Below, piece after piece: positions 1 through 64,000 of a DNA stretch of 64,000 nucleotides. The stretch comes from Bacillus sp. 103mf. Its GTDB lineage: Bacteria; Bacillota; Bacilli; Bacillales; Bacillaceae_G. Where the stretch lies: the NCBI RefSeq assembly GCF_900116295.1, contig NZ_FPAF01000005.1:224193-288192 (forward strand), in the 5' to 3' direction. The position numbers and the translations under genes are program-made. The notes below the pieces were generated by a model that did not search any database, was not told the DNA's origin, and worked only from the letters and a program-made list of their open reading frames with translations. Position 1 is the stretch's first letter, and every line of letters begins with the position of its first letter.

Positions 1-789
1 TTTTATACAACTGATAAAGGGAATACATGGTATGAAATTAAAGTGCCAGTTATTAATGATTGGGAAAAAACTGCGAACGTTAAAGTTACCTTACATGCTG
101 TAGATGCAAATAACATATGGATTATTCTATCTAGACAATCTGGCATCAATACGTTTGAGAATAATCTCTACTACACTAAAAATAGAGGTCAAGGTTGGAT
201 GATAAAGAAAGATTTAACCATTGTTGATTTTATTACAGGTCTAACATTTATTGATTCTTTAAATGGTTTTATATCTATTCAAAAATCTTATAAAAATCCA
301 ACTGTATATAAGACTCAAGATGGAGGAAAAACTTGGATTCCCATAGACAACATTCTATATCCTCCAAATACCAACCAAGGGTTTGTTATTTCTTATAAAC
401 CGATTTATAAAGGCGATATATTAATTATCCCTACTAAAATTTTTAATAATACAAGCATATTCTATTTGAATATCTCATACGATCAAGGAAAAACTTGGAC
501 AATTTCAAATAAAATATTAGATACAGGAAAAACAGCTGTTTCATTTTTTAATTCAGAGTTTGGTTGGGTTATTGATAGTCAAACAGGAACAACATATGGA
601 ATAAAAAATAAAGGGTTAGATTGGACAGGCCTATCTAATAGCCCTATTTTAAAAGACATATTTTGTCTACATTTTTTTGATCCACAAAATGGTTGGGCAT
701 GTAATCATACAGGAATTTTTAAAACAACAAATGGTGGAACTTTATGGACCGCTGTTCCTTATACAATAGACGGTACTAACTTGTTATAA
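1..789 (+). CDS. BNR/Asp-box repeat protein (5' end outside window)
   Basis: The frame is already open at base 1 (FYTTDKGNTWYEI reads through), so this is the C-terminal part of a longer protein. At least five repeats resemble the Asp-box/BNR signature (S/T-x-D-x-G-x-T-W), for example TTDKGNTW, TQDGGKTW, SYDQGKTW and TTNGGTLW, spaced 40-60 residues apart. This is typical of beta-propellers of the sialidase/Ycf48/YCF48-like class. The Asp-boxes are structural turns and do not show a catalytic activity. The ligand and cellular location cannot be seen because the N-terminus (signal peptide or not) is missing. The fold is fairly certain; the function is unknown. Confidence 0.75.
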   Translation, partial: FYTTDKGNTWYEIKVPVINDWEKTANVKVTLHAVDANNIWIILSRQSGINTFENNLYYTKNRGQGWMIKKDLTIVDFITGLTFIDSLNGFISIQKSYKNPTVYKTQDGGKTWIPIDNILYPPNTNQGFVISYKPIYKGDILIIPTKIFNNTSIFYLNISYDQGKTWTISNKILDTGKTAVSFFNSEFGWVIDSQTGTTYGIKNKGLDWTGLSNSPILKDIFCLHFFDPQNGWACNHTGIFKTTNGGTLWTAVPYTIDGTNLL

Positions 790-1010
790 TTAATCTTCTA
801 ATGTATAAGCAAATTCCTTTTTAAATTTTAAAGCTAAATAGCTATCAACGGTAAGCGGAATGAAGTAAGCATTAAGAGAATGAGTCAATGGATGACCCGT
901 TCCCCTGAAAGGTAGTTTTGTTGTTTATATAATTGTTATTGGTAATCAGTAAATAGTCTAATCATTTTCCAGACAATATGAATATCTTAGTAGTGGAAAA
1001 GACAATTAAG
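790..1010. other. Intergenic sequence, nothing recognised
   Basis: I see no coding region, RNA gene or clear terminator here. It separates the BNR-repeat gene from the short IS231-ended element that follows. Confidence 0.4.
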
Positions 1011-1162
1011 AGGTCTCGCCACACATCTATCAACTTAAGAAATTAATTGTTTCTTAAAACGAAAAAATGAGCAGAATTCTCATGAATAGCTGTAAAAAGG
1101 TAAAATTTCATTATGGGGGATGTATCAAAATATTAGCTTGATGGGTATACGGCAGGACCCCT
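1011..1162. repeat. IS231-ended miniature element, copy A (about 152 bp)
   Basis: The left end (aggtctcgccacacatctat) and the reverse complement of the right end (aggggtcctgccgtataccc) form imperfect inverted repeats. Both resemble the IS231 terminal repeat with its ATCAACTTAAG inner part. The interior, including AAAACGAAAAAATGAGC and AGAATTCTCA, is shared with the element at 17829-17984. There is no coding capacity, so it would need an IS231 transposase in trans. Confidence 0.6.
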
Positions 1163-1197
1163 ATTTTTTTGAAACAGAACAAATTTATATAATGAGG

Positions 1198-1238
1198 AAA
1201 TCTCCACCATACTATATATATAAGTATGGTGGAGATTT
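1198..1238. terminator. Strong hairpin, possible terminator or relic
   Basis: A 16-bp perfect stem (1198-1213 with 1223-1238, AAATCTCCACCATACT) has a 9-base loop. It lies downstream of the isochorismatase gene, which runs on the minus strand. No good T-tract follows on either strand, so its role as a terminator is uncertain. Confidence 0.35.
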
Positions 1239-1291
1239 GATTTTAAAGTGTTTTCCAGAAATCGGGTCTGATAAATTTATATTAAGTTATT

Positions 1292-1927
1292 TTACTTGCT
1301 AAGCTCTCTTTGAGCTCCCCTATAGCTTCCGATGATATTTTGATAACTAGGAAGATATTTAGCAAGTAAGGCTCCAAAGCCTTCAACGTCATTTCGCCAG
1401 TCACGCTGTAATTCTGCTGCAACGCTAAACCAGTTCATTAATTGGACCCCTCCATGAGCCATACGCATAAGGGCAGCATCTGCAACTTGTTTACTAAAAG
1501 TTCCTGATGCATCGGTTACAACGAACACCTCATACCCCGCGTTTACAGCAGATAGTGCTGGGAATGCAACACAAACATCAGTAACAACTCCTGCGATAAT
1601 TAGTTGTTTTTTACCTGTTGCTTCAATGGCTTTAACAAATTCTTCATTGTCCCATGCGTTAATTTGTCCAGACCGAGCTATTTTTGGTGCACCAGGAAAG
1701 AGCTCAAGCAATTCTTGCATTAGTGGTCCGTTAGGTCCGTCTTCAAAGCTTGTTGTTAAAATAACTGGTAAGTCAAAAAACTTAGCGGTATTAGCAAGAG
1801 CCAAAACATTGTTCTTGAATTCATCAACACCATAGTCACGCACTAGGCCGGAAATAAGACCAGTTTGATGATCCACTAGAAGAACGGCGGCATCATTTTT
1901 GGAAAGACGAGAATAGAGATCAGACAT
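1292..1927 (-). CDS. Isochorismatase-family (YcaC-like) cysteine hydrolase
   Basis: This 211-residue alpha/beta hydrolase belongs to the isochorismatase-like superfamily and is closest to the YcaC branch. It has an Asp in LLVDHQTG (D19), a nucleophile Cys in GVVTDVCVAFPALSA (C119), and the basic stretch PKIARSGQINAWDN between them, where the family's third catalytic residue lies. Related enzymes hydrolyse C-N bonds of small amides, but the substrate of the YcaC branch is not established. The start at 1927 is chosen because AGGAGGATT precedes it at normal spacing; a start 14 codons upstream lacks a site. Its neighbour on the same strand, 190 bp upstream, is an FMN reductase. The two may respond to the same electrophile or quinone stress, but this is inference. 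Confidence 0.8.
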   Translation of the reverse strand: MSDLYSRLSKNDAAVLLVDHQTGLISGLVRDYGVDEFKNNVLALANTAKFFDLPVILTTSFEDGPNGPLMQELLELFPGAPKIARSGQINAWDNEEFVKAIEATGKKQLIIAGVVTDVCVAFPALSAVNAGYEVFVVTDASGTFSKQVADAALMRMAHGGVQLMNWFSVAAELQRDWRNDVEGFGALLAKYLPSYQNIIGSYRGAQRELSK

Positions 1928-2119
1928 TTTATAATCCTCCTTTAATTCATGTAATAGAAGAAAGTTCATATAGCGGGAGATTTACGTTAAACTCCTTTAT
2001 TCGTTACAATTCGTTTATGATTAAATGGATTGTTGACATTGGTTTATCTATAAAGTGTCAATAGTATTTTTAACAATAAAAAATCATCATAAAAAAGTAC
2101 TTAATGCGGTATTCTTTAG

Positions 2120-2680
2120 TTAATCTAGAACAGGAGTATGATCGATCCAATGAATAAATTGTTGTAAATAACGCTGAAGATATTGTTTTGTTTTTTCGTC
2201 AGTAAGCACTTTTTGATCGGAGTCAATCTTTTCATGTACTTGCGAAATCAGTACTTTTTGAAATGGAAGAACATGAGCTTGCATGGCTTCTAGTATTTGT
2301 CTGATTTGCATCTGAGCAAAGACAGTCCCTAATCCCCCAGGAGTTGATCCGATTAAGCCAACCGGTTTTCCACTAAGAACGGAGGACTCCCGAGGTCTTG
2401 ATGCCCAGTCCAGTGCATTTTTTAGTGCGCCTGGAATTCCAGAATTGTACTCTGGACTTACGATAATGATACCGTCAACGCCCTGAATAGCGGATTTAAA
2501 AGATGTTATTGTTTCTAGAGCACCGCCAATTTCTAAATCTTCGTTAAACAAGGGAAGATCGTTTATTTCGATCCAGCGAAATTGAGCGGCATTACTCATA
2601 TCTGTCAATGATTGGGCAATGATTCGATTATAAGAATTTTCTCGTAAACTTCCACAAATAAGGCCAATGGTTTTGGGCAT
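2120..2680 (-). CDS. NAD(P)H-dependent FMN reductase / quinone reductase
   Basis: This 186-residue flavodoxin-fold oxidoreductase is of the NADPH-dependent FMN reductase family (YieF/ChrR, azobenzene reductase type). The phosphate-binding loop is GSLRENSYN near residue 11. The signature SPEYNSGIPGALKNALDWAS, around residues 72-91, binds the flavin and forms the dimer interface. Such cytosolic enzymes reduce quinones, chromate, azo dyes or free flavin. The start at 2680 has AAGGAGG eight bases upstream; the frame also runs further upstream without a ribosome site. A perfect palindrome (2754-2770) overlaps the expected promoter region and may be its operator. The exact substrate is unknown. Confidence 0.85.
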   Translation of the reverse strand: MPKTIGLICGSLRENSYNRIIAQSLTDMSNAAQFRWIEINDLPLFNEDLEIGGALETITSFKSAIQGVDGIIIVSPEYNSGIPGALKNALDWASRPRESSVLSGKPVGLIGSTPGGLGTVFAQMQIRQILEAMQAHVLPFQKVLISQVHEKIDSDQKVLTDEKTKQYLQRYLQQFIHWIDHTPVLD

Positions 2681-2753
2681 ACAGATTTCCTCCTTGTTTG
2701 CACTCACCTTTCAAAATACTATGTCCTATTTCATCACTCCTATAATAGAATAC

Positions 2754-2770
2754 GTACAAGTCCATTGTAC
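2754..2770 (-). promoter_or_regulatory. Palindromic operator candidate upstream of FMN reductase
   Basis: GTACAA-N5-TTGTAC is a perfect inverted repeat 74 bp upstream of the start. It overlaps a plausible sigma-A promoter (TTGTAC as -35 and TATTAT-like sequence downstream on the minus strand). GTAC-centred dyads are typical of HxlR/MarR-type redox repressors controlling such reductases. Which regulator binds is inference. Confidence 0.35.
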
Positions 2771-4449
<1,679 letters not shown>

Positions 4450-4484
4450 TTAAGGTAAATAAAAGATCATTTTATGGTATATTG

Positions 4485-4675
4485 AAATAATCTTTTATAG
4501 AAATTTATTGTTACCCAAAACTAAAAAATGAGCTGAATTGTTATAAATAATTGTAATTCATCAGATATAGAAACTGACATACAAAAACGCTATCCTTTCT
4601 TATGATTCTATAGAAAGAATAGCTCATTTTTCATTTTAGGGGATATTTTGTTGTATTAGCTTGATAGTACTCCTA
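4485..4675. repeat. IS231-ended miniature element, copy B (degenerate, with internal hairpin)
   Basis: The interior and right end (AAAAAATGAGC, TGTATTAGCTTGATAG, TACTCCTATAAGG) align with copies A and E. The left inverted repeat is eroded. It carries an extra hairpin at about 4583-4632 (ACGCTATCCTTTCT ... AGAAAGAATAGC) that resembles the hairpin found inside the element at 6280-6444 and ahead of IS231 transposase genes. Confidence 0.45.
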
Positions 4676-4717
4676 TAAGGTCTTTAAATGTTGAAAGAAA
4701 TGGATGTGAAAAAAGTG

Positions 4718-5299
4718 TTAGTTGGTATCCTGTTTATATATAATTCGATACTTTTTGAACAATATACTGTATTGTGGATTCCATTTTCGAATCATCTGTC
4801 TCGTCCTTATATTTATGATGAATGACTTGTTGCTTTTAAGAATATAATAATCAAAAAGTGCTTGATATAAAATCATATTGTTTTGAATTAAAATTGTAGG
4901 TTCAAAGAGCTTCCGCAGTAGTACATTATCTTGGATAAGGATGAGTGCAGGGTTTATAGCGTTGAACACTTCTTTTTTTATATGTTCTTCATAGAATTTT
5001 TTTAATTTATTATTTCGTTCGTTTTGAGCTTGTATGGTTTGCTCATATAGCACAGGAGCATTATGTTTTAAATCTAATATAAAGGTATCAGATATATAAA
5101 AGGCAATGAGTAATGACTGCTCAAATGTTTTTTGAAATTGCTCCCCGAACGGGACTGTTTCTTCGAAAATGGTTTGGTCAATACTAGTAATATATTCGGC
5201 ATAAATCTTGACGATGTATGGGATAATCTCATCTTTTGATGAGAAATATTTGTACATAGTTGCTTTGCTAATATCCATATAACGAGCAATATCATCTGT
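4718..5299 (-). pseudogene. TetR-family regulator, N-terminally truncated
   Basis: The reading frame gives DDIARYMDISKATMYKYFSS, the second half of a TetR helix-turn-helix, then a helical ligand/dimer domain of about 165 residues. The first roughly 25 residues (helix 1 of the DNA-binding domain) are missing: upstream the frame hits TGA at 5300-5302, and the sequence there belongs to an aldo/keto reductase gene on the opposite strand. A full TetR needs this part to bind DNA, so the gene is most likely dead. An internal ATG at 5278 is the only start left. This looks like the product of a deletion between divergently oriented genes. Confidence 0.7.
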
Positions 5300-5301
5300 T
5301 C

Positions 5302-5793
5302 ATAACGGGTAAACAATTAAAAACAGCTCATGCAATTCATCCAATTTCAGCTGTTCAAACAGAATATTCCCTTTGGTCTTGCGATCCAGAGAAAGATATT
5401 TTACAGGCTTATCGTGAATTAGGCGTTGGATTTGTTACGTATAGTCCACTTGGTCGTGGCTTTTTAACGGGGAATTTAACAAGTCGTGATCAATTAACAC
5501 CTGATGATTGGAGATACTATAATCCGCGTTTTTCAGAAGAAGCATTTGCTTCTAATATGAAAATTGTTGAAGGCATTAAGCAGCTTACGCTAAAGAAAGA
5601 ATGCGCGCCTGCACAATTAGCACTTGTTTGGGGTGTTGTGCAAGGTGAAGGAATCGTACCAATTCCGGGTACAAAGCGAGTGAAATATTTGGAACAAAAT
5701 GTAGCAGCTCTTGAAATCACTTTAACAGAAGAAGAACTAGCATATTTAAATACAATTACGCCAATTGGTGGTACGATTGGTAACCGATCTTAA
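5302..5793 (+). pseudogene. Aldo/keto reductase, C-terminal half only
   Basis: From about 5314 the frame encodes QLKTAHAIHPISAVQTEYSL, then YSPLGRGFLTGNL and, near the end, VPIPGTKRVKYLEQNVAALE. These are the NADPH-binding C-terminal motifs of IolS/YakC-type aldo/keto reductases. About 160 residues remain of roughly 330. The catalytic Tyr/Lys/Asp/His half, the start and the ribosome site are absent. The junction with the truncated TetR gene lies within about 5300-5313. It should be non-functional. Confidence 0.75.
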
Positions 5794-5943
5794 GACTGAT
5801 AATCATGTGAAAAATCAAATTGCTCGTATGAAAATAATGAAAGTAACTCAAACAAAGCCATTTCAAACAGTAGAATAATTAAAAATATAGTCTTGATACG
5901 AACAGAACAAGAAAATTGTATGGTAAGGTACCATTTAAATAAA
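5794..5943. other. Short intergenic stretch with a possible gene tail
   Basis: An open stretch at 5801-5877 ends in TAA and could be the tail of an unidentified gene. Nothing else is seen before the hairpin at 5944. Confidence 0.25.
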
Positions 5944-5964
5944 AATCACCAGAAGTTGGTGATT
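5944..5964 (+). terminator. Hairpin, terminator-like
   Basis: An 8-bp stem, AATCACCA/TGGTGATT, with a 5-base loop is followed by CTTATT. It is weak to moderate. Confidence 0.4.
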
Positions 5965-6152
5965 CTTATTAGGGATAGAAGGAGAACCGTGCCGGGAGTT
6001 TTCATCAACATATGGACACAATACAGATACATTATTTTGACGAAACAAGAACATAATTGAAACTTGCAATAATGGAAAAAAGCAAAAGAAGATTTCGCTG
6101 AATTAGAGGATTATAGAATAAATGTAAAAATAAAAGATAAGATAGCTGTGTT

Positions 6153-6198
6153 CCACCCATTAACATCTACTAAAAGAATAAAAGATGTTAATGGGTGG
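6153..6198 (+). terminator. Strong hairpin, terminator-like
   Basis: A perfect 16-bp stem (6153-6168 with 6183-6198, CCACCCATTAACATCT) has a 14-base loop and is followed by TACTTTAATT. No intact gene ends immediately before it. The 60-base open stretches upstream look like decayed coding sequence. Confidence 0.45.
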
Positions 6199-6279
6199 TA
6201 CTTTAATTACACTGTTTAGTTCCCGAATATCTAAAGAAGAGTTAATTAAGATCGCTGAGTCCATGAAAGAGATTTTAAA

Positions 6280-6444
6280 GGGGTCACCATACATGCATGC
6301 CCATCAACTTAAGAATACCCATGACCCCCAAGTGTAAAAAACGCCATCCTTTCTGTATATTTCTACAAAAAGAATAGCGTTTTTTCGTTATAGTAATATG
6401 GATATATATTTATCTTAACTTGATGAAGATGTATGGTGATCCCT
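6280..6444. repeat. IS231-ended miniature element, copy C (about 165 bp)
   Basis: The left end (AGGGGTCACCATACATGC...CATCAACTTAAG) and the right end (CTTGATGAAGATGTATGGTG, then ATCCCT) are long, well-matched inverted repeats of IS231 type. Inside is a hairpin (AAAACGCCATCCTTTCT ... AAAGAATAGCGTTTT) like the one preceding IS231 transposase genes. No transposase is encoded. It directly precedes the DUF1801 gene. Confidence 0.6.
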
Positions 6445-6498
6445 ATATTATAATTATCTATGTGATAAAACCGATATCTAAAAAGGAGTGCCTCTAAT

Positions 6499-6921
6499 AT
6501 GTACAAACTCAAAACAACAGAAACCAATAATAGTGTAATTGAGTTCATTGAAAGTGTTGAAAGTCTTAAAAAACGAGAAAATGCATATCAATTATTAGAT
6601 ATATTTACTGAAACAACAGGCTATGCAGCAAAGATGTGGGGATCGAGCATTATCGGATTTGGTACATACCATTATAAATATGAATCTGGTCATGAAGGAG
6701 ATGCCCCATTAGTAGGCTTTTCTCCCAGAAAAGCCAAAATTAGTTTGTATTTTGCAGCTGGTGATCCTAGGCGAGAAGAACTATTGGAAAACTTCGGAAA
6801 ATATACATCTGGAAAATCGTGTATATATATTAATAAAGTAGCAGACATTGATATTAATGTTCTAAAATCGCTAATCAAACAATCTGTAAGTTTTTTAAAA
6901 GAGACGTATCCAAATCATTAA
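6499..6921 (+). CDS. DUF1801-domain protein
   Basis: This 140-residue soluble protein matches the DUF1801 (YdhG-like) pattern. Helices at residues 10-45 are followed by AAKMWGSSIIGFGTYHYKYE, VGFSPRKAKISLYF and, near the C-terminus, GKSCIYINKVADIDINVLKS. The family has an unresolved function and is often annotated as iron-chaperone-like from one member. AAAAAGGAG lies upstream of ATG 6499. The gene lies alone between two IS231-ended elements (6280-6444 and 6950-7344), the arrangement expected of a passenger gene in a mobile insertion cassette. Confidence 0.75.
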   Translation: MYKLKTTETNNSVIEFIESVESLKKRENAYQLLDIFTETTGYAAKMWGSSIIGFGTYHYKYESGHEGDAPLVGFSPRKAKISLYFAAGDPRREELLENFGKYTSGKSCIYINKVADIDINVLKSLIKQSVSFLKETYPNH

Positions 6922-6949
6922 TGAGATTTATAAGAAATTATTTAAATAG

Positions 6950-7344
6950 AGGGGTCCATGCCACACCCCTCAACTTAAGAGATTTTAATACCCTCAAAAC
7001 GTTATCCTTTCTAAACAAGCTAGATTAGAAAGGGTGACGTTTTTTACGAATCTTTCGATTCAAAATGAACTACAACCATTTGTGGAAGAATTACATCAAC
7101 ACCTTACTCCTGCATTTTTAGAAAATCTTGCGAGAGAACTAGGTTTTGTACAACGGAAGCGTAAGTTTTCAGGTCATGATTTGACTACTATTTGTGTCTG
7201 GATCAGTCAACGAGTAGCAACTGATTCTTTAGTGCGGCTTAGTGGTCATTTTCTAAATTTTTAAGTTGAACCAGGAAAAAATAATAATAAGGGTTCAGTC
7301 ACATCTCCATTTTTAAGTTGATGGATATGTGTGGCGGTACCCTA
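6950..7344. mobile_element. Internally deleted IS231 element (about 395 bp)
   Basis: Both ends are IS231-type inverted repeats: AGGGGTCCATGCCACACCCC...CAACTTAAG on the left and AAGTTGATGGATATGTGTGG, then CGGTACCCTA on the right. The left part keeps the untranslated hairpin AACGTTATCCTTTCT ... AGAAAGGGTGACGTT and the first 70 or so codons of transposase. Most of the transposase has been deleted (junction near 7255-7270, where GGACCAGGAAAAAAT-like transposase sequence resumes). It can only move if a transposase acts in trans. Confidence 0.7.
7046..7264 (+). pseudogene. IS231 transposase N-terminal fragment with mutated start
   Basis: The sequence aligns with the N-terminus of the transposase at 62.2-63.3 kb ([20 protein letters not shown], then [16 protein letters not shown]). 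The position of its start codon is ACG instead of ATG (7046-7048). The frame ends at 7264 after an internal deletion. It is non-functional. Confidence 0.75.
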
Positions 7345-7553
7345 ACAAGAGATATAATAGGTCTGACACAACCGAAATTTTGATTTTGTGTCAGTTTAAA
7401 ACAAATATACACCGTTTATAAGAAAGTCGTACCGTATTGAAAAAGTTTACCCGGAATTACTTATATTTCGTTTTTCTTATTGAACCAACGACGTAAGCTT
7501 AGTTAAACATCAATAATTAAAATATGGGAACTTTAGGAAGAAGAGGGGGTATT

Positions 7554-8078
7554 ATGCTGAATAAAGAAATTCAAGAGTTGTTTGACGATCTCAATTTATT
7601 TGCCAGACAAATTGCAAACGTAAGATTGTCAAATTTATTATTTGATGTGTATGAATTTAAAGATGAATATGCAATACAAGTAGACTTAATATTCGCTAGA
7701 AAAGGTCAATTTAATAACATTCAAGAGGCATTTTCTGCACTATTTAAAAAGGAATTGTTCGATGGAGAGGAATGGGATATTAGTGATGAGCCAGACCCTT
7801 CAGATGAACAATGGATAACAGCACTAAAAGATATCTGGATTAATGCATATTATGCAAGAGTATGTGCTTGCATAGAGTTAGTAAACAAAGATGGTTTTAT
7901 AAGTAGATTTAAAAGGGATTTAGCTGATGTCAATGCACCAAAATCAGTTGTTAAAGAACTTTTAATTAGACTAAATCATATTGAAACAGTACAAGTACAA
8001 AAAGGGTATATCTATGATTACATATTCGGACAATCTGATAGCCATTACTTTTTGTTTGAATGGGGAATATATGATTAG
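7554..8078 (+). CDS. Unknown acidic protein, 174 aa
   Basis: I do not recognise this protein. It is predicted soluble, mostly helical and acidic (for example DGEEWDISDEPDPSDEQW near residues 70-90), without signal peptide or membrane segment. The start at 7554 is supported by GAGGGGG five bases upstream; an upstream ATG at 7524 has no site. Size, acidity and the next gene (Imm30 family) would suit an immunity protein of a polymorphic toxin system, but there is no direct evidence. Confidence 0.55.
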   Translation: MLNKEIQELFDDLNLFARQIANVRLSNLLFDVYEFKDEYAIQVDLIFARKGQFNNIQEAFSALFKKELFDGEEWDISDEPDPSDEQWITALKDIWINAYYARVCACIELVNKDGFISRFKRDLADVNAPKSVVKELLIRLNHIETVQVQKGYIYDYIFGQSDSHYFLFEWGIYD

Positions 8079-8154
8079 AATTATTACGACTATTAAGAGT
8101 GTGAAGAAACGTACTTAACGTAACGGGGACGTTAGTGAAATAACGGATAACAAA

Positions 8155-8240
8155 CCAATCAAACTTTTTTATAAAATTTTTATACCAATTAGCAAGAAAA
8201 GACTTCATTTTAATCAATCTTTTTTCAAAATGGAGTAAAG
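8155..8240 (+). other. Repeated hairpin with conserved loop, copy 1
   Basis: TCAAACTTTTTTATAAAA is followed by a stem CTTCATTTT (8203-8211) / AAAATGGAG (8227-8235) that encloses the loop AATCAATCTTTTTT. A second copy at 18093-18184 has the same leader and nearly the same loop but a different, still complementary stem. It may act as a terminator for the gene ending at 8078. Confidence 0.4.
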
Positions 8241-8454
8241 GACGGAAGGATTACTAAAAACACCAATTTATGAATGGAGAGAATGTGAACTAAAAAAGTA
8301 TTTGATTCATAAAACTAGGGTTTGATGTAAAAGTATTCGAATTAAAGTTAAATAAAATATAGAAAAATTTATATAGTGTAACAAATAAATAGAGAGTATG
8401 AAATACTTTGTATAATGGTTTTATCTAGTAAGAAAATAGGGTGGAGGGGAAAGA

Positions 8455-8928
8455 ATGTCTTTAGAGAATATGATAGTAACTTTAAAAAAGATACGTTTTT
8501 TGGAGCATGAAGATGATAGTGTAGAAGTATTTGAGGAAACTTTAAATGAAATAGCACAAACTGCTGACAATAAAGTCATTATTGATCTGTGTAGTGTATT
8601 TCATGATGAAATAGATGAACCTTCAATAATTGGTGATTTGATTGAAACCATTTTTTATATTATGGAACAAAATAGAATTGAAGAGGGGTTAAGTGAATTA
8701 ATTGAAGGAATAAGCCGCGTTTTACCACAGGCTAGATATTGTGCTAAAAGGTTGTATAAAAGCGTTTTAGATACAGACGATTTATTTGTTCCATATATAA
8801 ACGTCTTAAGAAATGTTACACCTTCCAAGAAAGCAGAAGTAGTTACGATTTTGAAAGAAATAAGTGATAAACATCCAAAACAATACTCCGACAAAGTTAA
8901 TTTTATACTTAAGGAAGTTAGTTGTTAA
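8455..8928 (+). CDS. Imm30-family immunity protein
   Basis: This all-helical, acidic 157-residue protein matches the Imm30 family, which neutralises toxin tips of Rhs/WapA-type polymorphic toxins by binding them in the cytosol. Its order of motifs (FLEHEDDSVEVFEETLNE, then DEIDEPSIIGDLIETIF, then ISRVLPQARYCAKRLY) is repeated in the paralogue at 32449-32934. It starts at ATG 8455 after GGAGGGGAAAG. No toxin gene is adjacent, so it is an orphan immunity gene. The toxin it matches cannot be seen. Confidence 0.7.
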   Translation: MSLENMIVTLKKIRFLEHEDDSVEVFEETLNEIAQTADNKVIIDLCSVFHDEIDEPSIIGDLIETIFYIMEQNRIEEGLSELIEGISRVLPQARYCAKRLYKSVLDTDDLFVPYINVLRNVTPSKKAEVVTILKEISDKHPKQYSDKVNFILKEVSC

Positions 8929-9167
8929 GTTATTTGGGGTGATATTAAATCCTCAGAAAGTGCAGAGATAATTGGAAAATTGTTTGAAAAAATGCGAGTC
9001 ATTCTATTCAACAATCGGACCGAATTGTTGAGGAATTATAGACAGTAGACATCCTACTTGAATAAGATTAATGATAAAATTGAGAAGTATGGAAGACTTG
9101 ATAAAGAGCATAAACTAGTTGGTTATAATTAAAAGGGTCTTAATATTAAGGAAGGAAGTGCAAAACT

Positions 9168-9875
9168 ATGGATTTCGAAACAGTTATGCAGGAGCTTGAA
9201 GCCCTCAGTAAGGAACGAACTAAAAAAATGTACATATCCAATGGTGCGCACGAGCCGCTTTTTGGCGTAGCTACAGGTGTTATGAAACCAATCGCAAAGA
9301 AAATAAAAATAAATCAACGTTTAGCTGAAGAGCTTTATTCTACAGGTAACTACGATGCAATGTACTTTGCAGGCATTATTGCAAACCCAAAAGCTATGAG
9401 TGAGTCGGATTTTGATCGTTGGATGGATGGGGCGTATTTTTATATGCTGTCTGATTTTGTGGTGGCAGTAACTTTATCAGAGTCAGATTTTGCACAAGAC
9501 GTTGCTGATAAATGGATTGCAAGCGGTGACGAGCTGAGAATGTCAGCGGGCTGGAGTTGCTACTGCTGGCTTTTAGGTAATCGCCTAGACAATGAATTTT
9601 CCGAAAGTAAGATTTCCAATATGCTTGAAATTGTGAAAAATACGATTCATGATTCGCCAGAACGAACGAAATCTGCTATGAATAATTTTCTATACACTGT
9701 GGGGGTTTCATATTTGCCGCTACATGAAAAGGCAGTCGAGACCGCAAAGGAAATAGGTACAGTAGAAGTAAAACGGGACAAGAAAAAAAGCAGTTTCCTA
9801 AATGCTTACGAAAGTATTCATAAAGAAATTGATAGAGGGAGGCTTGGTTTCAAACGTAAATATGTAAGATGTTAA
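9168..9875 (+). CDS. DNA alkylation repair protein (AlkD-like HEAT-repeat family)
   Basis: This 235-residue helical protein is of the AlkD/AlkC superfamily of DNA glycosylases that excise N3- and N7-alkylated purines. The family's start pattern is visible (KKMYISNGAHEPLFGVATG, then MKPIAKKIKINQRLAEELY), followed by YDAMYFAGIIANPKAMSESD and a Trp-rich part GWSCYCWLLG around residues 124-133. The length agrees with the family (220-240). GGAAGG precedes ATG 9168. It is monocistronic. A close paralogue of AlkD with a different lesion range is possible. Confidence 0.75.
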   Translation: MDFETVMQELEALSKERTKKMYISNGAHEPLFGVATGVMKPIAKKIKINQRLAEELYSTGNYDAMYFAGIIANPKAMSESDFDRWMDGAYFYMLSDFVVAVTLSESDFAQDVADKWIASGDELRMSAGWSCYCWLLGNRLDNEFSESKISNMLEIVKNTIHDSPERTKSAMNNFLYTVGVSYLPLHEKAVETAKEIGTVEVKRDKKKSSFLNAYESIHKEIDRGRLGFKRKYVRC

Positions 9876-9899
9876 AAATTAGCTTAGTATTTGGGGGTT

Positions 9900-10088
9900 G
9901 ATCTAAGAAGGATTGATACTCTTTTTGTTGAAGCTACTGAACTAACGGGCAGAAGGGTGAAAGAGAATTTAGACCATAACTTTATAAATACCATTGACTT
10001 GGAGTTCACTTCAGCTGTTATGATTTCGAGAGAAATTAGCTGAAAAATTAGGATTCGGAAATCCTGTAAAATATTCAATCTTTGTATA
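9900..10088 (+). pseudogene. Decayed gene tail, unrecognised
   Basis: The frame encodes LRRIDTLFVEATELTGRRV, then LDHNFINTIDLEF, and reaches a stop. One base out of frame it continues as EKLGFGNPVKYSIFV before a second stop. This reads as the C-terminal part of a real protein with a frameshift near 10038. I cannot name the family. Confidence 0.35.
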
Positions 10089-10550
10089 AATACATCTATT
10101 CCTTTATTCCAGAAAAGGGCACTATTGTTGAATGAAATTTAGATTTTTAAACGACTTTATTGTTATATTTTTTAGTGTAGTGAAGTATCTTACATCAAAA
10201 ATTAAAAAACTTTATTGATTGTGAATGTAATTTTATCTTAATGTTTTTGATAGTAGATTAAATAATGAAACTACTGTTTTTCTATAATCTTTGAAAAGTG
10301 GGAAGAATTGAATATTCGGAGGCATACAATGTTAGATACCTTTAAATCTTTAGATTCAAAGTAAGGGTCAAATATTCCCCACCTACTAGTTGTAAATAAC
10401 TCATGAGATAATCTCCTTACATACTACATGTGGAAGTTTTTTTATGAAAAGACACCTATTAAAGAAAGAATGGGAAACTTATATTCAAGACTATATTGTA
10501 CTTTCAAGTACTAAAGTCAATATTACATAAATAAAAGGGGTACAGACGAA
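10089..10550. other. AT-rich intergenic stretch
   Basis: No supported gene. Short open stretches such as 10444-10530 (28 codons, no ribosome site) are probably relics or chance. Confidence 0.3.
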
Positions 10551-10970
10551 ATGAACGGTATAGGGAACTTAATTGAAAATCATGTCGAAACTTTGTTTCT
10601 TATCTTTGTAAATATAATTGTACTGGTATTTCAAAGTATTGTCTTTGTAAGAATAGCAAGAGACTGGTTTAAAAGTAAAGATATAGAGAAGTTAAAAGAA
10701 GATAAACAGTATATTAAGAAGTTAACTATAGTATATATAGGAATTATGGTAATAGGTACTATAACAAACTTACCTTTATTCGGATTTATATTGTTAGGTT
10801 TTATGTCTAACACTATTATATTAACGTCTTTAAAGATAGAATTGTCTGATACAAAGTCAAATCAGTTGAAGACTGTAAAGAACTCAAATTTCATGTTATG
10901 GTTTGTAATAAACGCTATGCACTTAGTATTATTCTTTATTGAGGAAATAAAACTTATTAAAAGTATTTAG
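10551..10970 (+). CDS. Small membrane protein, 139 aa, unknown
   Basis: I do not recognise the family. Four hydrophobic segments are visible at about residues 14-36, 58-76, 77-93 and 113-131. They are separated by a basic, lysine-rich loop (residues 41-57, SKDIEKLKEDKQYIKK), so an integral membrane protein with four helices is likely. AAAAGGGG lies 11-18 bases before ATG 10551. Flanking sequence consists of gene remnants, so this may belong to an eroded mobile or phage-derived region. Confidence 0.5.
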   Translation: MNGIGNLIENHVETLFLIFVNIIVLVFQSIVFVRIARDWFKSKDIEKLKEDKQYIKKLTIVYIGIMVIGTITNLPLFGFILLGFMSNTIILTSLKIELSDTKSNQLKTVKNSNFMLWFVINAMHLVLFFIEEIKLIKSI

Positions 10971-10997
10971 GGGGTAGACTTATGGATAACTTTTGTT

Positions 10998-11060
10998 ATG
11001 GAGCACGCAATTGGTATAGATGTAGGACTAAACAAATATGCTGTTCTTTCCAATGATAAG
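10998..11060 (+). pseudogene. TnpB (IS605/IS200 OrfB) RuvC-I fragment
   Basis: Twenty codons read EHAIGIDVGLNKYAVLSND, the RuvC-I motif of TnpB with its catalytic Asp in GIDVG. No other part of the gene remains here. A second, non-overlapping TnpB-like fragment lies at 15392-15494. Confidence 0.5.
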
Positions 11061-11091
11061 AAAAGATGTAGAATAATCTACATCTTTTTTT
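11061..11091 (+). terminator. Rho-independent terminator
   Basis: An 11-bp stem AAAGATGTAGA/TCTACATCTTT with ATAA loop is followed by a run of T. It has the canonical form. Confidence 0.7.
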
Positions 11092-11094
11092 GTC

Positions 11095-11348
11095 TTACAT
11101 ATTCAAAAATTTTTGTATAAGCGCGACGATGATGGGAATGGACTTTACTTATTAGGAGCATCCGGTGCAATGTATACGAATGAAGGCTGGGTTCAGTACG
11201 AGGGAGAATGGTATTACGTTCACATAAAGATGAAGGAGTGGTTACACTTGAAATGGTAAAGAATTTAATTGAAGCAATAGAAGGGATTGCAAAAGACAGG
11301 AGAAAAATTGATAATGTAATGTTTGGTGATGACTCTGATGAATTGTAG
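11095..11348 (+). pseudogene. Remnant of cell-wall-binding repeat protein tail
   Basis: The pattern LYLLGASGAMYTNEGWVQYE, then GEWYYV, resembles choline/cell-wall-binding repeats found at the ends of surface proteins and phage lysins. After a frameshift near 11230 a helical, acidic C-terminus follows (EMVKNLIEAIEGIAKDRR) and ends at TAG 11346. No start or ribosome site is left. Confidence 0.35.
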
Positions 11349-11357
11349 CCCTGAAAT

Positions 11358-11399
11358 AAATAGAAAACTAGCAAAATGAAATGTGCTAGTTTTCTATTT
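11358..11399. terminator. Bidirectional terminator
   Basis: A perfect 16-bp stem AAATAGAAAACTAGCA/TGCTAGTTTTCTATTT has A- and T-rich flanks. It serves the minus-strand hydrolase gene ending at 11404. Confidence 0.7.
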
Positions 11400-11403
11400 G
11401 TCT

Positions 11404-12225
11404 TTATAAATGTGAAGAACAAATCTTGTGTAACTTCTCAGCAAATTCTTTATAATGACTTGTATTATAGCCTCCATGATGTCCGGGAAACTCCACGATC
11501 TCTGTTCCTATTTGTTCTGTTAATGCGACTGCGCAGCGATAAGCGAAAAAATCCCGTGAGGCACTTCCGCCAGCTGGAAGTACCTGCATTGATGAAGATT
11601 TTAATGCAGTCTTCAAAGCATTGATATCAAGCGAATGATTAAGAATTCCTAGGATTTCATACTCGACGAAATACGTTGAATTACTGAAAATACGCTTTGT
11701 TTGCACATCCTTTGAGTGCTCGAGATTGTTAGTGTCCACTTCTAAATTTGATAATAACTTTACGACCTCATTTCGATGATTCTTCTTAAGGTCTTCCATA
11801 AATTTTCTGGCCTGCATCTGCTCCTCGCCGAATAAAAGTTGCAATAAGACTGGTTCATGAGGGATCAGTAGCTTTACTTGCTCCGGGTGGTGTATACATA
11901 GATTAAGTCCGATGACAGCACCGGAACTGCTTCCGAATACGTACGCCGGTTCATCGGTCAATTTGGCTATGAGGCGATGAGCGTCGTCACTGTGCGTTTC
12001 CACGGAGTAATCTTCAGTTCGATTGGCGAGATTACTGCGGGAATGGCCCCGGCGGTCGTAAGTAACAACTGTATACCGATCAGCAAGATGGTCAGCAACA
12101 CTAAGGAATTTGTCAGCGTCACCACCACCGCCATGAATGAAAAGAAGTACAGGGCCATTTCCGCGTACTTCATAGTAGATGCTTGCTCCAGGTACTTGCA
12201 ATGTTCCATTCTTTACTACAATCAT
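11404..12225 (-). CDS. Alpha/beta-fold hydrolase
   Basis: This 273-residue cytosolic hydrolase has the alpha/beta-fold order of motifs: oxyanion loop LLFIHGGGGDADKF near residue 30, YDRRGHSRS, the nucleophile elbow FGSSSGAVIG (Ser in GSSSG, about residue 95), and a catalytic His region FPGHHGGY near the C-terminus. It resembles the group annotated as alpha/beta hydrolases near the haloperoxidase/esterase families. The substrate cannot be told. ATG 12225 follows AAAGGAG; an ATG ten codons upstream overlaps that site. It is transcribed alone and ends at a strong terminator. Confidence 0.8.
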   Translation of the reverse strand: MIVVKNGTLQVPGASIYYEVRGNGPVLLFIHGGGGDADKFLSVADHLADRYTVVTYDRRGHSRSNLANRTEDYSVETHSDDAHRLIAKLTDEPAYVFGSSSGAVIGLNLCIHHPEQVKLLIPHEPVLLQLLFGEEQMQARKFMEDLKKNHRNEVVKLLSNLEVDTNNLEHSKDVQTKRIFSNSTYFVEYEILGILNHSLDINALKTALKSSSMQVLPAGGSASRDFFAYRCAVALTEQIGTEIVEFPGHHGGYNTSHYKEFAEKLHKICSSHL

Positions 12226-12451
12226 TGATAAACTTACTCCTTTCTTCTTATTCATTGTGAAATTTTTAATAAGGTTTTCCGATTTTTACCACTTTTAACT
12301 ATGGCTATATTCATAAATCGCTAGACTTCTTTACTTTATATGATTGACGAATTATATAAAATGCAGAAATTAACTAAGAAACAAACTCACCATTTCTCAA
12401 TGCAACGATGAAATTGCTACGTTGAAATAGTGAGGGATTCATTATAATTGT

Positions 12452-12597
12452 TGAATGATATAGGCGATACATATTATATGAGAAAAGATTTTACTGCTTC
12501 TAAAGAGCTTTTGCTAAGGGCATATATTCTTGAAGGATACTCGATTTTTGATAACGAAGACGACAAATATTTTGATGTAATTAAAGATGCAATTTAG
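12452..12597 (+). pseudogene. C-terminal remnant of a helical (TPR-like) protein
   Basis: An open frame without ribosome site reads LNDIGDTYYMRKDFTASKEL, then AYILEGYSIFDNEDDKYF, and stops at 12597. It looks like the last repeat pair of a TPR-type protein. The identity is uncertain. Confidence 0.3.
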
Positions 12598-12658
12598 AGG
12601 CAGATTTGTTTAAGAAGGATATAAATTTAATAATTGAGAAAATCAATGACATTTTTTC

Positions 12659-12690
12659 TTGACCCTAACGCCTACGTTAGGGTTTAATAT
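12659..12690 (+). promoter_or_regulatory. MerR-type promoter with palindromic operator
   Basis: TTGACC (-35, 12659-12664) and TAATAT (-10, 12685-12690) are separated by 20 bp, the over-long spacer typical of MerR-activated promoters. The spacer holds a perfect palindrome CCCTAACG-CCTA-CGTTAGGG (12663-12682), like sites of TipA/Mta-type MerR regulators. It drives a merR gene of which only the start is left. Confidence 0.7.
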
Positions 12691-12729
12691 TTAATTGTAT
12701 TTTTAATCCAGTTTAGAAAGGAAGATAAT

Positions 12730-12876
12730 ATGTATTTAGTCGGCCAACTCTCTAAAATTACAAATATAAGCGTTCGAACACTTCATTATTACGAGGAAAT
12801 TGGAATCTTAATACCATATATCCATTACTATATCAAGTTAACGAGTAACTCCACCGCCAAGTTGTTGTTCAGCTAA
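12730..12876 (+). pseudogene. MerR-family regulator, N-terminal fragment
   Basis: The first 29 residues (YLVGQLSKITNISVRTLHYY, then EEIGILIP) are the helix-turn-helix of a MerR regulator. They have a good ribosome site (AAAGGAAG) and start at ATG 12730. The homology ends near 12816, and the frame then runs antisense into the SASP gene until TAA 12876. The rest of the DNA-binding domain and the effector domain are missing. Confidence 0.7.
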
Positions 12877-13050
12877 TGATACTAGACGTTTTGTAATTTC
12901 TCCACCAACAGATCCATTTGCACGAGCTGTTACGTCTGCACCAAGTTGCACACCAAATTCTTGTGCGATTTCATATTTCATTTGATCAAGAGCTTGTTCA
13001 GCCCCACGTATTAATAATTGATTGCTGCTTCCACTGTTATTGTTCGACAT
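12838..13050 (-). CDS. Alpha/beta-type small acid-soluble spore protein
   Basis: This 70-residue SASP coats and protects spore DNA and is a source of amino acids at germination. It has the two family signatures: [20 protein letters not shown], containing the GPR protease site E-F/G region, and [20 protein letters not shown] at the C-terminus. GAAGGAGGTGA precedes the ATG. It is close to the second copy at 14707-14919, with which it shares an upstream CATATTA box at the same distance, probably the -10 of a forespore sigma-G promoter. Confidence 0.95.
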
Positions 13051-13241
13051 GTTATGTCACCTCCTTCACTCTTTAATATGTGAAAAAGCATTCGGAAATA
13101 TATGGTCCTTTTTAGGTATTGATTTTTATTGTTTTAACACATAATTCATACTTATATTTCACAAAATAGTATTGTGTAGGAGAGCAAAAATTTTTTTGCC
13201 ATATGGGTATCATGTAGTGAGTAAACCTCCTGAACATGATG

Positions 13242-13279
13242 AAACGGGTTGTACTTTATGAAAGTGCAACCTGTTTTTA
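13242..13279 (+). terminator. Terminator-like hairpin
   Basis: An imperfect stem AAACGGGTTG...ACTTT/AAAGT...CAACCTGTTT is followed by T-rich sequence. It lies 50 bp before the next gene, with no intact gene upstream on this strand, so it may be a relic. Confidence 0.4.
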
Positions 13280-13328
13280 TTGAAAAGTACTATTTCTACA
13301 TGAAAATTAAAAGATAGGAGAATCATTT

Positions 13329-13823
13329 ATGAAACATATTGTGGCATTATTAATTAAATATACCGCTATCAGTGCCGTATTATTGATGATATTAGGTATA
13401 TTCCAGAACATCTCGATCCCTAGAATATTACTGATTTCATTACTAATTACAGGATCGGCCTACTTAATAGGAGATTTATTTGTTCTACCTAAGTATGGGA
13501 ATATGGTTGCTACAATTGCAGATTTTGGGTTAAGTTTTTTAGGAATCTGGGTGTTAACTTATCTTCTTACAGACAACAATTTCGCTCGTAATATTGTTGC
13601 ATCTTCATTTTGGTCGGCGCTTCTTATCGGTGTGATAGAAGTATTTTTTCACATTTATATGAAAAAAGCGGTTTTATATGAAAACAATGATTCACGAGAA
13701 TCAACTAACATACATCATGATAGATATGCTATGGAGATCTCACATGAATATTTAAACCGTTCTGAAATAGAAAAAGTAAGATCCATGCAAAAGGAAAACG
13801 AGATAAAAAATAAAACGAAATAA
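13329..13823 (+). CDS. DUF2512 (YndM-like) membrane protein
   Basis: This 164-residue protein has four transmembrane helices (about residues 5-26, 29-50, 56-80 and 88-110) and a hydrophilic cytosolic tail rich in charge. It matches the DUF2512/YndM family found in Bacilli, usually expressed around sporulation; the function is unknown. AAAGATAGGAGAATC lies before ATG 13329. It is monocistronic and ends at a clear terminator. Confidence 0.8.
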   Translation: MKHIVALLIKYTAISAVLLMILGIFQNISIPRILLISLLITGSAYLIGDLFVLPKYGNMVATIADFGLSFLGIWVLTYLLTDNNFARNIVASSFWSALLIGVIEVFFHIYMKKAVLYENNDSRESTNIHHDRYAMEISHEYLNRSEIEKVRSMQKENEIKNKTK

Positions 13824-13850
13824 AAAAAGTGGCTTTTAGCCACTTTTTTT
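13822..13850. terminator. Bidirectional terminator
   Basis: An AAAAAAAGTGGCT/AGCCACTTTTTTT stem-loop is shared by the DUF2512 gene and the convergent DUF3231 gene. Confidence 0.8.
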
Positions 13851-13851
13851 A

Positions 13852-14367
13852 TTAAGCTTGTTCAGTATTTTTAACATGTAATGGCGGAGGAACTACCCAG
13901 CCTTTTTTCTTACTTAGACGTAGTAAAGTTACCCCAGCTTGTGCTTTTTTCATATGGAATTGTCCAAAAAGCATTCCTACATCTTCTCGAAGACATTTTC
14001 CCATTATTTGACTACAAGTTACTAATCCTGCCGCTAGACCTGCAGAAACTGCTGCTGCAATTTCAGCATCATTGATGCGTGCCCCAGGAGGAATATCTTC
14101 AATAGATGCAACTGGTCTTTCTGGAGGTGCTGGCGGTAAAGCCACTCCATTTACCTTTAAAAGAGTTTTTAGTTCATCTATTTCAGAAGTCATATCATTC
14201 TCAATTAGGTTTTCTAAGAACTTTTTTAAATCTTCATCACCCGTGTGATTCATAAATACTTGATGTCCAGCAACAGCCCCTTGTGTTGCAAGAAGATAAC
14301 TCCAAATATCAAATACTTCTCCATAATGCAAAGGCTCATTTTGAGGATTTCCACTTAATACACCCAT
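13852..14367 (-). CDS. DUF3231-family protein
   Basis: This 171-residue helical protein is of the DUF3231 family, frequent in spore formers and related in fold to CotF-like four-helix bundles. Visible motifs are GEVFDIWSYLLATQGAVAGH near residue 15, the proline-rich linker LPPAPPERPV, and EDVGMLFGQFHMKKAQAGV near the C-terminus. The start at 14367 follows AAGGGAGGCATC; the frame runs 41 codons further without a site. Role in the spore is inference from the family's distribution. Confidence 0.75.
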   Translation of the reverse strand: MGVLSGNPQNEPLHYGEVFDIWSYLLATQGAVAGHQVFMNHTGDEDLKKFLENLIENDMTSEIDELKTLLKVNGVALPPAPPERPVASIEDIPPGARINDAEIAAAVSAGLAAGLVTCSQIMGKCLREDVGMLFGQFHMKKAQAGVTLLRLSKKKGWVVPPPLHVKNTEQA

Positions 14368-14706
14368 TTTAAGATGCCTCCCTTTTGTAAATATCATAGT
14401 TAGTATGCTTTTCAATATTGAAAATAAATTTTTAAGTATATTTGTTCCTGTAAAAGACTTTTTAATATTCATGGGAAACACCTTCCCCACAAGATATGTG
14501 TTTGTAATCTAGAAAGGAATTTTTTTAATAAAATACTCAAAGATTATTATTTAAAATTATCAACAATCTTTGAATACAAATGTATTCATTATTAGAGATT
14601 ATTTTAAACCACATGGAAAAAATAGATATGCTAACTACTGTAACTTGCTATGTTTCCAATAATCAACCATATCGCTCACCCTAATCTTTTCCACTTTTAG
14701 GTGAAG
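14368..14706. other. Intergenic region, upstream of DUF3231 gene
   Basis: AT-rich leader. No gene, repeat or convincing promoter could be fixed. Confidence 0.3.
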
Positions 14707-14919
14707 TTAACGAGTAAATCCACCACCAAGTTGTTGCTCTGCCATTGCTACTAAACGTTTAGTGATTTCACCACCAACAGAACCGTTTGCACGAGCTGTT
14801 GTATCTGCACCAAGTTGTACACCAAACTCTTGCGCGATTTCATATTTCATTTGATCAAGTGCACTTTCAGCTCCTTGAACCAATAATTCATTACGATTTC
14901 CGCTTTTATTGTTTGCCAT
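14707..14919 (-). CDS. Alpha/beta-type small acid-soluble spore protein (second copy)
   Basis: This 70-residue paralogue of the SASP at 12838-13050 is nearly identical through the central [20 protein letters not shown] and the C-terminal [18 protein letters not shown]. It has a different N-terminus. ATAGGAGGTGA precedes the ATG. Upstream, CATATTA (14942-14948, minus strand) lies at the same distance as in the first copy, and both are preceded by AAAAAGGA, suggesting the same forespore promoter. It binds spore DNA. Confidence 0.95.
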
Positions 14920-15160
14920 ATTGTATCACCTCCTATGTTTTTAATATGCTACGAACCACAGAAAAACAAGTATTCCTTTTTATGGTATTTTTTTGACCTG
15001 AATTTGAGTATAAGTTTTATTTTTCTACTTAAAATATGGCTGGGAGAGTCAAGAAGGGGAATTGTTCTAATATCTTTTCATAACAAGGTTTGTTTGAAAT
15101 GATTGTGTTATTCTTCCTTTTCTCTTGCTTGAATTCATATGGAAAAGGAGTGATAAGTAA

Positions 15161-15352
15161 ATGGGATCTAATACAAAAGGTGTTCATGAAGTGAATGAGT
15201 TGCATGAAATGTTAACATTTAAAAATGTATGTATGACAAAATCAGCTGTTATCGCTGGCGTAGCACAAGATCCAGCTCTACAAAGTTTATTACAACAAGA
15301 TGTGAACATGTCTATGAAACATTGCCAAGACTTAAAGAATTTACTATCTTAA
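15161..15352 (+). CDS. CotF-like spore coat-associated protein
   Basis: This 63-residue protein reads VHEVNELHEMLTFKNVCMTK, then VAQDPALQSLLQQDVNMSMK with a closing HCQDLKNLLS. It matches the short CotF/YhcQ-type coat-protein helix pair (KS...GLAQDPxLxxLLxxDV). AAAAGGAG lies before ATG 15161. The short length is normal for this subgroup. A function in the spore outer layers is expected from the family and agrees with the neighbouring sporulation genes. Confidence 0.75.
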   Translation: MGSNTKGVHEVNELHEMLTFKNVCMTKSAVIAGVAQDPALQSLLQQDVNMSMKHCQDLKNLLS

Positions 15353-15391
15353 AAACTAATATACAAGAATAGTTACAAGTAGATCTAATGA

Positions 15392-15494
15392 CTACACAAA
15401 CAAATCAACAACGCCCTCTTTGAGATTTTTCAATGTTGATTGAAGAGCAATACTATCGACTTCTTTTAACCAAATTGTATCCGGTTGATTCTTT
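15392..15494 (-). pseudogene. TnpB-like transposon protein fragment
   Basis: On the minus strand the frame QPDTIWLKEVDSIALQSTLK, then NLKEG, resembles the region around residues 40-70 of TnpB/OrfB proteins (WL..V.S..LQ..L..L). It ends at a stop at 15392. It is an isolated remnant with no IS ends found. Confidence 0.4.
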
Positions 15495-15585
15495 AATTAG
15501 GTTAGCGCAGCAGGACATATATGAATGATTTAAACTATATATATTTATATTCAAAATTCATTCAGTATTTATTTTTCAAAGTAAA

Positions 15586-15618
15586 AAAGATAAGATCTTG
15601 GAATGGAATCTTATCTTT
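15586..15618. terminator. Terminator hairpin
   Basis: An 11-bp stem AAAGATAAGAT/ATCTTATCTTT has an 11-base loop. It sits 45 bp downstream of the alcohol dehydrogenase stop (minus strand) and would terminate that transcript. Confidence 0.6.
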
Positions 15619-15663
15619 AGTATAAAGAATAATTAAAAAGGATTAATGAGAAAGAACAGATTT

Positions 15664-16797
15664 TTAAGGTTTCAGAATAACTTTTATACAATTATCTTCA
15701 CGATTATTAAAAATTTGATAACCATAACTTGCTTCTTCAAGGGGGAGTTTGTGTGTAATGATCTCCTTTGGATCAAATTCACTTTTTGCTATTTTTTCAA
15801 ACAATTCGGGCATGAAATGAATGACTGGGGCTTGTCCCATTCTAAGATTAATATTCCTACTCCAAAATGCACCTAGTGGAAATGCATTATAGTTGCCACC
15901 ATAAACACCTGTCATTTGGACCGTTCCATATTTTCGTACGGCTTTTGTAGCAATTTGTATAGGACCAAGCGTTCCCCCTTGTAATTTTAATTTTTGTTCA
16001 ATAAACTCCAAAGGCGATTTCTTTCCATCCATACCTACACAATCGATGACGACATCCGCGCCACCATACGTAATTTCTTTTAAATGTTCTCCCATATCCG
16101 GGTATTTTGTAAACTCAAATACCTCAACATTGTTAATCTTTTTTGCATATTTTATTCGATAATCCAAATAATCAACTGCAATTACACGCTTGGCACCTTT
16201 CATCCAAGCAAATTTTTGTGTCATTAATCCAACAGGTCCACAACCAAGCACGATAACAGTATCACCTGATTTTACACCTGCATTTATTACACTCCAATAA
16301 GCTGTTGGTAAAACATCGGATAAAAAAAGTAGTGACTCATCCTCAAGCTCGCATGATTCTGGTATAAGAAAGGGAGTGAAGTTACCAAAAGGAACTTTTA
16401 AATATTCAGCTTGACCACCTGGGTGGTTACCAAATTTCTCTGTATAACCAAAGTATCCACCAGAATCATAATGAGGATTTGAGTTATCACATTGACTTTC
16501 CATTTCATGTTGGCAATAAAAACAATGTCCGCAAGCAACATTGAAGGGGATAACAACACGATCTCCTTTTTTTACTTTAGTGACATCAGGACCCACCTCT
16601 TCAACAATCCCCATTGGTTCATGACCGATAATGTATCCTGGGGATAAAGGCATATTACCTTGGTATAAATGTAAATCGGATCCGCAAATAGCAGTTGAAG
16701 TAATCTTTACAATAATATCATCTTTTTTTTCTAATCTCGCATCATCAACTTGTTTAACCTGTACTTGATTCGGCCCTTGATAAGTTACAGCTTTCAT
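15664..16797 (-). CDS. Zinc-dependent alcohol/formaldehyde dehydrogenase
   Basis: This 377-residue medium-chain dehydrogenase oxidises an alcohol (or reduces an aldehyde) with NAD(P). Catalytic zinc ligands are C38 in AICGSD and H59-E60 in GHEPMG. The structural zinc site is complete (C89, C92, C95, C103). The nucleotide fold has GCGPVG near residue 178 followed by an acidic D at the end of beta-2 (AVDYLDYR), favouring NAD. The insert between residues 108 and 125 resembles glutathione-independent formaldehyde dehydrogenases. AAAGGAGG sits nine bases before ATG 16797. It may be co-transcribed with the MBL hydrolase 108 bp upstream, which would suit detoxification of an aldehyde adduct; this pairing is inference. 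Confidence 0.85.
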   Translation of the reverse strand: MKAVTYQGPNQVQVKQVDDARLEKKDDIIVKITSTAICGSDLHLYQGNMPLSPGYIIGHEPMGIVEEVGPDVTKVKKGDRVVIPFNVACGHCFYCQHEMESQCDNSNPHYDSGGYFGYTEKFGNHPGGQAEYLKVPFGNFTPFLIPESCELEDESLLFLSDVLPTAYWSVINAGVKSGDTVIVLGCGPVGLMTQKFAWMKGAKRVIAVDYLDYRIKYAKKINNVEVFEFTKYPDMGEHLKEITYGGADVVIDCVGMDGKKSPLEFIEQKLKLQGGTLGPIQIATKAVRKYGTVQMTGVYGGNYNAFPLGAFWSRNINLRMGQAPVIHFMPELFEKIAKSEFDPKEIITHKLPLEEASYGYQIFNNREDNCIKVILKP

Positions 16798-16905
16798 ATT
16801 CACATGCCTCCTTTTATAAAACTTTAATTTATTAATGAATAAAATATTTTTATTGTAAATTAAGCAAGAACTTTAGGCTTTTAATGTTTCATATAAGGAT
16901 TATTG

Positions 16906-17763
16906 TTAAATATATCTTCCGTAATCAGGAATAGCTACTTTATCAAAATTCTTTACTAAACGATGCAATTTATTTCTTAATTCTTCCCCAAACATAGGTA
17001 GACCGTGCCCTGTCACTACAGATTTAGGATTTAACTTCTCAAGTATTTTTATAGACTCCCAGGCGTTCTCCCAATCGGTAGTAAGATATCTTGGTGGACC
17101 ATTTAATTCTTTTTGTTGAATCAATACTTTATACAATGAATCTTGTCTTACGGTAACAAAAGCATCTCCAGCGATTAAAAAACCGTCCATATTTCGAAAC
17201 AGAGATATATGTCCAGGAGTATGCCCTGGAGTATGTATCCAACTCCATCCAGGCATATGGGGAACACTACCATCTGGAGGCAACTCATGTATACAGTTAC
17301 CTAAATCAATGCCTTCATTTGGAAACAAAGGAGAAATTTTCGCTACAAATCCACCCTCCACAGATCCATCTGGATCTGGATAGTCTTTTTCACCATTTAA
17401 ATAGGGGATTTCTAGCTTATGTGCATAAACTGGAACATCCCATTTTTTTATCAATTCAATTGCAGAACCAACATGATCAAAATGACCATGAGTCAATATA
17501 ATTGCTTTGGGTGTACTATGTTTACCAAATTTTTCTTCTGCAAAATCTATGATGAGATTCATCGATTTTGGCATTCCCGTATCAATTAGAACCCATTCGT
17601 TTGGATTTGTAGAATCACCAACAAAACATACATTAACAATTTTTATACATAAACAATAGATGTTGGATGTAACTTCGATGCTATTTCCATTGCCAAGAGA
17701 AGTTAAAGGTAAAATTGTTTCATCTAAATTACTTTTCAATTCTTGATTCAATTTTTCATTCAT
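16906..17763 (-). CDS. Metallo-beta-lactamase-fold hydrolase
   Basis: This 285-residue MBL-fold enzyme has the complete metal signature H92-x-H94-x-D96-H97 (THGHFDHVG), H181 in HTPGHTPGH, the bridging D200 in IAGDAF and a final His in VTGHGLPM. It is therefore a two-metal hydrolase of the glyoxalase II/lactonase-like group. The substrate is unknown. AAAAAGGAG precedes ATG 17763. It runs in the same direction as the following alcohol dehydrogenase gene. Confidence 0.85.
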   Translation of the reverse strand: MNEKLNQELKSNLDETILPLTSLGNGNSIEVTSNIYCLCIKIVNVCFVGDSTNPNEWVLIDTGMPKSMNLIIDFAEEKFGKHSTPKAIILTHGHFDHVGSAIELIKKWDVPVYAHKLEIPYLNGEKDYPDPDGSVEGGFVAKISPLFPNEGIDLGNCIHELPPDGSVPHMPGWSWIHTPGHTPGHISLFRNMDGFLIAGDAFVTVRQDSLYKVLIQQKELNGPPRYLTTDWENAWESIKILEKLNPKSVVTGHGLPMFGEELRNKLHRLVKNFDKVAIPDYGRYI

Positions 17764-17828
17764 AAGAGCAAACTCCTTTTTACATTATGCTCTTTAGTAT
17801 GTAGAATTACTAAAATAATATTACCATT

Positions 17829-17984
17829 GGGTTCAGCCGCATGCCCATCAACTTAAGAAATTCATTATTCCCCAAAACGAAAAAATGAACTGAATTCTCA
17901 AAAATAACTAACTTTAGAGAAGGAAAAACTTTGTTTAGGCGGTACTTCAAAAAACTAGCTTGATAGCGGTGTGGCGATACCCCT
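17829..17984. repeat. IS231-ended miniature element, copy E (about 156 bp)
   Basis: Ends GGGTTCAGCCGCATGCCCAT...CAACTTAAG and CTTGATAGCGGTGTGGCGAT, then ACCCCT are inverted repeats of IS231 type. The interior (AAAACGAAAAAATGAAC, GAATTCTCA, ACTAGCTTGATAG) aligns with copy A at 1011-1162. There is no coding capacity. Confidence 0.6.
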
Positions 17985-18092
17985 AAAGGGGATTTAGTTA
18001 AATAAAAATAAGTGATTGTTGTTTTTAGGTCTCGTTCATAATTTGGGTTATTCCATTTAAAGGGCGCGATTGTGGAGCAAAATAGATAGGAA

Positions 18093-18184
18093 ATGATCAA
18101 ACTTTTTTATAAAAAAATAAACCAACTGAAAGTATTAAGAGCGTGTTTTGATCAATCTGTTTTTTTTTAACACGCTCTTTTTTA
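18093..18184 (+). other. Repeated hairpin with conserved loop, copy 2 (terminator-like)
   Basis: The same leader as at 8155 (TCAAACTTTTTTATAAAA) is followed by the stem AAGAGCGTGTT (18137-18147)/AACACGCTCTT (18169-18179), loop TTGATCAATCTGTTTT..., and a T-run. The stem differs from copy 1 while the loop is kept. It would function as a terminator, but no intact gene ends before it. Confidence 0.45.
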
Positions 18185-18373
18185 TGATTGTTTATCAAGG
18201 TTATTAGTATTAATTTGGTCAAACTTTATTTTAAAGCAACAGCTTTATCAAGTTACTTTTAAGATTCATTTATATATGAAAGATGATTTTTATTCATCTT
18301 GAACGATTTGAATTGGATATAAAATGTTATGAGTTCTATAATTATTTTCGTTGTGTTTGAATTAAAACTTATA

Positions 18374-18493
18374 TTACATAAAAATTCGTTGAGAAACTTC
18401 TATAATTGCAGCAATACCGGATAATAATACGAAACCACCTAGGCAGGACATAACAACAACTTGATTGAATAATAAATCTTGATTTTCTTTCAT
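18374..18493 (-). CDS. Small membrane protein, 39 aa
   Basis: A 39-codon frame starts at ATG 18493 with AAAGGAGCG nine bases upstream. The product is MKENQDLLFNQ followed by a hydrophobic helix (VVVMSCLGGFVLLSGIAAII) and a short tail. One transmembrane segment with a polar N-terminus is seen. No homologue is recognised. The good ribosome site and clean single-helix architecture argue for a real small gene. Confidence 0.5.
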   Translation of the reverse strand: MKENQDLLFNQVVVMSCLGGFVLLSGIAAIIEVSQRIFM

Positions 18494-18525
18494 GAGAATT
18501 CGCTCCTTTAGCATATTTTTTAGGT

Positions 18526-18726
18526 TTGATTGGTTATCTACTATTAGTTTATATGGAACCTGATAGTAGAACCATCAATCAAGAGGATAAACTGAGTGAA
18601 CCCGAACTGTTCTCTACCGTCCATAGACGCTTCCCAGATTTAAAATTGGCGATTGATCCAGATGAGTTGATTTATAACCATAATGGAGTGGTACGTTTCA
18701 TTGCTAGTATGCCAATGATTTTCTAA
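18526..18726 (+). pseudogene. Unrecognised open stretch, probably a remnant
   Basis: The frame contains STVHRRFPDLKLAIDPDELI, then YNHNGVVRFIAS, which reads like real protein, but there is no ribosome site and no clear start. It is followed by an integrase remnant. The family is not recognised. Confidence 0.3.
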
Positions 18727-18759
18727 CCTTTGGTGATATGTTGTTTTTAAATTAGATAC

Positions 18760-18888
18760 AAAGCCTAGCTGAAAAAACAGGGAATCGATGATGCCCTCAT
18801 TCAGCCTTGTTCTGGACATACAAGTAGGCAATCGCTTGAAGTGTATTCGAAATTAGCTATAACAGAAGCGCAAGAAGAATATAACTAA
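18760..18888 (+). pseudogene. Tyrosine recombinase C-terminal fragment
   Basis: [20 protein letters not shown], then [10 protein letters not shown], is the end of a tyrosine-type integrase, with the box II H (SGH) and the nucleophile Tyr in LEVYSKL. A frameshift lies near 18783, and nothing of the N-terminal domains remains. It marks an old mobile element. Confidence 0.5.
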
Positions 18889-19104
18889 GTGATTTCTTCC
18901 TTTCCTGTGTGAAAAACTTCTGTGTTTCTTTATGATTCATATATTTATTGGGAAATACTTTGAACTTTGAGGCACAGATACTCCTTCTACCCTATTATAG
19001 AAGCTATTTTGAACGTAAGGAATTTGTAAGGAATAGGTAAGGAAAAAGAAATTTTCATTGTGTATGATCAAAATATAAATAAGCATGAAAGGTGGAACAG
19101 ATAT

Positions 19105-19432
19105 ATGATTTCTACTGCTGACGACTTAAACAAATTCTTCTCTTACTTACTCAGTGGCAAATGACTGAAGGAACAGCAACTAAAACAAATGGTTACTACA
19201 GTTCCTACAGGAAGAAAAGGAATCGATGGATATGGTCTTGCAATCTATGAAATTAAGCTTCCAAACGGTGTCTCGGTATGGGGGACACACGGGTGGTGTT
19301 CCAGGGTTTTCTATTCTTACCGGAGGTACACTTGGAGCCAATCATACGTTGGCCATCAATTTGAACAGTTCGGGTAGAGCTAACATTACTAATCCTTTTA
19401 AAAATATTTTACTTGCTGAATTTAGCAAGTAG
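19105..19432 (+). pseudogene. D-peptidase (class C beta-lactamase fold) C-terminal remnant
   Basis: The frame runs MISTADDLNKFFSYLLSGK, then an in-frame TGA, then LKEQQLKQM and GYGLAIYEIKLPNGV. A one-base insertion near 19283 shifts the frame before the KTG-like box (VWGTHGGVPGFS), and the tail reads TLAINLNSSGRANI. This is the C-terminal third of a secreted D-aminopeptidase/alkaline D-peptidase of the Adp type, a known kind of passenger in IS231-related cassettes. It is non-functional. Confidence 0.6.
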
Positions 19433-19526
19433 GCAAAGAGGAAAAACGGATAAATTTTGTCATATTTTTTATAGCTAAACAAATAAGTGATGAAATCGAT
19501 TACTTATCTAAGGAGGCAATTCTCTC

Positions 19527-21611
19527 ATGAAAAATAAACTCTCTGGGGCATTAGCCGCTACATTGGCACTAACGATGACCCTACCAACAGGGGCGATAGC
19601 GTCTTCTAGCAGTAAGACTCCGGTTGTAGCTAACCAAGAAGTTGCTAGCCAAGAACTGGAGAAGATTGCGGCAGAGAAGGCTGCGCTACTCACGAAGTCC
19701 CATGGTACGACTAGCGTGCAGTATGCGCTAATTGATAATGGAAAACTTATTTTGTCGGGTCAGACAGGCAAGAACGATATGGAAGGGGAACAGCGGCTGA
19801 CTAAAGATACTATATACGGGGTTGGTTCAGTCAGTAAAGTGTATGCAGCAGCGGCTGTAATGAAATTGGTTGACGAAGAAAAAGTCGATTTGGATGCTCC
19901 TGTCGTCCACTATGTTCCTGATTTCAAGATGAAAGACGAGCGGTACAAACGCATTACGCCGCGTATGCTGTTGAACCACTCCTCCGGCTTGCAAGGTTCC
20001 ACGTTTAGTAATGCATTTTTATTTAACGATAATGATCCCTATGCCCATGATGTCTTGTTGCGGCAATTGTCCAACCAGAGCTTGAAGGCGGATCCTGGCG
20101 CGTTCTCGGTATACTGCAACGACGGCTTTACGCTGGCCGAGATTTTGGTGGAAAGAGTCAGCGGTATGAGCTTTACCGAATTTCTACATCAACGGTTTAC
20201 AGAACCCTTAAAGCTGAATCATACGAAAACGCCGCAGGACAAATGGGAAGACGAAAAGCGGGCTGGACTTTATTTTCCGGCGTACCAAGGGCAGCTTCCC
20301 ATTGAATCGGTGAATGTGATTGGTTCGGGAGGGATCTCTTCCACGGCAGGAGATATGGTACGATTCTCACAATTATTTATGGGACAGGGAAAAGGGATCC
20401 TCTCTGATAAGGCAGTCAAGGCGATGGAGCAAGAGGAATATAAAAAAGGAATGTGGCCGGGGGATGGAGATAATATTTTCAACTATGGTCTTGGCTGGGA
20501 TAGTGTGAAACTATACCCATTCAGTGAATATGGGATAAAAGGCTTGGCTAAGGGCGGCGACACGGCACTGCAACATGCTATACTGGTCGTGCTTCCGGAA
20601 CAGAAGATGGCAGCGGCTGTGTTGTCATCCGGCGGCCAAAGCTCTACAAATCAACTGATGGCAACTGAATTGCTGCTCGCCGCGCTCAAAGAGAAGGGCA
20701 CAATTAAGGACATCAAGCCGAACAAATCCTTTGGCAAGCCGATCAAGGCCAAGATGCCTCAAGACGTGGCGAAGAAAGCGGGTTTTTACGGCAATAGCGA
20801 AAGTCATTTCAAAATAGAAATTACAAAGAATGGAGAACTGTTCTTACCATCTAATCGAGAAGAAAAATATGTATATACTGCGAATGGAAGCTTTATTAAT
20901 GAGAAGGGTACTTCCAAGCTCAACTTCGTCACCGAGAAGAATGGAAGAACTTATTTGAGGGAGAGCACATATAAATCGACGCCAGGCTTAGGGCAAGATG
21001 TGATGACTCACTATTTAGCCGAGAAACTAGAAGACAACGTGCTATCGAAGAAAACCGCTGCCACATGGGCGAAGCGGGAAGGCGTCAAGTTCTATCTCGT
21101 GAACGAGAAATTTAGTTCTATTGAATATCTCGTTCAACCGAAACTTCTTACCAAACAAATTACTCGCAAGGAAGGCCTGGCGGGCTATTGGGACGGCAGA
21201 AAAATTACAGGCCCGAACACCGCGGCGCATCAGCTCCAGATTCCTGTGATGAACGGCCGTGATACGACGGAAACGCATTTCTATACAGAAGGCGACAATG
21301 AATATATGGAGATGACCGGATTGTTATACGTAAGTGGATCCAACGTAAAACCGCTTGATGCAGGCCAATCATCCAAAGTTACGCTGCAAGCAAATGGGCA
21401 TGCGAAATGGTTTACGATTCCGCAAGCGGCAGCAGGGAAAACGATGACCGTGGCGTTGTCATCGAAGAGTTCGTTCGCGGTGTATGATGAGAAGGGAGTA
21501 TGCGTCAATTTTACCGTTGTGAGCGGCAATAACAAAGTAAAACTGCCGAATAACGGAACGGTTGTATTTGCTGGCGCGCCGAATTCGGAATTTGCAATCA
21601 CGTTGAACTAG
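19527..21611 (+). CDS. Secreted serine hydrolase, class C beta-lactamase/D-peptidase fold
   Basis: This 694-residue exported enzyme has a signal peptide (residues 1-26, ending AIASS) and then a penicillin-binding-type hydrolase domain with all three active-site boxes: S101-V-S-K104, Y196-C-N198 and K342-G-G344. Members cleave D-amino-acid peptides, esters or beta-lactams. The C-terminal 290 residues form an extra beta-rich part of unknown role. The base composition is clearly higher in GC than the surroundings (30 of 60 bases at 20221-20280, against 17 of 60 at 22861-22920), so recent transfer from a GC-richer Firmicute is likely. AAGGAGG precedes ATG 19527, and a hairpin terminator follows. 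Confidence 0.8.
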   Translation: MKNKLSGALAATLALTMTLPTGAIASSSSKTPVVANQEVASQELEKIAAEKAALLTKSHGTTSVQYALIDNGKLILSGQTGKNDMEGEQRLTKDTIYGVGSVSKVYAAAAVMKLVDEEKVDLDAPVVHYVPDFKMKDERYKRITPRMLLNHSSGLQGSTFSNAFLFNDNDPYAHDVLLRQLSNQSLKADPGAFSVYCNDGFTLAEILVERVSGMSFTEFLHQRFTEPLKLNHTKTPQDKWEDEKRAGLYFPAYQGQLPIESVNVIGSGGISSTAGDMVRFSQLFMGQGKGILSDKAVKAMEQEEYKKGMWPGDGDNIFNYGLGWDSVKLYPFSEYGIKGLAKGGDTALQHAILVVLPEQKMAAAVLSSGGQSSTNQLMATELLLAALKEKGTIKDIKPNKSFGKPIKAKMPQDVAKKAGFYGNSESHFKIEITKNGELFLPSNREEKYVYTANGSFINEKGTSKLNFVTEKNGRTYLRESTYKSTPGLGQDVMTHYLAEKLEDNVLSKKTAATWAKREGVKFYLVNEKFSSIEYLVQPKLLTKQITRKEGLAGYWDGRKITGPNTAAHQLQIPVMNGRDTTETHFYTEGDNEYMEMTGLLYVSGSNVKPLDAGQSSKVTLQANGHAKWFTIPQAAAGKTMTVALSSKSSFAVYDEKGVCVNFTVVSGNNKVKLPNNGTVVFAGAPNSEFAITLN

Positions 21612-21634
21612 CTACAATTCAAGATGAACTTCAA

Positions 21635-21675
21635 CAAAACCAGTACGACACAGAAAAGGTGTTTTGCTGGTTTTG
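21635..21675 (+). terminator. Terminator of serine hydrolase gene
   Basis: A 9-bp stem CAAAACCAG/CTGGTTTTG is followed by TTTG-rich sequence, 24 bp after the stop codon. Confidence 0.6.
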
Positions 21676-21898
21676 TTTGTATTTACGCATTATCTTTACG
21701 AAGAGGCTTTCCACGAATAATATCACGCTCAAACTATGCAAGAACAGCTAGCATACCAGTTTTCAGGTGAAGTAAATTATTCGATTTATAATTCATTGCA
21801 ACATTGACAATTATACGAGAAATAGTTGGCACGTTATTTCATCTCCTCTCTATAAGATTTTCTATAAAATTAATATCTAAAAGAAAGGTGAATTTAAT

Positions 21899-22408
21899 AT
21901 GAAGCTTGAAACTAATAGATTGTTGTTAAAAGCTCTTGATCTTAATCTAATCGAGGTTGCAACCCAGCGTGATATACAGGCAATCGAAGCAATGGGATAC
22001 AAAACCAACGGGGAATGGCCAGGCGCTGACTTTTTTGAAGCTTTGCCTTACTTTCGAGCACTTTTGATTAAAAATAATGGAACTAAAAGATTTGACTCCT
22101 GGATTATTGTGGAGAAAGGTACTAAAGAAATAGTTGGCGGTATTGGTTTTTTTGGTGATCCCGATTCGGGCGGTATGATTGAAATGGGCTTTGCTACTAA
22201 TGAAAGCCAACGCCGTAAAGGTTATTGTTTTGAAGCTGCCTAAAAATTATTAAACTGGCCCTCGAACCAGGATGAGGTCAAATGTATTACTGCTAGATGT
22301 GAACGGGACAACATCAATTCTAACAATGTTTTAGAGAAGTTAGGATTCCAAATTACTTACAGAGATACAGAACTAATTTATTGGAAATATAGCAATGGAC
22401 AACTATAG
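21899..22408 (+). pseudogene. GNAT acetyltransferase, frameshifted
   Basis: This was a RimJ/RimL-like N-acetyltransferase. The N-terminal METNRLLL-type start (KLETNRLLLKALDLNLIEVA) and the acetyl-CoA loop region EMGFATNESQRRKGYCFEAA are present. A stop follows at 22241-22243, and two frame changes near 22245 and 22273 are needed to continue into DEVKCITARCERDNINSNNV and LEKLGFQITYRDTELIYWKY. All motifs are present but the frame is broken, so it is a recent pseudogene. Confidence 0.75.
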
Positions 22409-22485
22409 GGAAATTTGTCCATTATTATATCCTGTTTATATAACCATAAAAATTTACCTTATACCTTTACTAGGAGACATATAAA

Positions 22486-22743
22486 ATAAAAGTATTAATA
22501 ACTGGGGAAAATCGAGGTCTTGGTTTTGAGTTAGCCAACATATTTTCTAACAATGGGCATATTATTTTCCCAGTTGTTAGAAAGCAGCAAGAACTTCAGA
22601 AGCTTACGCATATATTTCCAGACCGCTGCTATCCAATTTTAGCAGATTTAAACGATGATAAGAGTGTAGAGAAAATCCAAACTTCTCTTAACAAATATAC
22701 AGGTTGTATCGATTTAGTCATTAATAATGCTATTCAAAATAAT
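22486..22743 (+). pseudogene. Short-chain dehydrogenase N-terminal fragment
   Basis: KVLITGENRGLGFELANIFS contains the TGxxxGxG cofactor loop, and CIDLVINNAI the NNA motif. The expected ATG is ATA, and the sequence ends after about 86 residues, before the catalytic YxxxK. Confidence 0.6.
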
Positions 22744-22825
22744 AAATTCAATGTAGACGAACTTTCTGGAATTAGTAAAAATGAGCAGCTAGTAGAAGAT
22801 AAATTGAAATTAAGGAGGGTTTGTA

Positions 22826-23332
22826 TTGGGTAAAAAAAGTATAAACAAAGCAATAGGGAATGCAATTAAACTTGGTGATATTAATGAGGTGAAACAATTA
22901 ATAGGAAATGATACAGAAACCTTGAATACTATGACTCCGTTTGGTACATGGTTGCATGTAGCAGCAAAGAATGGACACCTTGAAATAGTAAAGTATCTAA
23001 TTGAAAAAGGTATAGATATTGATGCTAGAGGTGGTACATTTAATGCTTCTGCATTAAATTTGGCAGCAGGAGCAGGGCATTTCGGAATAGTAAAGTATCT
23101 AATAGAAGTTGGCACAGAATTAGATGTGAGCTTAGCAAAAAGAAACCCACTATTTGGAGCGATTTACGGCGGGCATAAAGAAGTAGTCGAATTTCTAGTT
23201 GAAAAAGGTATAGATATTTCAATTAGGTATACTGGTGAAAAGATTAACAAGATAGGTGCCTATGAATATGCTAGAGAATTTGGACAAACAGAAATTGCTG
23301 AATATCTAAAGGGAAAATTAGAAGAAAAGTAG
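22826..23332 (+). CDS. Ankyrin-repeat protein
   Basis: This 168-residue protein is made of about four ankyrin repeats (HVAAKNGHLEIVKYLIEKGI, NLAAGAGHFGIVKYLIEVGT, GAIYGGHKEVVEFLVEKGID, and a degenerate last one). A TTG start at 22826 with AAGGAGG seven bases upstream fits best. Ankyrin proteins of this size occur as immunity proteins in polymorphic toxin loci. The following genes (DUF2247, SUKH-like) support that reading, but the partner is unknown. Confidence 0.7.
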   Translation: MGKKSINKAIGNAIKLGDINEVKQLIGNDTETLNTMTPFGTWLHVAAKNGHLEIVKYLIEKGIDIDARGGTFNASALNLAAGAGHFGIVKYLIEVGTELDVSLAKRNPLFGAIYGGHKEVVEFLVEKGIDISIRYTGEKINKIGAYEYAREFGQTEIAEYLKGKLEEK

Positions 23333-23351
23333 TACTAGTTATTAGTTCTCA

Positions 23352-23512
23352 GTTGAAACATGGGGACATTCTAAAGTAAAGGGTAAAAATATTTCACATA
23401 ATGAAGTACTACAGTTATAAAGATTTATGAATTACAGAGAGAATAACAACAGTTAAATCTTAATAGGAAAATTACAGGTTCTTCTAATCAAAATCCAAAA
23501 GGTCAAAGGTGA
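23352..23512 (+). pseudogene. Tail of a polymorphic toxin, broken
   Basis: VETWGHSKVKGKNISHNEVL, then an in-frame stop and RFMNYRENN, and in a shifted frame QQLNLNRKITGSSNQNPKGQ, ends at TGA 23510. That stop lies immediately before the DUF2247 start, the usual toxin-immunity spacing. It looks like the C-terminal end of a toxin tip whose body has been lost. Confidence 0.4.
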
Positions 23513-23517
23513 ATATA

Positions 23518-24060
23518 ATGGATTATTCTATAGATATTTTAAAGCAAAGCAAAATAAAATATGACTGGAAAACAATATATGTAGGTTTAGAGCTTAGTAT
23601 AATTAAAAATAACGACATAACTAATTATGCCGTGGAATTTTTATCTACTCATCAAGAATGTAATAATCCGTTCATTATAGAACTTGCTTGGGGAAAAAAT
23701 GATATTGAATATCGGAGAATACTGAAGAACATATTGGAAGAGCTAAATGGTGAAGAACTATTAAAGGATTCCGGTTTATGGAAATTCGAAAAAAGAAAAT
23801 GGAGGTTTAGTATTCTGAAACATTTTAAAGTAATGCATCAAGATGAACCTAAAGAATTATTAAATAAAATTGTTGAAGTATTTGCTGACTTTGACTATCC
23901 AGAAGATATGGAAAGGCTTATTAATTATATGCCTTCTAAAGACGGCTATAACCCATTGCTATACTCCGAAGAAGAAAATATAGTAAGATTAATCAGTTTT
24001 TTTAATGACTTTTTACATAAAGAACAACAATACTTACAAAACAGAAAGGTGAAAAGATGA
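23518..24060 (+). CDS. DUF2247-family putative immunity protein
   Basis: This 180-residue, mostly helical acidic protein resembles DUF2247, listed among immunity families of polymorphic toxins (motifs YDWKTIYVGLELSIIKNNDI, IIELAWG and LLKDSGLWKFEKRKWRFSIL). The start at ATG 23518 follows AAAGGTG; a GTG three codons upstream overlaps the site. It overlaps the next gene by ATGA (24057-24060), so both are translated from one message. The toxin tail directly upstream supports the immunity role. Confidence 0.6.
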   Translation: MDYSIDILKQSKIKYDWKTIYVGLELSIIKNNDITNYAVEFLSTHQECNNPFIIELAWGKNDIEYRRILKNILEELNGEELLKDSGLWKFEKRKWRFSILKHFKVMHQDEPKELLNKIVEVFADFDYPEDMERLINYMPSKDGYNPLLYSEEENIVRLISFFNDFLHKEQQYLQNRKVKR

Positions 24061-24608
24061 TTTTACCAGAGGAGTTTAATGAGAAATGGGATGTAAGCAA
24101 AAATGGTCCGCTAATAAAATTTAATTATGAGCATTTAGTGGACACAGATTTTTCTGATGAAGTAAAGAGATTTTTGTCTATAGGAGGATTACCTGAAAAT
24201 CCTGCACCATATTTAGAATTTATTTCTTCACAAGCGTTATTAAAATCTATTACAAGTATACTCAATATACCAGAAGAATTTCAAAAATATTGGTTTTTGG
24301 GATCGACAGGTTCTGGAGATCCAATATGTATAATTGAGAAAAAAGAAAATGTAATGTTTCTTAATAATAGTGATGGTTATAAAGAAGAATTTATAAATTC
24401 TTCTTTAAGTCAATTTGCAGAATGTTTATTAGTATATTCAAGAATGATTGACAAGGCAATACAAACAAATGGTGAGGATGCCTTTATTAATAATGATATA
24501 CCACAATCTGTGATTAATTGGTTAAGAGAAGAGTTAGAAAGAATTGACCCTAAGTGTATGGAAAAGGGATGTTTTTGGTTTACTGAGATTGGAAATTTAT
24601 ATGAATAA
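24057..24608 (+). CDS. SUKH-like (SMI1/KNR4 superfamily) putative immunity protein
   Basis: This 183-residue protein has SUKH-type features: LPEEFNEKW at the N-terminus, FLSIGGLPENPAPYLEF and WFLGSTGSGDPICIIEKKEN, the G-S-G-D turn of the fold. SUKH proteins commonly neutralise nuclease toxins. It is translationally coupled to the upstream DUF2247 gene (4-base overlap). It may guard against the same or a second toxin tip. The exact SUKH subfamily is uncertain. Confidence 0.6.
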   Translation: MILPEEFNEKWDVSKNGPLIKFNYEHLVDTDFSDEVKRFLSIGGLPENPAPYLEFISSQALLKSITSILNIPEEFQKYWFLGSTGSGDPICIIEKKENVMFLNNSDGYKEEFINSSLSQFAECLLVYSRMIDKAIQTNGEDAFINNDIPQSVINWLREELERIDPKCMEKGCFWFTEIGNLYE

Positions 24609-24665
24609 TTGATAAGTACATTATTTTAGGGAGGTTATTGTTTTTAAAGGTTTTTAAGTTGTAAG

Positions 24666-24791
24666 GTTGAAAATTCCGAATGGTTAGATAAGATTGGAGA
24701 TTTAAATCTAGAAGAATTAGATTTTTGGGATTTGCATCATTTTGCAATCTTCCTTGAAAATAGCAAAATGTATGCATTTATAGCTGAATAA
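24666..24791 (+). pseudogene. Remnant of a small protein tail
   Basis: VENSEWLDKIGDLNLEELDF, then WDLHHFAIFLENSKMYAFIA, ends at a stop. It looks like the C-terminal 40 residues of an immunity-type protein. There is no start or ribosome site. Confidence 0.35.
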
Positions 24792-24819
24792 GTAGAGGTT
24801 TTGGTAGGAGGGAAAATGT

Positions 24820-25362
24820 ATGAATTACCAAAAAATGAGCAAAGAAATTTCTTATGCGCTTCGTCATGCTCCATGGAAGTATGAATTAGAATTAGATGAC
24901 GAAGGATGGGTGCCAGTTAATCAGTTATTAACTGCATTGCATCAATCAAAAGAATGGGAAAATATTACACAAGAAGATATAGAAAAAATGATTTTAATAT
25001 CAGAAAAAAAGCGGCACGAATTATCAAATGGAAAAATTAGAGCTTTATATGGTCATTCTGTTCCAATGAAGATTATTAAGAAGAAAGCTATACCGCCTAG
25101 AAAACTATATCATGGAACTTCACCAAAATTTATGGAGTCCATTAGCGAATCTGGTTTGTTACCAATGTCCAGGCAATATGTTCATCTTTCAGAAGATATA
25201 GAGACAGCTAAACTAGTTGGTAAACGAAAAACCTCTGTTCCTGTTATCTTAATAATTGATACAGAAGAAGCTCAAAAAAAGGGAATTAAATTTTATCTAG
25301 GAAATGAAAAGGTATGGCTTGCAGATTCTATTCCAATAGAATGTATATCGATTAAGAAATGA
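24820..25362 (+). CDS. kptA: RNA 2'-phosphotransferase (Tpt1/KptA)
   Basis: This 180-residue enzyme transfers a 2'-phosphate from RNA to NAD, yielding ADP-ribose 1'',2''-cyclic phosphate. The four conserved residues of the family are present: R15-H16 in ALRHAP, R74 in KIRALYGHS and R136 in VGKRK. The NAD-binding LYHGTSP follows at residues 96-102. The length is standard. GGAGGG lies before ATG 24820. Bacteria lack the tRNA splicing that makes the natural yeast substrate, so its role is open. Here it sits among putative immunity genes, which suggests repair or defence against an RNA-damaging agent; that is inference. Confidence 0.9.
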   Translation: MNYQKMSKEISYALRHAPWKYELELDDEGWVPVNQLLTALHQSKEWENITQEDIEKMILISEKKRHELSNGKIRALYGHSVPMKIIKKKAIPPRKLYHGTSPKFMESISESGLLPMSRQYVHLSEDIETAKLVGKRKTSVPVILIIDTEEAQKKGIKFYLGNEKVWLADSIPIECISIKK

Positions 25363-25536
25363 ATGGTTTTTGAAATGTTATTTTGCTAGATTCTGAGGAT
25401 GAAGAAAGAAAATTTTAAAAGAACAAGCTAAAAAGCTAATGAAAACAGTGGACATGTTAAGTAGAAAGTGATTAAATTGCTATTTTGTGAGTTCATCGGG
25501 GACTGATAAAAAACATGCTTAATAAGGAGAGGGATT
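25363..25536 (+). other. Gene-tail remnant
   Basis: ILKEQAKKLMKTVDMLSRK ends at TGA 25469-25471, and one base out of frame the sequence upstream reads DSEDEERK. It is probably the tail of a lost gene. No start is visible. Confidence 0.25.
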
Positions 25537-26325
25537 ATGAATTTAGAGAATATGGTGAAAGATATTTGGTATGGAGAAATTCCTAATGATACAATTCAAA
25601 CCCTTAAATCTCAGCTTAAGAATGCTACAACTGAGGAAGAATGCTTTCGCCTTATTAATGAATTGTTAAAATTAGGTGATTTTTCTGTAAAGGAATTGCT
25701 AGTACAACTAATGAATAGTACCCAAGATGAGGTTATTCTCAATTTATGTACAAGACTTTTTTGCTCGATAGCTACTCACGATGACCTATTAGATACTAAT
25801 AAATTGAAATTTCTTTCAAATGCTTCTGAAGATAGCGTTCATACTTTTGTAGCAAGTGCAGGAGACACTCTTTCATATAATGTGATTCCATACCTTCTCG
25901 CTTTATTAGAAGAATGGGAAGATACTTTTGTTGAGAAGGCAATCAGAAATACACTGACATTAATGCTTGGAGTTAGTGATGACTATTATGAATTATCAAT
26001 AGAAGAATTTGGAGAAATATATTCGGAGTCCATTAAAAATAATGATATCACTAAATATTACTATCATAATAATTTGTCATTTCCAGGGAATTTGGTGAAG
26101 GAATTAATTCCGAGGGTAATGATTTCTTTAAGAGAAAAAACCGCGTTTAATGTGATTACAATCCCGTCTATTTTATCCATTTGGAGTGGGGTTAAATGCC
26201 CTGTTCAGTATGGTATGGTAATAGATGATCAAAAATATAGAGAATTGATATCATATATTGATGAATTAACAAACAGAGAATGGAAAGTTGGAGAAAAGTA
26301 TTTTTACGGTCATTTAGTAGTATAA
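25537..26325 (+). CDS. Imm47-like putative immunity protein
   Basis: This 262-residue, mostly helical acidic protein contains HEAT-like helical pairs in residues 20-130 (EECFRLINELLKLGD, QDEVILNLCTRLFCSIA, VIPYLLALLEEWEDTFVEKA). The C-terminal part has WSGVKCPVQYGMVIDDQKYR. The pattern recalls the Imm47 family of cytosolic immunity proteins. AAGGAGAGG precedes ATG 25537. No toxin is adjacent. The family assignment is from memory of the pattern and is moderately sure. Confidence 0.5.
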   Translation: MNLENMVKDIWYGEIPNDTIQTLKSQLKNATTEEECFRLINELLKLGDFSVKELLVQLMNSTQDEVILNLCTRLFCSIATHDDLLDTNKLKFLSNASEDSVHTFVASAGDTLSYNVIPYLLALLEEWEDTFVEKAIRNTLTLMLGVSDDYYELSIEEFGEIYSESIKNNDITKYYYHNNLSFPGNLVKELIPRVMISLREKTAFNVITIPSILSIWSGVKCPVQYGMVIDDQKYRELISYIDELTNREWKVGEKYFYGHLVV

Positions 26326-26539
26326 AGTTGACATGCAAAAATAAATACTAATAGAAACTAGAATTGAATAGAAATTTGATTGAAAATCTGTTTTGACAAC
26401 AAATTAAAGTCGAACTTTATGATTATTCATTTTAATTTTGTATAAATGGATTTGAATTAATGGAATCGGTTTTACGTAGATGGACAGGTATGATAGATGT
26501 GTGAGGCATATCCTTTCTTTCTAAGAATTGTTAGATTTG

Positions 26540-26772
26540 TGCAGTAACTTATCTATTTCAGAGAAGGATGAATATGTATCTTTGAAAGATGAATTAATTG
26601 CAGAGCACAAAACTTGGTTTAAACAGTTAGTCGAACATGAACTTGAAGGAGCTAGATTGATACAGAGTGATTTGCCTTAAAGATGTAAAGGCGATTGAAG
26701 ATGGTCCCCCCTGAAGCACACGATTTAGCTCCAGAGCCTTCAGGAGATCTTCCAGATTTTATTTTAGATATA
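26540..26772 (+). pseudogene. Broken gene tail, unrecognised
   Basis: Two frames give SISEKDEYVSLKDELIAEHK with TWFKQLVEHELEGA, and then AIEDGPPEAHDLAPEPSGDL with PDFILDIGW before a stop. Together they look like the C-terminal part of a protein with a frameshift near 26685. The gene is lost upstream. Confidence 0.35.
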
Positions 26773-26785
26773 GGATGGTAATTTT

Positions 26786-27304
26786 GTGACACAATTTGAA
26801 AATGCAATTCAAAGAATAAAAGACATAAATTGGGATGATGTAAAGAAGAGTCAACCATCATTTGAATTATTGATTTCAGAATTTATTAGAAGGGGTAATA
26901 TTTTCAGGGATATATATAGTCCAGAAAATAAGTATCGTTTAGCAATTTTTAGTGCAGCTGAGACTATAAACGCTGAGATTCAAATGGATATTGAGGGTAT
27001 TGTTAATGACCTGAATTTACTAAGATATGGTTGGACCGCTAGATATCTATGTAAGAGTTTTTTAGAATGGTCATATCTGATTAGTTCAAATAATAAAATT
27101 GCTATGCAATTTGAGGATCTGTATGAACCAATAATCATGCTATATGAAAGAGGTGGTAGGATAAACTATCATCAAAATGAACTACTTTGCGGAAAATATG
27201 CTTGGCTACGTAATTGTTACGGTTTTCCGGAAAAGGGTAGTATTAAAGAACTTAAGCATGAAGAATTAGATAAAATAGATAATAAAGGTAATGTTAATAC
27301 TTGA
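26786..27304 (+). CDS. Unknown protein, 172 aa (possible immunity protein)
   Basis: This helical soluble protein is not recognised. It has a GTG start at 26786 preceded by AGGATGG. Residues 60-100 contain ETINAEIQMDIEGIVNDLNL and YGWTARYLCKSFLEWSYLIS. There is no signal or membrane segment. It lies among orphan immunity genes and has their size and acidity, so a similar role is plausible but unproven. Confidence 0.45.
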   Translation: MTQFENAIQRIKDINWDDVKKSQPSFELLISEFIRRGNIFRDIYSPENKYRLAIFSAAETINAEIQMDIEGIVNDLNLLRYGWTARYLCKSFLEWSYLISSNNKIAMQFEDLYEPIIMLYERGGRINYHQNELLCGKYAWLRNCYGFPEKGSIKELKHEELDKIDNKGNVNT

Positions 27305-27310
27305 ATTTAG

Positions 27311-27568
27311 AAGAAATCATCTTATACAAGAAGTCTTTTACTTAATCAATTACGAACAAGAGAACAAATTGAAACTGCTGTAAAAAAATTCTTAGTGGAA
27401 GAATAAAACTTAAAACTCGATTCCTTAGCATATAAGAACTTCCTCATAATATGAACAGAAATCTGTCGAGTTTACTATCGAGAATATAGAGATTTCAGGG
27501 GAAGTATATATTCTTTCTGGTGAGAGCTGTGATGCTTATTTTGATGCTACAGGATTCAAATATAGATA
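27311..27568 (+). pseudogene. Short gene remnants
   Basis: SSYTRSLLLNQLRTREQIET, then AVKKFLVEE, ends at a stop near 27405. A second piece, NIEISGEVYILSGESCDAYF, ends at 27568. Both look like C-termini of toxin or immunity proteins left after deletions. Confidence 0.3.
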
Positions 27569-27690
27569 GGAGATAAATATACAAATTAAATAAAAATAGA
27601 TTCATTGTATATGAGATTTTTATAATAGTTGCATTGTTTTATTTTCAATAGTATGTAAAATGAATGAGATATGAAAAGGAGCTGGACGTC

Positions 27691-28125
27691 GTGATTTATG
27701 ATAAGGCAAAGTACCACTATAATGGTGATTTTCCGGAGGATTTGCCAATTGAACAAGCATATGTACATACTGGTATGTTTCTTGGGTGGATCATTGAAAA
27801 TAATTTATTTAGTAAGGAATTTGAAGAAAAGTCTCGAGATGATATTAATAAGTTTAAGCTTAGACAAATTACTGGTACGCAAATCTATATGAAGTGGGGT
27901 GGTGTGTTTGCAGACGACATGTTAAATGATGAGGGTAATCAATTTGCAATGTATTACTTTAATAATGATAATGATTGGAAGTATCTATATGATTATAGAG
28001 ATGTTTTTATAGATGCAGGCGAAACACTTTATCATGTACAAGATACTTGGGAAAACTATTTTGAATTAAAAGAAGAGGTTGATTATAGCTATCTGAACTG
28101 GAAAAACAACATACAGAAACTGTAA
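27691..28125 (+). CDS. Conserved Bacillus protein, 144 aa, unknown
   Basis: MIYDKAKYHYNGDFPEDLPI, then EQAYVHTGMFLGWIIENNLF, is the start of a family common in Bacillus next to other small immunity-type genes. The function is not established. The GTG at 27691 is preferred because AAAAGGAG lies nine bases upstream. An ATG at 27664 would read through that site. The protein is acidic and soluble. Confidence 0.6.
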   Translation: MIYDKAKYHYNGDFPEDLPIEQAYVHTGMFLGWIIENNLFSKEFEEKSRDDINKFKLRQITGTQIYMKWGGVFADDMLNDEGNQFAMYYFNNDNDWKYLYDYRDVFIDAGETLYHVQDTWENYFELKEEVDYSYLNWKNNIQKL

Positions 28126-28130
28126 CAGAT

Positions 28131-28286
28131 CTCAATAATTGTGCTTTTAGCCGTGCTATCAATGGGAAAAATAACAATTTTTTTGAAACTATGTTTGAAA
28201 TCTATAAAGCAGGTGGCTTCCCTTGTGGCTGGAATGGTGAGTATCCTGGTGATGGAAGAATCATCGCTTATTTTGAAAAGAGATAG
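28131..28286 (+). pseudogene. Remnant of a small cytosolic protein
   Basis: LNNCAFSRAINGKNNNFFET, then MFEIYKAGGFPCGWNGEYPG, and YFEKR before the stop. This is the C-terminal part of a family found as single small proteins in Bacillus. It has no start of its own here. Confidence 0.4.
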
Positions 28287-28352
28287 TTAATACAAGCGAG
28301 TTATAAAGAAAGAGGATTCAATACATGAATCTTGTAAAATAAAGTAATCCCA

Positions 28353-28389
28353 AGCTCTCCTAAATACGTGAATGTATTTAGGGGAGTTC
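28353..28389 (+). terminator. Terminator hairpin
   Basis: A stem CTCCTAAATAC/GTATTTAGGGGAG is followed by TTCTTATT. Confidence 0.6.
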
Positions 28390-28549
28390 TTATTATGTAA
28401 AGTGGGAGAATTTTATTAGGTGTTGAAGCTACAATGAAGTTTCAAAATCAAAATATATCCATGATTTCTCTCTTCAATGATTTACAACTTTAAATGTTAA
28501 CAAAATTTGAAATATGTGCACAGAATAAAAACAGATAATTAATAATATA

Positions 28550-28577
28550 TTGACCTCTTTATAGTTAGTACTATAAA
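28550..28577 (+). promoter_or_regulatory. Sigma-A promoter of pullulanase
   Basis: TTGACC (28550-28555) and TATAAA (28572-28577) have a 16-bp spacer. They precede pulA with a leader of about 300 bases. Confidence 0.5.
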
Positions 28578-28579
28578 AT

Positions 28580-28593
28580 TGAAAGCGATAACA
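28580..28593 (+). promoter_or_regulatory. CcpA cre site
   Basis: TGAAAGCGATAACA fits the cre consensus TGNAANCGNWNNCA at every fixed position. It lies just downstream of the -10 box, where CcpA blocks initiation, so glucose repression is expected. A second, weaker match (TGCAAACGTTTTCG) lies at 28679-28692. Confidence 0.65.
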
Positions 28594-28678
28594 AACGGTT
28601 TCCTAAAAAGGTTTTCTATGATCTTTTAATATTTAGAGATATAACAAGGAATAAGTAATTCTTTTTTTTGAGATTTAA

Positions 28679-28692
28679 TGCAAACGTTTTCG
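28679..28692 (+). promoter_or_regulatory. Second possible cre site
   Basis: TGCAAACGTTTTCG matches the cre consensus except for the last base. It lies about 100 bp downstream of the promoter in the leader, a usual roadblock position. Confidence 0.4.
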
Positions 28693-28887
28693 TAAACCTT
28701 TGTTATTTCTTTTTATGTTTGATTTTCCTATTAAAAGATCATTGAAATAAATACGAATACATTCAATATGGAGGTGTTATAAAAGAGATTTTTAGATTAA
28801 CTTAACCAGTGTTACTTAGTTAGTAACATATAGTTTTGAAATGAACATAATCAATTATTCGTAATATTTTAAGAAAGGGTGAATAAA

Positions 28888-31458
28888 GTGCAATTTACAA
28901 AAAAATTAATAAACAAGACGATGTTATTACTTACTGTAATTGTCATGCTATTATCTGGTTTTTCTTTTCAAAATGTAAAGGCAGATTCAAATACGAAAAC
29001 AACTGAAATTATCATTCATTATAAGGAGAAGTCTGGAAATACAAAAGATTGGAATCTTTGGATGTGGGCCGAGAATGGGAATGGTAAATCCTATGAATTC
29101 ACTGGGGAAGATGAGTTTGGTAAGTATGCTAAGGTGAAAATGGATGGTGATTATAATCGTATAGGATTTATAGTTCGTACGAATGAATGGGAAAAAGATG
29201 GTAGTGATCGTTGGATTGAAAATATTAAAGACGGCCGTGCTGAAGTATGGGTCCTTTCGGGCGATGATAAAGTATACTATGCTAAGCCTTCTTCTGAACT
29301 TTCTATTCAGAAGGCCACCATTGATGGCTTCAATGAAATCACTATAACTACGAATGTTCCATTCAATATTAAGGAGCAAAAAATTGAAATTGAGGGCGTT
29401 AACATTGAGAAAGTTAGTCCTTATGACACAAATGATGGAGATATTACCAATAAGGTTAAAATAATTACAGAAAAGAATCTTGATTTAAAGAAAACATACA
29501 AAATCAAAATGGAAAATTACGTTGAAGCTAATACTGAGATTGGGAAAGTAATTCGTAGCGAGGAATTTGATCATTTATTTTATTATGATGGTAATGATTT
29601 AGGGAATATATATACGCCATGGGAAACAAAGTTCCGTTTGTGGGCTCCTACTGCAAGTGAGGCAAAGTTAGTTTCTTACAAAAAATGGAATGATGAAAAA
29701 GGTACTGAAATAAACATGGAACAAGGTGAAAAAGGAACTTGGATGGCAAAGCTTAAAGGCGATCAAAAAGGCCTTTTTTATACATATAAGGTGAAGATTG
29801 GTGATACATGGACTGAGGCCGTTGATCCATATGTACGTGCTGCTTCTGTGAATGGTGATAAAGGAGCAGTCGTTGATTTAAAAGAAACAAATCCAAAAAA
29901 TTGGAAGGTTAATAAAAAACCGAAATTTAAAAATCCAGAAGATGCAATTATTTATGAGTTGCAAGTACGTGATCTTTCTATTCAACCTGAAAGTGGTATT
30001 AAACATAAAGGAAAATATCTTGGTGTAGCAGAAAAAGGGACAAGAGGACCTGAAGGTGTAAAAACAGGTCTTGATCATATTAAGGATCTTGGTGTTACTC
30101 ACGTTCAGTTTTTACCAATATTTGATTATGCTTCAGTAAATGAAGAAAATTTAAATGAACCACAATATAACTGGGGATATGATCCGAAAAATTACAATGT
30201 ACCAGAAGGCTCGTATTCTACAAATCCTTATGAGCCGACTGTTCGAATTATTGAATTAAAGCAGATGATTCAAACACTTCATGATAATAATCTTCGTGTT
30301 GTGATGGACGTGGTATATAATCATATGTACAATGCGGCTGAATCCAATTTCCACAAGTTAGTTCCAGGTTATTATTATCGTTACAACGAGGATGGTTCAC
30401 TCGCAAATGGAACTGGTGTAGGAAATGATACGGCTTCTGAACGAAAGATGATGAGGAAATTTATGGTGGATTCCGTCGCGTATTGGGCAAAAGAGTATAA
30501 TTTAGATGGATTCCGTTTCGATTTGATGGGTATTCATGATTTTGAAACAATGAATGCGATACGTAAAACCGTTAATAAAATTGATCCTTCTATTATTCTT
30601 CATGGAGAAGGATGGGATTTAAATACCCCTCTTGCACCTGAGTTGAAGGCAAATCAAAAAAATGCGGAGAAAATGAAAGGAATCGCTCATTTTAATGACG
30701 ATATTCGTGATGGATTGAAAGGCAGCGTATTTGGGGATACGGATAATGGTTTTGTGAACGGAAAACAAAACATGGAAGAACGCATTAAAAAAGGAATTAC
30801 GGCTGGTATTGATTATGATAAAAAAATGGCTACTTATCAGGATCCTGAGCAGGTTCTGACATATGTTGAAGCACATGACAACCATACATTATGGGATAAG
30901 CTTGCGTTGACGAATCCTGGCGACAGCGAAGAAGTACGTAAACAAATGCACAAGTTGTCTTCTTCCATCATCTTAACATCGCAAGGGATTCCATTCTTGC
31001 ATGCAGGCCAAGAGTTCATGCGTACAAAATATGGTGATCATAATAGCTACAAATCTCCTGATTCTATTAACCAGATGGATTGGGTGCGCCGCGTGGCATT
31101 TGATAAAGAAGTAGATTATATGAAAGGCTTAATAGAGTTGCGTAACAACCATCCAGCTTTTCGTATGACATCTGCTGAACAAATAAAAAAACATATAACG
31201 TTCATTGATTCTCCCAAAAATGTTGTAGCTTATACAATAGATGGCAAAGCAAATGGTAATAAAAACGAATACTTTGTTGTAGCTCACAATGCGAATAGAG
31301 AAGCCGTGGAAATTACTCTTCCATCAAAAGGTCCTTGGAAAGTGCTAGTAGATGGTGAACATGCAGGAAATAAAGTGCTTTATGTTTTCCATGATAATAA
31401 GATTAAGGTTCCCGCATTAAGTTCATTTGTTTTAAAAACAGAGAAACCTATTAAATAA
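28888..31458 (+). CDS. pulA: Type I pullulanase, secreted (GH13)
   Basis: This 856-residue exported enzyme hydrolyses alpha-1,6 branches of pullulan, starch and glycogen. It has a signal peptide (residues 1-32, ending VKADS), a CBM41 starch-binding module (about 35-130, with NLWMWAENGNGKSYEF) and a CBM48 (from about residue 243, KFRLWAPTASEAKL). The GH13 barrel carries the pullulanase signature YNWGYDP (427-433), nucleophile D545 in GFRFDLMG, acid/base E574 in HGEGWD and D664 in EAHDNH. A beta-rich C-terminal domain follows. GTG 28888 is preferred (AAAGGGTG upstream); GTG 28879 overlaps the site. It is controlled by a promoter with cre sites. Confidence 0.92.
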   Translation: MQFTKKLINKTMLLLTVIVMLLSGFSFQNVKADSNTKTTEIIIHYKEKSGNTKDWNLWMWAENGNGKSYEFTGEDEFGKYAKVKMDGDYNRIGFIVRTNEWEKDGSDRWIENIKDGRAEVWVLSGDDKVYYAKPSSELSIQKATIDGFNEITITTNVPFNIKEQKIEIEGVNIEKVSPYDTNDGDITNKVKIITEKNLDLKKTYKIKMENYVEANTEIGKVIRSEEFDHLFYYDGNDLGNIYTPWETKFRLWAPTASEAKLVSYKKWNDEKGTEINMEQGEKGTWMAKLKGDQKGLFYTYKVKIGDTWTEAVDPYVRAASVNGDKGAVVDLKETNPKNWKVNKKPKFKNPEDAIIYELQVRDLSIQPESGIKHKGKYLGVAEKGTRGPEGVKTGLDHIKDLGVTHVQFLPIFDYASVNEENLNEPQYNWGYDPKNYNVPEGSYSTNPYEPTVRIIELKQMIQTLHDNNLRVVMDVVYNHMYNAAESNFHKLVPGYYYRYNEDGSLANGTGVGNDTASERKMMRKFMVDSVAYWAKEYNLDGFRFDLMGIHDFETMNAIRKTVNKIDPSIILHGEGWDLNTPLAPELKANQKNAEKMKGIAHFNDDIRDGLKGSVFGDTDNGFVNGKQNMEERIKKGITAGIDYDKKMATYQDPEQVLTYVEAHDNHTLWDKLALTNPGDSEEVRKQMHKLSSSIILTSQGIPFLHAGQEFMRTKYGDHNSYKSPDSINQMDWVRRVAFDKEVDYMKGLIELRNNHPAFRMTSAEQIKKHITFIDSPKNVVAYTIDGKANGNKNEYFVVAHNANREAVEITLPSKGPWKVLVDGEHAGNKVLYVFHDNKIKVPALSSFVLKTEKPIK

Positions 31459-31908
31459 GAATAGATGTAACTACTTAGTCACTCTATGAAAAACCGATAG
31501 AAAAGCATTTTTTTAAGTGGTCAGGGAGGGACTGGCTATGTATAGTAGCGGTCAGTGCCTTTTCCTGCCACGCGCAAAGCTTGAAAACAAAGAAAGGCAG
31601 CGAGGTATAGATCCATTTTTATCTTCATGGCAGCAATGATAGGTAAGCTTATTTTCGCTGGAATTATACTCCTTACCAAACTTCTAAATGAAATGTATGG
31701 CTGAGTAGTTACGAATAGATTATATAAAAGGAAATCTTGCTTGAAAAATCCACTAACCATATCGGAGTGCCGCAGGCTTCTTGTTATAGACTATAAATAT
31801 GATAATATGTATATTGTGGAAAAAAGATGAAGAATTGTAGGAAATATACTAGACTGAAAAGTGAGAAGTCTTTTATTGGACGAACAAAAGTTTAAGGGGA
31901 GTTTAAAA
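31459..31908. other. Intergenic stretch with no clear gene
   Basis: It is GC-richer than the flanks between 31540 and 31780 and contains only short broken frames (for example 31627-31704, 25 codons, hydrophobic, no ribosome site). It is probably decayed coding sequence of unknown origin. Confidence 0.3.
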
Positions 31909-32274
31909 ATGGCTATAAAAGTAATAAGGGCAACAGGTATGATGGGGATGGCTACAAGAGTAGCTTTAAAGGTGGATAATGAAGTTGTGATGAAATTAGA
32001 AAATAATGAGGAGTACACGCTCCCTTCTGATGTAAAAGAAGCGAAGATAAAAGTAAATCAATTGTTTTTCGGAAGTAAAGAAAAGCAAGTGAAAAGCGGC
32101 GATATAGTCGAAATTAAGATTAATGGTATAGCCATGCTATTGTATATAGTAACGTTAATAGGAGTAGTATATGGTTCCATGATTGATCGTAGTGTTATTT
32201 TGTTTGCTTTTATCGTAAGTTTGGTAACGTTGGTGTATTCAATAAAAAATTGGTTCAAGTTAGAAGTTAAATAA
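31909..32274 (+). CDS. Small protein with C-terminal membrane segments, 121 aa
   Basis: The N-terminal 70 residues are soluble (MAIKVIRATGMMGMATRVAL, then a beta-rich VKSGDIVEIKIN). They are followed by two hydrophobic helices at about residues 76-92 and 97-113. The family is unknown to me. The start at 31909 follows AGGGGAG; the frame extends 16 codons upstream without a site. It ends at a good terminator. Confidence 0.6.
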   Translation: MAIKVIRATGMMGMATRVALKVDNEVVMKLENNEEYTLPSDVKEAKIKVNQLFFGSKEKQVKSGDIVEIKINGIAMLLYIVTLIGVVYGSMIDRSVILFAFIVSLVTLVYSIKNWFKLEVK

Positions 32275-32277
32275 CAG

Positions 32278-32313
32278 AAAACAGCAGAGATTTTAAAAAC
32301 TCTGCTGTTTTTT
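32278..32313 (+). terminator. Rho-independent terminator
   Basis: A stem AAACAGCAGAG/CTCTGCTGTTT is followed by a T-run, directly after the small membrane protein gene. Confidence 0.75.
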
Positions 32314-32448
32314 TACATAATAATTGTTTAAATCATGTTACATATCCCCTAGTGAGTATCAATGAAATGTAGAAAATGAATTGAGGATTCAGTAGAACAA
32401 GATTGAATAGTTGGAAATAACGCTGCGGATAAAATCGGGAGGTACATT

Positions 32449-32934
32449 ATGAATTATAAAGAACAACTTGCTATTTTATATAAGATGCGCTTTATGGAAA
32501 ATGAAGGTGATGATATTGAAAAATTTGAAGAAATATTAAATGAATTATCAGTTCATGCAGAAAATGAGGTAATTCCAGAACTTTGTAAAATATTTGAAGA
32601 CGATGTAGCGGAACCTTCTGCAGACGATTATGTAATTGAAACGATTTTTTCTATTGCAAGCCGGAATGGATTAGAAGATGGACTTGTACAGTTAGCGAGT
32701 GGAATACCAAATATGTTACCTCAGGCAGAATTTTGGGCTGATAGAATTCATCGAACGCTTTTACATTCAGAAGAGTTGATTTCGCCATACATTAAAGCAT
32801 TACAACAGGTTGATAAGCATACAAAACAAATAGTGAAAGCTATTTTATGTAATGTAAAGAGTGAGATGCCGGAGTTATATGCGGAAAAGGCTGATTTTAT
32901 ATTAAATCATTCCGTTATCAATGAAGTAAATTGA
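32449..32934 (+). CDS. Imm30-family immunity protein (paralogue)
   Basis: This 161-residue helical acidic protein is clearly related to the product of 8455-8928: FMENEGDDIEKFEEILNELS, DVAEPSADDYVIETIFSIA and IPNMLPQAEFWADRIHRTLL occur in the same order. The Imm30 family protects against Rhs/WapA toxin tips. GGGAGG precedes ATG 32449. No toxin gene is next to it, so it is an orphan. The SUKH gene that follows may belong to the same defence set. Confidence 0.7.
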   Translation: MNYKEQLAILYKMRFMENEGDDIEKFEEILNELSVHAENEVIPELCKIFEDDVAEPSADDYVIETIFSIASRNGLEDGLVQLASGIPNMLPQAEFWADRIHRTLLHSEELISPYIKALQQVDKHTKQIVKAILCNVKSEMPELYAEKADFILNHSVINEVN

Positions 32935-33095
32935 AACTTTAGAAAAGAAATTGAGTGACAGTGTTACAATCATTTTTCTAGATTCCACATGATTTAGGAA
33001 GGGAATCAAAGAAAACAGTTTTACTAAAAAACATTCAATGCCGTAAAAGTGCACTCAAATTTGCTAATACGAATATCACTTTAGGAGTTATAGAT

Positions 33096-33593
33096 ATGAA
33101 AGAAATGAGTCAACTTATTGCACAAATAGAGTCTTTATCTGATTGTCGTGTCCTTGAGCCTGCAGGAATACCGATAATTGACGAGAAGAAGCATATCCTA
33201 CCTGAGGAGGTAAAGGAATTTTACAGTCTTTGCGGAGGAATGGTTTTGTTTGAGAATGAGAAGTATCCGGTTTATATTGTCTCTCCACAAGAATTTATTT
33301 TAGCAAATCCGGTAATAATAGGTGAGCTGTGTGAAGATGATATGACTTCAAATTGGTATATTATATGTAATGATGGACAAGAAGAATACGTAACAATTGA
33401 TTTGCATCAAAATAGATTAGGGAAATGTTATGACAGCTTCTTTGATCGTCATGGAATTGTAGGGGAATCACAAATCATTGCAACATCGTTTACAGATTTA
33501 CTTGAAAGACTTATACATAATAAGGGGAAGTATTGGTATTGGCTGCAGAGTGATTTTGTATCACTCGGGGATGCTTATGATGGACTTATATAA
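33096..33593 (+). CDS. SMI1/KNR4 (SUKH) family putative immunity protein
   Basis: This 165-residue protein has the SUKH-1 layout: IDEKKHILPEEVKEFYSLCG, then GMVLFENEKYPVYIVSPQEF, then NWYIICNDGQEEYVTIDLHQ, then SQIIATSFTDLLERLIHNKG. These are the four core strands and the final helix of the fold. Such proteins are immunity factors to nuclease toxins such as WapA- or YeeF-type tips. AGGAG precedes ATG 33096. It ends 106 bp before a bidirectional terminator. The partner is unknown. Confidence 0.75.
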   Translation: MKEMSQLIAQIESLSDCRVLEPAGIPIIDEKKHILPEEVKEFYSLCGGMVLFENEKYPVYIVSPQEFILANPVIIGELCEDDMTSNWYIICNDGQEEYVTIDLHQNRLGKCYDSFFDRHGIVGESQIIATSFTDLLERLIHNKGKYWYWLQSDFVSLGDAYDGLI

Positions 33594-33698
33594 TCATTTG
33601 TAAAAGGGAAATCTTTATTATTTGTAAACGATGTGTAAATAATTTATAAATACTCATAAGTTTATATTCAAAATTAACTATATTTTTAAGTAATGTTC

Positions 33699-33737
33699 AG
33701 CAAACCGTATGAGAGAGAACCTCTCATACGGTTTGCT
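33699..33737. terminator. Bidirectional terminator
   Basis: A perfect 17-bp stem AGCAAACCGTATGAGAG/CTCTCATACGGTTTGCT has a 5-base loop. It separates the SUKH gene from the convergent DMT transporter gene. Confidence 0.8.
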
Positions 33738-33773
33738 ATTTTACTATTTTTCATTATCTATTTGCATTCAAAC

Positions 33774-34730
33774 TCACGTATCAGAACTTATATTTTCGTT
33801 TCTACTTTTTTGAAATCTTTCATTATTTGTAACTGTACTTTCACTTGAAGAGTTCGTAATAACAAAAATCCCCCCCATAACCAATAGCATACCGAAAATA
33901 TGATACCAGAAAAGAGGTTCATGTAAGATAAGGGCTGATAAAACGACGGTGCTTATCGGCATTAAAGCAGTAAATACTGCTGCGGTTCCCGCTGATACTA
34001 CTTCTAATCCTTGATTCATCAATAGAACTGCTAGCACAGTAATTACAACGCCTGTATATAGTACTAGCAACCATATTAATGGAGAGACAGTAAAAAAGTT
34101 AAAATGTAAGGATTGATAAATTGCCAAAGGCAAAAATAATACGGCACCTGTTAAACTCATAATTGTCGTCATTGTTAAAGGTCTTAAAGGTGTGGAAATT
34201 AATTTTCCAAAGGAAAAGAAAACTGCTTCTCCAATAACAGCGCAAAAGATTAGTATATTTCCTATTAATGAATGTGAGTTCTCATTAAAATTTAAAAGTT
34301 GACCAAAAACATTAATAGATAATGTACCTAAAATGGTTAAAAAAATTCCTCCTATTTTATGAATCCCTAGTTTTTCTTTTAGAAAAAAATAAGAGATTAA
34401 AGCCATTATTGCAGGTGTACAACTCATAATAATGCCGCTGTCTAAAGCTGTTGTTTTTTTTAATCCATATAATGTGCATATGCTAAATAGGAACACACCT
34501 ATAAAACTTTGAAGAAAAAATATAACGTAATCCTTTTTTATGAGTTTCGGCATTTTTTCCCCTTTATATAAAAATAAAGGAAGTAGTATGAGGCAAGCAA
34601 GTAATAATCTAAGCTCAGAAGCAATAAATACAGGAAGCTCTTTAATAATGAACTTATTAACAATCACAAAGCTTCCAATTGCAACCATTGCAAATGAAAT
34701 TTGAATGTAAGCAAGTGTTTGTTTAGACAT
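33774..34730 (-). CDS. DMT-superfamily (EamA) transporter
   Basis: This 318-residue integral membrane protein has ten hydrophobic helices in two EamA repeats (roughly residues 5-140 and 150-290). The repeats end in EKLGIHKIGGIFLTILG and LHEPLFWYHIFGMLLVMGGI, the characteristic E...G...G patterns of drug/metabolite exporters. The substrate cannot be predicted. The C-terminus is a polar tail of about 25 residues. AAAGGAACTCC lies ahead of ATG 34730. It is single and divergent from the tRNA-Cys unit. Confidence 0.85.
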   Translation of the reverse strand: MSKQTLAYIQISFAMVAIGSFVIVNKFIIKELPVFIASELRLLLACLILLPLFLYKGEKMPKLIKKDYVIFFLQSFIGVFLFSICTLYGLKKTTALDSGIIMSCTPAIMALISYFFLKEKLGIHKIGGIFLTILGTLSINVFGQLLNFNENSHSLIGNILIFCAVIGEAVFFSFGKLISTPLRPLTMTTIMSLTGAVLFLPLAIYQSLHFNFFTVSPLIWLLVLYTGVVITVLAVLLMNQGLEVVSAGTAAVFTALMPISTVVLSALILHEPLFWYHIFGMLLVMGGIFVITNSSSESTVTNNERFQKSRNENISSDT

Positions 34731-35063
34731 AAGGAGTTCCTTTCTTAATAAATTTTCCCTATTAAGTAGTTTTATTTGTAATTATAGTGTTAGGTGATTT
34801 TGGAAAACCAAAAATTTCTAAAAATAACCATAGCATAATAGAGCTTATATTTGCAAAATAAAAAATCGATTATTATTTGAGAAATTTATCCAGAGTAATT
34901 ACTCATAAAACAGAAAAAAATGTTATATGGTTATGTTTTTTTAAAAATCACTATTTTGAAATGATATGTATATCCCTTTGTTTTATTTGAATGCTTATAT
35001 TTTCAATAGATTTTCTAGGTATTTGCTTTAATATTGAGAAAAATAATTATATTCTAAATATTA
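34731..35063. other. AT-rich divergent intergenic region
   Basis: It separates the DMT transporter gene from the tRNA-Cys unit. No gene or structured RNA is seen apart from the promoter called at 35064. Confidence 0.4.
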
Positions 35064-35092
35064 TTGACACTTCTTTTTGCTAATAATACCAT
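35064..35092 (+). promoter_or_regulatory. Promoter of the tRNA-Cys unit
   Basis: TTGACA (35064-35069), a 17-bp spacer and TACCAT (35087-35092) would start transcription about 43 bases before the tRNA. The -35 is perfect; the -10 is moderate. Confidence 0.55.
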
Positions 35093-35141
35093 TAACAACG
35101 TAATAAGTAATCTTCAAATTGGCAGCTAAACTTTATGTAAT

Positions 35142-35212
35142 GGCAGTGTAGCCAAGTGGTAAGGCATAGGTCTGCAAAACCTAATTCCTTGGTTCAAATC
35201 CAAGCACTGCCT
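35142..35212 (+). tRNA. tRNA-Cys (anticodon GCA), divergent copy
   Basis: A 71-base cloverleaf: acceptor GGCAGTG/CACTGCC with discriminator U, D-arm GCC...GGC, anticodon arm TAGGT-CTGCAAA-ACCTA with anticodon GCA, T-arm CTTGG-TTCAAAT-CCAAG. All stems pair, and U is present at position 8. CCA is not encoded. The acceptor and T-stems differ from the usual Bacillus tRNA-Cys as I remember it (acceptor GGCGGCA). It lies 25 bp before a protein gene on the same strand, with the ribosome site in between and no terminator, so it probably forms the 5' part of an operon transcript. Confidence 0.93.
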
Positions 35213-35237
35213 CTATTCATTTTAAGGGGGATAACAT

Positions 35238-36131
35238 ATGTCGAATTCAATCAATGTAAAAAAGAAAGGAATTCATCAATTAGTTGCATCAGAAGAAGAA
35301 ATGATCAAATTAATTAGTGAAGAGTTAAAAAATACTACTCAAGAAAAATTAGCAATTATGTCAGGACATTTTATGCTTTTTTTTAATGAAGAAACGAATA
35401 ACTTAACTCCTGGAATTATCGAAGAGCAGAAAACAGGCATAATGAAAGAGCGGATTTCACGTAGAGTAGGTATATTCCCTATGTATACTTGGGATATTGG
35501 AATTCAGTTAGGTGAGCAATTTTATGAACAATTTAAAGATATTAAATTCCTGTTATTAATTAATGATTGGCAATATGTCCCTTCTACAAATGCAAGTGTT
35601 AGCGACCTTCGTAAAGAATTTTACGAAAGATATACAGAAATTCCAGAAGCTTACGTTACAAGTTTAGAAAAGAGTAAGTACTTTAATCAACAAAGTATTT
35701 TGTCTAGCCGAAAAAATCCAATCTTTTTTCCGGAAACTTGGCTTAAATATAGATTTCAAAAAAGCGCTAGTAAGCTAGTGAAAGATGGAAAATTAGAAAA
35801 AAGAATGTTAAATGATCGAGACAATCAATCTGAAGTATCGTTTTTAGATGAAGATGGAAATTATAAAACATTAATTAGTTGCGGTATAACTGGATGTGCA
35901 GGAGAAATTACAGAAATGATTGCTGAGGTATATAAGGCGGGTTATAGAGCATTATTATTATTTGCGCCTGGGGAGTGTTACCAGCCAGTACGTACAGGGA
36001 TTGAAATTGCTCTTAATCTATATAATCTAACAGGCATGAAAGTTATCGTTGCAGATCCAGGAGGAAGCGGTGAAATGTCCAAGGAAGAAATCTATGAAAA
36101 GCCTATTAATTTTTCTGTGTTTTCTTCTTAA
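35238..36131 (+). CDS. Unknown 297-aa protein of tRNA-Cys unit
   Basis: I do not recognise the family. It is soluble and mixed alpha/beta. All three cysteines lie in the last 85 residues: C215 and C220 in LISCGITGCAGE, and C247 in LLLFAPGECYQPVRTG. That part also has alternating strand-helix signals (YRALLLFAPGE, MKVIVADPGGSG) like a Rossmann-type domain. AAGGGGG precedes ATG 35238. It is followed after 18 bp by a cysteine desulfurase gene, so the cysteines could accept sulfur from that enzyme. A role in modifying, charging or using the adjacent tRNA-Cys is a hypothesis from context only. Confidence 0.6.
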   Translation: MSNSINVKKKGIHQLVASEEEMIKLISEELKNTTQEKLAIMSGHFMLFFNEETNNLTPGIIEEQKTGIMKERISRRVGIFPMYTWDIGIQLGEQFYEQFKDIKFLLLINDWQYVPSTNASVSDLRKEFYERYTEIPEAYVTSLEKSKYFNQQSILSSRKNPIFFPETWLKYRFQKSASKLVKDGKLEKRMLNDRDNQSEVSFLDEDGNYKTLISCGITGCAGEITEMIAEVYKAGYRALLLFAPGECYQPVRTGIEIALNLYNLTGMKVIVADPGGSGEMSKEEIYEKPINFSVFSS

Positions 36132-36149
36132 TAAAGGAGGACAATGTTT

Positions 36150-37301
36150 ATGAGACAAGTGTACTTAGATTATGCTGCTACCACTCCGTGTCATAATAAA
36201 GTGGTCGAAGTGGTGGAGAAGTACATGAAAACAGAATTTGCAAATCCATCGTCTCAGCATGTGATGGGAAAAAAAGCACAGTATGCAGTTGAGCAAGCAA
36301 AAAGTAAAATTGGTATTTCTATTGGTGCTGATAAAGAAGAAATAATATTTACTTCAGGTGCAACAGAAAGTAATAATTTGGCATTATTGGGAGCCGTTGA
36401 TTATTATGAAAAAGAACCGGTAAATGTAATTCTCTCTCCTATAGATCATAAATCGATTCTAGGGGCCGGCAAAGAGTTACAAAGAAGAGGGATTATCGTA
36501 AAATATGTGGATATTAATCGTGATGGAACTATTTGTTTAGATTCATTGCGATACTTGTTAGATGATAATACAAGGGTTGTTAGTTTTGCATATGTTAATT
36601 CTGAAGTTGGGACAATTCAGCCTATCAATGAAATCTCTGCTCTATGCAGAAAGTATCAAACATTGATACATGTAGATGCTGTTCAAGCTTTCGGAAAAAT
36701 ACCAATTGATGTAAAAAAATTAGATATCGATGCTTTATCATTATCGGGACATAAAATTTATGGACCAAAAGGCATAGGCGTTTTATATGTAAATCAACAC
36801 AAACAGAAAGATTTCCGGCCTTTACTATTTGGTGGTGAACAAACATATTTACGCAGTGGGACATTACCGACTTCACTAATAGCTGGTATGGGAGTAGCAA
36901 GTGATATTGCTGTATTAGAACTAGAAGAAAATTATGAAAAGGTAAAGAGATTAAGAACAATTGTTGTAAAACGAATTCAACAAGAAATACCTCATTCTTG
37001 CGTAAATGTATGCATGGAAAATAGTATACCTCATATTATAAATATAATGGTTCCAAACATTAGTTCAGAAACACTTATAGCAGGTATGAGAACTGTTTCT
37101 ATCTCTTCAGGATCTGCTTGTAACTCAAGTAGTTTAGAACCGTCATATGTTTTACAAGAGATTGGATTAACAAAAGAAGAAGCAAATAGTTCTATTCGTA
37201 TATCAATTAGTCCATATTTAAGTGAAGAAGAAGTCTTGTATGCTGTTGATGAGATTGTAGCGAAAATTAAAGATATTTATTGTGTACAACAAGGATTTTA
37301 A
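36150..37301 (+). CDS. Cysteine desulfurase, group I (NifS/IscS type)
   Basis: This 383-residue PLP enzyme removes sulfur from cysteine as an enzyme persulfide and releases alanine. It has the N-terminal YLDYAATTP, GATESNN (about 71-77), the PLP lysine K202 in LSGHKIYGPKG, and the active-site C324 in SSGSACNSSSLEPS on the long flexible loop typical of group I. ATG 36150 lies nine bases after AAAGGAGG; ATG 36144 is too close. It has no iron-sulfur scaffold, thiI or mnmA gene nearby. It is linked to the tRNA-Cys and the unknown three-cysteine protein, so it is probably a dedicated sulfur donor. Confidence 0.88.
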   Translation: MRQVYLDYAATTPCHNKVVEVVEKYMKTEFANPSSQHVMGKKAQYAVEQAKSKIGISIGADKEEIIFTSGATESNNLALLGAVDYYEKEPVNVILSPIDHKSILGAGKELQRRGIIVKYVDINRDGTICLDSLRYLLDDNTRVVSFAYVNSEVGTIQPINEISALCRKYQTLIHVDAVQAFGKIPIDVKKLDIDALSLSGHKIYGPKGIGVLYVNQHKQKDFRPLLFGGEQTYLRSGTLPTSLIAGMGVASDIAVLELEENYEKVKRLRTIVVKRIQQEIPHSCVNVCMENSIPHIINIMVPNISSETLIAGMRTVSISSGSACNSSSLEPSYVLQEIGLTKEEANSSIRISISPYLSEEEVLYAVDEIVAKIKDIYCVQQGF

Positions 37302-37344
37302 TAATACTATCAATCATGTTGTACAAACAATCTTTTGTCTTTCC

Positions 37345-37371
37345 AAATGGGCATGTTTATGCCCATTTTTT
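37345..37371 (+). terminator. Terminator of the tRNA-Cys unit
   Basis: A stem AAATGGGCAT/ATGCCCATTT is followed by a T-run, 44 bp after the desulfurase stop. Confidence 0.75.
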
Positions 37372-37929
37372 CACATATCCTGATTGAAGCCAAGTATACA
37401 TGAAATTGGTGTTCCATTTGAAAAGATTGTAAAAACAAATAAGCAGAGTATGAAAGAAGTAGAATATATTTTGGAACAAAAAATACCCAATTGTATTTAG
37501 TTTGTCTTTCTATATACTTAATTACCATATTAAGGGTTAAGAGTATTAAAATTACAAATTTTACTTTAAATTCGTTCCTATACCAACATATATCTTTATC
37601 TCCTGATTATTATCTAATAATTGCTTTACACTATTCAATGCTTTTTCAATTCATTTATTTTTGAAAATATGATATATCCCTCCTAAAAAATTCTTGATTG
37701 TGTAGGTGTTTCGTTAAAAAATATTTTAGGCTATAGAAAAAAGTATTAAACTGTTAAAAAATAGTTGTAGACTGAAATGGTGTTTTCTGTACATGAGAGC
37801 ACCTTATGTTAACAGAAAACCAATGTATCACAAAAAATGAAAAGTCTCTTCAGAAGATTTGAATCTGAAAGAACTTTCTATTCAGATAATCAGTGTTATC
37901 AACAGTTATTATGCTAGATTAAAAATTTG
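37372..37929. other. Intergenic region with a short gene tail
   Basis: At 37402-37500 the frame EIGVPFEKIVKTNKQSMKEV, then EYILEQKIPNCI, ends at a stop and looks like the tail of a lost gene. The rest is AT-rich with nothing recognised. Confidence 0.35.
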
Positions 37930-38397
37930 CTAAATGTACAAGGAATATGTCGATTCACCGTATGTAAGAATATGATCATCGGTAAATCCAAGTCCTGTGT
38001 AAAAATTTTTACCCATATCATTTTCAGAATGAACAGTTAAGCGAATGCGATAGCAAGAAGGATGCGTAGCTTTGATATGCTTAATCAACACTTTCATCGC
38101 AGCAGATCCCAATCCTTTTCTTTGAAACCTTTTATCAATGAAAAAATGAAAAAGCCAAAAGTCTTCTTTACTATCAGGTGTATAGTGCAGATTGAAGAAA
38201 CCCACCATTTTATTCTGATGGTAGATCCCATAAGGTTCAACCATCCTATCGTCTGGTTTGATATATGCCTTAGCAAGAGCAATAGCGACAGGAGGCTTGA
38301 CCGCGGCAACAAACTTTTCCTGCTTAATATTTACGGAAAATCCAAGAGCTTCTCGCCAGTTTTCAGAAGTTATTCTCTTCAGGTTTACTTGAGACAT
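37930..38397 (-). CDS. GNAT-family N-acetyltransferase
   Basis: This 155-residue protein has the GNAT fold. The acetyl-CoA pyrophosphate loop is RFQRKGLGSAAMKVLIKHI (R/Q-x-x-G-x-G/A, about residues 90-108), and motif B is IRLTVHSENDMGKNFYTGLG. It resembles the diamine/spermidine acetyltransferase group (BltD-like) in the segment around FWLFHFFIDK, but the substrate is not certain. GGAGG precedes ATG 38397. It is a single gene. Confidence 0.8.
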   Translation of the reverse strand: MSQVNLKRITSENWREALGFSVNIKQEKFVAAVKPPVAIALAKAYIKPDDRMVEPYGIYHQNKMVGFFNLHYTPDSKEDFWLFHFFIDKRFQRKGLGSAAMKVLIKHIKATHPSCYRIRLTVHSENDMGKNFYTGLGFTDDHILTYGESTYSLYI

Positions 38398-38571
38398 AAG
38401 TGGTAACCTCCAGTTTTTACACTTAATTTTTGAATAGCCTAGTATTATTTAAACCTTATGAAAATAATGAAATAAAATATTCAATATTATACAAGTTATT
38501 TTATATATTAGAGGAAATATAGAGTGTATATGGAAATTTATAGAAAGGTTATATGGAGAGGAGTGGTAAAA

Positions 38572-39165
38572 ATGGTACAGAAAAGATTAGCAACTGTTGA
38601 TACTAATATCGAACTACATCTTCATAGGACAGCGATAGAGCATAGGGATTTAAAGGTTATTTATAAAATAAATTCTTTTGTTTCAGTCATAGTAAAAAAT
38701 ATTGTTGGATTTGGTATATTTGTAGTAACTGATGATGAATACAAAACTGAAGGACTTTTACACATCAATAAGTTTCAGGATAAATTCATTAAAAATATAG
38801 AAGAATATATTTCAATAGGGGACAGAATTGATAATGTTAAAGTTGTAGGGATTAATCAGGAAAATAAACTGGAATTTTCTAGTATGCATTTGACGTTTGA
38901 GAAAAAGGAAAATTATACAGATAAAAATACAAATGATTTAGCAGTGCAAGAGCTTTCTAAAGAAGTAATGGAAATAAAGAAAGTATTAATGAATAAAGTA
39001 GGAGTGATATCAAAAGAAGCAGAAAATAGGATACTTAGAAATATAGAAGAAAATGGTTTGATAACATTTTCGATGGCAATGGGGAGAGTTTTAGAAAATT
39101 ATCAGGTTGATTTAGGTATGCTCTTAATTAAAGAAATTGAGAATAAAATGAGTGACTATCTTTAG
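38572..39165 (+). CDS. S1-type RNA-binding domain protein
   Basis: This 197-residue protein has an OB-fold S1 motif at about residues 35-100 (VSVIVKNIVGFGIFVV, then EGLLHINKF, then ISIGDRIDNVKVVGINQENK). The rest is helical and charged and may dimerise. The S1 part suggests RNA binding or a ribosome-associated role, but the whole protein is not one of the standard S1 proteins. The start at 38572 follows GAGGAG; an ATG 16 codons upstream has none. It overlaps the next gene by 14 bases. Confidence 0.65.
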   Translation: MVQKRLATVDTNIELHLHRTAIEHRDLKVIYKINSFVSVIVKNIVGFGIFVVTDDEYKTEGLLHINKFQDKFIKNIEEYISIGDRIDNVKVVGINQENKLEFSSMHLTFEKKENYTDKNTNDLAVQELSKEVMEIKKVLMNKVGVISKEAENRILRNIEENGLITFSMAMGRVLENYQVDLGMLLIKEIENKMSDYL

Positions 39166-39412
39166 CGAACTAAATTTTATAGTTTCAGATCATGCAAATA
39201 TACAATTTTTAGCACGCAGCCGTGAAAGGTTAGGATTAAGGAGTAATAAAGACATTGAGGAACATTTACTTAAAGCTTATGTAGCCTTAGAGACAGAATC
39301 ACATATATATTTCATTACTGAAAATTTTAGATTTCCTTGTAAAAAGGAAGATAATTCATATATCGTTAAATCAGCACTAACAAAACAGCAACTAATGAAA
39401 CCATACAATTAA
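39152..39412 (+). CDS. Small protein, 86 aa, overlapping the S1 gene
   Basis: A GTG start at 39152 lies inside the end of the S1-domain gene, so the two would be translationally coupled. It reads FIVSDHANIQFLARSRERLG with LRSNKDIEEHLLKAYVALET, then a beta hairpin SHIYFITENFRFPC. The pattern DHA...FL.R.......I recalls small phage or toxin-system proteins, but I cannot name the family. Function unknown. Confidence 0.5.
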   Translation: MTIFSELNFIVSDHANIQFLARSRERLGLRSNKDIEEHLLKAYVALETESHIYFITENFRFPCKKEDNSYIVKSALTKQQLMKPYN

Positions 39413-39550
39413 TCATTTACTATTAGTAGGATATAAGAGTGAGCGAAAAAGGAAAACATGTAGTGAAATTATTAAGATTAATTCATAATAAAGAAAACTG
39501 TAAACAAAATTAGCCGTAAAGATGCGAATACAACAAGGAGAAATTGATGT

Positions 39551-40006
39551 ATGTTTAATAGCTTTGAAGATTTTAATAATGTATTGTTAACCAAAAGAAA
39601 TTCAGGTAGCATTACTTGCAGTTTCAAAAGTATAAATAATTTAGGAAATGAAATAACAAAGGAAGAATTTTTGGAAGAGATAGGTCATCAATCCAATGAA
39701 ATAAAAGGAAGATGGGAAGTAATTGACAAAAGAATGGCTAAGAAAATTCTTGAGTACATTTTATCAATGGATATGGCTTATGATATTGATTTAGAAACAA
39801 AGCCTTTAGCAGAAAAATTAAGTAATTATTTTTTAAACGAATTTCTACCAGATGCAAAATACTATACTAATGGAAACTTTGATGAAATTGATGGATTCTT
39901 TAGGCTAAGTGGGTGGACATCAATTACAAACTCGACATTTGACACAGGAGTTTTAGCAATAGATAAAAACAAGATAGGCATACTGTGGGCAGAAGATAAT
40001 GATTAA
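39551..40006 (+). CDS. Unknown protein, 151 aa
   Basis: Not recognised. It is a soluble, acidic protein with AGGAGAAA before ATG 39551. The middle part reads WEVIDKRMAKKILEYILSMD, and the C-terminus DEIDGFFRLSGWTSITNSTF, then VLAIDKNKIGILWAEDND. The last strands resemble small immunity proteins of the same genome but this is not firm. It ends at a very strong terminator. Confidence 0.55.
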   Translation: MFNSFEDFNNVLLTKRNSGSITCSFKSINNLGNEITKEEFLEEIGHQSNEIKGRWEVIDKRMAKKILEYILSMDMAYDIDLETKPLAEKLSNYFLNEFLPDAKYYTNGNFDEIDGFFRLSGWTSITNSTFDTGVLAIDKNKIGILWAEDND

Positions 40007-40037
40007 TAATTCGTGCATTAGTTTAATAGAAATAAAA

Positions 40038-40084
40038 AATAGCCTGTAACAATGATTACTTAGTAATCATTGTTACAGGCTATA
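40038..40084. terminator. Bidirectional terminator
   Basis: A nearly perfect palindrome of about 40 bases is centred at 40061 (stem AGCCTGTAACAATGATTACT), between convergent genes. Confidence 0.8.
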
Positions 40085-40165
40085 TAGGCAACTAATTACC
40101 CTTATCTATATTTAACTTAGCTAAGAGGGCAATAGGGAACATAATATACACACTTGTTCCAGTTT

Positions 40166-41359
40166 TTATGAAGCTTTCTTTTCTTTTAATTGTAATCCAT
40201 ATTGGACAGCTTTACTTGCATTTACTCTACCGTTTTGCCAATATGTTCCTGTTCCGCTGATTTTGTCTGCTGTTGCTTCAATAATTTGACGGACTTCAAC
40301 GTTACTGTATCCTTGACTTGCTAATAATCCTGCAACTCCTGCAACGTGTGGAGTTGCCATAGATGTACCGCTTAATGATCGATACGTACTGCCTTTATAC
40401 GTAGAGTAAATACTTGATCCTGGCGCTGCCACATCTACCCAGCTTCCATAATTTGAGAAATAGGACTTTTGATCGGATTGATTTGTAGATGCGACTGCAA
40501 TTACTTCATTGTAATAAGCAGGATAATTGGGTTGTGTATTGCCAGAATTTCCTGCAGCGGCAACAATTACAGCACCTTTATTCCAAGCATATTGAATAGC
40601 TTGCTGCAAGGCAGTTCCTCCACTAGAAGCTCCTAAGCTTAAGCTAATTACTTTTGCTCCAGCATCTGCAGATTCTCGAATACCTCGTGCTACAGCGTCA
40701 AGAGTACCACTTCCTTGACTATCTAGTACGCGAACAGCATATATAGAGGACTGCGGAGCAACCCCTGCAATTCCAATATTATTATTTGTAAGAGCTCCTG
40801 CAATACCAGCGCAGTGTGTACCATGCCCGTTTCCGTCATCGGATTGGCTATCACTATCTACATAATCATGTCCATAGATTACCTTAGATGATAAATCTGG
40901 ATGCGAACCTTGTACGCCGGTATCAACAATAGCAATTTTCACGTTAGGGTCACTTCGTTGGGTATCCCAAGCTTGAGGAGCCTGGATTTTTAGTAATCCA
41001 TATTGATTACTAAAGTAAGAATCATTAGGAGTCCAAAATGCATGGAAATAATAATTTGGTTCTGCATATTCTACATCCGGGTTATCCTTATAAATTTTTA
41101 TCTTATCTTTGACAGTACCTGAAGTAAATTGAACGACTTCAAACCCTAAAGCGTCATCTTTTGAGACAATTTCAGCTCCTGCTGATTTATGAAATTCTTG
41201 TTTTTTAGTAACTGAAGTAGTGTTTTTAAATTTCACAATAATTTGGTTAGGAACGTATTTGTTGGACGTTGCTGCTTGCGAGGTATCGGTGTTATAAAAG
41301 AAGAACCCGCCAAAAATAATTGATAAAACAGATAGTAAAGAAATCAACTTGTTTTTCAA
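40166..41359 (-). CDS. Secreted subtilisin-family (S8) serine protease, thermitase-like
   Basis: This 397-residue preproprotease has a signal peptide (1-30, ending TSQAA), an I9-type propeptide (about 35-105, ending VEYAEPNYYFHAFW) and a mature domain of about 285 residues. The catalytic triad is complete: D146 in IVDTG, H182 in GHGTHCAG, S333 in GTSMATPHVAG; the oxyanion Asn is in AAAGNSG (N271). The thermitase-type start DSYFSNQYGL and many Asp residues for calcium favour the thermitase/vpr-like subgroup. GAAGGGGG precedes ATG 41359. The extracellular protease presumably serves nutrient acquisition. Confidence 0.92.
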   Translation of the reverse strand: MKNKLISLLSVLSIIFGGFFFYNTDTSQAATSNKYVPNQIIVKFKNTTSVTKKQEFHKSAGAEIVSKDDALGFEVVQFTSGTVKDKIKIYKDNPDVEYAEPNYYFHAFWTPNDSYFSNQYGLLKIQAPQAWDTQRSDPNVKIAIVDTGVQGSHPDLSSKVIYGHDYVDSDSQSDDGNGHGTHCAGIAGALTNNNIGIAGVAPQSSIYAVRVLDSQGSGTLDAVARGIRESADAGAKVISLSLGASSGGTALQQAIQYAWNKGAVIVAAAGNSGNTQPNYPAYYNEVIAVASTNQSDQKSYFSNYGSWVDVAAPGSSIYSTYKGSTYRSLSGTSMATPHVAGVAGLLASQGYSNVEVRQIIEATADKISGTGTYWQNGRVNASKAVQYGLQLKEKKAS

Positions 41360-41724
41360 TCAAATTTCCCCCTTCGTATTTCCCTGTTTTTGATGCAATT
41401 TCTTTTCCACTATATAATTTAGAACATGCCATTTATGACTTTTTTTTGAATTTTTTTGAAGATATAAATCTATATAAGTTGAATTAAGTATTTTTTTGTA
41501 GTGCTTTCCCATTGCTAAGGTATTATTCTGTAAAAACTAAGTTTATCTAACAATACACATATGGAAATGAAATAATACCATAAATAAATTTAAAGGTACT
41601 TCTCTTAATAATTCTAATAAGGTTTTTCAATATATTACCTGTACTTTGCTTATGTAAAATATGACATAATGATTTTGTTACTACATAAACAGAAATGAAT
41701 AGGGTATTTGAGAGGAGAAGTTGG
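41360..41724. other. Divergent promoter region
   Basis: AT-rich region between the protease and SRPBCC genes. Promoters for both must lie here, but no box pair is convincing. Nothing else is seen. Confidence 0.3.
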
Positions 41725-42183
41725 ATGAGTTTTGCCTTAGAAATAGTAATTCAAGCACCAATTGATATTGTATTTGATTATGTAAATAATGATGAAAAAA
41801 TAAAAGAATGGAATACGTTCATAGTTGAAAATCGTTACGCATCAAATGTAGATAAGAAAAATCCTCGTGTAGGAGATAAGTGTATTTCAGTTCAAAAAAT
41901 TGGAAAGAAAATATTTGAAGTTGAGGTGGAATTATTAGAGTATGATGCACCTTATATTGTTTCAGTTGGCGGTGAGATGAAACAAGGTTATTCGACTACA
42001 ACCTATATTTTAGAAGAAGATGAGGAAGGTACAGTACTTACATTGATCTCAGAATATGAACCCAGAAATCTTTTTTATAATATTGTATATAAGTTAACAG
42101 GATGGATGTCACGAGGATTATATATGCAGGAAATAGAACGCTTAGCAGAATGTGTAGAAACTGCGTATTATAAAGAAAAGTGA
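41725..42183 (+). CDS. SRPBCC-family protein (polyketide cyclase/lipid-binding fold)
   Basis: This 152-residue protein has the START/Bet v 1-like helix-grip order: MSFALEIVIQAPIDIVFDYV at the start, IKEWNTFIVE, then a run of strands (KIFEVEVELLEYDAPYIVSV, TTTYILEEDEEGTVLTLIS) and a long C-terminal helix. Proteins of this class bind a hydrophobic ligand in a cavity; the ligand is unknown. The start at 41725 follows GAGGAG; an ATG ten codons upstream lacks a site. Confidence 0.75.
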   Translation: MSFALEIVIQAPIDIVFDYVNNDEKIKEWNTFIVENRYASNVDKKNPRVGDKCISVQKIGKKIFEVEVELLEYDAPYIVSVGGEMKQGYSTTTYILEEDEEGTVLTLISEYEPRNLFYNIVYKLTGWMSRGLYMQEIERLAECVETAYYKEK

Positions 42184-42861
42184 TTTTTAATCAAACTTTA
42201 CTTGAAAGTAATAGAATTATATATAACGCGTAAACGATAAGAGTCGAAAAATTCCACTGTTTTTTACGCTAAAGATATTATAAAACAGCTACTGTAGTTT
42301 CAATTACAAAAGAAGGCTAGGGCGATTCAGCATACTAAGACGGAGGGATTGTTCCACTCATATAAGTGTTAACCATAGAACCATCCAGGCATTTTACATA
42401 GTTATCAAATAAAAAGCTATCTTAATGTAGATAGCTTTTTATTATGTTTTTAAACGTGTTGTGTCACAGGAAATGTACCAAAAAATATTCTTCTTAAGAA
42501 CTACTAAGTTAAAATGTTATATTTTTACAGTTATTTGAGGGAATTTAACTTGATGGTGATAGATTAGCATTATCGAAGAAGTAAACATTCTTTCATGATA
42601 ATTACTTTATGTATAAATATAAAGATTTTTGTAATTGAAATTTTTATTAGATTATTAGTACACAAGGTGTAATATTCGTTTGAATTCATGTTTATTTTAC
42701 TAAAAGATAGAGTAATTGAGAATACATTTCTAACAACTGTCAGTGAATATTCAAAATTATCGTTGTATATTTTTCCAATATAGAAAAAGTATTTACTTTA
42801 CATATATCATTTTTTTATATTGTATTTCGTAAGATTGAAAACATAATGATGAGGTGAATGT
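42184..42861. other. Long leader/intergenic region before wapA
   Basis: It holds one terminator (42411-42443). The remainder is AT-rich with no open frame of note. A promoter for wapA must lie in the last 300 bases but I cannot fix it. Confidence 0.4.
42411..42443 (+). terminator. Terminator hairpin
   Basis: A stem AAAAAGCTATCT/AGATAGCTTTTT is followed by ATTATG. Confidence 0.7.
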
Positions 42862-45800
42862 ATGAAAAAGGAAAAACGAAAAAGGCGATGGTATCGGTAT
42901 GTAATCCAACTCATCGTAATGGCGTTAATTGTGTCTTCTATTCCGATGGGGACAATCGCAGAAACGGTGAATCATGACAAACCAGCGCAAGAAAACAAAG
43001 TTTCTTCTACTGAACAGCAACAAGTATCAGATAACAAACCTACTGAAGTGGTAGAAGAACGAACCGAACATGAAAAAGTGTTTGATAACAAGAATGGAAC
43101 ATTTACAAAGAAAGTCTATACAGAGCCTATACATACCGAAAAAAATGGGAAGTTAGAAGAGATTCAACCAGAGCTTGTTACAAAGACTACAGAAACGATT
43201 GAGACAAAAACAACAAAGTTAAAACCAACGTTTCAAAAAAGATTAGAACAGAAAGAATATGCAATCTTTGAAGTAGATGGTCACAAAGTTACCTATAAAT
43301 TAATAGGGGCAAAGGGTGAGAAGGAACAACTTCAACCATCTGAGGTTACAGCTACTTATGAAAAAAATAAGGTTTGGTATAAAGATATTTTTCCAAACAT
43401 TGATTTACGTACCATTACGTTTAATGACAAAGTAAAAGAAGATATTGTTCTGAATGAATATACAGGACATTATATCTTTACCTTCCAATTACAAACCACA
43501 TTGACACCGAAGTTACAAGAAGATGGTTCTATTTTGATGGTAGATGATAAACAAAAGACAGTGTTTACATTGCCAAAACCGTTTATGACAGATTCCAATG
43601 TACATCCTGAATCGAATGAAGCACCGATTTCAGAAGATGTAAAGTATACGTTAGAGAAACAAGAAGACAATACGTACAATGTAACCATTACAGCGGATCC
43701 GAAATGGCTGCAGGCTCCTGAGCGAAAATATCCGGTTTATATTGATCCTTCCATTGCGATGGAAAGTTTCCAAGAAGCTTACGTATCGAGTGCGTATCCA
43801 AAGAACAATTATTCAAGGTGGGTACTTTGGGATGAAAATCTGCAAGCTCATACGTTAAAAGTTGGCTATTTTGACAATACAACTGGCTATAATTTTGCCT
43901 ATATAAAGCCGGAAATTTCTAGTTTGAATGGCGCAATTGTGCATGATGCAAAGTTTTATGCCTATGCGGCGTGGCATTATTATGCGAATAGTCCAAATGA
44001 AGTTTGGTTAGATGAAGTCAAAGGTGACTGGGATTATATTACGATGAACTGGGAAACAAAACCGTGGTCCCAAGAAATCGCAGTTACGAATGTCGGCCGA
44101 AATCAATGGGCAGAATTTAATGTTACAGATACAGTGAGAGCTTGGCTCAGCGGTGAGAGACCGAACTATGGATTTAAGCTGCATCCGAACGGACGCGGAC
44201 AAACGCATTGGAAGAAGTTTATTGCGGCTTATAACGGAGGAGAGGCAGCACCGCATTTAGAAATTACGTATTCATATCCAAAGCCGAATAAACCTCGTTT
44301 ATCAGCCTATTCAAACGGTATGGGAAGCGGAACAGGACATATTAATGTGAACTGGGATCCGGTACCAGGAGCAATTGGTTATCGAGTAGGGATTTTTGAC
44401 GGGGCAGATTATAACTATTATCACGTTGGGAATACAACATGGTGGTCGACAAAGGATAAAAAAATCTGGCCAAGTCAAGAGGATGTAAACCGTGGCCGGA
44501 ATGAACTCCACTTTGACGGATTAGGCGGAGAATTTCCAACGAGTCCTTCTCAGCTATATCAAAATAATGGTTCTCAAGAACAAAGTAATGATAAACATGC
44601 TTACAAAATAAAAGTTGTAGCGGAGTATCCTCATGATGAAGTGAGTCCAGAGTCAGATGAAGAAAAGGTATTTATACCGCTAGAGGCACCGAAACAACCG
44701 AGATCGAATGTGTTTGCCAATTTAATAGGTTCTCAATCGGGATACATTGAGCTGAACTGGGATCAAATCCCTGGTGCTACAGGTTATCGCGTCATTTTTT
44801 ATAATGGAAAGAATCATGATGTATTTGATGTTGGAAATGTAACGAAGTGGTCTACACAAGGAAAGAAAATGTATCCAACGGCAGATGAATTAAAAAGTGG
44901 TCGTTACCAATTCCACACGGATGGAATGGGAGAAGAACTTGCGCTAAACCCTTCTCAGCTGTATCAAAATGCAGGGGACTTTAGAAGCGATAAGTATTGG
45001 GTTCATATTCAAGCCTACAGTAATATTGGGCATGCCGAAAGTACGTATTCTCCAGATTACGGCATTAAAATGACAGAACCAACAGAAATTTTTGGTCTAA
45101 AAGATTATATTGCCTCTGTTGATGTCATCGGTGGTAAAGTAAATGCGACAAACGGGAACTTTGTCATGGATGAATCGGACTTCACCTTAACAGGACGTGG
45201 TCCTGACTTACGCATTGACCGCGTATACAACAGTAACAGCACAGAACAAGGCGTATTAGGAAAAGGCTGGACAAGTTCTTTTGATGAAAAAGTACAGGAG
45301 CAGCCAAATGGGGATCTGCACTTCATTTATGAAGATCGTGCAGTCGATCGTTTTGAAAAAGTAGGAGACAATTCCTACAAAGCGCCGCCGGGTGTGTTTT
45401 TAGAAATTAAGAAAATAGATACTGGATATACGGTTACTGATAAAGATCAAACGGTATCAGAATATGATAAACAAGGCCATTTAACAAAGGTAAAAGACGA
45501 ACATGGTAATACGCTTACGTATCGCTATGAAAATGATCGTGTTGTAGAAATTACAAACGCTTCTAACCGTACATTGTCTTTACAGTATAATACAGACGGG
45601 CTATTAACAAAGCTTGTCGGCCCTGAGAATCGTACAGTTACGTATGATTATAAAGATGGCCAGTTAGTGGGTGTAACAACACCAAGAGGAAAACAATATC
45701 GATACGGTTATGAAAATGGGAAACTACGTTATACGTATGACCCAAAGCATACAGAAGAAAATCCGTATAAAACTACGTACACGTATGAAAATAATCGTCT

Positions 45801-48800
45801 AGTTGGCGTGACAGATGCACTTGGAAAGGAAACAAAGCTTTCGTATAATCAAGAATTACGCGAAGTGACTGTTACAGATCCAAAGCAAGTGAAAGATGTC
45901 CATCAATATAATCTTGCAGGAAATCCAGCAAAAACAATTGTAGATGCAGACGGATTAAAATTAACGACAACCTATGAATACGAAACAAATAACCTAACGA
46001 AAAAAACAGATCCAAAAGACCAAGGAAAACGCGTTTCCGAAAGTTATACGTATGATAGTAAAGGGAACGTAACATCTGCGACGGACGCAATTGGAACAGA
46101 GAAGTATGAATATAATCAAAATAATGATGTAACGAAAGTAACAGATGCAGAGGATAAAGCGACGTCTGTAACATATAACGGTGCCAATGCCGTTTCGGAA
46201 ACAGACTATCAAGCGAAAACGTCATCTGTGACGCAGTATGATTCTTATGGAAATCCGATTCGCGGCAGTTTAGAACTAGCGCCGGGTGGTAATTTATTAC
46301 GAAACCCTGGTTTTGAAGCAGGTGGTGATCGTTGGGAGCTGCGTGGATGGAACGATGGCGGAAAAAATGAAATAGATGGAACGGTTCGCTCCTCAGAGTT
46401 AGGACAAGTATCCTCTTTGCGCATGGAAACAAAAGCGACTACTGGAGATTGGGGAGCAACCATTGCGAGCCAAAAAGTAACAGTTGATCCAAAACGTCCC
46501 TATATTTTTAGTGGTTGGATAAAAACAAAGGATTTAGTAAAGGCGAGTGCGTATTTTCATATCGTTGAGCTGGATGGAAATGGAAATCGTGTAGGAACGA
46601 CATTCTCTAACTATCATAGCAAAGTAAATGGCACAACCGATTGGACAAAACGACAAGTACCCATTGTGACTTCTGAAAAAACACATCAGTTGTTAATTGA
46701 GTTATTTACGGATCATGCGGATACAAGTGGAAGTGGAACGGCATGGTTTGACAGTTTACAGCTAGAAGAAGGACCAGTTGCTTCTTCTTTTAATCCAGTA
46801 CCTAACTCTAGTTTTGAATACTATGGAGACAAACTAGAAGGATGGCATACATGGCAAAACGTACCGATAGATACTATCGGGGAAGGGTTTGGAGGACAAG
46901 CAGCGCTTGTGATGGAACGAAAGAGTCCAACTGATCCAAATCCAGATCTGCATTATCGTCAAGAAATTACGATAAATCAAAGCCAGGCGAAAGATATCAC
47001 AATTACCGCAATGTCCAAAGCGGAAAATGTGAAACACAGCAGTACATCTCAGCCAAACAATGGATATTCTGTTTGGGTCTATGCCGAACATGAAGGCGGA
47101 ACATGGAAAAGCTATTACATCACGTTCCCGCTTGGCACAAAAGATTGGAACCGCGGAGGAGTTGTCATCCCAGCATCCGCAGGGGCGATTAAACGCATTC
47201 AGCTTCATACGATGTTTGATCAAGAACATACCGGAAAAGTATGGTTCGATGATATCCGGATTATGGAAGGGAATCACTTAACGAAAACAGAGTATGATGC
47301 AGATGGCAACTTTATTACTGCAATCTATGATGAAGAAAACCGTAAGAATACATTTACGTACGACACGTATGGAAACAAAACAAGTGAAACAGATGAAAAA
47401 GAAAATAAAAAGACCTTTGCCTATAACGAAGATAATCAATTAACAAAAACAACACTCGCAAATGGTACGTCTGTTTCATACAGTTATGATGATAATGGAA
47501 ACACGACAGAGAAATTGGTGACAGCCGGCGGAAAAACGCAAAAGAACATCTTCGAGTATGATGTGGATAACAAACTAACTGTCTTCCAAGATGCGTTATC
47601 GCGAAAAATTGTACACGAGTATGATGCAAATGCGAATAGAACAAAGACAACTCTGCCAACAAACGCTGTGTTAGAATGGGAGTACGACGCGGCAAACCGA
47701 GCGATTAAAGCAAAACGAAACGGCAAAGATGCATTCTCCTATGCATATGATGAGAACGGAAATGAAACACAGGTAACGGATCATATCAACGGAATCACAC
47801 GTGAAAAAGCATATGACGAAGGCAACCGCATCATCAGCATGACAGACCGCGGTGGCAGCGTAAAATGGTCGTATCAACCAAAATCTCATAAACTAAAAGA
47901 TACAACAATCAGTCATGGTTCATATAGCAACACAACAAACTATGAATATAACGCCTTAAATCAAAATACGAAAGTAATCGATAATGGAAAAACATTCTAT
48001 TTTGATTACGACGAATTTGGAAACGTCGTTCGTTATCAGGCCGGCAATGATACAGCGGCCCAATTTACGTATGACCATACCAAGAAAATTACGAACTTAC
48101 AAATTGGTACAAAAGATTCACAGCGTATTTTAGAAGAATCCTATACGTATGATGCAACAAGCAACCGCACCGCAATCGAACGGAAAACTGGTGACAAAAC
48201 AGAAAAAACAACATACGCATATGACGCTATTAACCAATTAACAAGAGAAACATTACCAAATGGTACAATGAAAGAATACAGCTATGACGGCTTTGGAAAC
48301 CGCATAGGCGTACAAGTAACAGAAGCAGGGAAAGCAGCCGTATCGACAACAGCTGTATTTAACGACGGTAATCAGCTGACGAAGTTTGGCAACGAATCCC
48401 TAACGTATGACGCCAACGGAAACCGTACATCCGATGGCAAATACAAATACACATGGAACGAAGCAGACCAACTTATCGCCATCACAAAACAAGGTGAAAG
48501 CACACCATTTGCGACATATAAATACGATGACGATAATCGTCGTATTGAAAAAACAGTAAACGGTACAACGACACGTTATCACTATGACGGCGACAGCATC
48601 AATCCACTATATGAAACAGATGGAAGTGGAAACGTCCTTCGTCAATATGTATATTCCGTAGACGGCATTCGCCTTGCGATGAAGTCCCAAGGCCAAACGC
48701 TATATTACCACTACAATCCACGCGGCGACGTCATTGCGATGACAGATGAAAACGGACAAGTTGTAGCAAACTACGAATACGATGCATGGGGTAATGTCTT

Positions 48801-49386
48801 AAAGAGTGACGCAAAAGGTATTGCCGCAGAGAATCCATTTGGGTATGCGGGATATATGTATGATAAAGAAATTGGGATGTATTATCTAATAGCAAGATAT
48901 TACAATCCAACTCATGGTGTGTTCTTGTCAGTTGATCCGGATCCGGGTGATGAGGATGATCCGCTTACGCAGAATGGATATACGTATGGGAATAATAATC
49001 CGGTGATGATGGTGGATCCGGATGGGCATAAGGCTAAAGGATTAATTAAGATTGTGAAATGGGTATGGAATCAAGGAAAAAAAGCATATAAAACATATCA
49101 ATATTCTAAAATGGTTAAGAATGATTTGAAAAGTTTGGGGAAACAGCCTAATAAAGTAAAGCATGTTTTGGCTGAAAAACACAATTGGAATAAAGTTACC
49201 AATAAACCTAATAATTATAAATCCGTATCAAAAGTCATGCACAAGGTTATGAAAAGTGGAAAGGAAAGTGCATATAAAAAATCTGCATATCAAAAAAACC
49301 TTAAAGTAAAAGGGAAAAAAGTAACCGTGACGTATGTCAAACTTCCAAATGGAAAAGTAAAAGTATCGAATGGGTGGGTAGAATAA
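42862..49386 (+). CDS. wapA: WapA/Rhs-type wall-associated polymorphic toxin (complete)
   Basis: This 2174-residue contact-dependent toxin carrier has an N-terminal signal/anchor (about 12-32), a charged region to about 290, and a DNRLRE-type domain (about 295-470) that attaches to the surface. Two fibronectin-like domains begin near 473 and 610. A DUF6531 domain starts near 752 (IGGKVNATNGNFVMDESDFT), followed by more than twenty YD repeats. Two jelly-roll carbohydrate-binding-like domains lie within the repeats (about 1144-1310 and 1313-1470). The Rhs core ends with NPFGYAGYMYDKEIGMYYLI (from 1990) and VDPDGH (about 2053). The last 119 residues form the toxin tip (KHNWNKVTNKPNNYKSVSKV, then KKVTVTYVKLPNGKVKVSNG), perhaps a BECR-fold RNase. 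Its stop overlaps the next gene. Confidence 0.9.
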   Translation: MKKEKRKRRWYRYVIQLIVMALIVSSIPMGTIAETVNHDKPAQENKVSSTEQQQVSDNKPTEVVEERTEHEKVFDNKNGTFTKKVYTEPIHTEKNGKLEEIQPELVTKTTETIETKTTKLKPTFQKRLEQKEYAIFEVDGHKVTYKLIGAKGEKEQLQPSEVTATYEKNKVWYKDIFPNIDLRTITFNDKVKEDIVLNEYTGHYIFTFQLQTTLTPKLQEDGSILMVDDKQKTVFTLPKPFMTDSNVHPESNEAPISEDVKYTLEKQEDNTYNVTITADPKWLQAPERKYPVYIDPSIAMESFQEAYVSSAYPKNNYSRWVLWDENLQAHTLKVGYFDNTTGYNFAYIKPEISSLNGAIVHDAKFYAYAAWHYYANSPNEVWLDEVKGDWDYITMNWETKPWSQEIAVTNVGRNQWAEFNVTDTVRAWLSGERPNYGFKLHPNGRGQTHWKKFIAAYNGGEAAPHLEITYSYPKPNKPRLSAYSNGMGSGTGHINVNWDPVPGAIGYRVGIFDGADYNYYHVGNTTWWSTKDKKIWPSQEDVNRGRNELHFDGLGGEFPTSPSQLYQNNGSQEQSNDKHAYKIKVVAEYPHDEVSPESDEEKVFIPLEAPKQPRSNVFANLIGSQSGYIELNWDQIPGATGYRVIFYNGKNHDVFDVGNVTKWSTQGKKMYPTADELKSGRYQFHTDGMGEELALNPSQLYQNAGDFRSDKYWVHIQAYSNIGHAESTYSPDYGIKMTEPTEIFGLKDYIASVDVIGGKVNATNGNFVMDESDFTLTGRGPDLRIDRVYNSNSTEQGVLGKGWTSSFDEKVQEQPNGDLHFIYEDRAVDRFEKVGDNSYKAPPGVFLEIKKIDTGYTVTDKDQTVSEYDKQGHLTKVKDEHGNTLTYRYENDRVVEITNASNRTLSLQYNTDGLLTKLVGPENRTVTYDYKDGQLVGVTTPRGKQYRYGYENGKLRYTYDPKHTEENPYKTTYTYENNRLVGVTDALGKETKLSYNQELREVTVTDPKQVKDVHQYNLAGNPAKTIVDADGLKLTTTYEYETNNLTKKTDPKDQGKRVSESYTYDSKGNVTSATDAIGTEKYEYNQNNDVTKVTDAEDKATSVTYNGANAVSETDYQAKTSSVTQYDSYGNPIRGSLELAPGGNLLRNPGFEAGGDRWELRGWNDGGKNEIDGTVRSSELGQVSSLRMETKATTGDWGATIASQKVTVDPKRPYIFSGWIKTKDLVKASAYFHIVELDGNGNRVGTTFSNYHSKVNGTTDWTKRQVPIVTSEKTHQLLIELFTDHADTSGSGTAWFDSLQLEEGPVASSFNPVPNSSFEYYGDKLEGWHTWQNVPIDTIGEGFGGQAALVMERKSPTDPNPDLHYRQEITINQSQAKDITITAMSKAENVKHSSTSQPNNGYSVWVYAEHEGGTWKSYYITFPLGTKDWNRGGVVIPASAGAIKRIQLHTMFDQEHTGKVWFDDIRIMEGNHLTKTEYDADGNFITAIYDEENRKNTFTYDTYGNKTSETDEKENKKTFAYNEDNQLTKTTLANGTSVSYSYDDNGNTTEKLVTAGGKTQKNIFEYDVDNKLTVFQDALSRKIVHEYDANANRTKTTLPTNAVLEWEYDAANRAIKAKRNGKDAFSYAYDENGNETQVTDHINGITREKAYDEGNRIISMTDRGGSVKWSYQPKSHKLKDTTISHGSYSNTTNYEYNALNQNTKVIDNGKTFYFDYDEFGNVVRYQAGNDTAAQFTYDHTKKITNLQIGTKDSQRILEESYTYDATSNRTAIERKTGDKTEKTTYAYDAINQLTRETLPNGTMKEYSYDGFGNRIGVQVTEAGKAAVSTTAVFNDGNQLTKFGNESLTYDANGNRTSDGKYKYTWNEADQLIAITKQGESTPFATYKYDDDNRRIEKTVNGTTTRYHYDGDSINPLYETDGSGNVLRQYVYSVDGIRLAMKSQGQTLYYHYNPRGDVIAMTDENGQVVANYEYDAWGNVLKSDAKGIAAENPFGYAGYMYDKEIGMYYLIARYYNPTHGVFLSVDPDPGDEDDPLTQNGYTYGNNNPVMMVDPDGHKAKGLIKIVKWVWNQGKKAYKTYQYSKMVKNDLKSLGKQPNKVKHVLAEKHNWNKVTNKPNNYKSVSKVMHKVMKSGKESAYKKSAYQKNLKVKGKKVTVTYVKLPNGKVKVSNGWVE

Positions 49387-49823
49387 TGCAAGATTTATTG
49401 AAAAGAAAAATCTATGATGGTGAACTTATAAAAGCTGTAGAATTATCATATGAAATAACTATATCTGAATTAGAAAATTTACTAATGGAATGGGCTTTTG
49501 ATGAGCCTAATATGATTATCTATACTTTTTTATGCCAAAGGTTAAAAAAAGAGGAAAATGCTGAGTTACAATCTTTAACAGCGGATATTTTATGTCATCC
49601 ATTGTGTCATTTAGATGGTGCATATGTAGCTGGATTTTATCATGCAAAAGAGTGTGTGCGGTTAGCTCCCCAAAATATTAGTTATAAAGAATTTTTGTTA
49701 TTTTTTTATGAAATTCCTGAAAAGCTTTTAGAAAAGAAAACAGCAATTCAAATAGCAAAAGAAATATTACAAGAAAATCCTAACAATCAAATTGCCAAAG
49801 AGTTTATTGAAAAAATAAAATAG
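49386..49823 (+). CDS. Putative cognate immunity protein of WapA
   Basis: This 145-residue acidic, all-helical protein starts inside the wapA stop codon (TAATG, 49384-49388), so it is translationally coupled to the toxin, the hallmark of an immunity gene. It ends with a TPR-like helix pair (AIQIAKEILQENPNNQIAKE). I do not recognise a named Imm family. It should bind and inactivate the 119-residue tip in the producing cell. Confidence 0.7.
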   Translation: MQDLLKRKIYDGELIKAVELSYEITISELENLLMEWAFDEPNMIIYTFLCQRLKKEENAELQSLTADILCHPLCHLDGAYVAGFYHAKECVRLAPQNISYKEFLLFFYEIPEKLLEKKTAIQIAKEILQENPNNQIAKEFIEKIK

Positions 49824-49833
49824 AAAGGAACTT

Positions 49834-49971
49834 AAATGCGTTTTTCGTCAAGGTTATCATCCTAATGAATTTGCTTTTGTAAAGCATTTAGGAAAATTAC
49901 AATGGCTAAGTGAGGGTGAAATAGTATTAGTTAATAAGTCAGGTAAAAAACAAAGGGTAGTAAAAATATAA
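49834..49971 (+). pseudogene. Short toxin-tip or immunity tail
   Basis: CVFRQGYHPNEFAFVKHLGK, then LQWLSEGEIVLVNKSGKKQR and a stop. It is basic, like the end of a toxin tip, and directly precedes another small acidic gene. It has no start of its own and is probably the remnant of a displaced tip. Confidence 0.4.
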
Positions 49972-49993
49972 AGAATTTTTAGGAGGATTTTAT

Positions 49994-50380
49994 ATGTTCG
50001 GAAGAAAAAATAAATTTAATCCAATTCCAGGAGAGTTCGTTAAAGTAGAAAATATCTATGAAATTTTGCCCCCAGATGGAACAATTATTGGAATAGCAAC
50101 AGAGGAAGAAAGAAAAATAGCAGCAGAATTAGAATATAAAAATTATGCATTAATGCGTTTGCAAGAGTCTAATTTTCATTTCGATGGAAGTTCTTATAAA
50201 GAAATTTCAAAAGAAATGGAAGAATTCGAGAGACGTTCAAGTGAATTTTGGCAAGGAATATATCAACGTTTATCTGTACCTTGGGCTTGGGTACTACGTA
50301 TTGATATTGCGAATGGACCAATTTATATTGCTAACGAAGATTTATTATATGATGCAGAAGAAATAGAAGAGGAAGAATAA
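49994..50380 (+). CDS. Putative immunity protein, 128 aa
   Basis: A small acidic protein with a Glu-rich C-terminus (LLYDAEEIEEEE). Start ATG 49994 follows TAGGAGG. It contains the motif WAWVLRIDIANGPIYIANED. A broken relative at 58600-58729 shares the last 25 residues and the terminator that follows, so it is a repeated module of this locus. It follows the basic toxin-like tail at 49834-49971 and may have been its immunity gene. The family is unknown. Confidence 0.55.
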   Translation: MFGRKNKFNPIPGEFVKVENIYEILPPDGTIIGIATEEERKIAAELEYKNYALMRLQESNFHFDGSSYKEISKEMEEFERRSSEFWQGIYQRLSVPWAWVLRIDIANGPIYIANEDLLYDAEEIEEEE

Positions 50381-50415
50381 GCGAATTATAATTGGATAAT
50401 TTCTAGATTCTTTTG

Positions 50416-50450
50416 AAGGAAGGATCTGTTTTGTACAGGTTCTTCTTTTT
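50416..50450 (+). terminator. Terminator of wapA-immunity cluster
   Basis: An imperfect stem GAAGGATCTGT/ACAGGTTCTTC is followed by TTTTTC. A relative of this terminator is found at 58768-58796. Confidence 0.6.
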
Positions 50451-50548
50451 CTATAAATTAAATAATAAAATATCCTCCGCAAACCGCCAATCATATAAAC
50501 GGAATCACACGTGAAAAAGCATATGACGAAGGCAACCGCATCATCAGC

Positions 50549-52174
50549 ATGACAGACCGCGGCGGCAGCGTAAAATGGTCGTATCAACCAAAATCTCATA
50601 AACTAAAAGATACAACAATCAATCACGGTTCTTACAATAACACAACAAACTATGAATATAACGCCTTAAATCAAAATACGAAAGTAACTGACAGCGGAAA
50701 AACATTCTATTTTGATTACGACGAATTTGGAAGCGTCGTTCGTTATCAAGCTGGCAATGACACAGCGGCCCAATTTACGTATGACCATACAAAGAAACTG
50801 ACAAACTTACAAATTGGTACAAAAGATTCACAGCGTATTTTAGAAGAATCGTATACGTATGATGCAACAAACAACCGCACCGCAATGGAACGGAAAAACG
50901 GTGACAAAACAGAAAAAACAACATACGCATATGACGCTGTCAATCAACTAACAAAAGAAACATTGCCAAATGGTACAATGAAAGAGTACAGCTATGACGG
51001 CTTTGGAAACCGCATAGGCATACAAGTAACAGAAGCAGGAAAAACAGCTGTATCGACAACAGCCGTATTTAACGACGGCAACCAACTAACGAAATTTGGA
51101 AACGAGTCTCTAACGTATGACGCCAACGGAAACCGTACATCCGATGGCAAATACAAATACACATGGAACGAAGCAGACCAACTTGTAGCCATTACAAAAC
51201 AGGGCGAAAGTACACCATTTGCGACATATAAATACGATGACGATGGACGTCGCATTGAAAAAACAGTAGATGGTACAACGACGCGTTATCATTATGACGG
51301 CGACAGTATCAACCCATTATATGAAACAGATGGAAACGGAAACGTCCTTCGTCAATATGTATACTCAGTAGATGGCATCCGTCTTGCGATGAAATCCCAA
51401 GGCCAAACGGTATACTACCACTACAACCCACGCGGCGACGTCATTGCGATGACAGATGAAAATGGACAAATAGTAGCAACCTATGAATACGATGCATGGG
51501 GCAATGTCTTAAAGAGTGATACAAAAGGTATTGCAGCAGAGAATCCATTTGGATATGCAGGATATATGTATGATAAAGAGATTGGGATGTATTATCTAAT
51601 AGCAAGATATTACAATCCAACTCATGGCGTGTTCTTGTCTGTGGATCCTGATCCGGGTGATGAGGATGATCCGTTGACGCAGAATGGATATAATTATGGT
51701 GATAATAATCCGGTGATGATGGTGGATCCAGATGGACATTATGCACAGTTATTAATTCCAGTTGCAATAGGTGGATATAGAGCGTATAAAGTATACAAAG
51801 GATATAAACAAATTAAAAAAGTTAATAACTATAATAAAAAAATAAAACAAACAAATAAACAACAGAATAGACATTCTAATAGTAAAAAGAACCCTCAAAC
51901 ATATCATGGCTATGAAATTTATAATACTAAAAGTAAACAAGTTGTTAAAGTTGGAATTAGCGGTGATAGAATTAAGAAGAATGGTAAATCAGCAAGAGCT
52001 GAGAAACAAGTAAGGAACTTTAATAGAAATTACGGTAATAATTATGCATCAAGAATTGTTAGAGTGGATTTAAGAGGTCGAGCTAAAGCAGAGCGTTGGG
52101 AAAAATACCATGTAAAGTATATTAATAGAATACAAGGAAAACCATTAGCGAAACCCTTCCATAGTCGACCGTAG
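50549..52174 (+). CDS. Orphan Rhs cassette 2 with alternative toxin tip
   Basis: DNA homology to wapA begins abruptly at about 50496 (matches 47786 onward) and continues to the Rhs core end (VDPDGH near 51740). There is no signal, surface domain, promoter or ribosome site, so it is probably silent unless recombined onto wapA. The first in-frame ATG is 50549. The roughly 145-residue tip is different from that of WapA. It is Lys-rich, then YHGYEIYNTKSKQVVKVGIS, with a conserved-looking RAEKQVRNFN and AERWEKYHVKYINR, and ends GKPLAKPFHSRP. The Y-x-I-Y...K-V-G-I-S pattern suggests a GIY-YIG-like nuclease, but this is uncertain. The frame is intact. Confidence 0.8.
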   Translation: MTDRGGSVKWSYQPKSHKLKDTTINHGSYNNTTNYEYNALNQNTKVTDSGKTFYFDYDEFGSVVRYQAGNDTAAQFTYDHTKKLTNLQIGTKDSQRILEESYTYDATNNRTAMERKNGDKTEKTTYAYDAVNQLTKETLPNGTMKEYSYDGFGNRIGIQVTEAGKTAVSTTAVFNDGNQLTKFGNESLTYDANGNRTSDGKYKYTWNEADQLVAITKQGESTPFATYKYDDDGRRIEKTVDGTTTRYHYDGDSINPLYETDGNGNVLRQYVYSVDGIRLAMKSQGQTVYYHYNPRGDVIAMTDENGQIVATYEYDAWGNVLKSDTKGIAAENPFGYAGYMYDKEIGMYYLIARYYNPTHGVFLSVDPDPGDEDDPLTQNGYNYGDNNPVMMVDPDGHYAQLLIPVAIGGYRAYKVYKGYKQIKKVNNYNKKIKQTNKQQNRHSNSKKNPQTYHGYEIYNTKSKQVVKVGISGDRIKKNGKSARAEKQVRNFNRNYGNNYASRIVRVDLRGRAKAERWEKYHVKYINRIQGKPLAKPFHSRP

Positions 52175-52194
52175 GGTTAGTAAGGAGAGAGTAG

Positions 52195-52956
52195 ATGCCG
52201 GTTGTAAAAGATATTCAATTAACATTCCTAAAAAGAAAAGAACGTATAAGTAACATAGAAACATTAAAATTAACATCTTCAAGTAACTACGATGAAGATA
52301 CATCTTTTTTTAAAGAAACGAGATGTATCACTTCTTTATATTGGAGATATATACCAAAATTAAGAACCGACTATGAAAAAGGTATTCTGATTCACTGTGT
52401 AGATGATATTTCATTATTAAATCAGTGGGAGAAGGAATATCGAAATTTCCCTGAATATATTAATGTTTTTGTGGAATTTGGAAATGAACAGAATTTTTCA
52501 GATTTGCCTGATAGAAAGAAAAAAGAACTGGCCCTCCAGATTATACATTCAGAAATTAAGAATCTAGCTGTGAAATATGATTGGGATGTAGAAGAGTTAG
52601 AAAAAGTATACAATAAGATACTGGAATTGGATTATAAAAATGAACTTGTATATATAAAAAAAAATAGTCCGAACAAAAAATATGTATGTAATATAGTTTG
52701 TCAACATGAAGTTTCTTATGCGGATATTTACCTTGAAATAAGAGAATTTAGAACTAAAAGGTTAATTAAACAAGAAAAGCTTATTAGAGAACAGGAGACA
52801 TACGAAACAGAAATATTTAGTCATGTTAGTGATTTAGTTTGGAAGTTAAACCATAAAGTGGTTTTGACGAATGATAGAGGGAAAGAGACATGGGTACTAA
52901 CTTTTTTAGAAAAGGAGCATCCATATAATTTAATTTGGAAAATTGAAAAGCTATAA
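52195..52956 (+). CDS. Putative immunity protein of Rhs cassette 2
   Basis: This 253-residue soluble protein is encoded 20 bp after the orphan cassette with AAGGAGAGAG before ATG 52195. It is mixed alpha/beta and near neutral to acidic in the middle (DWDVEELEKVYNKILELDYK). It is not recognised as a named Imm family. Position directly behind a toxin tip is the main evidence for an immunity role. It must rely on the Rhs cassette promoter or on a leader not visible here. Confidence 0.6.
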   Translation: MPVVKDIQLTFLKRKERISNIETLKLTSSSNYDEDTSFFKETRCITSLYWRYIPKLRTDYEKGILIHCVDDISLLNQWEKEYRNFPEYINVFVEFGNEQNFSDLPDRKKKELALQIIHSEIKNLAVKYDWDVEELEKVYNKILELDYKNELVYIKKNSPNKKYVCNIVCQHEVSYADIYLEIREFRTKRLIKQEKLIREQETYETEIFSHVSDLVWKLNHKVVLTNDRGKETWVLTFLEKEHPYNLIWKIEKL

Positions 52957-53118
52957 AAAGAATGTGTGTAGTTGATATAATAAATTTAGATAAAGGGAGA
53001 GTATGGGGAAATATAGATTATACTATCCATGATAATCTTAAAGCGCATCTTGTAGTTTCTCATAAACAGTATTGAAATTGGAAAATGAATATTTGTTATA
53101 TGGTGCAGAAGAAGTGAA

Positions 53119-53153
53119 AGAGGGAAGAGCTGATGTAGGCTCTTCTCTCTTTT
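53119..53153 (+). terminator. Terminator hairpin
   Basis: A stem AGAGGGAAGAGC/GCTCTTCTCTCT is followed by TTT. It closes cassette 2. Confidence 0.65.
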
Positions 53154-53181
53154 GGTATACATTAATATTTGTTGATTATAA

Positions 53182-53913
53182 AATCAAAAGGACAAACATT
53201 ATACTATCACTATAATCCTCGTGGTGATGTATTTGCGATGATAGATCAAAATAGAGAAGTTGTAGCAAACTACGAATACGATGCATGGAGCAATGTCTTA
53301 AAGAGTGACACAAAAGGCATCGCAGCAGAGAATCCATTTGGATATGCGGGATATATGTATGATAAAGAGATTGGGATGTATTATCTGATAGCGAGATATT
53401 ACAATCTAACTCATGGTGTGTTCTTGTCAGTGGATTCGGACCCGGGTGATAAGGATGGTCCGATTACGCAGAATGGGTATATGTATGCGGATAATAATCC
53501 GGTGATGATGGTGGATCCGGATGGGAAATGGGCAAAAGCGATAGTTGTAGTGGTTGGATATAAAGGATATAAACTTTACAAAAAAATTCAAAAGGTACAG
53601 ACTTATAAAGGTAAAATTCCCCATATGGACATCTAAAAGATTCAAAAGATGTAGGTAAGGGTAAAAATTTTACAGCAACACAAAACGAAATATAATAGCA
53701 GCAAATATGAAAAGGAATGGTGGAGTAGTTAAATCAGATTTATCTGGAAAGGTACTTTGTAAACCAAAGAAAAGTAAAAAGGGACAAACACCATGTCCGA
53801 ATGAATGGCAAATTGATCATATCAAACCTAAAAGTAAAGGTGGAAGTAACAGCTATAAAAATGCACAAGTGTTATCCCGCGCAGAGAATAGAAAAAAATC
53901 TAATAAATATTAA
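53182..53913 (+). pseudogene. Orphan Rhs cassette 3 with frameshifted HNH nuclease tip
   Basis: wapA-like DNA begins near 53182 and encodes the last part of the Rhs core (ENPFGYAGYMYDKEIGMYYL, VDPDGK). The tip then breaks. The frame stops at 53634 after GKIPHMDI, whereas one base shifted it reads PYGHLKDSKDVGKGKNFTAT. A second shift near 53690 is needed to reach an intact HNH domain (53707-53913): NEWQIDHIKPKSKGGSNSYK, then NAQVLSRAENRKKSNKY. The HNH has its D-H pair, Asn and final H/N positions. Two frameshifts make the toxin inactive while the DNA for the nuclease domain is preserved. Confidence 0.8.
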
Positions 53914-53931
53914 ATATAGAGGAGATATCAT

Positions 53932-54600
53932 ATGCTAAAAAAAAGACTAGATATAAATAGAATGGATTTATGGAAAAGGAGTATTTTAAAATCTATTGCA
54001 CATGCAATTAATGTAGCGCATTATCCTGAATTATCGTATGAAAATTCGTGGGATGGTTTTAATTATAATTTGCAGGATGGAGAAGGGGCGCGAGGTACGA
54101 TAACTTTTCATCCAGATTTTTGTATTGCTGCATTCCAAGATTTAAATAGTGAAAGAAGCGAGCTGGTAAAAGAAGCATCGACCTATTTTGAAGAAGCATC
54201 GGACAAACTGAAAGAAATAGCTAAAGCGGAAACATTTCAATATTTATTAGAAGATGTTGAAGGAGAAACAATACCATTAATTACTTCATCATTTTGGATT
54301 GAAAATAATAATGCATATTCAATGGACACATTTGAAGATTTACAAGAACATGGCGGCTTTTTATTGAATCTACAATTGGAGGATATTACATCTGCAATAG
54401 AAACCTTAGAAGAAGAATACGAAATGGCTGAACAACAATTAGAATTATTACAATTAATCTTTGCTAAGAAAATAAAAAATCCCGAAGAGAGAATTATTCT
54501 TTCTGAACATGAGGTAGGTATGATGGGTGTAATTGATGATGAAGGGCTTAAAGAAAGCAAAGAGTCTTTTGAAGAAATAAATGTTACTTGGAATTTTTAA
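53932..54600 (+). CDS. Putative immunity protein to the HNH tip
   Basis: This 222-residue very acidic protein (for example ETLEEEYEMAEQQLELLQLI) starts at ATG 53932 with GAGGAG upstream, 18 bp after the HNH domain. The N-terminal half is AHYPELSYENSWDGFNYNLQ, then ARGTITFHPDFCIAAFQDLN. Acidic character suits binding of a basic DNase. The gene is intact although the toxin is broken, so it may still protect against siblings that carry the working tip. The family is not recognised. Confidence 0.6.
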   Translation: MLKKRLDINRMDLWKRSILKSIAHAINVAHYPELSYENSWDGFNYNLQDGEGARGTITFHPDFCIAAFQDLNSERSELVKEASTYFEEASDKLKEIAKAETFQYLLEDVEGETIPLITSSFWIENNNAYSMDTFEDLQEHGGFLLNLQLEDITSAIETLEEEYEMAEQQLELLQLIFAKKIKNPEERIILSEHEVGMMGVIDDEGLKESKESFEEINVTWNF

Positions 54601-54721
54601 TATTGGAATAGTTTTGGGAATGAATAGTAAAAATACTTGTTTGCAAGTAATCCCTCCATGGAGGTTTTCTCTGTGGGGGGGATTTGTATTCAAAAAAAAC
54701 ATAAAAATTGTACCGATTTGG

Positions 54722-54749
54722 CCTAGTGACACATGCTTATCAACTTAGG
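54722..54749 (+). repeat. Solitary IS231-type end, copy F
   Basis: GCCTAGTGACACATGCTTAT, then CAACTTAGG resembles the left ends of the other elements. No matching right end is found within 250 bp, so it is a relic or an incomplete element. Confidence 0.4.
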
Positions 54750-54900
54750 ATGTTTTGCACGTCCCCCGAAAAAGGAGAATAAGGAGTACATCCTTAAAAT
54801 GGTTCTGTTACAAAGTTTCTCAAGAAGTAAAAAGGGATATAAAAGTATGAGGAAATATTATGCAGTAGCTAGTGGTTTCTATAATTCATGATACATCGAA

Positions 54901-54930
54901 AAGGCGGAGTCTGCTTGAAGACTTCGCCTT
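54901..54930 (+). terminator. Terminator hairpin
   Basis: A stem AAGGCGGAGTCT/AGACTTCGCCTT is followed by TGTTTATA. It stands immediately before Rhs fragment 4. Confidence 0.6.
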
Positions 54931-55023
54931 TGTTTATATAGAGTATGAATGGGCTCGATTCCCTCTATGGTACATGGGGCATAATGAAGACTTTGAAATC
55001 CTGTAGATTTGGCAAATATGGTT

Positions 55024-55530
55024 CCCGCAACAACACAACAAACTATGAATATAACGCCTTAAATCAAAATACGAAAGTAACTGACAGCGGAAAAACGTTC
55101 TATTTTAATTACGACGAATTTGGAAACGTTGTTCGTTACCAGGCTGGCAATGACACAGCGGCCCAATTTACGTATGACCATACAAAGAAACTTACAGATT
55201 GGTACAAAAGATTCACATCGCATTTTAGAAGAATCGTATACGTATGATGCAACAAGCAACCGCACCGCAGTTGAACGTAAAAACGGTGACAAAATAGAAA
55301 AAACAACATACGTATATGACGCTATTAATCAATTAACAAAAGAAACATTGCCAAATGGTACAATGAAAGAATACAGCTATGACGGCTTTGGAAAACGCAC
55401 AAACGTAAAAGTAACAGAAGCAGGAAAGGAATCCTTTAAAAGGTTCCTTTCTTTTATTTAGTACAACGTGTAAGTTAATCAAATCCGGGAATGAATCTCT
55501 TTCGTATGACGCAAATGGACTACGGCGGTT
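55024..55530 (+). pseudogene. Orphan Rhs cassette 4, fragmentary
   Basis: wapA-like sequence runs from about 55024 (NTTNYEYNALNQNTKVTDSG) to about 55430 (VKVTEAGK). An 8-base deletion near 55195 shifts the frame. A short further piece at 55489-55520 encodes GNESLSYDANG. A hairpin-like AAAGGAATCCTT...AAGGTTCCTTT at about 55424 interrupts the two. The toxin tip has been lost, but an immunity-type gene follows. Confidence 0.7.
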
Positions 55531-55640
55531 CAACCACAATGTACAAGATGTTCAAATCGACAAGGGGGCCATATGTCTAGTTATTCAAAAAAACACAAGA
55601 AAAATCATGGATTCTGATATCTTAGGAGGAGAAGAGGTAA

Positions 55641-56396
55641 ATGGAAAAATATATTAAAGAGCAAATAAGGTTATGTGAGAAGTATAAAGCGGAGTATGTA
55701 GAATCTCCTGATAACTTGAAATTAGGAATATCACAAAATGTAAAAAATGGTAAAACACCTATTAATGGTCTTCGAATGCCTTTAGAGGGAGATACAACTG
55801 GTTGGTATATTTGGGCGGGAGAAGAGATGGGACTAGAACCGGATTTCTTTATTCCTTTACATGTTCAGCATATTGATGGATGGGCACCGGAGGTAAAGAA
55901 GTATTTAGGCTTACCGCCTGGGTGGAGATTTTTAATTGCAGGAGATTATGAAGATGTTTGGTATGATCCAAATTTGCTGGGCGAAGATTTGGACATAGAT
56001 GAAGATGCATGGGAAAAACAAATGTTACAAGAATATGGGTGGTATACCCATTCTATATTAGCCGAAGATAATGATCACATTCATGCGAACTATCATACGC
56101 ATGGACTAGCAGAAACTTATAGTCATCGGGATTTACAAATAGTATTAAATATGGATCCGGAAGTAGCACAAGATATTTTTTATACAATTGTAGAAAAAAT
56201 TAAACGTGGAGAAAAGTTTGAGCAAGGGATAGAGTATAATAATATTATTGAAGGTTATCCAATCATTATGAAATCTTTTAAAGAAATGAACCGAGAGGTT
56301 TTAAGAATTTTATTACCTGATGAAAGAGGGTTTTTACCAACTCATCCAGATTGTAGTGAAGATTATAAGACTCAATTAGATAACATTGAAAATTAA
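55641..56396 (+). CDS. Imm33 (DUF2185) plus DUF4262 fusion, immunity protein
   Basis: This 251-residue protein has two domains. Residues 25-120 match DUF2185/Imm33 (GKTPINGLRMPLEGDTTGWY, then FFIPLHVQHI and LGLPPGWRFLIAGDYEDVWY). Residues 130-205 match DUF4262 (YGWYTHSILAEDNDHIHANY, then THGLAETYSHRDLQIVLNMD). Both families occur in immunity proteins of polymorphic toxins. TTAGGAGG lies before ATG 55641. Its toxin should have been the tip of Rhs cassette 4, now missing. Confidence 0.75.
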   Translation: MEKYIKEQIRLCEKYKAEYVESPDNLKLGISQNVKNGKTPINGLRMPLEGDTTGWYIWAGEEMGLEPDFFIPLHVQHIDGWAPEVKKYLGLPPGWRFLIAGDYEDVWYDPNLLGEDLDIDEDAWEKQMLQEYGWYTHSILAEDNDHIHANYHTHGLAETYSHRDLQIVLNMDPEVAQDIFYTIVEKIKRGEKFEQGIEYNNIIEGYPIIMKSFKEMNREVLRILLPDERGFLPTHPDCSEDYKTQLDNIEN

Positions 56397-56775
56397 AATG
56401 ATAAGTGAGCGATTTCTGTTATGAATTTTTTAAACTTCAAAGAACCCAGATAATTCTCTTTATGGTTCATACACCTATTAATAATTTCTGTAATTCATTG
56501 TAGCGGTATGGATGAGTATGAGGGGACACATTTAATACTTTTTTAAAGTGCGATTTATAAAAGGAGAATCCAAAGTGGATTCTCCTTTTCATACTGATCA
56601 CACACCTTTTTAGAGTAATAGTATCAGTATGTCCAAGATTTAGAGATTATTTGCAATTTCCCTGAAGTTTTTGCACCAGAACCAGAAAGCTTTTGTACAA
56701 GGAGTCTACTATTCAAATAAGCACGGATATTTTAAGTAAGCAGTTCAATTGGTGACATAAATTAGGAGGTTATAA
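56397..56775. other. Intergenic region with a terminator
   Basis: It contains the hairpin at 56559-56590 and a short decayed stretch at 56632-56705 (DLEIICNFPEVFAPEPESF). Nothing else is recognised. Confidence 0.35.
56559..56590 (+). terminator. Rho-independent terminator
   Basis: A stem AAAAGGAGAATCCA/TGGATTCTCCTTTT ends in C. It is clear. Confidence 0.7.
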
Positions 56776-57702
56776 ATGATAAAAAGACAGCCATCAATGC
56801 TTATGTTAGGTGAACAAAAAATTGTAATACCGAAAGTATTATGTATAATATATGATGATTTTATTGTATTAGAAGCTAAAAGTAGAAAGTTACAGTTAGA
56901 AATTGTTTGTCCAACATATAAATTGCTTGTGGAAGATGATTTTTTGGATATATATTTAAATAAATATCCAGATTTTATTCATAAGGATCATAGTTATTAT
57001 TATAAAGAATTTAGTTTTCAAGAATCAAAGCTAAATATAGAAGGCCAATTTTTTGAGATTCTTAATGGGAATATTCAAATTGACTATTTATCAATAAGGA
57101 CTTTTTCTGTAGAAATGGAATTAGAATTAAGTGGTGATAGTGATTCAAGAATTATGAGTACATTATATTTATATCCTCTTATTAAGGAAGCGAAAATTGA
57201 TGAGAAAAGGATGTATTTAAATAATCTTATCCCTGAAGTAGTTAAAGAAGTTAAATCAACAATGGATTCTTCTACTGGGAAATCGATAGAGGAGTTAAGC
57301 CTTGAAGATTTTTCTGTTTCTGCGGTTTGGGAATGGGATTTAGAAAATGAAAGTGAAGTGTTTCAAGATGAAACGTGGGTCCGACCGTCAATTATTAAGG
57401 ACATATTTAAATTAGATAATATGGATGTCTTTATAAGAGCAGACTTAGTGATAAATAAAGACGATATTTTATATCCATGTATTTTAAATATAGATGTAGA
57501 TCAAACAGCAAGGACTTTCTCTATTATGGAAGGGGCTGTATATATGAATGAAGAGTATTTTGATTTAAAAGAGTTTTTATTTGATCTAAAAACAAATATA
57601 CAGAAGATAGATTTTTACATCCAAAATCAAATATTCGAAAAGAATGATTTTGTAAATAATAGAAAACGACAGTTAGATTTAACATTTTATTTTGAAAATT
57701 AA
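56776..57702 (+). CDS. Unknown protein, 308 aa (possible immunity protein)
   Basis: Not recognised. It is a soluble, acidic protein. The N-terminal half is beta-rich (VIPKVLCIIYDDFIVLEAKS), and the C-terminal half contains SVSAVWEWDLENESEVFQDE, then TWVRPSIIKDIFKLDN. TTAGGAGG lies before ATG 56776. The following gene starts 46 bp downstream with its own site. It may be a pair of immunity proteins for a lost toxin tip, judged by position and composition only. Confidence 0.5.
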   Translation: MIKRQPSMLMLGEQKIVIPKVLCIIYDDFIVLEAKSRKLQLEIVCPTYKLLVEDDFLDIYLNKYPDFIHKDHSYYYKEFSFQESKLNIEGQFFEILNGNIQIDYLSIRTFSVEMELELSGDSDSRIMSTLYLYPLIKEAKIDEKRMYLNNLIPEVVKEVKSTMDSSTGKSIEELSLEDFSVSAVWEWDLENESEVFQDETWVRPSIIKDIFKLDNMDVFIRADLVINKDDILYPCILNIDVDQTARTFSIMEGAVYMNEEYFDLKEFLFDLKTNIQKIDFYIQNQIFEKNDFVNNRKRQLDLTFYFEN

Positions 57703-57747
57703 GGTGTAGTGTTTTTCATAATATATTTCAGAAGGAAGAGAAACTAC

Positions 57748-58167
57748 ATGAAGGATATTGATATACAATCAATATTAGATGATTTATGGAGCGCTAAAAT
57801 TTTAGATACTCATATAAATTTGTTAAATAATAATATTCAATTCATATTACAGGTAATTGATAATGGAGTTATAAAGGATGTTAAAATGGTATTTATAGAT
57901 GTTTCGTCATTTTATTATGTTAAAGATGATGAAAATCTTAGGTTTGAATTTTATGATAGAGAAAAAATGGATTTTTTAGAATTGACAACAATTTATTATC
58001 AAGATCCAAATTTAAGTGAAGTTAAATTTAATTTACAAAATGAAAAAGAATGGAGTAGTCAATATTCCACAGGTATAAATATTATAATGGAAATTTGGGA
58101 CTCTATTTTATTAGTTGAAGCAAGAAAACTTTCTCTTAACGACAAATTAATTCATCTTAAAATGTAG
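57748..58167 (+). CDS. Unknown protein, 139 aa (YxiG-like, possible immunity protein)
   Basis: This small acidic protein starts at ATG 57748 after AAGGAAGAG; the frame extends upstream without a site. It reads DIDIQSILDDLWSAKILDTH, then VFIDVSSFYYVKDDENLRFE and SEVKFNLQNEKEWSSQYSTG. The pattern recalls small proteins encoded behind wapA in Bacillus subtilis (yxiG region), but I am not certain. Its position in the wapA locus suggests immunity. Confidence 0.5.
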   Translation: MKDIDIQSILDDLWSAKILDTHINLLNNNIQFILQVIDNGVIKDVKMVFIDVSSFYYVKDDENLRFEFYDREKMDFLELTTIYYQDPNLSEVKFNLQNEKEWSSQYSTGINIIMEIWDSILLVEARKLSLNDKLIHLKM

Positions 58168-58186
58168 TTGTTTTTTATAGATTCTG

Positions 58187-58514
58187 TTGCAAAGGTTCTT
58201 AAGAGATAAACAGGGATATAAAAGTTACGTTAAATTAAGAGGATTTCTTAATCGAAATGTGGTTGTGTTCGAACCATTGGATTTATCATTTTTAAATGAT
58301 GAATATATCTCTGAAAGATTTATTATTGGTGGTCAAGAAATAGAACAGATGATAAATAGTATTAAAACAAACGTATTTAATTCTATGGATGGATGAACTT
58401 GAAACGTATCTTCGAGATAGATGTGAAATTTTCTGCAAAATTTTTGATTCATCATATATTGAAGTTCAAGCACAAGATGCTTCAATTATTACTGAGATAA
58501 ACAATATGATTTGA
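58187..58514 (+). pseudogene. Broken small gene(s)
   Basis: Two frames, QRFLRDKQGYKSYVKLRGFL and, from 58389, MDELETYLRDRCEIFCKIFD with SSYIEVQAQDASIITEINNM, end at stops in succession. They could be parts of one gene with a frameshift, or two tails. There is no convincing start. Confidence 0.4.
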
Positions 58515-58599
58515 ATTAGAACTATATTACGGATGACATGAATCTTGGTTAATATCAGTAGTTAAATGGTAGAGTTCGAAAGGTAATCCATGGAATTCT

Positions 58600-58729
58600 G
58601 GTGAGATGTATATGAACGTTTTGCGATACCGTGGTCTTAAGTACTTTGTATCGATATTGCAAATAGTCCAATATATGTTGTGAATGAAGATTTATTATAT
58701 GATACAGAAGAAATAGAAGATAAAGAATA
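58600..58729 (+). pseudogene. Broken paralogue of the 128-aa putative immunity gene
   Basis: It aligns with 50225-50380 (IDIANSPIYVVNEDLLYDTE, then EIEDKE and stop) but with frameshifts near 58640. The downstream terminator is also a copy. It shows duplication of a module of the wapA locus. Confidence 0.6.
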
Positions 58730-58767
58730 ATCCGATTGCTGTTAAGTAACTTCTGTATTCTTTTAAA

Positions 58768-58796
58768 GGAAGAACCTAAACGGGTTCTTCTTTTTC
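58768..58796 (+). terminator. Terminator, copy of that at 50416
   Basis: A stem GAAGAACC/GGGTTCTTC with a short loop is followed by TTTTTC. Confidence 0.6.
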
Positions 58797-58863
58797 TATC
58801 TTGCCCAGTACCAGCGTTCTTGTAACCAGAGGCAAAGTAGCAAATGGTTATAAAAAATTCATG

Positions 58864-58889
58864 GCTTGATGGTATGTATCAATACCCCT
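58864..58889 (-). repeat. Solitary IS231-type end, copy H
   Basis: CTTGATGGTATGTATCAATA, then CCCCTA is a right-hand type inverted repeat. It cuts the cas6-like gene whose frame runs on the minus strand from 59061 and ends at this point. The other end of the element is not found. Confidence 0.5.
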
Positions 58890-58890
58890 A

Positions 58891-59061
58891 TTACGAAAAC
58901 GTAAAATTCTTGCTTTTTTTATTTGGTTTATTCTCAAAGACATATAGATTCTCTGCATATACTGCATTTGATGTTTTTAGAGCTTCTTTGATAAAACTCA
59001 CAAATATAAAACGATACGAGAGAGGAATTACTTTGCAAGTAAAGCTTACTTTCAATCTCAT
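58891..59061 (-). pseudogene. cas6-like CRISPR endoribonuclease, 5' fragment
   Basis: The minus strand encodes MRLKVSFTCKVIPLSYRFIF, then SFIKEALKTSN, and LYVFENKPNKKSKNFTFS before TAA at 58891-58893. The pattern (MRLK-x-x-F, LPL.Y, ...K.FTFS) is that of the N-terminal RAMP domain of Cas6, the crRNA-processing nuclease. AAGGAGGAAA precedes the start, so it was a real gene. Only 56 residues remain of about 240, and the cut coincides with an IS231-type end. No cas genes or CRISPR array are seen elsewhere in the window. Confidence 0.55.
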
Positions 59062-59139
59062 CATTTTCCTCCTTAATCTTCCATATAGAATTATTATAAT
59101 GTATTCAAAAATTAAGATTCAATACATAAGTAGAAAAAA

Positions 59140-59328
59140 ATGGGAAAATCCATTCTGTGCGTGTCTGCAAATAAATTATATCAATCAGAAGTTGTCTACA
59201 AAGAAATATGTGATTCTAAAATTGTTGCGGAACTAGCCGTTGTATACCGAAAGACGAATATAAACCCAGAGTTACAAGAGTTTTTGAAAATAGCGAAAGG
59301 CAAGGCGATGAACACATTTACAAAATGA
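59140..59328 (+). pseudogene. Possible LysR-type regulator C-terminal fragment
   Basis: VVYKEICDSKIVAELAVVYR, then KTNINPELQEFLKIAKGKA resembles the end of the effector domain of LysR regulators (x-ELAxVYRK...PxLxxFxxxA). There is no ribosome site and no N-terminal part. Confidence 0.35.
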
Positions 59329-59503
59329 CGAGAAAAATGACAAAACTGTAAGAATACACGAATGTATGTAAGAAAGTTCGATGTTTTCCTTTTTCTTTTT
59401 TTATTATAGTGAAAAAGAAGAAAGAAGAAAGAAGAAGGAGATGTCATACTCATGGTGATACCTATTTTTATGAAAGTAAAAAAGGCGTGGGAGGGGAAGG
59501 AAG

Positions 59504-59581
59504 ATGACGTTTTCTCAGCTCGCGTTTAAAAACGTTAGTCGAAATATACGTACGTATGGAAAACGTCATGTTAGAGGAAGA
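59504..59581 (+). pseudogene. Bce-type ABC permease, N-terminal fragment
   Basis: MTFSQLAFKNVSRNIRTYG is the start of FtsX/MacB-like permeases of the BceB type (antimicrobial-peptide sensing and resistance). The sequence breaks off after about 19 residues and the frame soon stops at 59581. The ribosome site GGGGAAGGAAG is still present. Confidence 0.5.
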
Positions 59582-59678
59582 AACAATACATTCACATAGT
59601 TAAGAAGTAGTTAAGTCCCATTTAAACCTTTTTTCCCATAATAAAATTATAAGCGTACAAGAAGGTTGGTATTTTTAG

Positions 59679-59747
59679 ATGAGTACAATAATCAAAACTA
59701 TTCATGTAATGAAGGTATATGGCGATCAGGTAAGCACCTTACTATAA
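59679..59747 (+). pseudogene. ABC transporter ATPase, N-terminal fragment
   Basis: MSTIIKTIHVMKVYGDQVST is the start of a BceA-type ATPase (A-loop region K-x-Y-G). A stop follows before the Walker A motif. Together with the permease fragment at 59504 it suggests loss of a Bce-like transporter here. Confidence 0.5.
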
Positions 59748-59762
59748 AGGAGGGATTTGAAA

Positions 59763-60362
59763 ATGTCTTTTTCTCAATTCAATATTGATATTTTTCGAGC
59801 AATCAATGATTTAGGTAAACAATATTCATTCCTAAACTCAGCCATGATATTTTTGGCAGAATATATGGTATATATTTTTGGTTTAATTATTATAGCTTAT
59901 TGGTTTACCGGATCCAGAAAAAGTAGGATGATGGTTATTAAAGCGATGGTTGCTTTTGTGATTGCTGAGGTGCTTGGAAAAATAGCAGGGAAATTTTATT
60001 TGAATTATCAACCGTTTGCAGTATTGCCTGATGTTAATAAACTTGTCAACCATGCTGTAGATAATTCATTTCCTAGTGACCATACGATTCTCTTTTTTTC
60101 GATTTGTTTTTCGCTTTGGCTTGTTCGTAAAAAGACTGGATGGTTATGGCTTATACTTGCATTTTGTGTAGCGATCTCTCGTATTTGGGTGGGGGTTCAT
60201 TATCCTTTTGATGTTGCAATAGGGGCTTTAATAGGATGTGTTTCAGCGTTATTTTCGTATTGGTTAGTACCGAAATTTTCTTTTATCAAGCAATTGCTTA
60301 CTCTATATGAAAGAGTAGAGAAACATGTTTTACCATCCAAAAACAAATCAAAGGGATTTTGA
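59763..60362 (+). CDS. bcrC: Undecaprenyl-diphosphatase, BcrC type (PAP2)
   Basis: This 199-residue membrane phosphatase dephosphorylates undecaprenyl diphosphate outside the membrane, recycling the cell-wall lipid carrier and giving bacitracin resistance. The PAP2 signature is complete: K77 with NYQPF (81-85) as motif C1, PSDH (104-107) with the catalytic His as C2, and SR-x5-HYPFD (139-150) as C3. Five hydrophobic helices are seen. ATG 59763 follows AAGGAGGG; a TTG two codons upstream is less likely. The ABC transporter fragments just upstream are of the Bce type, also linked to bacitracin-like antibiotics. Confidence 0.88.
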   Translation: MSFSQFNIDIFRAINDLGKQYSFLNSAMIFLAEYMVYIFGLIIIAYWFTGSRKSRMMVIKAMVAFVIAEVLGKIAGKFYLNYQPFAVLPDVNKLVNHAVDNSFPSDHTILFFSICFSLWLVRKKTGWLWLILAFCVAISRIWVGVHYPFDVAIGALIGCVSALFSYWLVPKFSFIKQLLTLYERVEKHVLPSKNKSKGF

Positions 60363-60375
60363 GTATACAAGTATA

Positions 60376-60486
60376 AAAGTTAGCGTGAAAGATACAGATG
60401 CTGACAACCTATATATGGAATGTATTCATGTTGCAGCTGTTGCTGAACAAATTAAAGAGCAACAACGAATGAAGAAGGCTTCTTAA
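60376..60486 (+). pseudogene. Unrecognised gene tail
   Basis: KVSVKDTDADNLYMECIHVA, then AVAEQIKEQQRMKKAS and a stop. It has no start or ribosome site. The family is not recognised. Confidence 0.3.
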
Positions 60487-60603
60487 TTTTGTGTGTTTGT
60501 GGATGTGATAAGCGCCCAGGTTTTAGGCAGTGTTGCGGTTCTCTTTCGTTGCAAAGTAAACGTCAAGTAACTCCAAAATATACAATAAAAGTTGATTTTG
60601 GAG

Positions 60604-61046
60604 TTATTTTTTGTTTGCTTCACTTTTTTTCGGCACTCTACAGCTAGATGGTAAATCTTTTGACCACGGCAAGACTTTATCAATTTCTTCTTTATTGTTT
60701 AAATTGATGTTAGGAAGCGTTTCAAACAAATAACGAAGATAATGATAGGGACTTAGATTGTTCTCTTTTGCGGTTTCCACCACACTATACATGATGGTAC
60801 TTCCTCTAGCACTTCGCGGTGTATTTGAGAACATCCAATTCTTCCTCCCGATTACAAACGGTTTAATAGAACGTTAACTTCTATTGTTATCAATTTCTAA
60901 ATGACCATCTAATAAAAAGGCTTTAAGATGCTTCCATTGATTCAAACAATAAGTGATGGCTTTTCCTAGCGCACTTTTTGGTAAAACACGATCTTTCTGT
61001 TCATGAAGCCATGACGAAAAAAGGTCCAGAATGAGCCTGCTTCTTT
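60604..61046 (-). pseudogene. IS66-family transposase (TnpC) C-terminal remnant
   Basis: The minus strand encodes LGKAITYCLNQWKHLKAFLL, then DGHLEIDNNRS, an in-frame TAA (where the family has Glu), RSIKPFVIGRKNWMFSNTPR, and GSTIMYSVVETAKENNLSPY to the end. The order of motifs IDNN...R.IKP..IGRKN matches IS66 TnpC. The catalytic N-terminal two thirds are missing, and no IS66 inverted repeats are found. It is inactive. Confidence 0.75.
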
Positions 61047-61190
61047 CAAGTCGATGCTTATATCGCTCGGTAGGTTACAATGTAAACTTTTGGGTAAAAG
61101 TTTACTTTCGATAAAATAGGGTATAGCTGGGCTGAATCTGAAAAGGATATAAATTAAGAAATTCATTTAATTTTAATAATATTTGCAATC

Positions 61191-61224
61191 AAAAAGCATC
61201 CGTATAATAAACGGTTGCTTTTTG
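61191..61224. terminator. Hairpin, terminator-like
   Basis: An AAAAAGCA...CCGT/ACGG...TGCTTTTT stem-loop is followed by GTGTATC. Confidence 0.5.
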
Positions 61225-61643
61225 TGTATCAATATTGACAACGATTATATGTTCAACATGAATAAATCCATCTACCACTTTATTACTTTCAAATGGTTAA
61301 ACTACATGTAAATAAAAACAAGTAAGAAAGTGGAGTGCAATTTATCCAAGAATATAGAATTTTTAACAAAAATTCATAATTATGTTATATAATGATGTTA
61401 ACAAACCATATTTTAGGAATTACCCCGATTGTGTAGAATGTATATTTTGTTTTGATGAGCTAAAATATTTAGCTACAAGTTCTTTTATTTTATTTGGAGA
61501 ATTACTTTTCATTAAATGAAAATACGAAAAAAAAGGAGGGATTCCCTTTAAAGACAAAAAATGAGCTTATATTTGTTTATTTATTTTATGTTACAGTTCC
61601 ATATGTTAGTCAATTACAACACTGTTAAAAAGGAGTATACATA
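61225..61643. other. Intergenic leader of lipoprotein gene
   Basis: AT-rich, no supported gene. A promoter for the lipoprotein must lie here but no clear pair of boxes is seen. Confidence 0.3.
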
Positions 61644-62120
61644 ATGAAACGTAAAATGTTAGCTTTAATAGTTCCAGTCATGTTATTATCAGCGGTAGGT
61701 TGTGTAAACAATCAGAAAGAAAAAGAAGAAATTAAAGTTTCAATAGAGCAAAATAAACCAGAAGACTACCCTAAAAACCTAAAATATCTAATGAAAGATT
61801 TTACAGACCAAGCTAGAGATATTGATAACCTTATCAATATCAAGAAATCACAGTATAAAAAAGCAACTGAGTTTAGAGAGCTTTCTGAACCTTTCCTAGA
61901 TACAGTAGACAAGGTAAAAAAATTAGAGTACGACCAAAAATACTTCCCTGTACACAATAAGGTAGATGAAGCAATGACATATGTAAAAGCAGGGGTAGAC
62001 CATATGCAAACTGCTTTATCTATGGGAGACAAAGTAAGCGTAGAAATAGCAGTTGATGAACTAAAAACCGCTTCTAAGTTAATAGATGAAGGGCATAAGG
62101 AAATGAAAAAGATTAAGTAA
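61644..62120 (+). CDS. Lipoprotein, 158 aa, unknown
   Basis: A basic N-terminus, hydrophobic core and the cysteine in MLLSAVGC (residue 20) form a lipobox-like signal, so it is probably attached to the outer face of the membrane. The mature part is helical and charged (ILKSQYKKATEFR-like, VDKVKKLEYDQKYFPVHNKV, MTYVKAGVDHMQTALSMGDK) and may form a helical bundle. AAAGGAG lies before ATG 61644. A paralogue starts directly downstream at 62150. The function is unknown. Confidence 0.7.
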   Translation: MKRKMLALIVPVMLLSAVGCVNNQKEKEEIKVSIEQNKPEDYPKNLKYLMKDFTDQARDIDNLINIKKSQYKKATEFRELSEPFLDTVDKVKKLEYDQKYFPVHNKVDEAMTYVKAGVDHMQTALSMGDKVSVEIAVDELKTASKLIDEGHKEMKKIK

Positions 62121-62149
62121 CAGATAAACAAATAAAGGGGTAGGTGAGT

Positions 62150-62216
62150 ATGAAACGTAAAATGTTAGCTTTAGTTGTTCCAGTCATGTTATTGTCAGGA
62201 GTAGGTTGTTCAAACA
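62150..62216 (+). pseudogene. Second lipoprotein paralogue, cut by IS231
   Basis: The first 22 residues ([20 protein letters not shown]) are nearly identical to the upstream lipoprotein. The sequence then joins, near 62216, the inside of an IS231 transposase gene in antisense. The gene is therefore broken after its signal peptide. It has its own ribosome site (AAAGGGG). Confidence 0.75.
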
Positions 62217-63266
62217 TATCTCTATTTGCCAACGTAACGTATACAACTCATGTACCTGTTCCATCGGAACCCATTCCCAAGGTGTATTTGTCACATATAC
62301 GTTTAATCCCGCTATCATTTTGCTCTTCTCTGAGTACGTTCTATTTTGTGATTTTTCTTTTTCTGCAATCTTTGCTCTTCGTTTTTGTAGTTGCTTTTCT
62401 GTTAATCGATGAAAAATAATACGTGCAAACAGTTGTTGTTTATCACCGATATAAGCCTGTTTTAATTCAAATGTTTCCCCAGGCTGTAGTTGTTTCAAAA
62501 TCTGTTTTACATCGATTTGTATGTATTCCGATTGTTTCTTAATAGCGCCATTTTTAAAGTATTCGGGGTTTGGATTTTTCATATATACATTTGTATTTAA
62601 TTTTAAACGAGAAATATAATATGTACCTCTTTGATTCATTTGATCTAAGTCTTCCAATGAAAAATAACCTAAATCACGAATACATAAATCTCCTGGCCGT
62701 AAGGTATCTAAGCATTCCGTACCAAATGTTTTGTCATTATTTTTTCCTGGTCCAACTTGAAAGTTAAGAAACTCCCCACTGTGCAGATCATATTCTAATT
62801 GAATTTTGATTCCGGCTGTTTGGGCGCATCCTCCAGAGCCTGGATATACATTTTCTAAAGCATTTGGCACTTGAAATACGGTGGCATCTAGGATACGGAT
62901 TCGTTGAAAATAAGAGAAAAGCTGGTTAGAAATTTGCGTTTGTTCACATACTTTTTGTTGTAAGAGTAAAGAAAAAATATTTTGTAAAAACAAAATTGCT
63001 TTCGCATTTAAACGTTTATTTAAGCCTTCAGGGCTAAGTAAAGTACCAGTAGCTGCATGAAGCCTACTACATAATCGGACTAAGGGATCACTTGCCACCT
63101 GTTGACTAATCCAAATACACATAGTAGCTAAGTCTGAGCCAGAAAACTTACGTTTTCTCTTTATAAATCCAATTTCTCTTGCAAGTTCTTCTAAGAATAC
63201 AGGTGTAACATATCGTTGTAATTCTTCCGCAAATGATTGTAATTCATCTTGAATTGAAAAATGCAT
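62184..63266 (-). pseudogene. IS231 transposase, C-terminally truncated
   Basis: 360 residues remain of about 478. The DDE residues D127 (RILDATVFQ) and D198 (CIRDLGYF) are present. Of the IS4 signature Y-x2-R-x3-E-x6-K, Y342, R345 and E349 are seen in [10 protein letters not shown], but the lysine is replaced by antisense lipoprotein sequence ([10 protein letters not shown]). The enzyme is very likely inactive. The stem-loop at 63270-63320 upstream matches the IS231 feature that blocks read-through expression. Confidence 0.85.
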
Positions 63267-63372
63267 AAGAAAACGTCATCCTTTCTAATTTATTTTATTT
63301 AGAAAGGATAACGTTTTTTTGTATTTGAGGGTATTAAAATCTCTTAAGCTGATGGGCATGTATAGTGACCCC
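62217..63372 (-). mobile_element. IS231 (IS4 family), truncated at its 3' end
   Basis: One inverted repeat is present (63343-63372, CTTAAGCTGATGGGCATGTA, then TAGTGACCCCT), followed inward by the hairpin (63270-63320) that shields the transposase start in IS231. The other end is lost at the junction with the lipoprotein gene near 62216. The loss removes about a quarter of the transposase gene. Confidence 0.85.
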
Positions 63373-63394
63373 TATTAAAACTAAAAATAGCACG

Positions 63395-64000
63395 TTAATA
63401 ATTAATCTTTTTATTAGCTTTTACTCTTATCGTCTCTACTTCTGAATACGATTTTTCTACAACTCCTAGACCTGGAACATTATCCATTAAAATGTTTTTA
63501 ATATCAAAACGCAATATACCAAAAGTATTTTCTTTCAATGGCAGTTCTTTATAAATAGAATCATCAACAATAATTAATTTAGACTGTATTTTTTGTCCTT
63601 GTCCTACACCAATACCTAATTCACCTTCTCCTCTTGTTACAGGAATTATATAATTTTCAACCTTTATATCTTCACTAGAAATGTCTTTTCCATACACAAC
63701 ACCTTTTTCTTTTGTAATTGATGGTAAAGAATGAATTGGTTCTGTAACACGTGGACCTATTGATTTTTGTAACATCTTTTCCTGTATTAATTTTTCAGCT
63801 GTAGTTTTATTCAAAATTCTTAAATTTGTATTAAAATTATCACATAATTGTTTTTCATTATCCTTACATAAAATTTTTTCTTTATAGTACGTAGAAGAAG
63901 CTAATTTAGACTTATATTCTTCTATTACTTTTTCTACTTGTTGTTGATTTCCAGATACAAGTAATATATTTGGTTTATTTTGATAGACAAAATATCCTGC
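63395..64000 (-). CDS. Unknown protein (5' end outside window)
   Basis: The frame is open from base 64000 down to the stop at 63395, so at least 201 residues are the C-terminal part of a longer protein. It contains PNILLVSGNQQQVEKVIEEY near the window edge and ITKEKGVVYGKDISSEDIKV, then YIIPVTRGEGELGIGVGQGQ, followed by a beta-rich end. The N-terminus is unseen, so a signal or membrane segment cannot be judged. The family is not recognised. Confidence 0.6.
   Translation of the reverse strand, partial: AGYFVYQNKPNILLVSGNQQQVEKVIEEYKSKLASSTYYKEKILCKDNEKQLCDNFNTNLRILNKTTAEKLIQEKMLQKSIGPRVTEPIHSLPSITKEKGVVYGKDISSEDIKVENYIIPVTRGEGELGIGVGQGQKIQSKLIIVDDSIYKELPLKENTFGILRFDIKNILMDNVPGLGVVEKSYSEVETIRVKANKKINY

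What the first reader, a model, noticed from the sequence alone, without database searches (positions are those of the whole stretch)
35064..37371. A tRNA-Cys gene co-oriented with an unknown three-cysteine protein and a cysteine desulfurase, in one apparent operon
Between a single promoter (35064) and a single terminator (37345) lie a well-formed tRNA-Cys(GCA), a 297-residue protein I cannot place, and a group I cysteine desulfurase with an intact active site. The spacings are 25 and 18 bp, with no terminator in between. The tRNA sequence differs from the usual housekeeping tRNA-Cys as I remember it. No iron-sulfur scaffold or known tRNA thiolase is nearby. The combination suggests a dedicated pathway in which sulfur from cysteine is passed to the unknown protein (C215, C220, C247) and used on, or together with, this tRNA or its cysteinyl form. 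This could be tRNA modification, tRNA-dependent metabolite synthesis, or a defence or stress function.
Basis: partly seen in the sequence, partly recalled or inferred. Interest (0 to 1): 0.8.

Follow-up and report, generated by a model that had tools for sequence, protein, structure and literature searches.

The report
Sulfur-enzyme operon with its own tRNA
A rare bacterial operon pairs a sulfur-releasing enzyme and an unstudied protein, whose predicted shape is that of a tRNA-charging enzyme, with its own cysteine tRNA, which in some relatives has lost features needed to read the genetic code, suggesting a tRNA used to make a sulfur compound rather than proteins.

The parts
35064..35092 (+). 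promoter-like site TTGACA-17-TACCAT
   Evidence: 10 of 12 consensus bases, but the number of hits in the region is not above shuffles
35142..35213 (+). cassette tRNA-Cys, anticodon GCA, discriminator U73 (base 35212), CCA not encoded
   Evidence: U33 is kept in this copy
35238..36131 (+). P1, 297 aa, LPD16-containing protein; predicted class I aminoacyl-tRNA-synthetase-like fold; invariant C215, C220, C247
36144..37301 (+). P2, group I (IscS/NifS-type) cysteine desulfurase of a separate cassette clade; likely start 36150
37345..37368 (+). terminator-like hairpin followed by a T tract
   Evidence: 10 bp, -13 kcal/mol, z -3.7; not listed by the pattern scan
33774..34730 (-). EamA/DMT transporter, divergent; 51-52% identical to EamA genes directly downstream of P1-P2 in L001 and L002; probable product exporter (inferred)

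Best explanation
The cassette is the core of a tRNA-dependent pathway for a small sulfur-containing, amino-acid-like metabolite. Shown: the tandem genes, conservation of the P1-P2 pair, the distinct desulfurase clade, the cassette tRNA present in all six Bacillota loci seen and in one alphaproteobacterium, and loss of decoding features in some of these tRNAs. Predicted from one model: P1 has the catalytic-core fold of class I aminoacyl-tRNA synthetases and is too short for an anticodon-binding domain. Inferred: the host cysteinyl-tRNA synthetase charges the cassette tRNA; P1 binds the aminoacyl end; P2 takes sulfur from free cysteine and passes it as a persulfide to a cysteine of P1 (C215, C220 or C247); P1 then uses sulfur and aminoacyl group together, for example to release the amino acid as a thiocarboxylate or persulfide derivative. 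The product is exported by the EamA transporter, or further modified by the methyltransferase, ligated by the D-Ala-D-Ala-ligase-like enzyme, or fed into an NRPS/PKS line, depending on lineage. A tRNA that reads codons poorly would keep this aminoacyl pool away from the ribosome. The 0.5 is for a dedicated tRNA acting as aminoacyl donor in small-molecule synthesis; the particular chemistry named is at about 0.2.
Against: No tRNA beside P1 in 43 of 47 genome loci, so the tRNA gene is not essential to the P1-P2 core, or a housekeeping tRNA-Cys serves there. Profile comparison of P1 with CysRS and ArgRS gives no support; a segment test scored 11.3, below at least 10 of 60 shuffles. The fold rests on one model (mean pLDDT 81.7) in which residues 213-217, at C215, are below 50. 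In Foldseek only 2 of 918 PDB matches reach E 0.001, both E. coli ArgRS chains (E 1.9e-4, TM 0.42, rmsd 13 A). The window tRNA itself looks able to decode, as do 8 of the 11 Bacillota copies. The Brucella element barely passes the Rfam tRNA cut-off (29.6 of 29 bits) and could be decaying. Co-transcription is untested. No product is known.
Confidence: 0.5

Rival explanations
1. P1 and P2 form a tRNA-independent sulfur-metabolite enzyme pair: P1, like the CysRS paralogue MshC, handles free cysteine or another small substrate, and the cassette tRNA-Cys in Bacillota only tops up tRNA or senses cysteine.
Against: A supply or sensor tRNA should need a working anticodon loop; U33 is lost in 3 of 11 Bacillota copies and the Brucella element has no anticodon. 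Tandem copies recur.
Confidence: 0.27
2. A tRNA-modification pair: P2 feeds sulfur to P1, which thiolates the cassette tRNA or tRNAs in general.
For: Desulfurases feed tRNA thiolases (recalled); P1 has three invariant cysteines.
Against: The 50 fold matches shown are synthetases and paralogues, none a tRNA thiolase (not an exclusion). Loci lie among NRPS/PKS, exporter and ligase genes. The decoding part of the supposed target degenerates in some loci.
Confidence: 0.12
3. The tRNA is a spare or hitch-hiking gene, for example an integration site, unrelated to P1-P2.
For: tRNA genes often flank islands (PMC3399842, abstract and passages); the window copy looks intact.
Against: Same place and orientation in 6 of 6 Bacillota loci, tandem copies, a separate tRNA-Ala-like one in Brucella, and cassette copies grouping apart from host tRNA-Cys.
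Confidence: 0.08
4. A defence or phage-related system, for example one related to phosphorothioate DNA modification.
For: P2 matches the PADLOC SspA and DndA profiles, E 9e-130 and 3e-128, and the phage family phrog_12787, E 8e-110; P1 has a weak phrog_20795 match, E 0.014.
Against: P2 matches IscS and NifS models equally broadly. P1 matches no PADLOC family. No relative of P1 was found in phage records or viral contigs.
Confidence: 0.03

Closest known systems
Cyclodipeptide synthases (CDPS)
   Same: Take amino acids from aminoacyl-tRNA in natural-product synthesis (PMC12945691 abstract; PMC4159871 abstract in a listing); small class I synthetase-like enzymes without an anticodon-binding domain (recalled)
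   Different: CDPSs resemble class Ic synthetases and join two amino acids (recalled); none is among the 50 rows shown for P1 (not an exclusion). P1 is tied to a desulfurase and, in places, to its own tRNA
MshC (mycothiol cysteine ligase, CysRS paralogue)
   Different: No tRNA or desulfurase is involved in MshC (recalled); no profile similarity of P1 to CysRS was detected
PEARLs, e.g. TglB using Cys-tRNA-Cys for 3-thiaglutamate
   Same: Cysteinyl-tRNA as donor in a sulfur amino-acid pathway (PMC12945691 passage)
   Different: LanB-like protein that extends a precursor peptide with ATP; no own tRNA is mentioned in the passage read
Pseudo-tRNAs outside translation: Bacillus cereus tRNA-Other and peptidoglycan tRNAs
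   Same: tRNA-like RNAs that do not serve translation (PMC3399842 passages)
   Different: tRNA-Other flanks a pathogenicity island and has a Trp anticodon; the passages mention no enzyme operon of this kind
IscS/NifS, DndA and SspA cysteine desulfurases
   Same: P2 belongs to the group I family
   Different: Own clade apart from the host paralogues tested, paired with P1

Membership tests
Group I cysteine desulfurase (IscS/NifS type) | Aminotransferase class V family | tested here: met
   PF00266 E 2.8e-77; E. coli IscS 1p3w E 8e-89
Group I cysteine desulfurase (IscS/NifS type) | PLP lysine and catalytic cysteine conserved (roles recalled) | tested here: met
   K204 and C326 invariant in 16 of 16 aligned
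Housekeeping IscS equivalog | NCBIfam IscS score above the curated cut-off | tested here: not met
   388 bits against 548 (NF010611) and 385 against 643 (TIGR02006)
DndA/SspA phosphorothioation desulfurase | Score above the curated DndA cut-off | tested here: not met
   TIGR03235 349 bits against 480; PADLOC matches carry no cut-off
Class I aminoacyl-tRNA synthetase superfamily | Catalytic HUP-type core fold | tested here: met
Class I aminoacyl-tRNA synthetase superfamily | Detectable profile similarity to ArgRS or CysRS | tested here: not met
   hhalign probability 0.3%; segment score below many shuffles; alignments of 5-6 synthetases are shallow
Class I aminoacyl-tRNA synthetase superfamily | HIGH and KMSKS motifs | tested here: inconclusive
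   No HIGH or KMSKS as such in the sequence; by eye RVGI at 76-79 and GSGEMS at 276-281 lie at plausible places, without statistical support
Cyclodipeptide synthase | Fold match to solved CDPSs | tested here: inconclusive
   Not among the 50 rows shown
tRNA-Cys able to decode | U33 and GCA anticodon | tested here: inconclusive
   GCA in 11 of 11 Bacillota copies; U33 kept in 8 of 11, including the window; both absent in the Brucella element
LPD16 (PF18830) | Score above Pfam's cut-off | tested here: met
   36.9 bits against 27, residues 100-196; 28 of 28 members match at E up to 1

The most novel reading that the evidence does not exclude
A new class of tRNA-dependent sulfur chemistry: a stand-alone enzyme with the core fold of class I synthetases takes the amino acid from a tRNA kept out of translation and encoded in the same operon, and combines it with persulfide sulfur from its own desulfurase to make an amino-thioacid or persulfide building block, which is exported as such in Bacillota and built into larger products elsewhere. 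In Brucella pecoris the tRNA has become an anticodon-free, purely biosynthetic RNA.
Probability: 0.3. Interest if true: 0.92.

Novelty: new variant of a known kind. Interest (0 to 1): 0.74.

Why it matters
tRNA-dependent biosynthesis is known, but as far as I recall its enzymes normally draw on the translational tRNA pool. An operon that carries its own tRNA, with decoding parts eroding in some lineages while charging signals stay, would show how a tRNA leaves the genetic code to become a dedicated metabolic cofactor. It also names an uncharacterised, strongly conserved enzyme family (P1) as a likely source of new sulfur chemistry in genera such as Photorhabdus, Xenorhabdus and Nonomuraea.

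Tried and rejected
Phage origin: no relative of P1 in phage records or viral contigs; the weak phrog_20795 match of P1 (E 0.014) was not followed. Defence: the matches are of the kind any group I desulfurase gives. A leader peptide or tRNA-like RNA in the conserved region before P1 in Photorhabdus and Xenorhabdus: the alignment shows, by eye, no frame open in all and nothing tRNA-like; ARAGORN finds none. Sequence homology of P1 to CysRS or ArgRS: not detected. P1 against P2: unrelated. Identifying the window's host: its genome is not held, no plasmid is near the cassette, other parts match Bacillaceae plasmids only in short stretches, and a pullulanase probe found no close genome among 398 of its class (best 69% identity). 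Papers: ten searches of an open-access library; in the titles and abstract starts listed I saw no description of this cassette; I read passages of six papers. Subscription papers are mostly not covered. A second structure model headed by the Brucella member was never accepted, so the fold rests on one model. In the desulfurase tree 12 of 19 fetched paralogue loci were used; the rest were dropped by strand or length filters of the script, and more paralogues listed were not fetched.

Full report
Observation. The window holds, on one strand, a tRNA-Cys(GCA) (35142-35213; ARAGORN, Rfam 72.2 bits), a 297-aa ORF P1 (35238-36131) and a 385-aa cysteine desulfurase ORF P2 (36144-37301, likely start 36150). 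The gaps are 24 nt and 12 nt (18 nt to the likely start). A hairpin with a T tract closes the unit at 37345-37368 (-13 kcal/mol, z -3.7), although the pattern scan did not list it. The promoter at 35064 is plausible, but 13 promoter-like hits against 15.5 in shuffles means the scan is no evidence.

The proteins. P1 has no NCBIfam or PADLOC match, only a chance-level match among solved structures (E 0.48) and a weak phage-family match (phrog_20795, E 0.014). Its only strong annotation is Pfam LPD16, residues 100-196, E 3.2e-9; 28 of 28 aligned members match it at E up to 1. [quoted passage not shown] P2 is a group I desulfurase below the curated cut-offs of IscS (388 of 548 bits) and DndA (349 of 480); it also matches a phage family, phrog_12787.

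A conserved pair. A scan of one genome per species gave 47 loci with P1: 3 Bacillota, 2 Pseudomonas, 4 Xenorhabdus, 8 Photorhabdus, 2 Burkholderia, 1 Brucella and 27 Streptosporangiaceae. Two Priestia plasmids also carry it. I aligned 27 of these 49 with the window: identity to the window P1 is 49-66%, and C215, C220 and C247 are invariant in 28 of 28. L047, not in that alignment, holds only a fragment at 41%. The scan uses patterns from the window protein, so more distant members may be missed. P2 lies directly downstream in 45 of 47 loci and 2 of 2 plasmids; the exceptions are L030 (Photorhabdus thracensis, where the methyltransferase follows P1 directly) and L047 (P1 fragment at a contig end). 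In a tree of 48 cassette desulfurases and 12 paralogues from the same hosts, the cassette copies form one clade (100/100, branch 0.85; the tool flags long branches, among them the join of this clade). The family is rare: 2 of 398 genomes of the Halalkalibacter host's class, 1 of 104 and 1 of 247 in the families of the Paenibacillus and Brucella hosts, 3 of 298 in the Pseudomonas genus; six of these seven were already known loci, and the seventh, a second Pseudomonas (L100), also has P2 beside P1.

The tRNA. In all 6 Bacillota loci seen a tRNA-Cys precedes P1: one copy in the window, L001 and L003, two in L002 and L049, four in L048, 11 in all; L048 and L049 are related plasmids. L001 has a further, decayed copy nearer P1 (by eye). 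All 11 keep GCA and U73. A review lists U73, G2-C71, C3-G70 and GCA for bacterial cysteine identity, with U73 and GCA as the major ones (PMC9976931, passages), so these tRNAs should be charged with cysteine. CCA is encoded in 9 of 11, not in the window or L001. U33 is replaced by C in both L002 copies and by G in L003. L001 and L002 share a C-A mismatch in the T stem (by eye), a region that elongation factor Tu reads (recalled). In Brucella pecoris (L042) the element at the same place, 40 nt before P1, is closest to the host's tRNA-Ala (76%). Its anticodon loop is replaced by a GAAA-capped stem, it has U73 in place of A73, and it ends in CCA. It only just passes the Rfam cut-off (29.6 of 29 bits), and its fold is no more stable than shuffles (z 0.08), so decay is not excluded. 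It also keeps the G3-U70 pair of tRNA-Ala, so its amino acid cannot be told.

Control. Over the window and all loci then held, ARAGORN lists 397 tRNA genes with 146 distinct sequences; 142 have U33 and the 4 without it are all cassette tRNAs. The 12 cassette copies (Brucella included) are 8 distinct sequences, so this is 4 of 8 against 0 of 138, Fisher p 3.9e-6, to be read with care because the sequences share descent and come from few genomes. Three Bacillota hosts also have ordinary tRNA-Cys in tRNA arrays. These five group together (bootstrap 86) apart from the cassette copies and are 59-83% identical to them; the order among cassette copies is unresolved. So the cassette tRNAs are not fresh copies of the host gene. 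The other 43 of 47 genome loci have no ARAGORN tRNA beside P1; the four with one are L001, L002, L003 and L042. L027 holds only 280 nt upstream. In all 11 host genomes that I searched by pattern, representing Bacillota, Pseudomonadota and Actinomycetota, a tRNA-Cys lies elsewhere (confirmed by ARAGORN), so an ordinary Cys-tRNA is available where the cassette has none.

Context. All 14 Xenorhabdus, Photorhabdus and Burkholderia loci have a SAM methyltransferase after P2, or after P1 in L030 (Pfam on L005, L007, L008). Pseudomonas L004, Brucella and the two Priestia plasmids have a D-Ala-D-Ala-ligase-like ATP-grasp enzyme after P2. EamA exporters follow in L001, L002, L004 and L042; the window's divergent EamA gene is 51-52% identical to those of L001 and L002. 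Near the Priestia loci the EamA genes are only distant (22-28%), and L003 showed none in the neighbour clusters. Brucella and P. guariconensis add a radical-SAM-like protein (28.3 and 34.8 bits against a cut-off of 29.5) and a Cys/Met-metabolism PLP protein upstream. Of 27 Streptosporangiaceae loci, 26 share the condensation-domain cluster, 25 the ketosynthase cluster, 23 the carrier cluster, and 20 each the adenylation and ABC exporter clusters (my own ORF calls; Pfam identities from L018). Exporter, methyltransferase and a ligase of the amino-acid type suggest that P1-P2 make an amino-acid-like building block.

Mechanism. P2 presumably releases sulfur from cysteine, as its family does. That P1 accepts it on one of its invariant cysteines, and acts on aminoacyl-tRNA, is inference from the conserved pair, the fold and the tRNA. 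The strongest point against is the absence of a tRNA gene beside P1 in 43 of 47 loci; there, ordinary Cys-tRNA would have to serve, or the tRNA is an add-on. I put the dedicated-tRNA small-molecule reading at 0.5, a tRNA-independent P1-P2 pathway at 0.27, tRNA modification at 0.12, an unrelated spare tRNA at 0.08 and defence at 0.03.

Known systems. Aminoacyl-tRNA-dependent natural-product enzymes (CDPSs, PEARLs, GNAT-fold transferases, the IleRS-like SbzA, the AlaRS-like AcmF) are reviewed in PMC12945691; abstract, outline and one passage were read. A word search of that text found no 'desulfurase', 'tRNA gene' or 'dedicated'. Ten literature searches listed no paper that I could recognise as describing this cassette. 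I therefore file it as a new variant of a known kind: same principle, unknown enzyme family, own tRNA, and a tie to sulfur.

Noticed in passing
L030 8001-9622: Photorhabdus thracensis has P1 followed directly by the methyltransferase; the desulfurase is missing.
   Followed up: partly
L048 7439-7948: Four tandem tRNA-Cys genes before P1 on a Priestia megaterium plasmid; a related P. aryabhattai plasmid (L049) has two.
   Followed up: partly
L018 7750-7965: The condensation protein upstream of P1 in Streptosporangiaceae ends in a carrier-like domain reading GGRVL or GGRAL where the attachment serine is expected, so it looks inactive (by eye).
   Followed up: no
L005, L008-L013 about 7860-7990: A leader region of about 110 nt before P1 is conserved across Xenorhabdus and Photorhabdus without a frame open in all (by eye); function unknown.
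   Followed up: partly
window 24820-25362: RNA 2'-phosphotransferase (Tpt1/KptA, PF01885), about 10 kb from the cassette.
   Followed up: no
window 33096-33593: SMI1/KNR4 (SUKH-1) protein upstream of the exporter, a family that includes toxin immunity proteins (recalled).
   Followed up: no
window 42862-49386: A 2174-aa protein with RHS/YD-type repeats, judged by eye from its sequence.
   Followed up: no
L100 261-2352: A second Pseudomonas genome (unnamed) with the P1-P2 pair, P1 94% identical to that of L004 and no tRNA found in the 3.9 kb held.
   Followed up: partly
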